The position numbers and the translations under genes are program-made. The notes below the pieces were generated by a model. It ran no database searches, was not told the DNA's origin, and saw only the letters and a list, made by a program, of their open reading frames with translations. This document shows, one piece after another, positions 1-36,561 of a stretch of DNA of 36,561 nt (the first letter of the stretch is position 1; the number at the start of each line of letters is the position of its first letter). This DNA comes from an uncultured Pirellulaceae bacterium (GTDB lineage Bacteria > Planctomycetota > Planctomycetia > Pirellulales > Pirellulaceae): assembly GCA_938010615.1 (NCBI GenBank), contig CALLUY010000123.1, forward strand, positions 1 through 36,561, written 5' to 3'.

Positions 1-5
1 GCCTG

Positions 6-953
6 ATGCCTGATTCCGGTACATTATCCAGTCTTCTGCCCTTCTTTGACTTGCAAGTCAACGGATACGACGGCGTTGATTTCAATTCGGACGTGTTGTG
101 TCCTGACGAAGTTGCCTCCGCGTGTCGACGCTTGAAAGCGGACGGTGTCGGCGGGATTCTTGCGACCATTATCACAGACGATGTTGATTCAATGTGTCGC
201 CGACTGAGCAGCGTTTGCAGAGCACGTGACGCAAACAACGAAACACGTGAGATGATTTGCGGCATCCACATTGAGGGGCCATTTATCAATGCCGAAACTG
301 GCTACGTCGGTGCTCATCCGGCGAATGAAGTTCGGCCCGCCGATCCGGAAACAATGAAGCGATTGCTCGATGCGGCTGAAGGACTGACTCGAATCGTGAC
401 GTTAGCACCTGAATGCGACGCGAAAGCCGCAACGACTCGCATGCTGGCTGATGAAAACGTTGTCATTTCAGCCGGTCACTGCAATTCGGATCTGGATACT
501 TTGAAACAGAGCATTGATGCTGGTTTGTCCATGGTCACGCATTTGGGCAACGGCTGCCCGCTGTCAATTCCGCGGCATGACAACATCATCCAGCGTGTGC
601 TTTCGCTCTCAGAACATCTCCACATTGGATTCATCGCCGACGGAGTCCACGTTCCTTACGAAGCACTCGGCAATTATCTGGCCGTTGCCGGATTTGAGAA
701 ATCGTTCATTGTGACGGATGCGATTTCAGCAGCGGGACGCGGGCCGGGTGAGTTTCAATTGGGGAATCGCCGCGTGGTTGTGGATCAACAATTGGCGACG
801 TGGTCTGAGGATCGAAAAAACCTCGTTGGTTCTGCATCGACGATGCCCGCGATCGTTCAAAAACTTAGCCAGCAACTGAAGCTCACTTCTGAACAGATTG
901 ATCGACTCACGCGAATCAATCCTCGCAACGCAATCGGTGAGAAACTGGCATGA
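6..953 (+). CDS. nagA: N-acetylglucosamine-6-phosphate deacetylase (NagA-like)
   Basis: Predicted to hydrolyse GlcNAc-6-P to GlcN-6-P and acetate in the cytoplasm, in amino-sugar catabolism and peptidoglycan recycling. The amidohydrolase barrel is clear: FDLQVNGYDGVDF near the N-terminus, HIEGPF with the metal-binding Glu (about residue 90), SAGHCNSD, THLGNG, and VTDA with the expected catalytic Asp (about residue 239). At 315 residues it is shorter than the usual 370-390 because the N-terminal beta-sandwich strand is nearly absent. The reading frame is open up to the window edge, so the real start may lie outside and the gene may be cut. The stop overlaps the next start by 4 bases (ATGA), indicating translational coupling to the transporter. 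THLGNG replaces the more common THLFNA, so a related amino-sugar substrate is possible. Confidence 0.82.
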   Translation: MPDSGTLSSLLPFFDLQVNGYDGVDFNSDVLCPDEVASACRRLKADGVGGILATIITDDVDSMCRRLSSVCRARDANNETREMICGIHIEGPFINAETGYVGAHPANEVRPADPETMKRLLDAAEGLTRIVTLAPECDAKAATTRMLADENVVISAGHCNSDLDTLKQSIDAGLSMVTHLGNGCPLSIPRHDNIIQRVLSLSEHLHIGFIADGVHVPYEALGNYLAVAGFEKSFIVTDAISAAGRGPGEFQLGNRRVVVDQQLATWSEDRKNLVGSASTMPAIVQKLSQQLKLTSEQIDRLTRINPRNAIGEKLA

Positions 954-2281
954 ACGGATCTGAATCACGGGGAGCACGACAGAGCTTATTGCGAAAGATG
1001 TTTCTTGGAATCGGCCCAGCGATCGTTGTGGCTTGCGTCGTGTTGGGCCCTGGCAGCATCCTAACCAGCTCCAAAGTTGGATGTCAGTTCGGATTCAGCA
1101 TGGCTTGGGTTTTGTTGATAGCTGGCGGGCTTATGTTGGGCGCAATCGCAACCGCGACTCGGGTTGGCATTTCATTTAAGCGGACTCCGTTGAAAGAACT
1201 GGCTCATCGATTGGGTAAGCCGGTTGCCGTGTTGACGGGGGTGACTGTTTTCCTGATCGCAACCTGCTTTCAATTCAGCAACAACTTGGGCGTGCTGGCG
1301 GCTGTGGAGCCGCTGTTTCCCATGTCGTCGACCTCAAGGATCGTTGTGTTGGTCGGCTTGAACGGATTGATCATCGCGGGATTGCTCGGGTTGAAGAAGC
1401 TGTATTCGCGAGTCGAACATTTGATGATGTTTCTGATGGGCATGATGCTGTTAGGCTTCCTGGCGAACCTGATTTTGGCTCGTCCAGACTTGTTGCAGCT
1501 GTTGTCTGGTTTTGTGCCGAACTTCCCAGCGGAGTTGTCAGGGAGTTTCGTGCCTCGGATGGAAGCAGGGGCAACAGAAGATGCGAAGCCGATGCTTGTT
1601 GATCCGTGGATTGCGGTTCAGGGTTTGATCGTTACCAGTTTTTCGATTGCTGGTGCTTTCTACCAAGCCTATTTGGTGCGGGAGAAAGGCTGGACGCTGG
1701 ACAGTGCGAATCGTGGATTGATGGATTCGATTGTCGGCACGGGCGTCTTGATTGGGATCACGTTGATGATCATGTCAACAGCGGCCACGGTGTTGAAAGG
1801 CACGATTGCTCCGAATGATTTGAAGTCGGCAAGTGATGTTGCTGTTCAGCTGGAGCCACTTTTTGGATCAGCGGCGAAATGGCTGTTTTGCATCGGCATT
1901 TTTGCCGGCGCGATTAGCTCGTTCTTGGTCAATTCGATCTTGGGCGGAACTTTCATGGCAGACGGTCTCGGGCAAGACGCATCGATCGATTCGAAGTGGA
2001 CCAAGGTTTTTACGATTGCATCCCTAATGATCGGCATGTGCGTCGCGTTAATGACGACAGCAGAAGGTCGCGTTCCTCTAATCATTTTTGCTCAGGCGTT
2101 GACGGTTTTGGGCGGGCCAATTCTTGTCGGGTCGTTGTTGTATCTTGCGACGCGAAAGTTGGATGGCGGAAGTCGAGCGGCTTCTGGTTGGATGATTGTG
2201 GTCACTGCATTGGGTGGATTTGTTGTGTTGGCGTTAGCGGCTCGGACGTTGGTTAGAATCTATTTGACGTTGAGTACTTGA
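950..2281 (+). CDS. Nramp-like (SLC11 family) membrane transporter with non-canonical metal site
   Basis: A polytopic inner-membrane protein of 443 residues with about 11 hydrophobic segments. The first segment, GPAIVVACVVLGPGSILTSS followed by KVGCQFGFSMAWVLL, aligns well with Nramp TM1, but the signature DPGN reads GPGS. The expected TM6 signature MPH is replaced around AGAFYQAYLVREKGW. The Asp, Asn and Met that bind transition metals in studied Nramp proteins are therefore absent, so Mn/Fe transport should not be assumed; it may carry another ion or solute. It starts inside the stop codon of the NagA-like gene, which suggests one transcript and possibly a linked substrate. Family membership is fairly secure; substrate is unknown. 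Confidence 0.75.
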   Translation: MNGSESRGARQSLLRKMFLGIGPAIVVACVVLGPGSILTSSKVGCQFGFSMAWVLLIAGGLMLGAIATATRVGISFKRTPLKELAHRLGKPVAVLTGVTVFLIATCFQFSNNLGVLAAVEPLFPMSSTSRIVVLVGLNGLIIAGLLGLKKLYSRVEHLMMFLMGMMLLGFLANLILARPDLLQLLSGFVPNFPAELSGSFVPRMEAGATEDAKPMLVDPWIAVQGLIVTSFSIAGAFYQAYLVREKGWTLDSANRGLMDSIVGTGVLIGITLMIMSTAATVLKGTIAPNDLKSASDVAVQLEPLFGSAAKWLFCIGIFAGAISSFLVNSILGGTFMADGLGQDASIDSKWTKVFTIASLMIGMCVALMTTAEGRVPLIIFAQALTVLGGPILVGSLLYLATRKLDGGSRAASGWMIVVTALGGFVVLALAARTLVRIYLTLST

Positions 2282-2410
2282 AAGCTGTGAATTTTTTAGA
2301 ACGAGTTCAATACCAGCCCGAATCGCGAGTTTTGATGTTGCGCGTTTTCCAAGATTGGTGGTCATTTCCATGGCAAATGATTTGTGAAAGTCGCAATTTC
2401 AAACTTAACC

Positions 2411-2475
2411 AGATAGTCACCTTTCGTTCCGCGAAAGTTTGTTAAACGCTACTTTCGCGGAGCGAAAGGCGACAA
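2411..2475. repeat. Palindromic repeat, CTTTCGCGGAGCGAAAG family, copy 1
   Basis: Two inverted units containing CTTTCG...CGCGAAAG face each other across a short AT-rich spacer (GTTAAACGC), so the whole can fold into one long hairpin or two small ones. A second copy lies at 27106-27169. The 540-base gap after the transporter (2282-2821) otherwise shows no gene that I can support. Confidence 0.85.
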
Positions 2476-2713
2476 TGGCGCAACATCAAAAAGCGCGAGC
2501 GAGTGGATAATTGTAGGAAGTTCTCTGCGCTCGTTAAATCGCCTTTCACTGAACGATCATCCTTTCGACTCACGTCTGTCAGCAAGCAGTTCACGGTCAT
2601 GGTTTCGAACTTCGATTGAACGTGGGGTTGATCGCAAGCTGACCGTGATAGTTTTGTCGAACAACTCGGCGTCGAATATCGATCAGATCGTCAATGCGAT
2701 TGACGAGCTTTAG

Positions 2714-2820
2714 TCGACGTACACGACGCTGCCAGCGTCGTTGTGTCGGAATTTTACGAAGCGACGATGCTGGCAGCGTCGTGTACGCCCAAGCGACGAT
2801 GCTGGCAGCATCGTGTACGA
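2714..2820. repeat. Three consecutive GACGCTGCCAGCGTC-type hairpins
   Basis: Three similar 27-base units at about 2719-2745, 2761-2787 and 2793-2819 each carry a palindrome of the form CGACGCTGCCAGCGTCG or CGATGCTGGCAGCATCG flanked by GTACA/TGTAC. The last one ends two bases before the proA stop codon. In unit 3 the stem reads GATGCTGGCAGCATC where unit 2 has a mixed GATGC/GCGTC stem, so pairing is restored. The position suggests a role at the 3' end of the proA transcript or use of that site by a dispersed repeat. Confidence 0.85.
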
Positions 2821-2821
2821 T

Positions 2822-4099
2822 TTAAGGCCTAACCTGCCCTGCTCCCCGCACCCGATAGTTGAAGCTCGTTAGTTGTTCGACTCCGACCGGTCCACGAGCA
2901 TGCATTTTGCCAGTCGCGATGCCGATCTCCGCACCCATGCCGAACTCGCCGCCGTCGGCGAACTGAGTCGAAGCGTTGTGCAGCAAAATTGCTGAGTCGA
3001 TCCGATTGAAGAAAGCTGCGACAGATTCGGCATCTTCGGAAATGATCGCTTCGGTGTGACCGGAAGAATACTGTTGCACGTGAGCGACCGCTTCATCAAT
3101 GTCGGCAACCACTTTCACGGACAAGATTGCATCAAGGTATTCCGTGGACCAATCTTCCTGAGAGGCTGGCTCCGCGGCAGGCCAAGCTTTGCAAATCGAT
3201 TCGTCGCCGTGAATCGTGCAGCCAGCTTCTGAAAGGCGATCCAAAATTGGCTTCAAGTGAGAGTCAACGATGTCTTGGTGAATCAGAAGCGTCTCCGCCG
3301 CGCCGCAGATTCCGGTCCGACGCATCTTGGCATTGTGAACGACCTCAACGGCCATCGAAACATCGGCTGATGCGTCAACGAATACGTGACAGATGCCTTC
3401 CAGATGAGCAAACACGGGAACGCGACAATCGGATTGGACTCGCGCAACCAGACTCTTGCCTCCACGCGGAACGATGACATCGACATTTCCATCAAGACCG
3501 CGAAGCATCTCGCCAACGGCGGCTCGGTCGGTGACCGGAACAAGCTGAATCGAATCTTCGGGAAGGTTCGCAGCCTCGAGTCCCTGTTTGAGGCATTGGA
3601 GGATCGCAGTTGAGCTATGAATTGAATCGCTTCCTCCGCGAAGGATCACTGCATTCCCAGCCATCAAACAAAGTGCTCCCGCATCGGCGGTTACATTCGG
3701 GCGGCTTTCGTAAATCACGCCAATCACACCCAGCGGCGTTCGCACTCGCTGAATGTCCAAACCGTTAGGCCGCTCCCATTGAGCGATAATCGAGCCAACG
3801 GGATCGTCCAATTTTGCGATTTCCCGGAGCGCGTTTGCGATTCCAGCGACTCGAGCTTCATCAAGCTTCAACCGGTCGATCATCGCAGAACTCAATTTGC
3901 GTTCGTGAGCGGCAGCGACGTCGAGGTCGTTTTGTTCGGTGATATGTTTCGCGTTTTCATCAATGGCGGTAGCGGCCGAGATGATGGCGGTTCTCTTCTG
4001 ATCGGAACTGGCGACGGCGAGTGACGTTGAAGCTGCCCGGGCTTTCTTACCCAATTCCCGCATGATGGTTTCGATGTCGGATTTAGATGATTGGTTCAT
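2822..4099 (-). CDS. proA: Glutamate-5-semialdehyde dehydrogenase (gamma-glutamyl phosphate reductase)
   Basis: Second step of proline synthesis: NADPH-dependent reduction of gamma-glutamyl phosphate to glutamate-5-semialdehyde in the cytoplasm. ALDH-fold hallmarks: [43 protein letters not shown], the catalytic cysteine in [13 protein letters not shown] (about residue 265), and [20 protein letters not shown] and FGMGAEIGI near the C-terminus. The chosen start gives 425 residues beginning MNQSSKSD, matching the family length; the frame is open 19 codons upstream to 4156, where an alternative ATG exists. No clear ribosome binding site supports either. proB is not adjacent in the window. It is divergent from the aldo/keto reductase with about 80 bases between, so the promoters share that gap. 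Confidence 0.95.
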
Positions 4100-4181
4100 T
4101 GGTTGCAGTGGCGTAGGAAATCCAGGAAACTCTTGGGCTGAATTGATCATAACCATTTCATCTCAGCGCGACGAGGACAAC

Positions 4182-5129
4182 ATGAAGTCATTCACTCTTC
4201 ACAACGGGGACCAAATTCCAGCGATCGGGCTCGGCACGTGGAAAATGGAAGATGGAGCCGCGAAAGATGCGGTTTCGACTGCACTTGAAGTCGGCTACCG
4301 CCACATTGACTGTGCCGCGATTTACATGAATGAATCAGATGTCGGAAAAGCGTTCACGAGTGCTTTCTCTGGCGATCTTTCACGAGACGATGTGTTTATC
4401 ACCTCGAAGCTCTGGAATGACAGTCACAAACCTGAACATGTTCGCCCTGCCCTCGAGCGATCGCTAAAAGAACTTCAGCTAGATCATCTCGATTTGTACT
4501 TGATTCACTGGCCTGTCGCAATCAAGCATGGCAAGTGGTTGCCGGAGTCTGGCGAAGATTTCGTGCCGATCGAGGAAGTTCCGATCATCGAAACTTGGCA
4601 AGCAATGGAAGAATGCGTTGCGGCTGGTTTGATCAAGCACATCGGCGTTTCCAACTTCAGCATTCGCCGTTTGCAAGAGTTGGTCGACAAAGGAAGCATT
4701 CAACCGTCGGCCAATCAAGTTGAATGTCATCCGTTTTTGCCGCAGGACGAGCTGTTTGATTTTTGCGAAGCGAACAAGATACAAATGGTGGCCTATTCAC
4801 CGTTGGGATCCGGTGATCGCCCGGAACGAATGCGAGGCGATGCTGATCCAGTCCTGTTCGAGCAAGACGTGGTCGGAAGCATTGCTGACAAGCACTCGAT
4901 GAGCAAAGGACAGGTTTTGCTTTCGTGGGCCGCGACTCGCGGAACCGTGGCGATTCCGAAATCTGCGAATCGTCAGCGACTCACCGACAACCTTGCTGCC
5001 GGCGAGTTCTCGTTGCCTCAAGAAGATATGACTGCCATCGACAACCTCGGTATCGCTCATCGATACGTCCACGGCAAGTTCTTCGAGATGGCTGGCAGTC
5101 CGTACCACGCGGATGATATCTGGAGTTAG
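4182..5129 (+). CDS. Aldo/keto reductase (AKR superfamily)
   Basis: Cytosolic NADPH-dependent carbonyl reductase of 315 residues, the family's usual size. The catalytic tetrad is visible: Asp and Tyr in GYRHIDCAAIYMNE, Lys in FITSKLWN, and His in LYLIHWPV. GVSNFS, NQVECHPFL and VAIPKSAN are the standard signatures, the last forming part of the cofactor pocket. The frame is open upstream to 4062, but ATG at 4182 follows GAGG at 4173-4176 and begins the protein at the first conserved strand (SFTLHNGDQIPAIGLGTWKM), so I prefer it. Substrate cannot be read from sequence; aldose or methylglyoxal-type substrates are common for this branch. It converges with the downstream sulfatase gene, with 18 bases between stops. 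Confidence 0.9.
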   Translation: MKSFTLHNGDQIPAIGLGTWKMEDGAAKDAVSTALEVGYRHIDCAAIYMNESDVGKAFTSAFSGDLSRDDVFITSKLWNDSHKPEHVRPALERSLKELQLDHLDLYLIHWPVAIKHGKWLPESGEDFVPIEEVPIIETWQAMEECVAAGLIKHIGVSNFSIRRLQELVDKGSIQPSANQVECHPFLPQDELFDFCEANKIQMVAYSPLGSGDRPERMRGDADPVLFEQDVVGSIADKHSMSKGQVLLSWAATRGTVAIPKSANRQRLTDNLAAGEFSLPQEDMTAIDNLGIAHRYVHGKFFEMAGSPYHADDIWS

Positions 5130-5147
5130 TGATTCTCGAATTTGAAT

Positions 5148-6659
5148 CTACTTCGCTGCCTTCTGTTTCTTCTTCCAACTTGGATGTCGAGGCCCACTGC
5201 CGAGATATTTGAATGCATCAAAATACGTCGTGGCGGCATCAGAGTCTTTCGCCCTAGGGTCGTCGGTCTCCAAAAGTTCCTTCAGCAGAAGAGAGTGCAA
5301 TTCGTCTTTGATCGCAACGTGGTCTGGCGAATCGGCGAGATTGTTTAGCTGCTCAGGATCTTTCGCGATGTCATAAAGTTCGAATCGAGGACGTTTGGCG
5401 AAGCACAAGTCATAACAGCGTTGATGATGTGCGTCCTTTTCTCGATTCTTGACGATGTAAGTCTTCGTCGGACCATTGTCGGTGTCGGCCAGCCACGCGT
5501 ATGGGATGTTGGCTTTCAAGTAGTTTGGCGTTCCGTTTGGCCATCGATCTGGACGAAAGTTTTCGATCAGTAGATATTCCGCCGTGCGAATGGCTCGCAT
5601 TGGATAGCCGCCATTGTCGGGAGCCTCCTGAGACGGGGCGTGTCGTTCCTTGCCGAAGATGACGTGGTCACGCTGAGCATCGATCGACGAGTCATCATCT
5701 CGCTTGAAGATTGGAAGCCAACTCTTTCCCGTCATCGCATCGGGAATCGCAATGCCAGCGACTTCAAGGAAAGTCGGTGCCAAATCAGTCGTGCTGACAA
5801 AGTCTTTGGCCACGCGGCCAGGCCTGATGCGATTTGGCCAACGGACTGCCATCGGAACTCGCGTCCCAGAATCATAGAGGTTGCTTTTGCAACGAGGAAA
5901 CGGCATTCCGTGGTCACCCGTAACCACAACGATGGTGTTTTCGAGCTCGCCAAGATCCTCCAGCATCTTGATCGCTTCGCCGACTTCGCGATCAAATCGT
6001 TGGACTTCGAAATAGTAATCTGCAATGTCGCTGCGAATTTGTTTTGAATCGGGAAAGCAATCGAACATCTTGATCTTGTCCAGATTCATGCCGCTGCCTT
6101 TTCCACTTCCAGCTTCGTAACCTCTGTGCGGATCGTAAGCGCCGAAACAAAAGCAGAAGGGTTTCTTGGGATCGCGTCGTTTGAGAAAGTCGCCAAAATA
6201 TTCAAACTTTGGGCCGGCTGGATTGACTTCCCAATTTGATGCATTGCCAGGCCCCCACATTTTTCTTTTGTGGCCTGTGGCGTATCCAGCAGCAGCAAGA
6301 ATGTGCATGAAGGATTGATGTTTGGTGTCGAGGACCGAGTGGAGGTTGGCTCCCCCACCAAGCCGCCAAAAATGTTGCCCAGTCAGGATTGCATTTCGCG
6401 ATGGCGTGCACGAAGGAGACGAGACGAACGCATTCTCAAAAAGAATTCCCTCACGTGCGACTCGATCGAACGAAGGAGTTTTGCAAACCGGATCGCCGTA
6501 TGCACTTGCGTGAGGCCAACCCCAGTCATCCGCGATCGCGAAAAGGATGTTTGGGCGTTTGGTAACTTCGTCGTCGGACTCGGTTGCGTTACAGGTGTTC
6601 GGCAGTGAGGAACAAGCCAACCAAATCAGGACAACGAAGAACTTGGGAATTGAAATCAC
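5148..6659 (-). CDS. Exported type I sulfatase
   Basis: Formylglycine-dependent sulfatase of 503 residues with an N-terminal signal peptide (hydrophobic segment about 6-18), so it acts outside the cytoplasm on sulfated glycans or other sulfate esters. RPNILFAIADDWGW supplies the first metal-binding Asp pair (44-45). SCTPSRNAILTG carries the C-x-P-S-R motif, with Cys84 converted to formylglycine by a maturase not encoded here. VVTGDHGMPFPRCK and YDSGTRVPMAVRWP give the distal metal and substrate residues. The overall pattern resembles N-sulfoglucosamine sulfohydrolase-like (heparan sulfamidase-like) sulfatases, but the substrate is not certain. The start is GTG. Planctomycetes usually carry many such genes; no glycoside hydrolase is adjacent. 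Confidence 0.92.
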   Translation of the reverse strand: MISIPKFFVVLIWLACSSLPNTCNATESDDEVTKRPNILFAIADDWGWPHASAYGDPVCKTPSFDRVAREGILFENAFVSSPSCTPSRNAILTGQHFWRLGGGANLHSVLDTKHQSFMHILAAAGYATGHKRKMWGPGNASNWEVNPAGPKFEYFGDFLKRRDPKKPFCFCFGAYDPHRGYEAGSGKGSGMNLDKIKMFDCFPDSKQIRSDIADYYFEVQRFDREVGEAIKMLEDLGELENTIVVVTGDHGMPFPRCKSNLYDSGTRVPMAVRWPNRIRPGRVAKDFVSTTDLAPTFLEVAGIAIPDAMTGKSWLPIFKRDDDSSIDAQRDHVIFGKERHAPSQEAPDNGGYPMRAIRTAEYLLIENFRPDRWPNGTPNYLKANIPYAWLADTDNGPTKTYIVKNREKDAHHQRCYDLCFAKRPRFELYDIAKDPEQLNNLADSPDHVAIKDELHSLLLKELLETDDPRAKDSDAATTYFDAFKYLGSGPRHPSWKKKQKAAK

Positions 6660-6868
6660 TTCTCTACCCGGTTAGGCGATCATAGAAACTGGTATCGAGG
6701 TTCGCTGTAAACCTTCACTTTAGAAACGGTGGCAAGCGAATCCTCACTGTCGATACAATCCTACCCAAAAGTTTGATCAATTGTTGCCGTCTTGGCTCGA
6801 CGACGTGTCTGGAAACCTAACTTGTTGAACACAAAAACTGCTTTTTGGATCTAATTTCAGGCCTTCAA

Positions 6869-8371
6869 ATGTCATTACAACCCAAGCACTTAATTATCGC
6901 GCTTTCATTCGTCCTCGGAATGGTTGCTTCATCGTTTGGACAGAACACCGTCGTTAAGAATCCTTTTGTAAAGAAATCTACGGAGTCAGTGTTTAAGACT
7001 GTCAAGGTATCCCGCGAATCTGGCAAGGTTCTCAACACTCAACTGAATTGGCCCAGATCGAAGGAAGAGCGTAAGCCAATTGCCAATACGGTATCCCCTT
7101 TGGAAGGGTTTCAGTATTTCGTACCCGAATCAGCTGACTTGTTGGTCGTACTGCGTCCACAACAACGGGTTCGAAGTGAACTGTTCTCCTTGCTGGATTC
7201 AAGCAGTGGCATGGGTGCGGCTGCAGCAGACTGGCCATTTGATTCAGAGGAAGTCGAATGGATGGTTGCTGCGACTTCACAAAAAGCAGTTTTTCAGATG
7301 CAGCGTTCGGCTCAAGAAAACATTTTCAATGCTATCCGAGCCCAATTGGATGGAGAGCTTGAAGGACAGCAGCCAAAGAAGCAACGTTCGCTTGCAAACG
7401 ATCTCAATGAAGACACGAGCTGCCTTGTTCGATTTACCGAACCGACAGGAATGGAAAAGTTCGAGAAGTTGCTGGACTTCAAAGGCGATGATTGTGGTGA
7501 ATACAAACAAGAAAAATGGTTGGGGCGAGAAACTTTCGACTGTGGATGTGATGACTGCTGCATCGTAGTTCGCTTGGATGACAGGACATTCCTCATTGGT
7601 AACAAACAACATCTTGGTGCTGCCTTTCAGTCGCAGCAACCCACTTCACCAATGATCGCCAACTGGACAAGAGAGTTGGCGAAATCAAATTTTAGAGGCG
7701 AAGTGTTTGTGGGAGTAGACCTTAGCAAGACTGATTGGGATGCGTTTCCATTCCCCGAGGCAGACGAGCGACTTGGATTGGTGAAAGCCATTAAGTCAGT
7801 TAAATTCGCCGTCGACCTGAAAACGAAAAATTTGTTTGATTGCAAAGCGGGATGCGAAGACAGTGAAGCCGCGAGCAAGATTGAAAAAGTATTTGAAGAA
7901 GGGTTGGCAATGTACGTCGACGCTGCTGAGCAGTGGACGTCGATGATGTCGGCGGAGCAAGTTGGAGGCGGAAAGAACTTGCAAACCAAGAACATGATAG
8001 TTGAATTCGCACGCAGCATTCAAGTTGGGCAACAAGACAACGATCTGACGATCACAGTCCCGCGTCCTGATGGATTGGTTGATATGCTCGAGACAATGTT
8101 TGCTGAGCAAGCCAAACTTCAACAAGAGTTTGCTGACTTTGAAACGGCTCAATCGAAAATTGAAATGAAGCCCGTGCTAGTTTGGCAGAACAAAGTCAAG
8201 CGTGGGGCGAAGGTTGAGCCTGCCGATGTGAAACTCGAACAATGGCCGGCGGAGCTTGTTCCTGAGGGAGCGTTTGGAGACGAAAGTGAAGTGGTCGGAA
8301 GAAACGTGAAAATGGGATCGAATCGTGGCATGCCGATCTCAGATAGTGACTTCGTACCAGTCGCAGAGTAA
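6869..8371 (+). CDS. Secreted protein with C-terminal SAF (CpaB-like) domain
   Basis: Unrecognised 500-residue protein. An N-terminal signal sequence (LIIALSFVLGMVASSFG, ending near a Gln after residue 24) predicts export. The central 350 residues alternate charged and aromatic stretches, with a cysteine cluster CGCDDCC (about residue 230), and match nothing I know. The last 65 residues, from KPVLVWQNKVKRGAKVEPAD through EVVGRNVKMGSNRGMPI to the end, have the pattern of the SAF domain found in CpaB/RcpC pilus proteins (kV.rG..i...dl....wP..l.p.ga.......vvGr......Gepi). TTG at 6845 opens the frame, but ATG at 6869 sits right before the signal peptide. It stands alone and is followed by a terminator. 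Confidence 0.75.
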   Translation: MSLQPKHLIIALSFVLGMVASSFGQNTVVKNPFVKKSTESVFKTVKVSRESGKVLNTQLNWPRSKEERKPIANTVSPLEGFQYFVPESADLLVVLRPQQRVRSELFSLLDSSSGMGAAAADWPFDSEEVEWMVAATSQKAVFQMQRSAQENIFNAIRAQLDGELEGQQPKKQRSLANDLNEDTSCLVRFTEPTGMEKFEKLLDFKGDDCGEYKQEKWLGRETFDCGCDDCCIVVRLDDRTFLIGNKQHLGAAFQSQQPTSPMIANWTRELAKSNFRGEVFVGVDLSKTDWDAFPFPEADERLGLVKAIKSVKFAVDLKTKNLFDCKAGCEDSEAASKIEKVFEEGLAMYVDAAEQWTSMMSAEQVGGGKNLQTKNMIVEFARSIQVGQQDNDLTITVPRPDGLVDMLETMFAEQAKLQQEFADFETAQSKIEMKPVLVWQNKVKRGAKVEPADVKLEQWPAELVPEGAFGDESEVVGRNVKMGSNRGMPISDSDFVPVAE

Positions 8372-8398
8372 CTCTGATTTTGCAAACAAGTAAACGAA

Positions 8399-8430
8399 AG
8401 AAGCCGAGCATGATCGCTTGGCTTTTTTTT
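8399..8430 (+). terminator. Rho-independent terminator after the SAF-domain gene
   Basis: AAGCCGAGC pairs with GCTTGGCTT around the loop ATGATC, followed directly by a run of eight T. It lies 28 bases after the stop codon. Confidence 0.85.
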
Positions 8431-8450
8431 GCGCCGTCTTAGCATTTGTG

Positions 8451-8506
8451 GCTGGGGCGTCTCGCCATAGTAATTGTAAGTTCAACTGCGGCGAGACGCT
8501 GCAGCC
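8451..8506. repeat. Inverted repeat GGGGCGTCTCGCC / GGCGAGACGC
   Basis: The arms GGCTGGGGCGTCTCGCC and GGCGAGACGCTGCAGCC face each other across about 23 bases, in the 297-base gap before enolase. No T-run follows, so it looks like a dispersed palindrome and not a terminator. The rest of the gap shows no gene. Confidence 0.7.
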
Positions 8507-8545
8507 TCGGATTTTGAAATGGGCTCTGAGAAGATTCGCCACTAA

Positions 8546-9940
<1,395 letters not shown>

Positions 9941-9971
9941 TACAGTAAGAAATTAGCAAGCGACAAAATTG

Positions 9972-10000
9972 GCCTCGAACCATTCGTTCGGGGCTTTTTT
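9972..10000 (+). terminator. Rho-independent terminator after eno
   Basis: GCCTCGAAC (9972-9980) pairs with GTTCGGGGC (9986-9994, one G-T pair) and is followed by six T. The T-run touches the stop codon of the converging HIT gene, so the hairpin lies just beyond both genes. Confidence 0.88.
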
Positions 10001-10406
10001 ACGTCAATGCTGAACGCAATTTGGCGATCAATTCATCGCGATCACGATCCGCATAAGGTTTCGTAGTCTCAAATCCCCAAACCGGATTGGGCCAGTTTGG
10101 ATCGCCTTCGTTTCTGGCGATAACGTGGATGTGAAGCTGCGGGACGACGTTACCGAGGACACCAGAATTTATTTTCTCGCATTTGGTCAGCTGCATCATC
10201 GCCTTCGCACAATGGTTCGTGCGAAGGGCGAACTGCTTTTGATCCGTGATCGTGAGATCATGTAACTCGCTCAAGCCATTTTGCTGTGGGATCAAAAGCA
10301 ACCATGGCCAGCGACAATCGTTGAGCAATCGAATCTGATACTTATCAAACCGTTCAACCAAAAAGCTGTCTTTTTCCAGTCGCGGATGTAGTTGGAAGGA
10401 TTCCAT
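9999..10406 (-). CDS. HIT (histidine triad) family protein
   Basis: Small cytosolic nucleotide hydrolase or transferase of the HIT superfamily, 135 residues. GNVVPQLHIHVIARN carries the active site: His92 is the expected nucleophile and His94 follows, while the first triad position is Gln90 in place of His. DPNWPNPVWG after it is typical of a bacterial subfamily of short HIT proteins with this Q-x-H-x-H arrangement. NDCRWPWLLLIPQ and LSELHDLTITDQ match the N-terminal part of the same subfamily. The substrate, probably a dinucleoside polyphosphate or nucleoside phosphoramidate, cannot be read from the sequence. It is convergent with eno and upstream of no obvious partner. Confidence 0.9.
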   Translation of the reverse strand: MESFQLHPRLEKDSFLVERFDKYQIRLLNDCRWPWLLLIPQQNGLSELHDLTITDQKQFALRTNHCAKAMMQLTKCEKINSGVLGNVVPQLHIHVIARNEGDPNWPNPVWGFETTKPYADRDRDELIAKLRSALT

Positions 10407-10429
10407 TGAATTCCAGCAGAGGACTTAGC

Positions 10430-11698
10430 TTAAAAGGTTGCGATTGCGCCGAAGTGGAAGCCACCGAAATAGATGCTGCCGATTTCAGGATCATCGAGCC
10501 CGTTAAGGACATTCTGTTCGAGACTCTGAGTTGACGCGAGTGCCACACCTAGCAAGCCGAGACCTTCGTATCCAAACCGCAACGTCACGTGGTTCGCCGC
10601 TTGGTACTCGAGACCAAGGTTGAATCCGAGCGTCGCAGCCAAGTTTTTACCTTCGCTGGAATCATCGACATTCAACGTGTCGACATCGATTTTGGCTCGG
10701 TTCAAGTACAGTCCGGCGTTAGCGCCACCGATGGCGGTCAGGCGGTTCATCAATGGACGACGTCTTTCCCACATACGCGTCAGTCCCCAAAGGTCGTTGT
10801 CAGTCCGGGAAAACAAACCGGACTGAAGGTTTCCATTGGTGAGCACATTGAACGATTCGTCGAGGTTGATGTGCCGAACACCGTAGCCCGATCGTTGATA
10901 CTCGTTGTGTCGTAACCACGAGTTGATTTCAATGTTCTTTAAGCGGGATCGGTAAACCAAGTCGTAGTTGTTGGCAACATTGGCAGGGTTGGCTTGAAAG
11001 AAAAATGGGACGACGCTTTGCCCGCGTGCCTCAATGGTCGAAGAAAGCGTATCAAAATCGTAGAACGTGAGTTCGAAACCTGAGAGGTCATCCCCCATGA
11101 ACTGGACGAAATAACGAGCGTCTCCTTCGGTGAAATCGAAATCGCTGAACGACCAGTCTCTACCGTTGCTGTCAGTTGCGAAAATTGTGTTCTCTGCGCG
11201 ACCTCGTTGGAGGACCAGAACGTCAAACCCAATTCGAAGCCTTAGCTTTGAATTACGATCTGCTTGTAGCGGCGACGGTGGCGCGGAGGCCGAAGGAGAC
11301 TCAATCACAGATTCTGATATCGCAGGAACCGCCGTGCTCTCGACAGGCGCCGGGTCTTCCCATAACCCGCCATTGGTTGCGGGTAGAAAATAGCCATCAT
11401 AGTCAATTATCGGCTTCGGACTGGTACCAAACATCGAAGCCGCAGCATCGGTCTGCGGTGCTGGAGGAGGTGAATTCTGCAGAACTTCGTTCTTCAAATC
11501 CGAAACGGATGTTGCTTTTGATTTGGAAACGACTCCTTTGAGGAAGCCATCTTTATCGACCAGTGAGTCGGCACCGAAAATTGAATTCTCTGGACCGTAA
11601 ACAGGAGTCCCGGCCTCTTCTTGCCCCCATGCAGCGGCAGCGAAAAGCGTTAAAATCGCTATAACGGTGCTGAAGGTTTGCGGTCGGTTGACGGACAT
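10430..11698 (-). CDS. BBP7-type outer-membrane beta-barrel protein
   Basis: Predicted outer-membrane protein of 422 residues. The signal peptide is visible (TFSTVIAILTLFAAAAWGQ). It is followed by a low-complexity region of about 120 residues rich in Ala, Pro and Ser, then a barrel-like part of alternating strands (LRLRIGFDVLVLQRGR, GFELTFYDFDTL, GLYLNRAKIDVDTL, LGFNLGLEYQAANHVTLRFG). The chain ends in Phe after FGGFHFGAIATF, the usual C-terminal signal for barrel insertion. This matches the planctomycete BBP7 family, whose function is unknown. The ATG at 11698 starts right before the signal peptide; the frame is open 12 codons further. It is divergent from trkA. Confidence 0.78.
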   Translation of the reverse strand: MSVNRPQTFSTVIAILTLFAAAAWGQEEAGTPVYGPENSIFGADSLVDKDGFLKGVVSKSKATSVSDLKNEVLQNSPPPAPQTDAAASMFGTSPKPIIDYDGYFLPATNGGLWEDPAPVESTAVPAISESVIESPSASAPPSPLQADRNSKLRLRIGFDVLVLQRGRAENTIFATDSNGRDWSFSDFDFTEGDARYFVQFMGDDLSGFELTFYDFDTLSSTIEARGQSVVPFFFQANPANVANNYDLVYRSRLKNIEINSWLRHNEYQRSGYGVRHINLDESFNVLTNGNLQSGLFSRTDNDLWGLTRMWERRRPLMNRLTAIGGANAGLYLNRAKIDVDTLNVDDSSEGKNLAATLGFNLGLEYQAANHVTLRFGYEGLGLLGVALASTQSLEQNVLNGLDDPEIGSIYFGGFHFGAIATF

Positions 11699-11920
11699 CG
11701 GGGTACTCCGAAGTGAAAGGATGCAGATAAGCACTACTTTCCAATCGACCCGGAAAATGAAAACCGACAGGACATCGGTATCGACCTACAAAATCAGACT
11801 TACACACAAAAGCGGACGTAAACGCAAAATCGCGATTTGCGATAGAACTGATTCCATAGTTTCTTCCGTGATAACCCGTAAACTTTGCCACCTCGAACGC
11901 CCCTATAAAGCGAATAACAC

Positions 11921-13255
11921 GTGAACATTGTCATCCTAGGAGCCGGAACCGTGGGCTCGTCCATCGCCGAACAGCTTTGTAGCTCGCACCACAGCGTGAC
12001 GGTTGTCGATCGTGACCCCGAACGAGTCAACTCGATCAATGAAAGATATGATGTTCGCGCGATCACCGGTTCGGCATCGCAGTCCAGCGTTCTGTTTCAA
12101 GCCGGAATGATTGCGGCAGATCTTTGCCTTGCAGTCACCGGTGTAGATGAAGTCAACATTGTCGCCGCCAGCATGGCCCGAAAGATGGGAGCTCGTCGTT
12201 CGGTGGCGCGAGTTTACGGCCCGGTGTTTCGCGATTTGAGCACCTTCGACTATCAAGCACATTTTGGAATTGATCGACTGCTATCACTGGAGCATTTGAC
12301 GGCCATGGAATTGGCTCGTTGTATTCGTAACCCTGGTTCAGTTGTGGTGGAGCAGTTCGCTCGTGGCGGCCTTGAAGTTCAAGAGCTGATTATTGGGCAG
12401 CCCGGAAAGGTTACCCAAAGTTTGGTCCGCGAAATTAGTTTGCCGGCCAATGTTCGGCTGGGGACGATCCAGCGAGCTAATCGAATGTGGATCGCGTCGG
12501 CGGAAGATACGCTGGAAGTCGGCGATCGAGTTACGGTTTTCTCTAGGCCTGAAGACACTGCAGCGATTCGCAGCCTCTTCAATATTGAAAAGACGCCACC
12601 GAAACGCGTTGTGATTGCTGGCGGCGGAGAAACCGGACTGCACCTTGCACGGATGCTCGAACGGGAAGCCTTCAAGGTGATGCTCATCGAAAACGACAAA
12701 GATCGTTGTCAAATTTTAGCGGGCTTGCTTGAGAATACGGCGGTCGTCAATGACGATGCGACGGTTCGAGAAGTCCTCGAAGAGGAACGTGTTGAATCGG
12801 CCGACTTTTTCGTTGCCAGTACCGGAGATGATGAGTCCAACATGATGTTGAGCGTTGGTGCAAAGGATGTAGGTGCCAAGAAAGTTTTGGCTGTGATTGG
12901 GCGTCCGGACTACGGCCGAATCATTGAGCGGATTGGAATTGATGTCGCCGTAAGTGAACGGGCTGCGATGTCGAAACAGATCAGTGCTTTCCTCAATGAG
13001 GGAAATTTGCTTTCGCGAGCCAAGTTGCCCGGCGGCTTGATCAGCGTTTTGGAGGTTGAAGTCGCAGAGGGCTCTCCTGCAACAGCTGGCTCGTTGGCAG
13101 AGATTGGATTGCCGGATCGTTGTTTGGTAGCGGCGATTATCCGACAGGACGCAGTTCATGTGCCAGGGGCCGGGGATGAGATCGTTCCCAGTGATGTTGC
13201 GATTTTGATCGTCGAAGATGACGTCATCGATATGGCCGTGTCGTTCTTTGCGTAG
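11921..13255 (+). CDS. trkA: Trk system potassium uptake protein TrkA
   Basis: Cytosolic NAD(H)-binding regulator of a TrkH/KtrB-type K+ channel. The 444 residues contain two tandem RCK modules: Rossmann glycine motifs VILGAGTVGSS (4-14) with the acidic VVDRD after it, and VVIAGGGETGLHL (230-242) with LIEND. Each is followed by a smaller RCK_C lobe (about 140-225 and 365-444). This duplicated form is typical of TrkA; KtrA has one module. The start is GTG at 11921. No trkH lies in the window, so the channel gene must be elsewhere. It is divergent from the BBP7-type gene and followed by repeats. Confidence 0.93.
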   Translation: MNIVILGAGTVGSSIAEQLCSSHHSVTVVDRDPERVNSINERYDVRAITGSASQSSVLFQAGMIAADLCLAVTGVDEVNIVAASMARKMGARRSVARVYGPVFRDLSTFDYQAHFGIDRLLSLEHLTAMELARCIRNPGSVVVEQFARGGLEVQELIIGQPGKVTQSLVREISLPANVRLGTIQRANRMWIASAEDTLEVGDRVTVFSRPEDTAAIRSLFNIEKTPPKRVVIAGGGETGLHLARMLEREAFKVMLIENDKDRCQILAGLLENTAVVNDDATVREVLEEERVESADFFVASTGDDESNMMLSVGAKDVGAKKVLAVIGRPDYGRIIERIGIDVAVSERAAMSKQISAFLNEGNLLSRAKLPGGLISVLEVEVAEGSPATAGSLAEIGLPDRCLVAAIIRQDAVHVPGAGDEIVPSDVAILIVEDDVIDMAVSFFA

Positions 13256-13281
13256 GAGAGAGCATTATCCCTCGCTTGCGC

Positions 13282-13527
13282 GCTTTGAAGTTGCGCACTT
13301 TTCAGTCACGAAGTGACGACATGTATTAGCCATGGACGCAAGTCCGTGGTTAGGGTTAATGAACCGCCGCAGAGTGCCGAAGGCACGGCAGGAGCCAAAC
13401 TTTGCACTACTGCAATTTTCCTGCCGTCCTTTCAGGACTGCCGATTAATGTATCAACGTTTCCATGGACTTGCGTCCATGGCTAATACATGCCGTGCTTT
13501 CAGCACTAAACAATGCAACTTCAAAGC
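13282..13527. repeat. 246-base repeat element with perfect 13-base terminal inverted repeats
   Basis: The ends are GCTTTGAAGTTGC (13282-13294) and its exact reverse complement (13515-13527). Inside are several palindromes: CCATGGACGCAAGTCCGTGG, GTGCCGAAGGCACGGCAG, CTGCCGTCCTTTCAGGACTG, CCATGGACTTGCGTCCATGG and GTGCTTTCAGCAC. The part at 13367-13510 recurs inverted at 28506-28650. It fills most of the 401-base gap between trkA and rimO; short open frames across it are repeat artefacts. Confidence 0.85.
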
Positions 13528-13656
13528 TTCCGCATCGGGTTATGATGACCAATCGCCATAAAAGCGTGCATTGAAGCGCATTTTCGCCCTCCCTCAACGT
13601 GAAACCTTGGTTTACGATTCGGACTCGAAAACACAACATTTTTCCGGGCCAGAACC

Positions 13657-15090
13657 TTGTCCACTGATTTCCAATCCGTCCCCAAATCCAAAGACATCAA
13701 AGGAAGCTACTCCTTTATTAGTTTGGGATGCGCCAAAAACACCGTCGACAGCGAACGGATGATGGGCTTGCTGAAGCTCGATGGATACCAAATGGTTGCT
13801 GATCCGGTCGGCAGTGATTTTGTTATCGTCAACACATGCGGATTCATCGAGAACGCTCGTACCGAATCGTTTGCTGCCATCGATGAGATGTTGGAGCTAA
13901 AGAAAGAAGGCAAGACAAAAGGCGTTATCGTTTCCGGATGCTTGGCCGAACGACAGAAAGAACAACTTCTCGAAGATCGCCCAGAGATTGATTCTTTGGT
14001 CGGTGTCTTCGGTCGTGAAGAAATCACAAAAATTGCCGATCGGCTTATCGGCGATCTTGCAGAACAAAGAATCGTTTTCCAGCCGGCGCCGATTCGCGCT
14101 TTGCCTGACATGGATCGATTGCAGATTACGCCTCGGCACTTTGCGTATTTGAAAATTTCTGAAGGTTGCGATCGCCTCTGTACTTTCTGTGCCATTCCCA
14201 AAATGCGAGGCAAGCACGCGACGAAGCCGATGGAAAACATCATCGAGGAAGCTCAACAGCTTGCTGAAAATGGTGTTCGGGAACTGATCATCGTCGCTCA
14301 GGACACAACCTACTACGGAATGGATCTGTACGGCGAACCTCGCTTGGCTGAGTTACTGAAAAAGTTAAACGAAGTCGAAGGAATCGATTGGATTCGGCTG
14401 ATGTACTTCTACCCAATGTACATCGATGAGAAATTGCTGAAAACGATTGCGGCTTGTGAAAAGATTGTGCCTTACATCGATATGCCGCTACAGCACGCGG
14501 ACGACGTGATGTTGAAGCGTATGTCGCGTCGCGTGAATCAGGCTCAAATGAATGAGCAGATTGACATGATGCGAGCGTTGTTGCCGGACCTCGTGCTGCG
14601 GACAACGTTTATCACTGGTTTTCCAGGCGAAACGGAAGAACAGTTTCAAACGCTGGTTGAATTCGTTAAACGACATCGTTTTGAACGGATGGGCGTGTTC
14701 ACGTATTCGTACGAGCCTGATACGCCGGCCGCCAAAATTGAGGGGCATATGGATGACGCAATCAAAGAAGATCGTCGCGCTCGATTAATGCAAGTCCAGC
14801 AAGAGATCATGTTTGAATACAATCAGTCTCAGGTTGGGCGAGTGGTTGATATTATCCTCGACCAGCCAGTCGAAGGTCAGGAGGGAGCTTGGATCGGTCG
14901 CGGATCTTGCGATGCTCCTGATGTTGATGGCGTAACATTTGTTACTGAAACCGAACACGAGCTGAAGGCAGGCCAGATCGTCGAATGTGAGATTGTTGCT
15001 TCGCAGGGATACGATCTAATTGCTGCTGCCGTTGGAAAGCCACGAGATGCGCGTCCAATCAAGCGTGGTTTGAACATTCTGCCTTCGTAA
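13657..15090 (+). CDS. rimO: Ribosomal protein uS12 methylthiotransferase RimO
   Basis: Radical-SAM enzyme that adds a methylthio group to an Asp of ribosomal protein S12. Domain order is complete: the N-terminal UPF0004 domain with cluster cysteines C25 (SLGCAKN), C61 (NTCGFI) and C95 (SGCLAE); the radical-SAM core with C171, C175 and C178 in EGCDRLCTFCAIPKMRG; and a C-terminal TRAM domain (about 390-465). SLGCAKNTVDSE together with QDTTYYG and MQHAD-like PLQHADD separates RimO from MiaB. The 477-residue reading begins at TTG 13657; no better ATG or GTG lies before the first conserved strand, and no Shine-Dalgarno is visible, so the exact start is uncertain by a few codons. Confidence 0.95.
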   Translation: MSTDFQSVPKSKDIKGSYSFISLGCAKNTVDSERMMGLLKLDGYQMVADPVGSDFVIVNTCGFIENARTESFAAIDEMLELKKEGKTKGVIVSGCLAERQKEQLLEDRPEIDSLVGVFGREEITKIADRLIGDLAEQRIVFQPAPIRALPDMDRLQITPRHFAYLKISEGCDRLCTFCAIPKMRGKHATKPMENIIEEAQQLAENGVRELIIVAQDTTYYGMDLYGEPRLAELLKKLNEVEGIDWIRLMYFYPMYIDEKLLKTIAACEKIVPYIDMPLQHADDVMLKRMSRRVNQAQMNEQIDMMRALLPDLVLRTTFITGFPGETEEQFQTLVEFVKRHRFERMGVFTYSYEPDTPAAKIEGHMDDAIKEDRRARLMQVQQEIMFEYNQSQVGRVVDIILDQPVEGQEGAWIGRGSCDAPDVDGVTFVTETEHELKAGQIVECEIVASQGYDLIAAAVGKPRDARPIKRGLNILPS

Positions 15091-15220
15091 CATTGTCGCT
15101 TGGCTCGCCGAGTTAATTTCGGAGAATCGAGAGACATTAAGTCCAAGATTGTGATCAATTCGCCGAATAACTAAACTTAAGGCTTACTTGAGCTTCACTT
15201 TTCTTTTCTGGTTTTGCTAA

Positions 15221-15724
15221 ATGGCAAAAGTTCGATTTTCGTGTCCGCGTTGCCAAGCGGTGATGCAAACCAGCGATGAAAAGATCGGGTACGATATCGC
15301 CTGCCCGCAATGTAGCCATCGCTTTACGCTCATTGAACAAGGCAACGCAGGTTCACGAACTTCCGTTGATCCCGAAAGCTCGCCCGCGGCAACCGAGGAG
15401 ACTCGACAATGGGTCGGCGACCCGGTTGAAGAAGAGACTGCTTATATGGCTCCCAAGCCATCTCCACAAGTTGTCCAGGCGATTCCGTCGAGCAGTTCGA
15501 TCCCTCCAATTTATCAGGGGCATGCTCCAAGTTCATTTTCTTGCCCCTACTGTCACTCCAGACAGCCTCCAATTTGGAAGTCAGAAGTCTCAACCGCTGG
15601 CTGGATCACCTGCGTCCTGTTGCTTGTCACGACTTGTTTTTTCTTCTGGGTTGGGTTCCTGATTCGGGACAAATACACGGTTTGTTCATCCTGCAACGTT
15701 CGGCAGCCTAGAGCGTTTCTGTAG
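15221..15724 (+). CDS. MJ0042-type zinc finger protein with C-terminal LITAF-like membrane domain
   Basis: 167-residue protein with two separate zinc-binding parts. The N-terminus has FSCPRCQAVMQTSDEKIG and ACPQCSHRFTL, a four-Cys ribbon of the MJ0042/zinc_ribbon type common in planctomycetes. A Pro/Ser-rich linker (about 45-105) follows. The C-terminal 60 residues start with CPYCHSRQPP, continue through STAGWITCVLLLVTTCFFFW (a hydrophobic insertion) and end with CSSCNVRQP. This CxxC-hydrophobic-CxxC layout resembles the LITAF-like zinc ribbon, in which the membrane-embedded helix separates the two metal-binding halves. It is probably a peripheral or monotopic inner-membrane protein. Function unknown; not obviously in an operon. 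Confidence 0.72.
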   Translation: MAKVRFSCPRCQAVMQTSDEKIGYDIACPQCSHRFTLIEQGNAGSRTSVDPESSPAATEETRQWVGDPVEEETAYMAPKPSPQVVQAIPSSSSIPPIYQGHAPSSFSCPYCHSRQPPIWKSEVSTAGWITCVLLLVTTCFFFWVGFLIRDKYTVCSSCNVRQPRAFL

Positions 15725-15787
15725 GAATTTTTGGGTTTGAAGTAGAAGATTGCAATTTGCAATCTAGCGACTTTAATGGAGGTTCCT

Positions 15788-15990
15788 CCCAACGCCGTGA
15801 AGAGTTTTTCGAATGCCGAAATTCCATTTTACGCATCGTTTTCTGGCGGGGCACCCGGATGCTCACGCGTCTCGGCTCACTTTTGAATTCGACGCAGGCA
15901 AGTGAGCCGTTGGCCGTAAGGCCTCGGGTAGCCACTAAAAGAAATGCGGGCCTTGCTTTTTGCTGTCTGAAAACTTTTCACGGCGTTGGG
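15788..15990. repeat. About 200-base element bounded by 22-base inverted repeats
   Basis: CCCAACGCCGTGAAGAGTTT at 15788 faces its near-perfect reverse complement ending at 15990 (22-base arms, two mismatches). Nested inside are CGGCTCACTT / AAGTGAGCCG (about 15872-15908) and GGCCGTAAGGCC. The design is either a MITE-like element or a structured RNA. Together with repeats at 16207 and 16301 and a possible small gene it fills the 648 bases between the zinc-finger gene and the Gfo/Idh gene. Confidence 0.75.
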
Positions 15991-16019
15991 TTCCTCCCCT
16001 ACTCTCTTTTGGCCAGTCT

Positions 16020-16169
16020 ATGTTCGGCAAACGCGGCGTTGTAAGTCTCGCGAAGCGAAGCGAAGAAGAAAAACCTGTTTCTCAATTGCGGGAAACGCTG
16101 CTCTCGATGGGCGTCTGTTTTTCGTTCGGCGTCTTGGCGTGGTATTTGATTCGGCCACTATTCGGCTAG
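16020..16169 (+). CDS. Possible small membrane protein
   Basis: A 49-residue frame starting MFGKRGVVSLAKRSEEEKP and ending in one hydrophobic segment (about 30-48, LLSMGVCFSFGVLAWYLI). The charged head followed by a tail anchor would suit a small inner-membrane protein. No ribosome binding site is seen and it lies next to a repeat element, so chance is a real alternative. The frame is open further upstream, but that part overlaps the inverted repeat. Confidence 0.3.
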   Translation: MFGKRGVVSLAKRSEEEKPVSQLRETLLSMGVCFSFGVLAWYLIRPLFG

Positions 16170-16206
16170 TGCAGCGATACCGCTAAGAATTAGGGTTGGC
16201 AATTAA

Positions 16207-16273
16207 GTAGCTCGTCTCTCCGAGACGATTTTCCACGTCTCGGAGAGACGTGCTACTTTGACAAGCAATCCTA
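16207..16273. repeat. 67-base hairpin repeat, GTCTCTCCGAGACG family, copy 1
   Basis: The arms GTAGCTCGTCTCTCCGAGAC... and ...GTCTCGGAGAGACGTGCTAC form a near-perfect stem of about 21 pairs over a short ATTTTCC-type loop. The same 67 bases occur without a single change at 25537-25603. Confidence 0.95.
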
Positions 16274-16300
16274 AATTTGAGAAGTAACAATGCACTAGAA

Positions 16301-16376
16301 CCTGTCGTAGCTGCGTTCGCCAGAGCGCGTAACCGACGACAGGCTTCTGGCTCTGGCGAGCTTAGCGACAGGTTAC
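16301..16376. repeat. Inverted repeat at the 3' end of the Gfo/Idh gene
   Basis: AACCTGTCGTAGCTGCG...CGCCAGAG faces CTCTGGCGAGC...GCGACAGGTT. The right arm runs into the stop codon of the oppositely oriented Gfo/Idh gene (16373), so the hairpin would form at the end of that transcript. No T-run follows. Confidence 0.75.
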
Positions 16377-17389
16377 CACTGGATCATTTCTCGGTTTCCG
16401 GTCCTCGCACTTTCGTGCGCCTTGACGACGATCTGCATGGCGCTGTAGGCATCATCAGGATCCGTCGTGCGTCGAATCAGACTCGTGATGGCCCGATAAA
16501 AGCGATCGAGCATCTGTTCGCCGACAGCACGTTCCGATTCAAGCGATTCATTATGTTGTCCGGCGTCGTCGAACCAAACCAAATTTGATGGCAAGTCAAT
16601 GAAAGCCATTCCGTTTTCGCAGCAAACCTGAACCGATGGCGGACGACGGAAGGAAAGTGCATCTGCCCAACGCTGCGGAATGTAATGACCGACGCTTAGC
16701 TGTGCCATCGGTCGCATGTTATTGTCGTCCGTTTGGGCAAACTCAAGATTGACCATCTGGTAGAACAAATCTTTTTGCGAATCGTGTCGATCGTGAATCG
16801 AGCTTAGCACCGATACCGGATCCGTATCAACAAGGTAACGACACCAGTCGACCAACTCCATCAGATTTCGCCAGACTAATGGGCAATGCTGGCCGCGGCG
16901 ACGCCAGTCGGCTTGGCTTTCGGCGGGCATCCGCTGATGACAAAACAGAAGATGTGGCTTTCCAAGCCTCGTCGCGATAAGTTCCTTCAAACGAATCGTT
17001 GCCGGCGAATGACGGCGAGGAAGTTCAGCCATGTAAGCGATTCCAGATCCTTCGATCCGTGTTCGGATGTCCAAAGCCTGGCCTGGAGTCACGTCCAACG
17101 CCGCCGAACTGTAAACGGCTTTCCCGTGTTCACAGGCTTCGAGAATCGGCAACGATCCATACCATTGCGGCGAGAGGTACAGGATGGCGTCGATATCTTC
17201 GCGTCGGATCAAGCTGCGAAAACTGGGGATCGGAACGGCATTGAACTGTTCGGCAACGCGTTTCGCTTTCGTGTAAACTTCACAGCAAACTGCGGTTACT
17301 TCGAATCGATCCGAAAGGGCCCGGAGGGCAGGCGCATGTCGCGACTCCCATTGATCGCCCAGGCCAATCAGTCCAATTCGGAGTTTCAT
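16373..17389 (-). CDS. Gfo/Idh/MocA-family protein lacking the EKP motif
   Basis: 338-residue protein with an N-terminal NAD(P)-binding Rossmann fold (LRIGLIGLGDQWESRHAPAL) and the family's second domain. DAILYLSPQWYGSLPILEAC matches the strand before the usual E-K-P signature, but where the family has CEKPLA this protein reads SSAALD, so the catalytic lysine is replaced by alanine. It may be a binding or sensory protein, or use another base. The C-terminal domain contains VWRNLMELVDWCRYLVDTDP in place of the usual G-x-x-x-D-x-x-H helix. It lies 71 bases downstream of leuA on the same strand, separated by an inverted repeat, and is probably an independent unit. Confidence 0.8.
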   Translation of the reverse strand: MKLRIGLIGLGDQWESRHAPALRALSDRFEVTAVCCEVYTKAKRVAEQFNAVPIPSFRSLIRREDIDAILYLSPQWYGSLPILEACEHGKAVYSSAALDVTPGQALDIRTRIEGSGIAYMAELPRRHSPATIRLKELIATRLGKPHLLFCHQRMPAESQADWRRRGQHCPLVWRNLMELVDWCRYLVDTDPVSVLSSIHDRHDSQKDLFYQMVNLEFAQTDDNNMRPMAQLSVGHYIPQRWADALSFRRPPSVQVCCENGMAFIDLPSNLVWFDDAGQHNESLESERAVGEQMLDRFYRAITSLIRRTTDPDDAYSAMQIVVKAHESARTGNREMIQW

Positions 17390-17393
17390 TTTC

Positions 17394-17455
17394 AGTGGGG
17401 CAGGTTTTTAACCCGCCATTTGAATAAGTTCGGCAGGCTAAAAACCTGCCCCACT
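17394..17455. repeat. Inverted repeat AGTGGGGCAGGTTTTTA, copy 1
   Basis: Perfect 17-base arms (17394-17410 and 17439-17455) lie between the leuA stop and the Gfo/Idh start. A shorter form of the same palindrome (GTGGGGCAGGT / ACCTGCCCCAC) lies at 27345-27371. It could end leuA transcription, but A/T runs sit inside the arms and not after them. Confidence 0.9.
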
Positions 17456-17460
17456 AAGTT

Positions 17461-19002
17461 CTAAACGCCGGCCTTGGAAGACGCAATGATTCGATTCGTG
17501 GCGTTGAGAATCGCTTTGATTGAAGCTTCGACACAGTCCATCGAAACGGCGCGTCCACGATAAACTTCGCCTTCGCACTCAGTTTCAATCGTGACCTCGC
17601 CGTTGGCATCCCGCCCCAGAGTAGAACTTTGGATTTGGAATTCCTTGCAGTCCAACTGGATTCCAGTGATTTGTTGAACGGCCAGAAAAGCTGCGTCAAC
17701 GACTCCCGAGCCATCGCAAACTTCGACCGATTTTTCTTCTTCACCACGCTTTAGCGTCAGCGAAATCTTCGGCGTGGATTTGTAAGTGAGCTCAACCGTG
17801 TAAGTGCCCAGCATCCATTCTCGCTCAGTCGCATCCGAAAGAATTTCGTTCTGCACCAACGCCACGATGTCGCCGTCAAAAACTTCCTTTTTGCGATCAG
17901 CGAGTTTCTTGAATTTCAGGAATACCTGTTGAAGTTGTTCTCCCGTGATGTGAAAGCCCAGTTGTTTGGCACGGTCGGCCAGAGCTGCTCTTCCACTGTG
18001 CTTGCCCAGTACTAGGTCGGTTGCCGCGAACCCAACATCTTCAGGACGCATGATTTCGTAAGTTGAACGTTCCTTCAGCATTCCGTCCTGGTGAATGCCA
18101 GCTTCATGAGCAAACGCGTTGCGGCCGACGATTGCTTTGTTGCGTTGAACTTGCATTCCAGTGACTGCCGATACCAGACGGCTGGCAGGAACAAGACGTT
18201 TCGAATCAACGCGTGTATCGCAATTGTAGAAATCGTTTCGAGTTCGCATCGCCATGACGACTTCTTCGAGCGACGCATTTCCGGCTCGTTCCCCAAGCCC
18301 GTTGATCGTGCATTCGATCTGCCCTGCCCCGGCTTGAACGGCGGCAAGACTGTTGGCGACTGCCATTCCCAAATCGTCATGACAGTGAACCGAAATGACC
18401 GCTTCATCAATGTTTGGAACACGATTCATCAGCGAAGAAATGACGTCGTGCATGTGGTTAGGAGTCGCGTAACCAACCGTGTCAGGAATGTTGACTGTCG
18501 TCGCACCGGCTTTGATGACCTCTTCGACGACTCGACAGAGGAAGTCGATTTCGGTGCGAGCTGCGTCTTCCGGTGAAAATTCGATGTTGTCGCAATAGCT
18601 CTTCGCTCTCTTCACGCCAGCAACGGCTCGATCGATAATCTCTTCGGGGCTCATCTTCAATTTGAATTCGCGATGAATCGCACTGGTCGCAAGGAAAACG
18701 TGAATTCGAGGATTCGCGGAATGTTTGAGCGCTTCCCATGCTCGATCGATGTCTTTGTCATTCGATCTGGCAAGGCCGCAAATTTCGACGCCGCGATTTC
18801 CAAGTGAGGTTGCGATCTCACGGACGGCTTCAAAGTCGCCGGGCGATGCGATCGGAAAACCGGCCTCGATGATGTCGACTCCGAGATCGATGAGCGTTTG
18901 AGCAACTTCGAGCTTCTCCTTAAGATTCATGCTGCAGCCAGGAGACTGCTCGCCGTCACGTAATGTCGTGTCAAAGATCCGGATTTGCCTTGAGTTGCTC
19001 AT
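17461..19002 (-). CDS. leuA: 2-isopropylmalate synthase
   Basis: Condenses acetyl-CoA with 2-ketoisovalerate, the committed step of leucine synthesis; cytoplasmic, metal-dependent and usually inhibited by leucine. The HMGL-like TIM barrel is complete: RIFDTTLRDGEQSPGCSMN at the N-terminus, IIEAGFPIASPGDFEAV, VNIPDTVGYATPNHM, and SVHCHDDLGMAVANSLAAV with the HxH metal ligands, then GLGERAGNASLEEV. The C-terminal 120 residues (YKSTPKISLTLKRGEEEKS onward) are the LeuA dimerisation/allosteric domain, so regulation by leucine is expected. I take ATG at 19002 (MSNSRQIRIFD), 8 codons inside the open frame; 513 residues is normal for the long form. No leader peptide or T-box was seen upstream. Confidence 0.95.
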   Translation of the reverse strand: MSNSRQIRIFDTTLRDGEQSPGCSMNLKEKLEVAQTLIDLGVDIIEAGFPIASPGDFEAVREIATSLGNRGVEICGLARSNDKDIDRAWEALKHSANPRIHVFLATSAIHREFKLKMSPEEIIDRAVAGVKRAKSYCDNIEFSPEDAARTEIDFLCRVVEEVIKAGATTVNIPDTVGYATPNHMHDVISSLMNRVPNIDEAVISVHCHDDLGMAVANSLAAVQAGAGQIECTINGLGERAGNASLEEVVMAMRTRNDFYNCDTRVDSKRLVPASRLVSAVTGMQVQRNKAIVGRNAFAHEAGIHQDGMLKERSTYEIMRPEDVGFAATDLVLGKHSGRAALADRAKQLGFHITGEQLQQVFLKFKKLADRKKEVFDGDIVALVQNEILSDATEREWMLGTYTVELTYKSTPKISLTLKRGEEEKSVEVCDGSGVVDAAFLAVQQITGIQLDCKEFQIQSSTLGRDANGEVTIETECEGEVYRGRAVSMDCVEASIKAILNATNRIIASSKAGV

Positions 19003-19297
19003 GCGTTTTATGCTCGGCGTCGCCAAACGTTCCTTATGAAATGAGAATGTGGATGTTTATCCAGTTCATATGCTATCGATTTGAGCCAAAAACTCAAAAG
19101 GGCTCTCAATGAATTGGTATGGTTTTGAGGCCGGAACGGGCAACGGGTTCAGGGTTTCCGAGGAATTAAGGGGCGACTTCAGATCCAAGTGGGCCAAGAC
19201 GGCAAAGAGCGTTACAATATTTGCCAATGAACTGCCAATGTCTCCGCGTTAGCGAACACACGCCGAGCCGGATCCTCCCCAGAACCGATTTAAAATT

Positions 19298-20512
19298 ATG
19301 AATTCGTCCAACAACCTTCGCTGTTTGCGTTTGATGATTTTTTGTTTGATCGCTTGCTCTGTCGGCGTTACCAGCAACGAATGTCGGGCACAACAACGGA
19401 CTTGGACCGATTCTTCTGGCACCTACAAGATCGAGGCCGAATTGGTCAAGGTTTTCGATGGTGAAAAGGGACTCCAAGCCGAGCTTCTGATGGTTGATGG
19501 TAAGCGAATGGCGATCGAGGTATCAATGCTTTGCGAAGCAGACCGGTTGCTCGCCAAGAAGTTCCTCGCTGATTCGCAAAAGAAACCGGAACCGAATCCC
19601 GCGGAGACAACATCGAATGCGGAAACGACAGCGGAAACGACAGCGGAATCGACAGCGGAATCGAAATCTGAGGAGAAAGAAGACAACGCCTATCAGCCGG
19701 AGGAAGGGATCGTCAGTCGTCCAATTGGTGCTCCCTTGGCAATGGCTACAAAGAACCTGGACAATCGCAACATTACGACATTGAAGTTCGATCCTGCGTC
19801 GGCAATTCGGCTCGATCGCGAAATTCAGCGTGACGAAAAAGGCAGGCCGACTGAGAACCCGGTCTACGAAGTCAAAGTGACAGACAGGCAGCTCGAATAT
19901 CTGCCTCGAAATGTCAGGTCGATCGTAGATCAGCTGATTGATCCCAAGGTTGCCGTGGATGTAAAGCGACGTGCGATCGATTCGCTCAAAAAGAAATGGC
20001 CACAGGGGCGACATCCGGGGTTATTGAACGTGATGATCAACACGTTGTCGCATGATGACAAGTTCCTTCGATTGTCTGCCCTTGATTTGCTTGCCAACCA
20101 CGACAGCGACCAAAGCTTGATTTATATTTTTGCTCGGATCGACGATATTTCATTTGACGTTCGTTGGCGGACGTACGAGACCCTGACTCAATTACGCGAT
20201 CCGCGAATCATTCCCGAGCTATGTGAGCGGCTTGATGGTTCGGATCGGACAAAAATTGCGGGTGTCCTGCAAGCTTTCGGCTCAACGTCGACGCCTTGGG
20301 TCCATCCTTGGATCACAGCCGATGGTGATGAAAATGTATTGCTCAATGCTTGCCAGTTGCTTGGTAAGATTGGCGATTCGAAGTCGCTTGAGGCATTGCA
20401 AAAAATTGTGGATCACGAATCGCTGCTGGTACGTTCACAAGCTGAGAATTCAATCGAACGAATTCGAAAGCGATTGACGGCACGTGCGTCAAAATCTCCT
20501 AAACGACGTTGA
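19298..20512 (+). CDS. Secreted SHD1-domain protein with HEAT-like repeats
   Basis: 404-residue protein of unknown function. A signal peptide (LRLMIFCLIACSVGVTSNEC) predicts export. Residues about 35-90 (RTWTDSSGTYKIEAELVKVF onward) match the SHD1 domain (SLA1 homology 1), abundant in planctomycetes. A Thr/Glu-rich stretch of imperfect repeats (AETTAETTAESTAES, about 105-125) links it to the C-terminal half. That half (about 205-395) has helical repeats with the look of HEAT units (VKRRAIDSLKKKW, FLRLSALDLLANH, VRWRTYETLTQLRDPR, LLNACQLLGKIGDSKSLEAL). It probably acts as a protein-binding scaffold in the periplasm. Upstream lies a 271-base gap without visible signals; downstream is tRNA-Glu. 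Confidence 0.75.
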   Translation: MNSSNNLRCLRLMIFCLIACSVGVTSNECRAQQRTWTDSSGTYKIEAELVKVFDGEKGLQAELLMVDGKRMAIEVSMLCEADRLLAKKFLADSQKKPEPNPAETTSNAETTAETTAESTAESKSEEKEDNAYQPEEGIVSRPIGAPLAMATKNLDNRNITTLKFDPASAIRLDREIQRDEKGRPTENPVYEVKVTDRQLEYLPRNVRSIVDQLIDPKVAVDVKRRAIDSLKKKWPQGRHPGLLNVMINTLSHDDKFLRLSALDLLANHDSDQSLIYIFARIDDISFDVRWRTYETLTQLRDPRIIPELCERLDGSDRTKIAGVLQAFGSTSTPWVHPWITADGDENVLLNACQLLGKIGDSKSLEALQKIVDHESLLVRSQAENSIERIRKRLTARASKSPKRR

Positions 20513-20556
20513 ACCTTGACGGATCATATCAAGATAGAATAATCGCAATGCCGTCG

Positions 20557-20629
20557 GCCCCATTCGTCTAGCGGCCCAGGACATCGGGCTTTCCGCTCGG
20601 GAACAGAGGTTCGAATCCTTTATGGGGCA
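20557..20629 (+). tRNA. tRNA-Glu (anticodon TTC)
   Basis: GCCCCAT pairs with ATGGGGC as acceptor stem, and A follows as discriminator. The D arm GTCTAGCGGCCCAGGAC and the T loop TTCGAAT are standard and match the usual bacterial tRNA-Glu pattern. The anticodon loop reads CTTTCCG with TTC at 34-36. Position 37 is C, where nearly all tRNAs have a purine; this and several G-T pairs in the stems are unusual. CCA is not encoded. Confidence 0.9.
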
Positions 20630-20650
20630 CTCATTGATTTGTGTAGACAA

Positions 20651-20684
20651 AAAAAGGCCGCGAGCAAATACTCGCGGCCTTTTG
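20651..20684. terminator. Bidirectional terminator between tRNA-Glu and the export lipoprotein gene
   Basis: AAAAGGCCGCGAG and CTCGCGGCCTTTT form a perfect 13-pair stem around CAAATA, with A and T runs on both sides. It can end both the tRNA transcript and the converging lipoprotein transcript (stop at 20702). Confidence 0.9.
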
Positions 20685-20701
20685 ATTTTACATCGCTGAA
20701 T

Positions 20702-22039
20702 CTAGTTCAACAGCTGCCGTAAGCCGAAGGTGAAGAACGTTGCTGAAGCGAAGTTCAGAATCTCTTCCTGTGGCTTGAATCGAAGAATGATCGTGTCTCC
20801 GGCCTTCACCAGCATCCGTTCACGCGGATCGTTGATGGCATCATTAAGGTCGATGCGGATCGCCAATTGACGATCGCCAGGAATCGAACGAAGCAAGATC
20901 ACTTCAGTAGGTTGAGCTTGCTGAACCGAACCACCAAGTCCACCGAGCGTCGACTGTCGTGCGGCACCAACGCCGACTCGGGCCAACGAGATCGCTGAAA
21001 GGATGTTCAGATCGTAGTCACGAGGTAGTGGGAATTCACCACCGCCAAGCAATCCGCTGGTGTAGTAAACGTCTGTGTCACGAGAGTCGACATAGACGAT
21101 GTCGCCATCACGAAGAATAATGTCTTCCGGAAGGAAGTTCGGAATCTCGCCGGGCTTGAGCCGCAATGGAATCTTTAACGTATTGGATTCATCGTTGACC
21201 GTTGGGACAATTCCGTACGGGAACTGATCCGGTTGGTTTGTTCGATAGAACTCCGCCATCTTTGCGTCACGCTGAGCTGTTTCGAGTCGAGTTCCACGAA
21301 GCACGCGAATTTCAGCTTTCGCATTCACACCCGGGATACCACCCGTTTGTGATAGCGCGGTAAAGATGTCATTCTGGCCCGCTGGAAGTTGCAAAACGAA
21401 TCCACGACTTGAAAGGTCAGTACGATCGTTGACCACCTGCTGGCTTCCGCGACCTTGGAACTGTTGGCCTCGCTGTGAAAGCGAGTTGTCCTGTCGGACC
21501 ACAAACACGCGATTGGTTCGCTTACGCAACTGAGTCACGATGATTCGACCACGTTTGATAAGGATCGGAGTCGGACCTTCACGGTAGGCTCTTGTGATCA
21601 AAGCTTCTGCTTGCTGAACGGTCAGGCCACGAACGGGAATCGGATCAACGAGAGGAAGTGAAACGGTTCCGTCGTCACGAATTGGAACTGGGAAACCGAT
21701 CGCCGGAGGCAGATCGCTGTTCGGGTCAGGAATCTGAACCGGAGGTGCCGATCCAAATTCACCCAACACGTTTTCAATGAACACGCCGAGAACGTCTTCT
21801 GAATCGAGCGTATAAAACTCGGGTTCATCTTGACGAAGTCGCGAATAGTCAATTGGCACTTTGTCAGCCTGTGGCTCGGCAAGGAACTGCCGTGGAACAC
21901 GAGCGGCTGGAATTGTGTCGATCGGCGAAAACAGAGCCGTGCAGCCTGTGCTCGAGACGCTAACCAAGACGATGGCTAACATCATGATCAAAGTTCGCTG
22001 TCGTTCGCGGATGAATTCGGTTGAATGGCGATTCACCAT
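20702..22039 (-). CDS. Wza-like polysaccharide export lipoprotein
   Basis: Predicted outer-membrane lipoprotein of the polysaccharide biosynthesis/export family, 445 residues. The signal ends in a lipobox (SVSSTGC, Cys33). The Poly_export domain begins about residue 75 (YTLDSEDVLGVFIENVLGEF) and includes IRDDGTVSLPLVDPIPVRGL and VQQAEALITRAYREG. At least two SLBB-like beta-grasp parts follow (NDIFTALSQTGGIPGVN; LNILSAISLARVGVGAARQS). A GGGAG ribosome-binding site precedes ATG 22039. The gene follows a Cys-rich lipoprotein gene on the same strand 92 bases upstream, probably an operon. No glycosyltransferase or Wzc-like kinase is present in the window. Confidence 0.88.
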   Translation of the reverse strand: MVNRHSTEFIRERQRTLIMMLAIVLVSVSSTGCTALFSPIDTIPAARVPRQFLAEPQADKVPIDYSRLRQDEPEFYTLDSEDVLGVFIENVLGEFGSAPPVQIPDPNSDLPPAIGFPVPIRDDGTVSLPLVDPIPVRGLTVQQAEALITRAYREGPTPILIKRGRIIVTQLRKRTNRVFVVRQDNSLSQRGQQFQGRGSQQVVNDRTDLSSRGFVLQLPAGQNDIFTALSQTGGIPGVNAKAEIRVLRGTRLETAQRDAKMAEFYRTNQPDQFPYGIVPTVNDESNTLKIPLRLKPGEIPNFLPEDIILRDGDIVYVDSRDTDVYYTSGLLGGGEFPLPRDYDLNILSAISLARVGVGAARQSTLGGLGGSVQQAQPTEVILLRSIPGDRQLAIRIDLNDAINDPRERMLVKAGDTIILRFKPQEEILNFASATFFTFGLRQLLN

Positions 22040-22131
22040 CTTTGACTCCCTTAAAACTGGCCACCAATGGCCGAGCGATGCTATTGTTTATTTCGGATTG
22101 AGCCGCAGGCGAACCTGCGACCACTCGTACG

Positions 22132-23082
22132 TTATTTTCGGTTTACAGGCCACGCCGCAGTTCGAGACTCGAACGTGCTGCGGACAGCCATCGGCAATGG
22201 GATCTCATTCTTGGAGACGTTTGCTGATGGATCGATTTTGCGTCCTCGAACAATCGGAGGAGGCGTCACCGAACTGGTGCTTGGCGTTGAGCCTTGCACG
22301 ATTGGAGGCAAAGCGGGTTTGGTAGCTTGCTTTGAAACCACAATCGGAGGAGCTGGATTCTTTCTCGCAGGAGCCTTGATGATCGGTGGAACAGAGGCCG
22401 TTTTTCTCGCGGATGAGATCACTGGCTTCGTGAGTACCGATTCAGGCTTGAATGTGCTCGGCTGTTTGGCTTTTGCCGTGACTGTCTCAAGAGGGCTTTT
22501 GACCGCGGCGTAACGCGGAGGCGTTACCGGAGTCTTACCAAGCCTCTTTGCAGTCACAGTTGTGGCGGGCCTCAACAGTTTGGCTGATGGCTGATTGACA
22601 GGCACGTCGGAAGGAAGCACGTTCGTTGCGTTCTTCTGAGTGACTGCCTGATCGATCATGCGAGAGATATGCATCTCGTGATACGAGCCAGCCTTCTCCT
22701 CTCGTGCAGCAGCGACACCAGCAGGATACGCGTCGAACCAAGTGTCGATGCACTTTGATCCTTCCGCACACTGGTATTCGTAGCCGCGATACTGCTCGGG
22801 CGGTAGAGCGGGGAGATATCCATCTCCTCCGTTACACACATCCGCGTAGCCGGCGCAGAATCCGCTTTTAAAGTGATCAGCGTACTCGCGATTACAGTTC
22901 GCGTAACGCAAGTTGTAGGCTCGCTGAGCCCACACTCGGTCACGGTAAGTGATTGCTAGTTCGTCGATGATGCCCAGCCGACGAATCGGTTGTGTGCATC
23001 CGGTCTGAATGAGTGAAGTGAAGGCCAGTGCCAGCAGCATGACTGCTGCGAAAAGGCGTCTGGAAGAGACTTCGCTTGACAT
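22132..23082 (-). CDS. Cysteine-containing lipoprotein of unknown function
   Basis: 316-residue lipoprotein. The signal ends in the lipobox SLIQTGC (Cys29). The next 130 residues form a compact domain with conserved-looking cysteines (YANCNREYADHFKSGFCAGY, DVCNGGDGYLPALPPEQYRG, YQCAEGSKCIDTWFDAYPAG), probably disulphide-bonded. The rest is a Pro/Ala/Lys-rich tail with repeated PPIV motifs (PPIIKAPAR, PPIVVSKQ, PPIVQGS, PPIVRGR), likely extended and cell-wall or partner binding. AGGGGG lies just upstream of ATG 23082. I recall this domain next to Wza-like lipoproteins in other planctomycetes, and the same arrangement here suggests a joint role in polysaccharide export. The family has no known activity. 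Confidence 0.75.
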   Translation of the reverse strand: MSSEVSSRRLFAAVMLLALAFTSLIQTGCTQPIRRLGIIDELAITYRDRVWAQRAYNLRYANCNREYADHFKSGFCAGYADVCNGGDGYLPALPPEQYRGYEYQCAEGSKCIDTWFDAYPAGVAAAREEKAGSYHEMHISRMIDQAVTQKNATNVLPSDVPVNQPSAKLLRPATTVTAKRLGKTPVTPPRYAAVKSPLETVTAKAKQPSTFKPESVLTKPVISSARKTASVPPIIKAPARKNPAPPIVVSKQATKPALPPIVQGSTPSTSSVTPPPIVRGRKIDPSANVSKNEIPLPMAVRSTFESRTAAWPVNRK

Positions 23083-23435
23083 GATTTCCCCCTGTTTGGA
23101 ATCTGGAACGGCTCCACGTGGAGAAATTGGGCTGAAACCCAACTGTTCCAATCACCTCATCGCCATTTAAGCTGTGCGGAATTTAGCGAAGGTTGTGCCT
23201 GTGACTGTTTTCACAGAAAAAAGGATGGTCCCAGACGTGATGATTCTGGGGACGAATGGCCATTAAAAAGAGGCCGATTGGGGTGTGTGGGTTGGCGGCG
23301 GGAATTGTTCGGGCGACTTTGCCAGCAAGTGAAAGGGCGATTTAGATCCACCAATGTAAGCTGGGTGTTCTTGGCTGACTTTAGCTCAATGGCGGAGGCT
23401 CGATCGAATACGTTCAGCCAAAGTCGGCCCCTCAG
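23083..23435. other. 353-base gap upstream of the lipoprotein operon
   Basis: It contains only a small palindrome, CTGTGA / TCACAG (23199-23216, six-base loop), which could be an operator or chance. No gene, tRNA or terminator is evident. It presumably carries the promoter for the lipoprotein pair and the 3' end of purE. Confidence 0.5.
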
Positions 23436-23939
23436 CTATTCGCTCAATTTGCTTTGCTTCAAGACAGCATCTGTTTGCGATTGAGAGTACGCAGCAACTT
23501 TGCTGGCAAGTTCGGAATTGGAGAGAGCCAAGATCCTTGCGGCGAGCAAGCCAGCATTTTTTGCTCCGGCTTCACCGATTGCCAGCGTCCCAACGGGAAC
23601 TCCACCAGGCATTTGCGCGATCGACAGCAGCGAGTCGATTCCATTGAGAGTCCGACTCTTGATTGGAACGCCAAGCACTGGCAGATTTGTCATCGATGCG
23701 ATCATGCCAGGTAGATGGGCTGCTCCTCCGGCTCCAGCGATGATGACTTGAAATCCGTCGTCTGCTGCTGACTTGGCGAATTCGAACATTTTCTCAGGCG
23801 TTCGATGAGCCGAGACGACTTCGCAATGCGAAGAAACCCCGAGCTCCCTCAAAACGCCTCGTGCCAGTTCCATTGTTGGCCAGTCAGATTGGCTTCCCAT
23901 CACGATTGCGACGGCGGGAGTTTCGTTTGCAGAATTCAT
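23436..23939 (-). CDS. purE: N5-carboxyaminoimidazole ribonucleotide mutase
   Basis: Class I PurE: moves the carboxyl group of N5-CAIR to C4 giving CAIR in purine synthesis; cytoplasmic, usually octameric. [34 protein letters not shown] with the catalytic His, and [17 protein letters not shown] are the family signatures, and [20 protein letters not shown] follows. The start ATG 23939 ([11 protein letters not shown]) gives 167 residues, normal; the frame is open 13 codons upstream. purK is not adjacent. It is divergent from the AnmK-like gene with 130 bases between. Confidence 0.96.
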
Positions 23940-24069
23940 TTCGGAGACTTTGGCAGCTGGAAAGATACAAAGGTCCATTCTAGTCTCTAATTTGCTAATG
24001 GAAATACGATCCCAGATTACATCCCGGTTGATCTGGACTCCGACATCCCAATTTCCCTATAGTCGCCGA

Positions 24070-25512
24070 ATGCTCAAGTTGTTTCGTATCGCAGACTTCT
24101 GGAACCGGAAACCGTTGGAGAATCCGGCGGATCGGATCGAACGTGCGCTGCTGGATCGAACCAGACGGCTAATGGCTGGGCTTTCTGTTGATGAAGAGTT
24201 CAAGCAAGTCTCCGGTTCGTTGGTCGTCGCTCGTGGTCGCGGTAAATCGAATCGAGTTCTGTTTTGCGACAGCGTTGTCGAACCCATTCCTGATGTGATT
24301 CGAGACAACTGTTTGGAGATCGTTCAATCTGAAGCCGTTGGACCGGATTTCCGTAGCTGCATCGGCGAACTTGCAGATGTTCAGGCGAAAGTCGTCGAAA
24401 GCCTTAAACGGAAAGCCGCAAAATACGTTGATCGCATTTTGGCGATCTCAGTCACCGACCCTGGACTCTGGCAATCAGACTTCGACGGCGTTAAGCATTA
24501 CACCAGTTTCTGCGATGCGACGCGACTGGCCGAAAGAACCGGTGTCAGCGTCATCGATGCGTGGCCCGACCGAGACATTGCCGTCGGTGGCAAAGGCTAT
24601 CCGTTGGAGCCACTGGGTTTGTGGCTGTTGCTGACTGACCGCAACCAGCGGATCGCGCGACAAGTCAATGTGGTGGTTCGAATTGAGGAACAGACGACGG
24701 GATACGTTTTTCCTCCGTCGGATGGTTTGGATGCTGAGGTTCCGAATTTAAGTTCGGTCCAAACGCAGGGAATGGATTTGATTGATGGTTTGCAAAAAGT
24801 GCTCTCACTCGATTCGCTCTCGCCAGCGAAAGTTCGGCAATTGCTCGTGTCTGGAGTGCACTCGAAGAAATTGATCGATCAGTGGAGTCAAATCGACGCT
24901 TCAAAACCGGATTGCACAGTTAGGATGCTGGAGTCCGTAAACAATCCCGGCAATGAAACACTTTCCACCGAAGAGCTGCTCTGCACGGCGATGAATTGGA
25001 TCAGCGGAAATTGCGAGGGCATGGTTCGAACGTCGCTAAGGCGATTGAAAATCGAGCATGCGCAACGTCGCGTGGATTTGAAGCATCGAATTGCCACCGC
25101 GCCTGAGCTTCGTGTTTCCAGCAAAGGCTTGCTCGATGCGTTTGACGATTCGACGCCGGATTTCAGTAAGCCCGGGAAAATTTTGATCGATGCACCAGAT
25201 TTGATCGGGGACGCCTTCGTTTCCCATTTGCAAAATCAATTTCCGGACACGCAAGTCACCGGTTCGTGGCAAACGCAACTCGGCGTTGCGGCTCCGTCTC
25301 AAGACCGTGTCGATCCGCCGAGTCTGATTGCGGCGATGCTGGGATTCTTGCACGTTGATCAAATGCCAGCGAATATTCCAACGATGACCGGCGCCCGTCA
25401 ACAACGGATCCTCGGGCGTTTAACTCCCGGTCGACCGAATTCGTGGCGGAACTTGCTGCGAGAAATGGCAGACCACGAACCCCCAGCGATGAAGCTAAGG
25501 GACGCCGTATAG
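24070..25512 (+). CDS. Divergent anhydro-N-acetylmuramic acid kinase homologue
   Basis: 480-residue protein related to AnmK, which phosphorylates and opens 1,6-anhydroMurNAc in peptidoglycan recycling. GVSVIDAWPDRDIAVGGKGY (158-177) aligns with the AnmK motif xxDFRxxDIAAGGQGAPL, MAGLSVDEE (35-43) with MSGTSxDG, and IPTMTGARQQRILGRLTPGR near the end with the AnmK C-terminus. The Asp that AnmK uses as base appears shifted or lost (DAWP in place of ADFR), the nucleotide-loop glycines are weak, and the protein is about 100 residues longer than AnmK. It may be inactive or act on another sugar. ATG 24070 (MLKLFRIADFW) is preferred; the open frame extends 40 codons upstream. Confidence 0.75.
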   Translation: MLKLFRIADFWNRKPLENPADRIERALLDRTRRLMAGLSVDEEFKQVSGSLVVARGRGKSNRVLFCDSVVEPIPDVIRDNCLEIVQSEAVGPDFRSCIGELADVQAKVVESLKRKAAKYVDRILAISVTDPGLWQSDFDGVKHYTSFCDATRLAERTGVSVIDAWPDRDIAVGGKGYPLEPLGLWLLLTDRNQRIARQVNVVVRIEEQTTGYVFPPSDGLDAEVPNLSSVQTQGMDLIDGLQKVLSLDSLSPAKVRQLLVSGVHSKKLIDQWSQIDASKPDCTVRMLESVNNPGNETLSTEELLCTAMNWISGNCEGMVRTSLRRLKIEHAQRRVDLKHRIATAPELRVSSKGLLDAFDDSTPDFSKPGKILIDAPDLIGDAFVSHLQNQFPDTQVTGSWQTQLGVAAPSQDRVDPPSLIAAMLGFLHVDQMPANIPTMTGARQQRILGRLTPGRPNSWRNLLREMADHEPPAMKLRDAV

Positions 25513-25536
25513 CACCGTATAAAGCGATCTGTTTAC

Positions 25537-25603
25537 GTAGCTCGTCTCTCCGAGACGATTTTCCACGTCTCGGAGAGACGTGCTACTTTGACAAGCAATC
25601 CTA
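25537..25603. repeat. 67-base hairpin repeat, GTCTCTCCGAGACG family, copy 2
   Basis: Identical to 16207-16273. It lies between the converging AnmK-like and ppa genes, and its last three bases are the ppa stop codon, so it may act as a 3'-end structure for ppa. Confidence 0.95.
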
Positions 25604-26137
25604 TTTGTCTAGCTTCGCTGCTCGATCGATGGCTTCCATAATCATCCGTTTCGCCACATCGGCTTCGTGAACTTTCGCCAGCTTTACCCATTTTCCGGGT
25701 TCGAGATCTTTATAGTGAGCAAAGAAGTGCTCGACTTGTTGGATCGTGATCTCCGGCAAATCGGAATAGTTGTCCACGCTGTCGTATCGACGAGTCAACT
25801 TTTTTGACGGGACGGCGATTATTTTCTCATCGTGCCCAGCGTCATCTTCCATGATCAGCACGCCAATCGGGCGGCAGTTCATCACAGCACCCGGAACGAT
25901 GGCTCGGGTGTTGCAGACCAACACATCGATCGGATCTCCATCGAGCGACATTGAATGTGGAACGAACCCGTAGTTCCCAGGATAAACCATCGGTGTATAA
26001 AGGAAGCGGTCGACAAACAGCGTACCGGACGCTTTGTCCATCTCATACTTGATGGGCTGACCACCGTTGGGAACTTCGATGATGACATTCACATCGTTTG
26101 GAGGATCGTCACCGATCGCTATTTCATCGATTCTCAT
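25601..26137 (-). CDS. ppa: Inorganic pyrophosphatase
   Basis: Soluble family I pyrophosphatase that hydrolyses PPi and pulls biosynthetic reactions forward. 178 residues, the normal bacterial length. The signature DGDPIDV (Asp cluster for Mg binding) is present, with [57 protein letters not shown] and [17 protein letters not shown]. The frame is open to 26302, but ATG 26137 ([11 protein letters not shown]) matches the family start; the upstream part overlaps the divergent gene's promoter and is unlikely to be translated. Confidence 0.96.
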
Positions 26138-26301
26138 TGCGTCGCGACAGGGAAAGTTCAAAATCAGGGTTAAAAAGTAAACGATCGAACAAAGTTGACC
26201 AGATTGATGCCGATTCAACAACAGTATCGCCGTTGAAAAATCCTGCGATCGACTCACAATAGACCATTCATTCTCGAATCCACTTTTCGAAACACTCAGC
26301 A

Positions 26302-27009
26302 ATGACAGATAGTCCTGGCAAGCTTCGCGCAGAAGTTAACCCCAAATTCAAATACAAGTTTCTTCTGATCGGCTTGATCGCGCTTTGCGTCGGCTTGTAT
26401 CACTTTATTGATCCGATCGTCGTTTATCCAAACATGCGGCCCGTATCAGAAGCCTACGCGTCACTGCAAACGCAACTCAAAGGCGACGACGGAGCGTTGC
26501 AACGCCAATGGGCTACCATGACTAAAGAGAAAGGTTGGCCGGACGGGATTCCGAAATACTCGCCGCAAGAACTGACGACCAACACGATTTACAGTTACTT
26601 CATTGGCATTCTGTTTACTTTTGTGGCCGGCCTGCCCTGTCTGTTGACTTTCATACGCTGCCTTGGTCAGTGGATTTCAGTTGATGGTGACGGTCTTAAC
26701 AACGCAAAAGGTCAGAAAGTCGCTTTCGATCAGATCCAGAAAATCGACAAATCCAAATGGGAAAAGAAAGGCATCGCCAAGCTAATCTATTCCGATGGAA
26801 GCAATGAAAAGAACTTCGTTATCGATGACTTGAAATTTGATCGAGAAATCACCGATCAGATCATGGAGCTGGTTGAGGAGAAAGTCGGCGTCGACAAAAT
26901 TGAAGGTGCTCGATCTGAAGTCGAGTATCGTCTCGCTCGGGAAGAAGCCCTGCGAGCCAAAGAAGAGAAGTATCGCGAGGAAGAAGCCGAAAACGTAGAC
27001 GAGAAATAA
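26302..27009 (+). CDS. Two-helix membrane protein of unknown function
   Basis: 235 residues. Two hydrophobic segments are clear ([20 protein letters not shown], about 20-40; [20 protein letters not shown], about 95-115), with a 55-residue loop between them. The C-terminal half is soluble: [20 protein letters not shown] through [20 protein letters not shown] resembles a small PH-like beta domain, and the end is a highly charged helix ([20 protein letters not shown]). I do not recognise a characterised family. It is divergent from ppa, with 164 bases between the starts, and followed by a palindromic repeat and selC. Confidence 0.7.
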
Positions 27010-27105
27010 CGGAGTTCACTTGGCCAGAGGCATGCTTGCAATTAGCACGGAGGGCGGAACAGGATCTGCCGGTGGTGTAGCCATCGGAATCGATGTGAAT
27101 TTAAT

Positions 27106-27169
27106 GATAGTCGCCTTTCGCTCCGCGAAAGTAGCGCCCTATGCTTCTTTCGCGGAGCGAAAGGCAACG
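27106..27169. repeat. Palindromic repeat, CTTTCGCGGAGCGAAAG family, copy 2
   Basis: Same layout as 2411-2475: ATAGTCGCCTTTCGCTCCGC, a spacer (GCCCTATG), and CTTTCGCGGAGCGAAAGGC. The outer arms match copy 1 closely while the spacer differs. It stands between the membrane-protein gene and selC. Confidence 0.88.
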
Positions 27170-27237
27170 TTCCAGTAAAATAATCTGGTCATTGGCGGTT
27201 GCGATGCTCTGCGTTGCCGATGCATAATCTCAATCAA

Positions 27238-27334
27238 GGAAGTGCTTGTACGGCTGGTGCCGGCCGCGGTCTTCAAAACCGTAGGGCTGCATGGAAATCA
27301 TGTGGTCGGTGGGTTCGATTCCCATGCACTTCCG
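27238..27334 (+). tRNA. selC: Selenocysteine tRNA (anticodon TCA)
   Basis: 97-base tRNA with the features special to bacterial tRNA-Sec: an 8-pair acceptor stem (GGAAGTGC with GCACTTCC), discriminator G and encoded CCA (27335-27337), anticodon loop CTTCAAA with TCA reading UGA, a long variable arm GGCTGCATG / CATGTGGTC around GAAAT, and T loop TTCGATT on a GTGGG/CCCAT stem. The 8+5 acceptor/T-arm length distinguishes it from tRNA-Ser and from a suppressor. It is flanked by palindromic repeats and stands 64 bases before an alcohol dehydrogenase gene; selA, selB and selD are not in the window. Known role: Ser is charged, converted to Sec, and inserted at UGA with SelB. Confidence 0.95.
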
Positions 27335-27344
27335 CCAAAACATT

Positions 27345-27371
27345 GTGGGGCAGGTTAAACACCTGCCCCAC
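27345..27371. repeat. Inverted repeat GTGGGGCAGGT, copy 2
   Basis: GTGGGGCAGGT (27345-27355) pairs perfectly with ACCTGCCCCAC (27361-27371) around TAAAC, 8 bases after the selC CCA. It could trim or stop the tRNA transcript but has no T-run. It is related to the longer palindrome at 17394-17455. Confidence 0.85.
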
Positions 27372-27401
27372 CGCTGCCGCACTCCAACTCCCGGCCCTGC
27401 T

Positions 27402-28433
27402 ATGAAAGCTCTTGAACTCGTCGGACCCTCTCTCTTTGAATTGGTCGACAAAGACGTTCCGCAGCCAGCTGCCAACGAAGTTTTGATTCGAGTCAAAGCC
27501 TGCGGGATCTGTGGAAGCGACATCCATGGAGCCAACGGAAGCAGTGGACGCCGCATTCCTCCAATCGTGATGGGACACGAAGCCGCTGGCGAAATTGCCA
27601 CGGTCGGAGAATCCGTTTCCAGCTACGCCGAAGGTGATCGAGTCACGTTTGACTCCATGGTTTATTGCGGCGATTGCCACTACTGTAACTTGGGTCGCAC
27701 AAATCTCTGCGAGACACGACAAGTCATGGGAGTTTCCTGTGATGAATTCCGTCGTCACGGTGCGTATGCTGAATACGTCTGCGTCCCTGAACGGATCGTC
27801 TGTCCGTTGCCAGAAGGATTGTCCTTTGACCACGCCGCATTTACAGAACCGGTTGGCGTCGCCGTACATGCCGTAAATCGAGCCAACGTTAGTCCGGGGG
27901 ATTCCGCGATTGTAGTCGGCGCCGGCCTAATTGGTTTGCTGGTCGTTCAGGCTCTCAAGAATGCGGGTTGCTCAACCATTATCGCACTTGATCTGGTTCC
28001 GCAGCGGTTGGACCTCGCCACTAAACTTGGCGCGACGCATGCGATGCTCGCCACGCAAGAAAACGTGGTCTCGGAAATTCACGAACTGACCGACGGACGC
28101 GGTGCGAATCACAGCTTCGAAGTCGTCGGAGCAACCAAGCCGGTTGAACTGGCGATCGACGGACTTCGTCGAGGCGGAACTTGTGTGCTCGTCGGCAACC
28201 TTGCCGCTGAAGTTACTTTCCCGCTCCAAAAAGTTGTCACGCGGGAACTCAACGTCGTTGGAACCTGCGGCATCAACGATGAAGTGCCTGAATGTGTTGA
28301 GCTCATCGCGTCAGGAAAGATTAACGTTGAGCCTCTGATTTCGGCCAGAAGTTCGTTGGACGAAGCCGCGGATTGGTTCGCGAAGCTGGAGGCTGGCGAT
28401 CAGCCGTGGTTGAAAGTCCTCGTTTGCCCGTAA
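27402..28433 (+). CDS. Zinc-dependent alcohol dehydrogenase (MDR family)
   Basis: 343-residue medium-chain dehydrogenase/reductase, cytosolic, NAD(P)-dependent. Catalytic zinc site: CGICGSDIHG (Cys about 39) and GHEAAGEI. Structural zinc lobe: YCGDCHYCNLGRTNLC. Cofactor fold: IVVGAGLIGLLVVQALKNAG with the acidic LDLVPQR, which favours NAD. The pattern is that of sorbitol/threonine-dehydrogenase-like enzymes; the substrate is not decided. The open frame begins inside selC, but ATG 27402 (MKALELVGPSLFELVDKDVP) is the family start. No in-frame UGA is present, so it is not itself a selenoprotein. Confidence 0.92.
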   Translation: MKALELVGPSLFELVDKDVPQPAANEVLIRVKACGICGSDIHGANGSSGRRIPPIVMGHEAAGEIATVGESVSSYAEGDRVTFDSMVYCGDCHYCNLGRTNLCETRQVMGVSCDEFRRHGAYAEYVCVPERIVCPLPEGLSFDHAAFTEPVGVAVHAVNRANVSPGDSAIVVGAGLIGLLVVQALKNAGCSTIIALDLVPQRLDLATKLGATHAMLATQENVVSEIHELTDGRGANHSFEVVGATKPVELAIDGLRRGGTCVLVGNLAAEVTFPLQKVVTRELNVVGTCGINDEVPECVELIASGKINVEPLISARSSLDEAADWFAKLEAGDQPWLKVLVCP

Positions 28434-28475
28434 GGTTCATGTTGGGCTGCTGCAAGGCTCCGTCATTCGCGCTGA

Positions 28476-28499
28476 GGTGGCATAAGCCTCTGGCTTGTG
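28476..28499. repeat. Short hairpin AAGCCTCTGGCTT, copy 1
   Basis: GGTGGCATAAGCCTCTGGCT followed by TGTG, about 40 bases after the dehydrogenase stop. The stem AAGCC/GGCTT has the loop TCT. A partner at 30882-30906 has AGGCC/GGCCT, a paired change. Confidence 0.7.
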
Positions 28500-28505
28500 A
28501 TCGTA

Positions 28506-28650
28506 TTTAGTGCTGAAAGCACGGCATGTTGTAGCCATGGACGCAAGTCCATGGAAACGTTAAAGCATTTATCGGAAGTCCTGAAAGGACGGCAGGAAAA
28601 TTGCGGTAAAAGCAAAGCTTGGCTCCTGCCGTGCCTTCGGCACTCTGCGG
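28506..28650. repeat. 145-base repeat, inverted copy of 13367-13510
   Basis: It reads as the reverse complement of 13367-13510 with roughly nine of ten bases kept, including the palindromes GTGCTGAAAGCAC, CCATGGACGCAAGTCCATGG, AGTCCTGAAAGGACGGCAG and GTGCCTTCGGCAC. It sits in the 537-base gap after the dehydrogenase gene. Confidence 0.88.
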
Positions 28651-28663
28651 AAAATCGTAACTC

Positions 28664-28927
28664 GACGCGTAAGTTTTGAAGTTGCTCTATGTCGGCCCAT
28701 CCCGAAGGGATTCAAGCTATAAGCCGGTGATAAGCGCAGCGCCATCACCGGATTCGGTCGCAAGCAAACATGATCCCGAAGGGATCACAGCGGGCGTTTG
28801 CTGCGATCCCTTCAGGATCGAATCGTGCATCCTTCGGGGTCCGGAGGTGGTCGCTACGCTCGACCTCCGGCTAATGGCTGAAATTCCTTCGGAATAAAAA
28901 TGCGGGCAACTTCAAAACTCACGCGTC
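28664..28927. repeat. 264-base MITE-like element with 22-base terminal inverted repeats
   Basis: GACGCGTAAGTTTTGAAGTT (with GC, 28664-28685) faces GCAACTTCAAAACTCACGCG (with TC, 28906-28927), with one mismatch in 22. Inside are many small palindromes (GATCCCGAAGGGATC, GATCCCTTCAGGATC, CCGGAGGT...ACCTCCGG, ATTCCTTCGGAAT). It contains no convincing gene, so it would depend on another enzyme to move. The terminal word TTTGAAGTTGC is shared with the element at 13282-13527. Confidence 0.8.
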
Positions 28928-28970
28928 CGGTTAGCATTTGCACGTTCAAATCAAATCCATGCCACTGCCC

Positions 28971-30101
28971 CTACGCAGCCTTTTTCAAAACCGGCTTCGC
29001 CGCCATTCGAAACATCACTTTCGCCACCCACCATACGGCAAGCAAACCGAACACACCGGTCAGGAACAAGACTGTTCTGCTAATCATCATCGGCTCTTCG
29101 GTTTCCGTCAGTGATGGCTGTTCGTAGTACTTCTTGCTGAATTCCGCATCAACGTTTTTGCCTTCCTCAATCCATCGCTGCTCATCGTCGCAAACCTGTT
29201 GATACCAGTGATCCGCTTCTGCCAATTCGTCCTTGAACGAAGACTCGACCAGAACAAGCGGAATCCTTTTGTCTTCGTTGGGCATAGCGGTCTGCCAACC
29301 AAGACTCATCTGCGCCGCCATGCGGAGCCTTTTTTGTTCTTCGGGATCATCAGCCTCGTAGGACGCTTTCAACAAAGCGCGACAGGCGAGTCGATGCGAC
29401 GAATCGCCAGTGGCCCTAGACAACAGCAATTCGCCAAGAGCTTCCAGTAGAACAGGTGAGTCATGATTTCCGAATCGCATCATGCCCGTGATGCCCTTAA
29501 TCGCGCTCTGGATCTCTTGCTCTTTTTCTTCCGCAGTTGGCTTCGTGGTTTTGAATTTCTGTTCAAGGATAAATTTTGGAAACGTCAGCAAACGTCGAGC
29601 CTTTAATTCACCTGCGGATTTAAGTCGCTTTCGTTCAAGCAGATATTCGACCAGCAACATTTGATATTCTTCACGGCCGAAGTGTGCTTCTGGATTGATG
29701 ACCAACGCACGTTTGATTTCGTAGAGCCCTTTTTCGAGTTCGCCTGCGTGAATGTAGAACGTCCCCAAGTTGGCGGCCGTTTCATATCGGTCTGGATTCT
29801 TCTCTTTCGATTCCAGTGCCAATTCGATAGCACGTTCGCGGTTGCCGGTCTTGTCGTAAGCAACCGACAAGTCATCCAGTAATTTTGGATCGTCCGGATC
29901 GGATTTGCGCCTTTCCTCACGATCTTGGATGCGCCATTGATAGTACGCTTCTGAGTGTCGCAGGAATTTCCCGGTGATCAGTTCCAGCGTCCCGGGAAAT
30001 TTACGACGCTCCATCGCGAGCGTGTCATAGTCCCACAGGCACGCAATGGCTGGCTGCACGACGATCAGAATAATTAAAACAGTGACTAACGGCTTTTTCA
30101 T
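28971..30101 (-). CDS. Exported TPR protein with C-terminal membrane anchor
   Basis: 376 residues. An N-terminal signal (VTVLIILIVVQPAIA) precedes the sequence CLWDYDTLAMERRKFPGTLE. TPR-like helical pairs follow, most clearly LLDDLSVAYDKTGNRERAIE, AANLGTFYIHAGELEKGLYE and LKSAGELKARRLL, then a helical region with many acidic and basic residues. One hydrophobic helix near the end (TVLFLTGVFGLLAVWWVAKV, about 343-362) anchors it in the membrane with a short basic tail. It likely holds protein partners in the periplasm. I do not recognise a named family. It is divergent from pgsA, with 169 bases between starts. Confidence 0.75.
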   Translation of the reverse strand: MKKPLVTVLIILIVVQPAIACLWDYDTLAMERRKFPGTLELITGKFLRHSEAYYQWRIQDREERRKSDPDDPKLLDDLSVAYDKTGNRERAIELALESKEKNPDRYETAANLGTFYIHAGELEKGLYEIKRALVINPEAHFGREEYQMLLVEYLLERKRLKSAGELKARRLLTFPKFILEQKFKTTKPTAEEKEQEIQSAIKGITGMMRFGNHDSPVLLEALGELLLSRATGDSSHRLACRALLKASYEADDPEEQKRLRMAAQMSLGWQTAMPNEDKRIPLVLVESSFKDELAEADHWYQQVCDDEQRWIEEGKNVDAEFSKKYYEQPSLTETEEPMMISRTVLFLTGVFGLLAVWWVAKVMFRMAAKPVLKKAA

Positions 30102-30270
30102 TGTTGCAACCTGATTTAAGACTCGGTGGCAAGAAGATAATTTACTTGAGCCCGCAATGCGAATGGGGTTTGGAGTGGCAGTCGCTTTCGTGATTCCATC
30201 TTAATTGATACAAAAGGGGACTTCAAGCAGATCCAAAAGTGCCCTCTTTATCTTTGCGGCAAAGAACGCG

Positions 30271-30882
30271 ATGGAAATCGACAAGTCAAAAGTATTCAAC
30301 GTCCCGAACAAGCTGTCAGCGGCGAGGCTTGTGCTTTCGATCATCGTTTGCGCTTTGATCCCGCTGGAATTTTATTGGTCGGCGCTGGTGTTGTTCTTGA
30401 TCGCAGCGGGAACCGATTGGCTCGACGGCTGGTACGCTCGTAAATACGACATGGTCACGAAACTCGGTCGAGTCCTCGATCCGTTTTGTGACAAAGTTCT
30501 GATTTGCGGAACGTTTATTCTGATCGCGGTTGAAATGGATGGTCCCGCGTTTCCGTGGTGGGCAAAGATCGCCGGTTGGATGGCAGTCGTCGTTGTGGCA
30601 CGTGAACTTCTGGTGACCGTACTTCGATCAATGATCGAAGGCGCCGGGGGAGACTTTTCTGCGAAGATGGCCGGCAAGATCAAAATGTGGTTTCAGTGCA
30701 TCGTTGTCGGGGCGAGTTTGCTTGCGTTGGCAATGGCAGCTGGCGAAGAAAACAAAGCTCCGACTTGGTTGCTGATCACGATCGGCGTATCGGCTTGGGT
30801 TGCCGTGATTTCGACTCTGCAGTCCGGGTGGAACTACGTCGTCGCGGCGAGTGGATTCGTGCTCGATCAGGTTGAAGACTAA
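30271..30882 (+). CDS. pgsA: CDP-diacylglycerol-glycerol-3-phosphate 3-phosphatidyltransferase
   Basis: Integral inner-membrane enzyme that makes phosphatidylglycerol phosphate, the committed step to PG and cardiolipin. The CDP-alcohol phosphotransferase motif DWLDGWYAR...GRVLDPFCDK (D-x2-D-G-x2-A-R-x8-G-x3-D-x3-D) is complete. About six hydrophobic helices follow in the usual order. NVPNKLSAARLVLSI at the N-terminus and VARELLVTVLRSMIEGAGGD are PgsA features. ATG 30271 (MEIDKSKVFNVPNKL) gives 203 residues; the frame is open 22 codons upstream. PgsA is the best match; phosphatidylserine synthase is less likely because of the VAREL segment. Confidence 0.92.
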   Translation: MEIDKSKVFNVPNKLSAARLVLSIIVCALIPLEFYWSALVLFLIAAGTDWLDGWYARKYDMVTKLGRVLDPFCDKVLICGTFILIAVEMDGPAFPWWAKIAGWMAVVVVARELLVTVLRSMIEGAGGDFSAKMAGKIKMWFQCIVVGASLLALAMAAGEENKAPTWLLITIGVSAWVAVISTLQSGWNYVVAASGFVLDQVED

Positions 30883-30906
30883 GGTGGTATAGGCCTCTGG
30901 CCTGTG
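30882..30906. repeat. Short hairpin AGGCCTCTGGCCT, copy 2
   Basis: AGGTGGTATAGGCCTCTGGC then CTGTG, starting at the pgsA stop codon. The stem is AGGCC/GGCCT with loop TCT; compare 28476-28499. Confidence 0.7.
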
Positions 30907-30929
30907 TTTGCATTTCGTGAGTGCGTCTT

Positions 30930-31270
30930 CTGAACAAGAGGAAACGAAGGCAACAGAGTGCGTCACGGGAATCGCGGAGTCATTTTATTTGGCCACAGAT
31001 GCACACAGATTTGCACAGATGTTCAACCGGCTGTTGGGCTGGTATTTCAAACACTCCAGCCTCGATCCAATGGCCAACGTCTTTTGTTAACAGGAGGAAA
31101 CACAGGCAACAGAGCATTCCCGACAACTGAACTCCGTTTCCTCTGTTACCTCCTGTTCCAAAACATGCGCTGAAAAACATCCGCATCTCCGCCATCCAAC
31201 ATCTGTGCAAATCCGCGTTCATCTGTGGCTCAAAAACTCCGTTGCCTCCGCGTCTCCGCGTTTAAACACA
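30930..31270. repeat. Inverted repeat cluster with CACAGATTTGCACAGATG words
   Basis: GCCACAGATGCACACAGATT... (30992-31023) faces its reverse complement (31198-31229), 32-base arms with three mismatches. A direct repeat AACAnGAGGAAACnnAGGCA lies at about 30933 and 31088, with an inverted relative at 31134-31160. These words are widespread in planctomycete and other bacterial intergenic DNA. The 498-base gap between pgsA and fur contains no supported gene. Confidence 0.8.
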
Positions 31271-31345
31271 GCCGGTCAAAATGCACCAGCAAAACACGGT
31301 TCCGTACGACCGCAAACATTCTCGAAAACATACAGTATCTAATTA

Positions 31346-31377
31346 TTGACACAGTCCAGAATCAGGTGTAAAACACC
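31346..31377 (+). promoter_or_regulatory. Candidate fur promoter with overlapping palindromic operator
   Basis: TTGACA at 31346-31351 and TAAAAC 17 bases later (31369-31374) would make a sigma-70-like promoter. The perfect palindrome GGTGTAAAACACC (31365-31377) covers that -10 region and ends three bases before the fur ATG. A repressor bound there would block both transcription and the start region. It does not match the classic Fur or PerR box, so the binding protein is open; the neighbouring Fur-family protein is the natural candidate. Confidence 0.45.
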
Positions 31378-31380
31378 AGC

Positions 31381-31800
31381 ATGTCGAACGATCCAGCGAA
31401 ACTTTTACGTGAAAAAGGCCTTCAAGTCACGGCTCAGCGTGTCGCTGTGCTCAAAGCTGTGTCGGCCAATCCGCATTCGACGGCGGACGAAGTTGCGGTC
31501 GTGGTGCGCGGTGAAATTGGTGCGATCTCGCGGCAAGCCGTTTACGACGCACTCGCGATCCTTTCAGAGAAAATGTTGATTCGACGGATTCAGCCGGCCG
31601 GATCTTCAGCACTCTACGAAGATCGAGTCGGTGACAACCACCATCACGTCATCTGTCGCACTTGCGGCAAAACTGCGGATGTGGATTGCGCGAAGGGCTC
31701 TGCCCCTTGCCTTAAAGCGTCGAACAATGCTGGATTCGTAATCGACGAAGCGGAAGTCATCTATTGGGGAACTTGCCCCGATTGTGCTTCGAAATCATAA
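31381..31800 (+). CDS. Fur-family metalloregulator (PerR/FurA-like)
   Basis: 139-residue repressor. The N-terminal winged helix ([51 protein letters not shown]) binds DNA. The C-terminal part has the His-rich metal site [20 protein letters not shown] and a second Cys pair CPDC near the end, which together make the structural four-Cys zinc site. Its position 119 bases before katG and on the same strand copies the furA-katG arrangement of actinobacteria and suggests peroxide-dependent control of katG; the His cluster would hold the Fe or Mn that senses peroxide. A palindrome over the start suggests self-regulation. PerR-like is inferred from context; an iron Fur is possible. Confidence 0.9.
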
Positions 31801-34328
<2,528 letters not shown>

Positions 34329-34356
34329 CGCTTTCGAAAAGAAACTGAATGAAGCC

Positions 34357-34387
34357 AGGCCGCGAGATTTCTCGCGGCCTATTTTTT
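34357..34387 (+). terminator. Rho-independent terminator after katG
   Basis: AGGCCGCGAGA and TCTCGCGGCCT form a perfect 11-pair stem with loop TT, followed by ATTTTTT. Its stem resembles the terminator at 20651-20684. Confidence 0.92.
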
Positions 34388-34635
34388 GGCTGCCACTTCG
34401 AGCCGCATCAATCTTCGGGCGAATTCGATGCGTTGGTAAATCTTGTGGGAGTTGTCTGGGAGCATTCATTCCAAACAAAGCTCTGCCAAGAAGTTGCAGG
34501 ACTTCGGCGTATTGGGCCGGGACGTTTTCGCCAATTAGATGTAAACTTGCCAGAAAACTCTCCAACGTTTTCAATACTTGGTAGTTTCGGACGAATAGTC
34601 TGCAGCAAACGGATGAACAGTAAAACTGGAAACAA
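34388..34635. other. Intergenic stretch between katG terminator and the membrane-protein gene
   Basis: About 250 bases. Short frames on both strands show no familiar motif or signal peptide. It presumably carries the promoter of the next gene; I see no repeat here. Confidence 0.5.
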
Positions 34636-35526
34636 ATGGTGAAACGCAAATACGGCACAATTCGCAGAAGAATTACCGGTGGATTTTTTGGATTGACCTG
34701 TGCATCAATCGTTCTAATTGCAGTTCTGCTTCTCAGTAATTATTTGTCCCTCTCCGGAAGCTCAGGCGGCGGAGCAGCGGAATACGATAGTCTGAATGGA
34801 CTTACCCGAATTGCCGCGATTCAAGCAGAATTTGGTCAATGCTCAACTGCGTTTGAAACTTTAAGGGGAATAGAGCCGAGTGTGAAACGTTTGCAATGCA
34901 CTACGATGTTTTTTGGATCTGTATCCCCACCCGATCAAAACATCTCAGAGTTTCTCGAATGCGCTATAGTCGCAAAGAAAGAGCTCTTCTCGATGGACCT
35001 GTCCGTTGAAACCTGCAATTGCCCAGACTGTATTTTTGTGCCGGCTTCAGTTGCTTATTCCCAGTTGCCACCAAATGGAGAAGTGCATCGCCTTAAAGCC
35101 GACTTTCTCTTGAATCTTGCAATTCTTCAAGGACGCAAAGATCTACATGAAGAAGCGAAACTGAGCCTTGCTTCCGCGTTAAAACATCAAAATCAATATG
35201 AAGCTGCACGCAAGAAATTCAATGCAGAACTAGATAGAGTGAATTCAATTTTGGAATCCAAGAGGCAATCAAAGCAATTCTGGTGGAGGATAGTCTCTGG
35301 TTGTTGGGTATTTATCCTGGGGCCGTTGATTGGAGCTCTGTGCAATGGTGCGTTTCTCAAGAAGGCTGAATCTCTGGGCACTAAAATGACGGAACGTTCA
35401 AAAAACGATTCAAGTGCTCAATCGGTACGTGGATCGACTGACGACACATCGTTTTCCGCGGCAGAAGAAGAATTGGTTGCCGCTGAACAACTGCTTCCGG
35501 AAAGAAAAGGTTCCGCGGACCTTTAA
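34636..35526 (+). CDS. Membrane protein of unknown function
   Basis: 296 residues, not recognised. A basic N-terminus (MVKRKYGTIRRR) precedes a first membrane helix (FGLTCASIVLIAVLLLSNYL, about 19-38). The long middle (40-215) contains cysteines (TCNCPDCIF, QCTTMFF) and a helical part with TPR-like look (ADFLLNLAILQGRKDLHEEA). A second helix (ISGCWVFILGPLIGALCNGA-like, about 220-240) is followed by a Ser/Glu-rich cytoplasmic tail. The codons look more AT-rich than its neighbours and it lies next to a transposase cluster, so lateral origin is possible. The stop overlaps a short tandem repeat. Confidence 0.6.
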   Translation: MVKRKYGTIRRRITGGFFGLTCASIVLIAVLLLSNYLSLSGSSGGGAAEYDSLNGLTRIAAIQAEFGQCSTAFETLRGIEPSVKRLQCTTMFFGSVSPPDQNISEFLECAIVAKKELFSMDLSVETCNCPDCIFVPASVAYSQLPPNGEVHRLKADFLLNLAILQGRKDLHEEAKLSLASALKHQNQYEAARKKFNAELDRVNSILESKRQSKQFWWRIVSGCWVFILGPLIGALCNGAFLKKAESLGTKMTERSKNDSSAQSVRGSTDDTSFSAAEEELVAAEQLLPERKGSADL

Positions 35527-35551
35527 CGTCCCGGCGGACCTTTACCGTCCC
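35514..35551. repeat. Two-unit tandem repeat GCGGACCTTTAACGTCCC
   Basis: Units GCGGACCTTTAACGTCCC and GCGGACCTTTACCGTCCC, about 20 bases apart, span the stop codon of the membrane-protein gene. Each unit holds the imperfect palindrome GGAC...GTCC. Confidence 0.75.
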
Positions 35552-35583
35552 GCATTGAAAAACCGGTGACTGCCTTGGTACAC

Positions 35584-36052
35584 CGACCGAAGCAACCAGA
35601 CTCCCGTAGGACAACTTTCACTCAGCGTTTCAGACCGTTGCGTGCTTCTTTTACGCTATTAATCCTGCGAGCCCGGAGGGCGAAAGATCCCTGCCGGTGG
35701 CGTCAGCCACCGGAAACATGTCAAAATGCCTCAAAGCCCGGAGGGCGACACATCCGACACATCCGTCAACAATGTGTCGCCCTCTGGGCTTGAGTGTCAA
35801 CACAGCCAATGTCCGGTGGCTGACGCCACCGGCAAAGATGTACCGCCCTCCGGGCTAAGCGATAATGCCAACAACCACATCGACCGAAGCAACCGGATTC
35901 CTTTAGGTCAACTTTCGCTCAGCGTGTCAGACCGGTGCGTGCATATTTTGAGCTATTAATCCTGCGAGCCCGGAGGGCGAAAGATCCTTGCCGGTGGCGT
36001 CAGCCACCGGAAACAAGCAAAATATCTCAAAGCCCAGAGGGCGACACATCCG
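35584..36052. repeat. REP-like cluster with an approximately 172-base direct duplication
   Basis: 35584-35756 and 35881-36052 are imperfect direct copies, both starting CGACCGAAGCAACC and ending GCGACACATCCG. Each carries GCCCGGAGGGC (35671, 35736; 35968, 36032 as GCCCAGAGGGC) and the perfect hairpin CCGGTGGCGTCAGCCACCGG (35694-35713; 35991-36010). Between them lie inverted versions: GTGTCGCCCTCTGGGCTTGA (about 35774) and CCGGTGGCTGACGCCACCGG (35813-35832), then GCCCTCCGGGC (35845-35855). The set stands right before the transposase gene. Confidence 0.9.
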
Positions 36053-36077
36053 CCATCAAAAAGGAAAACTGATCGTC

Positions 36078-36530
36078 ATGGCATCACATCAACAACTTCT
36101 TTACCACATCGTTTTCAGTACAAAAGAGCGGCGACCTTTATTACGTGAAGATGATTTCAGGGATGGCGTGTGGCGTTACATGGCTGGGGTCGCAAGCAAC
36201 TTGCAGGGCCATGCTCTGCGGATCGGAGGCTACTATGACCATGCTCATCTGCTCCTTCGAATTCCCGCCAAAATTGCCGTTGCTGATTTTGTGCGACAGC
36301 TCAAGGCGAACACCAGCAAGCACATCAATGAAAAACGTGGCTCGCGTTTGAAGTTTCATTGGCAGGATGGCTACGGCGCGTTCACGGTAAGTCCCTCCAA
36401 AGTAAATGCCGTGTCGGCATACATCGACGGCCAAGTGGAACACCATCGCAAAAGAACATTTCAGGAAGAGTACTTGAAGATGCTTGCCGATCATGAGGTT
36501 GACTATGATCCAAAGTACCTGTGGGAGTAA
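36078..36530 (+). CDS. Y1 transposase, IS200/RAYT-like TnpA
   Basis: 150-residue single-strand transposase of the HUH/Y1 superfamily. YHIVFSTKERRPLL at the N-terminus is the family start; GGYYDHAHLLLRIP holds the HUH metal site (His55, His57 around Ala); GYGAFTVSPSKVNAVSAYID holds the catalytic Tyr115, with Gln119 and HH following; the chain ends at VDYDPKYLWE. The length and ending are those of complete, intact enzymes. No TnpB/IscB gene is adjacent. REP-like palindromes flank both sides, which fits a REP-associated transposase (REPtron) more than a simple IS200. ATG 36078 is preferred; the open frame extends 30 codons upstream through repeat DNA. Confidence 0.9.
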   Translation: MASHQQLLYHIVFSTKERRPLLREDDFRDGVWRYMAGVASNLQGHALRIGGYYDHAHLLLRIPAKIAVADFVRQLKANTSKHINEKRGSRLKFHWQDGYGAFTVSPSKVNAVSAYIDGQVEHHRKRTFQEEYLKMLADHEVDYDPKYLWE

Positions 36531-36537
36531 CGCTATC

Positions 36538-36561
36538 AATGTGTCGCCCTCCGGGCTTGAG
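36538..36561. repeat. Right-flank REP copy at window end
   Basis: AATGTGTCGCCCTCCGGGCT (then TGAG) matches 35771-35794 with a single base change and is cut by the window edge, 8 bases after the transposase stop. Confidence 0.9.

Follow-up and report, generated by a model that had tools for sequence, protein, structure and literature searches.

A selenocysteine tRNA gene and twelve predicted selenoprotein genes in an uncultured Pirellulaceae bacterium

The stretch of DNA analyzed here (36,561 nucleotides, hereafter the window) carries a gene for a selenocysteine (Sec) tRNA, called as tRNA-SeC by ARAGORN (Table 1). The Rfam model RF01852 matched positions 27238–27333 end to end (model positions 1–91) with 65.9 bits and an E-value of 1.9e-11 (gathering threshold 47), and it was the sole clan match kept at the site. 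The MFE fold ended in a 3' GCCA and reached −44.3 kcal/mol, giving a z-score of −2.81 against 200 shuffled sequences, one of which was equally stable. When the whole genome was searched with RF01852, ten matches were returned and only the window tRNA-Sec exceeded the gathering threshold, the other nine scoring 30.6 to 41.3 bits. The window tRNA itself is a standard member of the RF01852 type: the UCA anticodon, the 8+5 arms, the long variable arm and the G followed by CCA are common to both, with no noteworthy difference. The preliminary description, made from the letters of the sequence, had recognized a bacterial tRNA-Sec by its 8-pair acceptor, TCA anticodon, long variable arm and encoded CCA, and all of this was borne out by the ARAGORN call, the fold and the covariance model, no rival tRNA type scoring better at the site. 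Its end at position 27334 has to be corrected, as the gene runs to 27337 and the earlier range stopped at the discriminator G.

Table 1. Parts of the tRNA-Sec gene (positions in the window) and the predicted selenoprotein genes of the same genome; U in a motif marks the residue encoded by TGA.
Feature	Contig	Position	Strand	Sec motif	Basis or remark
tRNA-Sec gene with encoded CCA	C123	27238..27337	+		ARAGORN; Rfam RF01852, 65.9 bits; fold
Acceptor stem, 5' strand, 8 bp (partner 27326–27333)	C123	27238..27245	+		MFE fold; sequence
TCA (UCA) anticodon, reads UGA	C123	27273..27275	+		ARAGORN, gene position 36
Long variable arm, 9-bp stem, 5-nt loop	C123	27285..27307	+		MFE and centroid fold
T arm, 5-bp stem (8+5 acceptor/T arrangement)	C123	27309..27325	+		MFE fold
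Discriminator G and encoded CCA	C123	27334..27337	+		Sequence; ARAGORN end
FdhA	C154			CAATUHAP	TIGR01591, 816.7 bits
Prx-like with GPx domain (L025)	C170			WUPFC	
Prx-like (L028)	C83			WUPYC	
Prx-like with GH5 domain (L031)	C98			WURLG	
Prx-like	C93			WUPYC	
ResA-like with TPR (L036)	C77			WUAGC	
SelL-related type (L037)	C109			GUAFC	
Trx-like (L038)	C44			WUGAC	
Deiodinase-like (L043)	C162			TUPPI	
SelW-like (L047)	C36			CGSU	
Thioredoxin	C46			SUGPC	
Thioredoxin_7-type (PF13899, L177)	C191			WUGWC	Frame leaves the fetched stretch

The tRNA-Sec gene stands alone, between a 235-aa ORF (26302–27009) for which no Pfam match was found and a gene for a zinc-binding alcohol dehydrogenase, which probably starts, as read from the sequence, at 27402. 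None of the selA, selB and selD matches of the genome profile searches fell on its contig, C123. Read-through TGAs were also ranked by the coding potential on either side, a homology-free procedure that covered 232,602 bases (the window and 13 stretches) and 730 TGAs. Seven of the best 45 TGAs lay in the window, and since their hairpin scores were only 0 to 11, the window shows no evident selenoprotein gene at this sensitivity (best 45 of 730); to that extent, the earlier statement that no gene here has an in-frame UGA holds. TGA is an ordinary terminator in this DNA too, being the stop of 3 of the 20 window ORFs taken as genes.

The DNA holds several other elements. A REP-like palindrome, TTTCGCTCCGCGAAAG, is arranged as inverted pairs, of which one stands directly upstream of the tRNA-Sec gene; its sites lie in the window at 2422–2467 and 27116–27162 and in other stretches of the genome (L020, 1163; L162, 108–173; L165, 14516), and with up to two mismatches it was found four times in the window against a chance mean of 0.06. 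The Rfam family Acido-Lenti-1 is represented by inverted pairs of hairpins approximately 100–115 bp apart within a conserved repeat of about 220 bp (window 13290–13520; L020, 16005–16225; L156, 7988–8220), whose three copies have a mean column identity of 83%. Single matches were placed on the minus strand at 28554–28509 of the window and at 14632–14587 of L165. The appearance of the repeat is more that of a palindromic mobile element than of a solitary sRNA. The window also holds a haem peroxidase gene of the catalase-peroxidase type (31848–34328, 826 aa), in which PF00141 is matched in two stretches.

The host genome is a 4.70 Mb draft of 221 contigs, 84% complete, with a contamination estimate of 1.54%. 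A tRNA-Sec had been expected to require selA, selB and selD, whose absence was named beforehand as evidence against the assignment; profile searches found all three in the genome. SelA, on contig C95, scored 458.5 bits with PF03841 and 552.4 bits with TIGR00474 (cut-off 267.9). SelB, on C121, scored 349.8 bits with TIGR00475 (cut-off 242.25), and its C terminus bears the winged-helix (SECIS-binding) domain PF09107 (57.4 bits). SelD, on C68, scored 262.6 bits with TIGR00476 (cut-off 125) and forms part of a 730-aa fusion, in which it follows a pyridine-nucleotide oxidoreductase domain that passes TIGR03169; its active site reads CLGC. Against TIGR04369, the model named 'fusion_not_SelD', this Ndh-SelD fusion reached 414.3 bits, short of the cut-off of 700. 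The dispersal of the tRNA and the three sel genes over four contigs is explained by the draft state of the genome. Genes for IS200-type transposases (Y1_Tnp) adjoin selB.

Among the SelB relatives compared (80 kept of 142 in named genomes), those from planctomycetes (L076–L108 and L124) were 45–71% identical to the host protein, and those from outside the planctomycetes 34–39%, led by Desulfobulbaceae at 38%. The preliminary description was therefore right in calling the genome planctomycete-like. Since the closest SelB proteins came from Pirellulaceae/Mariniblastus and other planctomycete MAGs, we infer that the host is a member of the Pirellulaceae near Mariniblastus. Full-length SelA (more than 400 bits) was present in 21 of 27 same-genus genomes, and two more gave incomplete matches (169.7 and 50 bits); in the remaining four no SelA above 25 bits was found by the profile search. 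Three of these four (G002, G003 and G004) still have TGA-containing AhpC-TSA genes among the matches listed; their lack of a SelA match is presumably due to incomplete assemblies.

Five family searches of the genome recovered 12 genes, each with a single in-frame TGA where the catalytic Cys/Sec is placed. The AhpC-TSA search gave 21 matches, eight of which had exactly one TGA, each at the catalytic position. The thioredoxin search gave 14 matches, three with a TGA (one of them counted before); the molybdopterin oxidoreductase and Rdx/SelW searches gave two matches each, one with a TGA in either case; and PF02627 (AhpD/CMD) had no match in the genome. UGA-containing genes elsewhere in the genome had been predicted in the preliminary description, and the formate dehydrogenase, peroxiredoxin and SelW-like families that it singled out each yielded one or more. 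Drawn from five family searches, the 12 genes are a lower bound. The second molybdopterin oxidoreductase of the genome (L024, contig C12, 963 aa) is free of TGA.

The frames of the TGA genes contain no internal TAA or TAG, and the ResA-like gene on C77 ends in a terminal TGA after its internal one. Ten of the homology-found genes lay within the stretches ranked without homology, where they took ranks 2, 7–13, 18 and 44 among the 730 read-through TGAs; coding character was kept on both sides of the TGA in most genes scored. As had been foreseen for such genes, FdhA is cut in a plain ORF list into pieces of 361 and 542 aa. Upstream of fdhA lies a NuoE-NuoF-type fusion gene of 533 aa, with an IS200-type transposase gene between them (C154, L165 5189–10395).

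By class, the predicted products comprise eight AhpC/TSA-type proteins (one of them deiodinase-like), a thioredoxin, a Thioredoxin_7-type protein, a SelW-like protein and the formate dehydrogenase alpha subunit, and 11 of the 12 have Trx-fold-type domains. L043 is a predicted deiodinase-like protein: it scored 44.9 bits with PF00837 (cut-off 27), carries Sec in a TUPP-type motif and lines up with the TCPP of type III deiodinase; with NF038285 it scored 79.6 bits, below the cut-off of 250. The SelL-related protein (L037) fell just short of NF040769 (110.5 bits, cut-off 120) and is treated as a close relative, not counted as a member, and L036 missed the WAxxUGC_long ResA-like model NF041054 (62.7 bits, cut-off 300). 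Several of the 12 products begin, as judged by eye, with what we take to be an export signal. Given these predicted signals, a large part of the set may work on the periplasmic side and counter oxidants or disulfides.

The regions downstream of the TGAs were scored for SECIS-like hairpins: the best hairpin 14–30 nt 3' of the TGA having G as the first or second base of its loop was compared with 2000 synonymous codon resamplings. The range was fixed after the sequences had been inspected, a circumstance partly answered by the Cys controls. In the host's own genes, 5 of 10 hairpins had p < 0.05 (Fisher combined p 4e-5). For the relatives' Sec sites the count was 9 of 9, with a Fisher combined p of 4e-10 that treats the sites as independent and is too strong because several of them are homologues of each other. 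The controls were 28 Cys codons from loci with a hand-entered motif (the TGA-free L062, L063, L064 and L072 were left out); none of the 28 had p < 0.05 and their combined p was 0.87. Own Sec sites differed from Cys sites with a Mann–Whitney p of 1.8e-4. GGU is common in SECIS loops; a G near the loop start was itself a condition of the score.

The hairpins of L028, L036 and L043 were singly non-significant (p values between 0.13 and 0.15, with 0.14 the middle one), and those of the SelW-like L047 and the Trx-like L038 were at chance (p 0.41 and 0.61), with none convincing in this simple model. In a second test, with a range of 14–37 nt and 1000 resamplings, seven further Sec sites (two own and five from relatives) gave p values of 0.003–0.151, four of them below 0.05 (combined p 3.5e-6); four Cys homologues of the C98/C170 family gave 0.47–0.73 (combined p 0.86). 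The SECIS-like hairpins are supported collectively, not for each gene singly.

Covariation was examined in an alignment of six sequences of the C170 family and its relatives (L025, L031, L054, L055, L056 and L065). In two of the six stem pairs both partners vary (G-C/A-U and U-A/C-G), and 97.2% of cells pair. According to the alignment and the translations these changes are synonymous (Gln CAA/CAG and Leu CTG/TTG). The covariation score was 0.356 against 0.179 for shuffled alignments, a value that none of 500 shuffles attained; two of the five covariation measures were not unusual, both-side changes being matched in 179 of 500 shuffles and pair types in all 500. At the gathering threshold, Rfam returned Acido-Lenti-1 alone, and no SECIS family, from eight genome stretches (131,178 bases).

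The TGA genes have counterparts in related genomes. Among the matches listed, all nine same-genus relatives examined have TGA-containing AhpC-TSA genes, with at least one to four each, as does one of five genomes that represent other families in the order. Nine of the relatives' TGA loci were read, and the TGA stood at the catalytic Cys in every case. TGA-free homologues carry Cys in the Sec column (TGGC in L066 versus TGGU; WCPIC in L059 and L069 versus WUPYC). A same-genus protein resembling L038, L061, has U in GDWUPPC and a downstream hairpin with p 0.03. In one Prx-like selenoprotein relative (L188, G010:C50), the match spans two TGAs, the second of which looks like a normal stop.

Two of the 12 genes encode fusions. 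The C98 protein (L031) joins PF00578 to PF00150 within a single uninterrupted 516-aa frame; its Prx-like part has U without a resolving Cys and is followed by the C-terminal GH5 domain, which is matched across the domain by solved structures of the cellulase type (8bn7, E 2.4e-109) and contains what we read by eye as the presumed GH5 catalytic glutamates. Sixty genomes, the host's own included, were searched for this protein. Near full-length copies, 57–69% identical, were present in the same-genus genomes G002, G013 and G014, and a domain search showed both domains in the G014 copy; a partial copy in the same-genus G012 falls short of the Prx position. In the other 23 same-genus and 32 more distant genomes the protein was not found at E 1e-10. 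At the Prx position the host has Sec, and G002, G013 and G014 have Cys.

The second fusion, the C170 protein (L025), consists of a Prx-like(Sec) part and a C-terminal GPx domain bearing Cys; the single-contig genome G025 encodes a homologue with Cys. In a tree of 15 rows, the clade of both fusion types was well supported (100/99); two Sec/Cys changes are needed, in a direction that the tree does not settle.

Altogether, the tRNA-Sec, SelA, SelB and SelD are present in this genome together with 12 genes that have a single in-frame TGA at the catalytic Cys position, and positions 27238–27337 are almost certainly the working tRNA-Sec gene of a near-Mariniblastus member of the Pirellulaceae that has the full bacterial system for Sec decoding. 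Going by what is established for Sec in bacteria, SerRS would load the tRNA-Sec with serine, SelA would turn the serine into Sec with selenophosphate from the Ndh-SelD fusion, and SelB would bring the Sec-tRNA to UGA codons followed, approximately 15–25 nt downstream, by a SECIS hairpin. That Sec is actually inserted, and that the products function as their families would predict, are likewise expectations drawn from sequence.

A UCA anticodon and UGAs inside open frames would also be expected if UGA were globally reassigned or suppressed (an alternative code or an opal suppressor) and the tRNA were an ordinary suppressor. We consider this extremely improbable: the frames have one internal TGA apiece, placed where a catalytic Cys rather than Trp or Gly would stand, TGA still terminates genes, the tRNA has the acceptor/T and variable-arm build of a tRNA-Sec, and full SelA, SelB and SelD are present. 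Nor does it seem credible, to a comparable degree, that pseudogenes or errors in the draft sequence account for the TGA genes, for which the fragmentation into 221 contigs and the 84% completeness might speak; TGA recurs in the same column of independent genomes, both from the genus and from further families of its order, the frames lack TAA and TAG, most genes scored have coding character on both sides of the TGA, and the downstream hairpin covaries synonymously.

The location of the four components on four contigs might suggest that C123 or the sel contigs were binned from different organisms. Such contamination is very unlikely given the estimate of 1.54%, the nearest SelB proteins being those of Pirellulaceae and the full-length SelA in 21 of the 27 same-genus genomes. 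A narrower doubt concerns the genes themselves: the tRNA-Sec system could be real and some of the 12, above all L047 and L038, be decoded weakly or not at all, as the chance-level hairpin scores of these two would suggest. We regard this as rather unlikely, since in both genes the TGA falls exactly at the redox motif (CGSU and WUGAC) in a frame that is otherwise intact, and the L038-like protein of the same genus also has U with a better hairpin. The evidence is best accommodated by a functional tRNA-Sec serving a Sec-decoding system.

Signs of an aerobic life of the host are indirect, namely the catalase-peroxidase-type gene and a SCO1/SenC protein encoded in the genome. A wider interpretation, for which we see the chances as evenly divided, is that Pirellulaceae of the Mariniblastus area are selenoprotein-rich though probably aerobic, would use Sec mostly in exported thioredoxin-fold proteins, and have evolved two new selenoprotein architectures, a Prx-like(Sec)-GPx type and a secreted Prx-like-GH5 type (Sec/Cys). 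If it is true, the Prx-like-GH5 protein would, within the reach of our searches, be the first case of a selenoprotein with a physical link to polysaccharide breakdown, and the host lineage, if confirmed, would be a new place to test why Sec persists under oxygen.

Selenoprotein-rich bacteria have been delimited as those with at least six genes, and Deltaproteobacteria, Clostridia and Synergistetes are the rich phyla named in the excerpts of PMC5029168; with 12 predicted genes the host falls within that range. According to parts of a 2026 review (PMC13188914), such bacteria are mostly anaerobes, aerobic bacteria rarely keep selenoproteins, and the largest bacterial sets comprise 57–63 genes, so the host's set is no record. 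A text search of the main text of that review gave no mention of planctomycetes. Within open-licence PMC we found no report of selenoprotein-rich Pirellulaceae, no Mariniblastus selenocysteine paper and no report of a Prx-like-GPx or Prx-like-GH5 fusion; the combination of Pirellulaceae and selenoprotein returned, by title and start of abstract, animal-feeding papers and none other, and a listing of titles for Planctomycetota and selenoprotein contained none on planctomycete selenoproteins. The apparent novelty lies in how large the selenoprotein set of this lineage is and in the two fusions. The value added lies in a hidden set of 12 predicted genes, of the kind that standard annotation cuts in two, in a lineage that the consulted parts of PMC5029168 and PMC13188914 do not name as selenoprotein-rich.

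The domains that bear Sec fall into selenoprotein classes already known, with a reservation for Thioredoxin_7. The Prx-like UxxC, SelL-related, thioredoxin, SelW-like and deiodinase-like selenoproteins described in parts of PMC13188914 match those of the host in their domains and mostly in their Sec motifs; Thioredoxin_7 (PF13899, L177) is unnamed among the classes given there, and L031, with GH5 and no resolving Cys, and L025, with a Cys-bearing GPx domain, differ from them. The Ndh-SelD type with CxxC is known from marine metagenomes (excerpts of PMC2398784), where Pyr_redox_2 is joined to SelD as in the host's CLGC protein, and no difference was seen. The same excerpts list fusions from the GOS metagenome (Prx-PP2C, UGSC/Unknown_1, Prx-like 2/Secretin_N, Unknown_2/Prx-like 2 and Prx-like 3/Unknown_3), which like the two of the host combine a Trx-fold selenoprotein with a second domain; unlike the host's, they name no glycoside hydrolase or GPx partner. 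Among planctomycetes, Sec use has been reported for the Porphyra-associated P1 and P2 and for G. obscuriglobus and I. pallida (parts of PMC4807772). A complete Sec-insertion gene set is present there as in the host, and in P1, too, the Sec genes are not co-localized. The fdhA-nuoEF operon of P1 resembles the NuoE-NuoF-type fusion near fdhA in the host, where an IS200-type transposase gene has come to lie between the two, and six selenoprotein genes with antioxidant activity in P1 compare with at least 12 predicted selenoprotein genes in the host.
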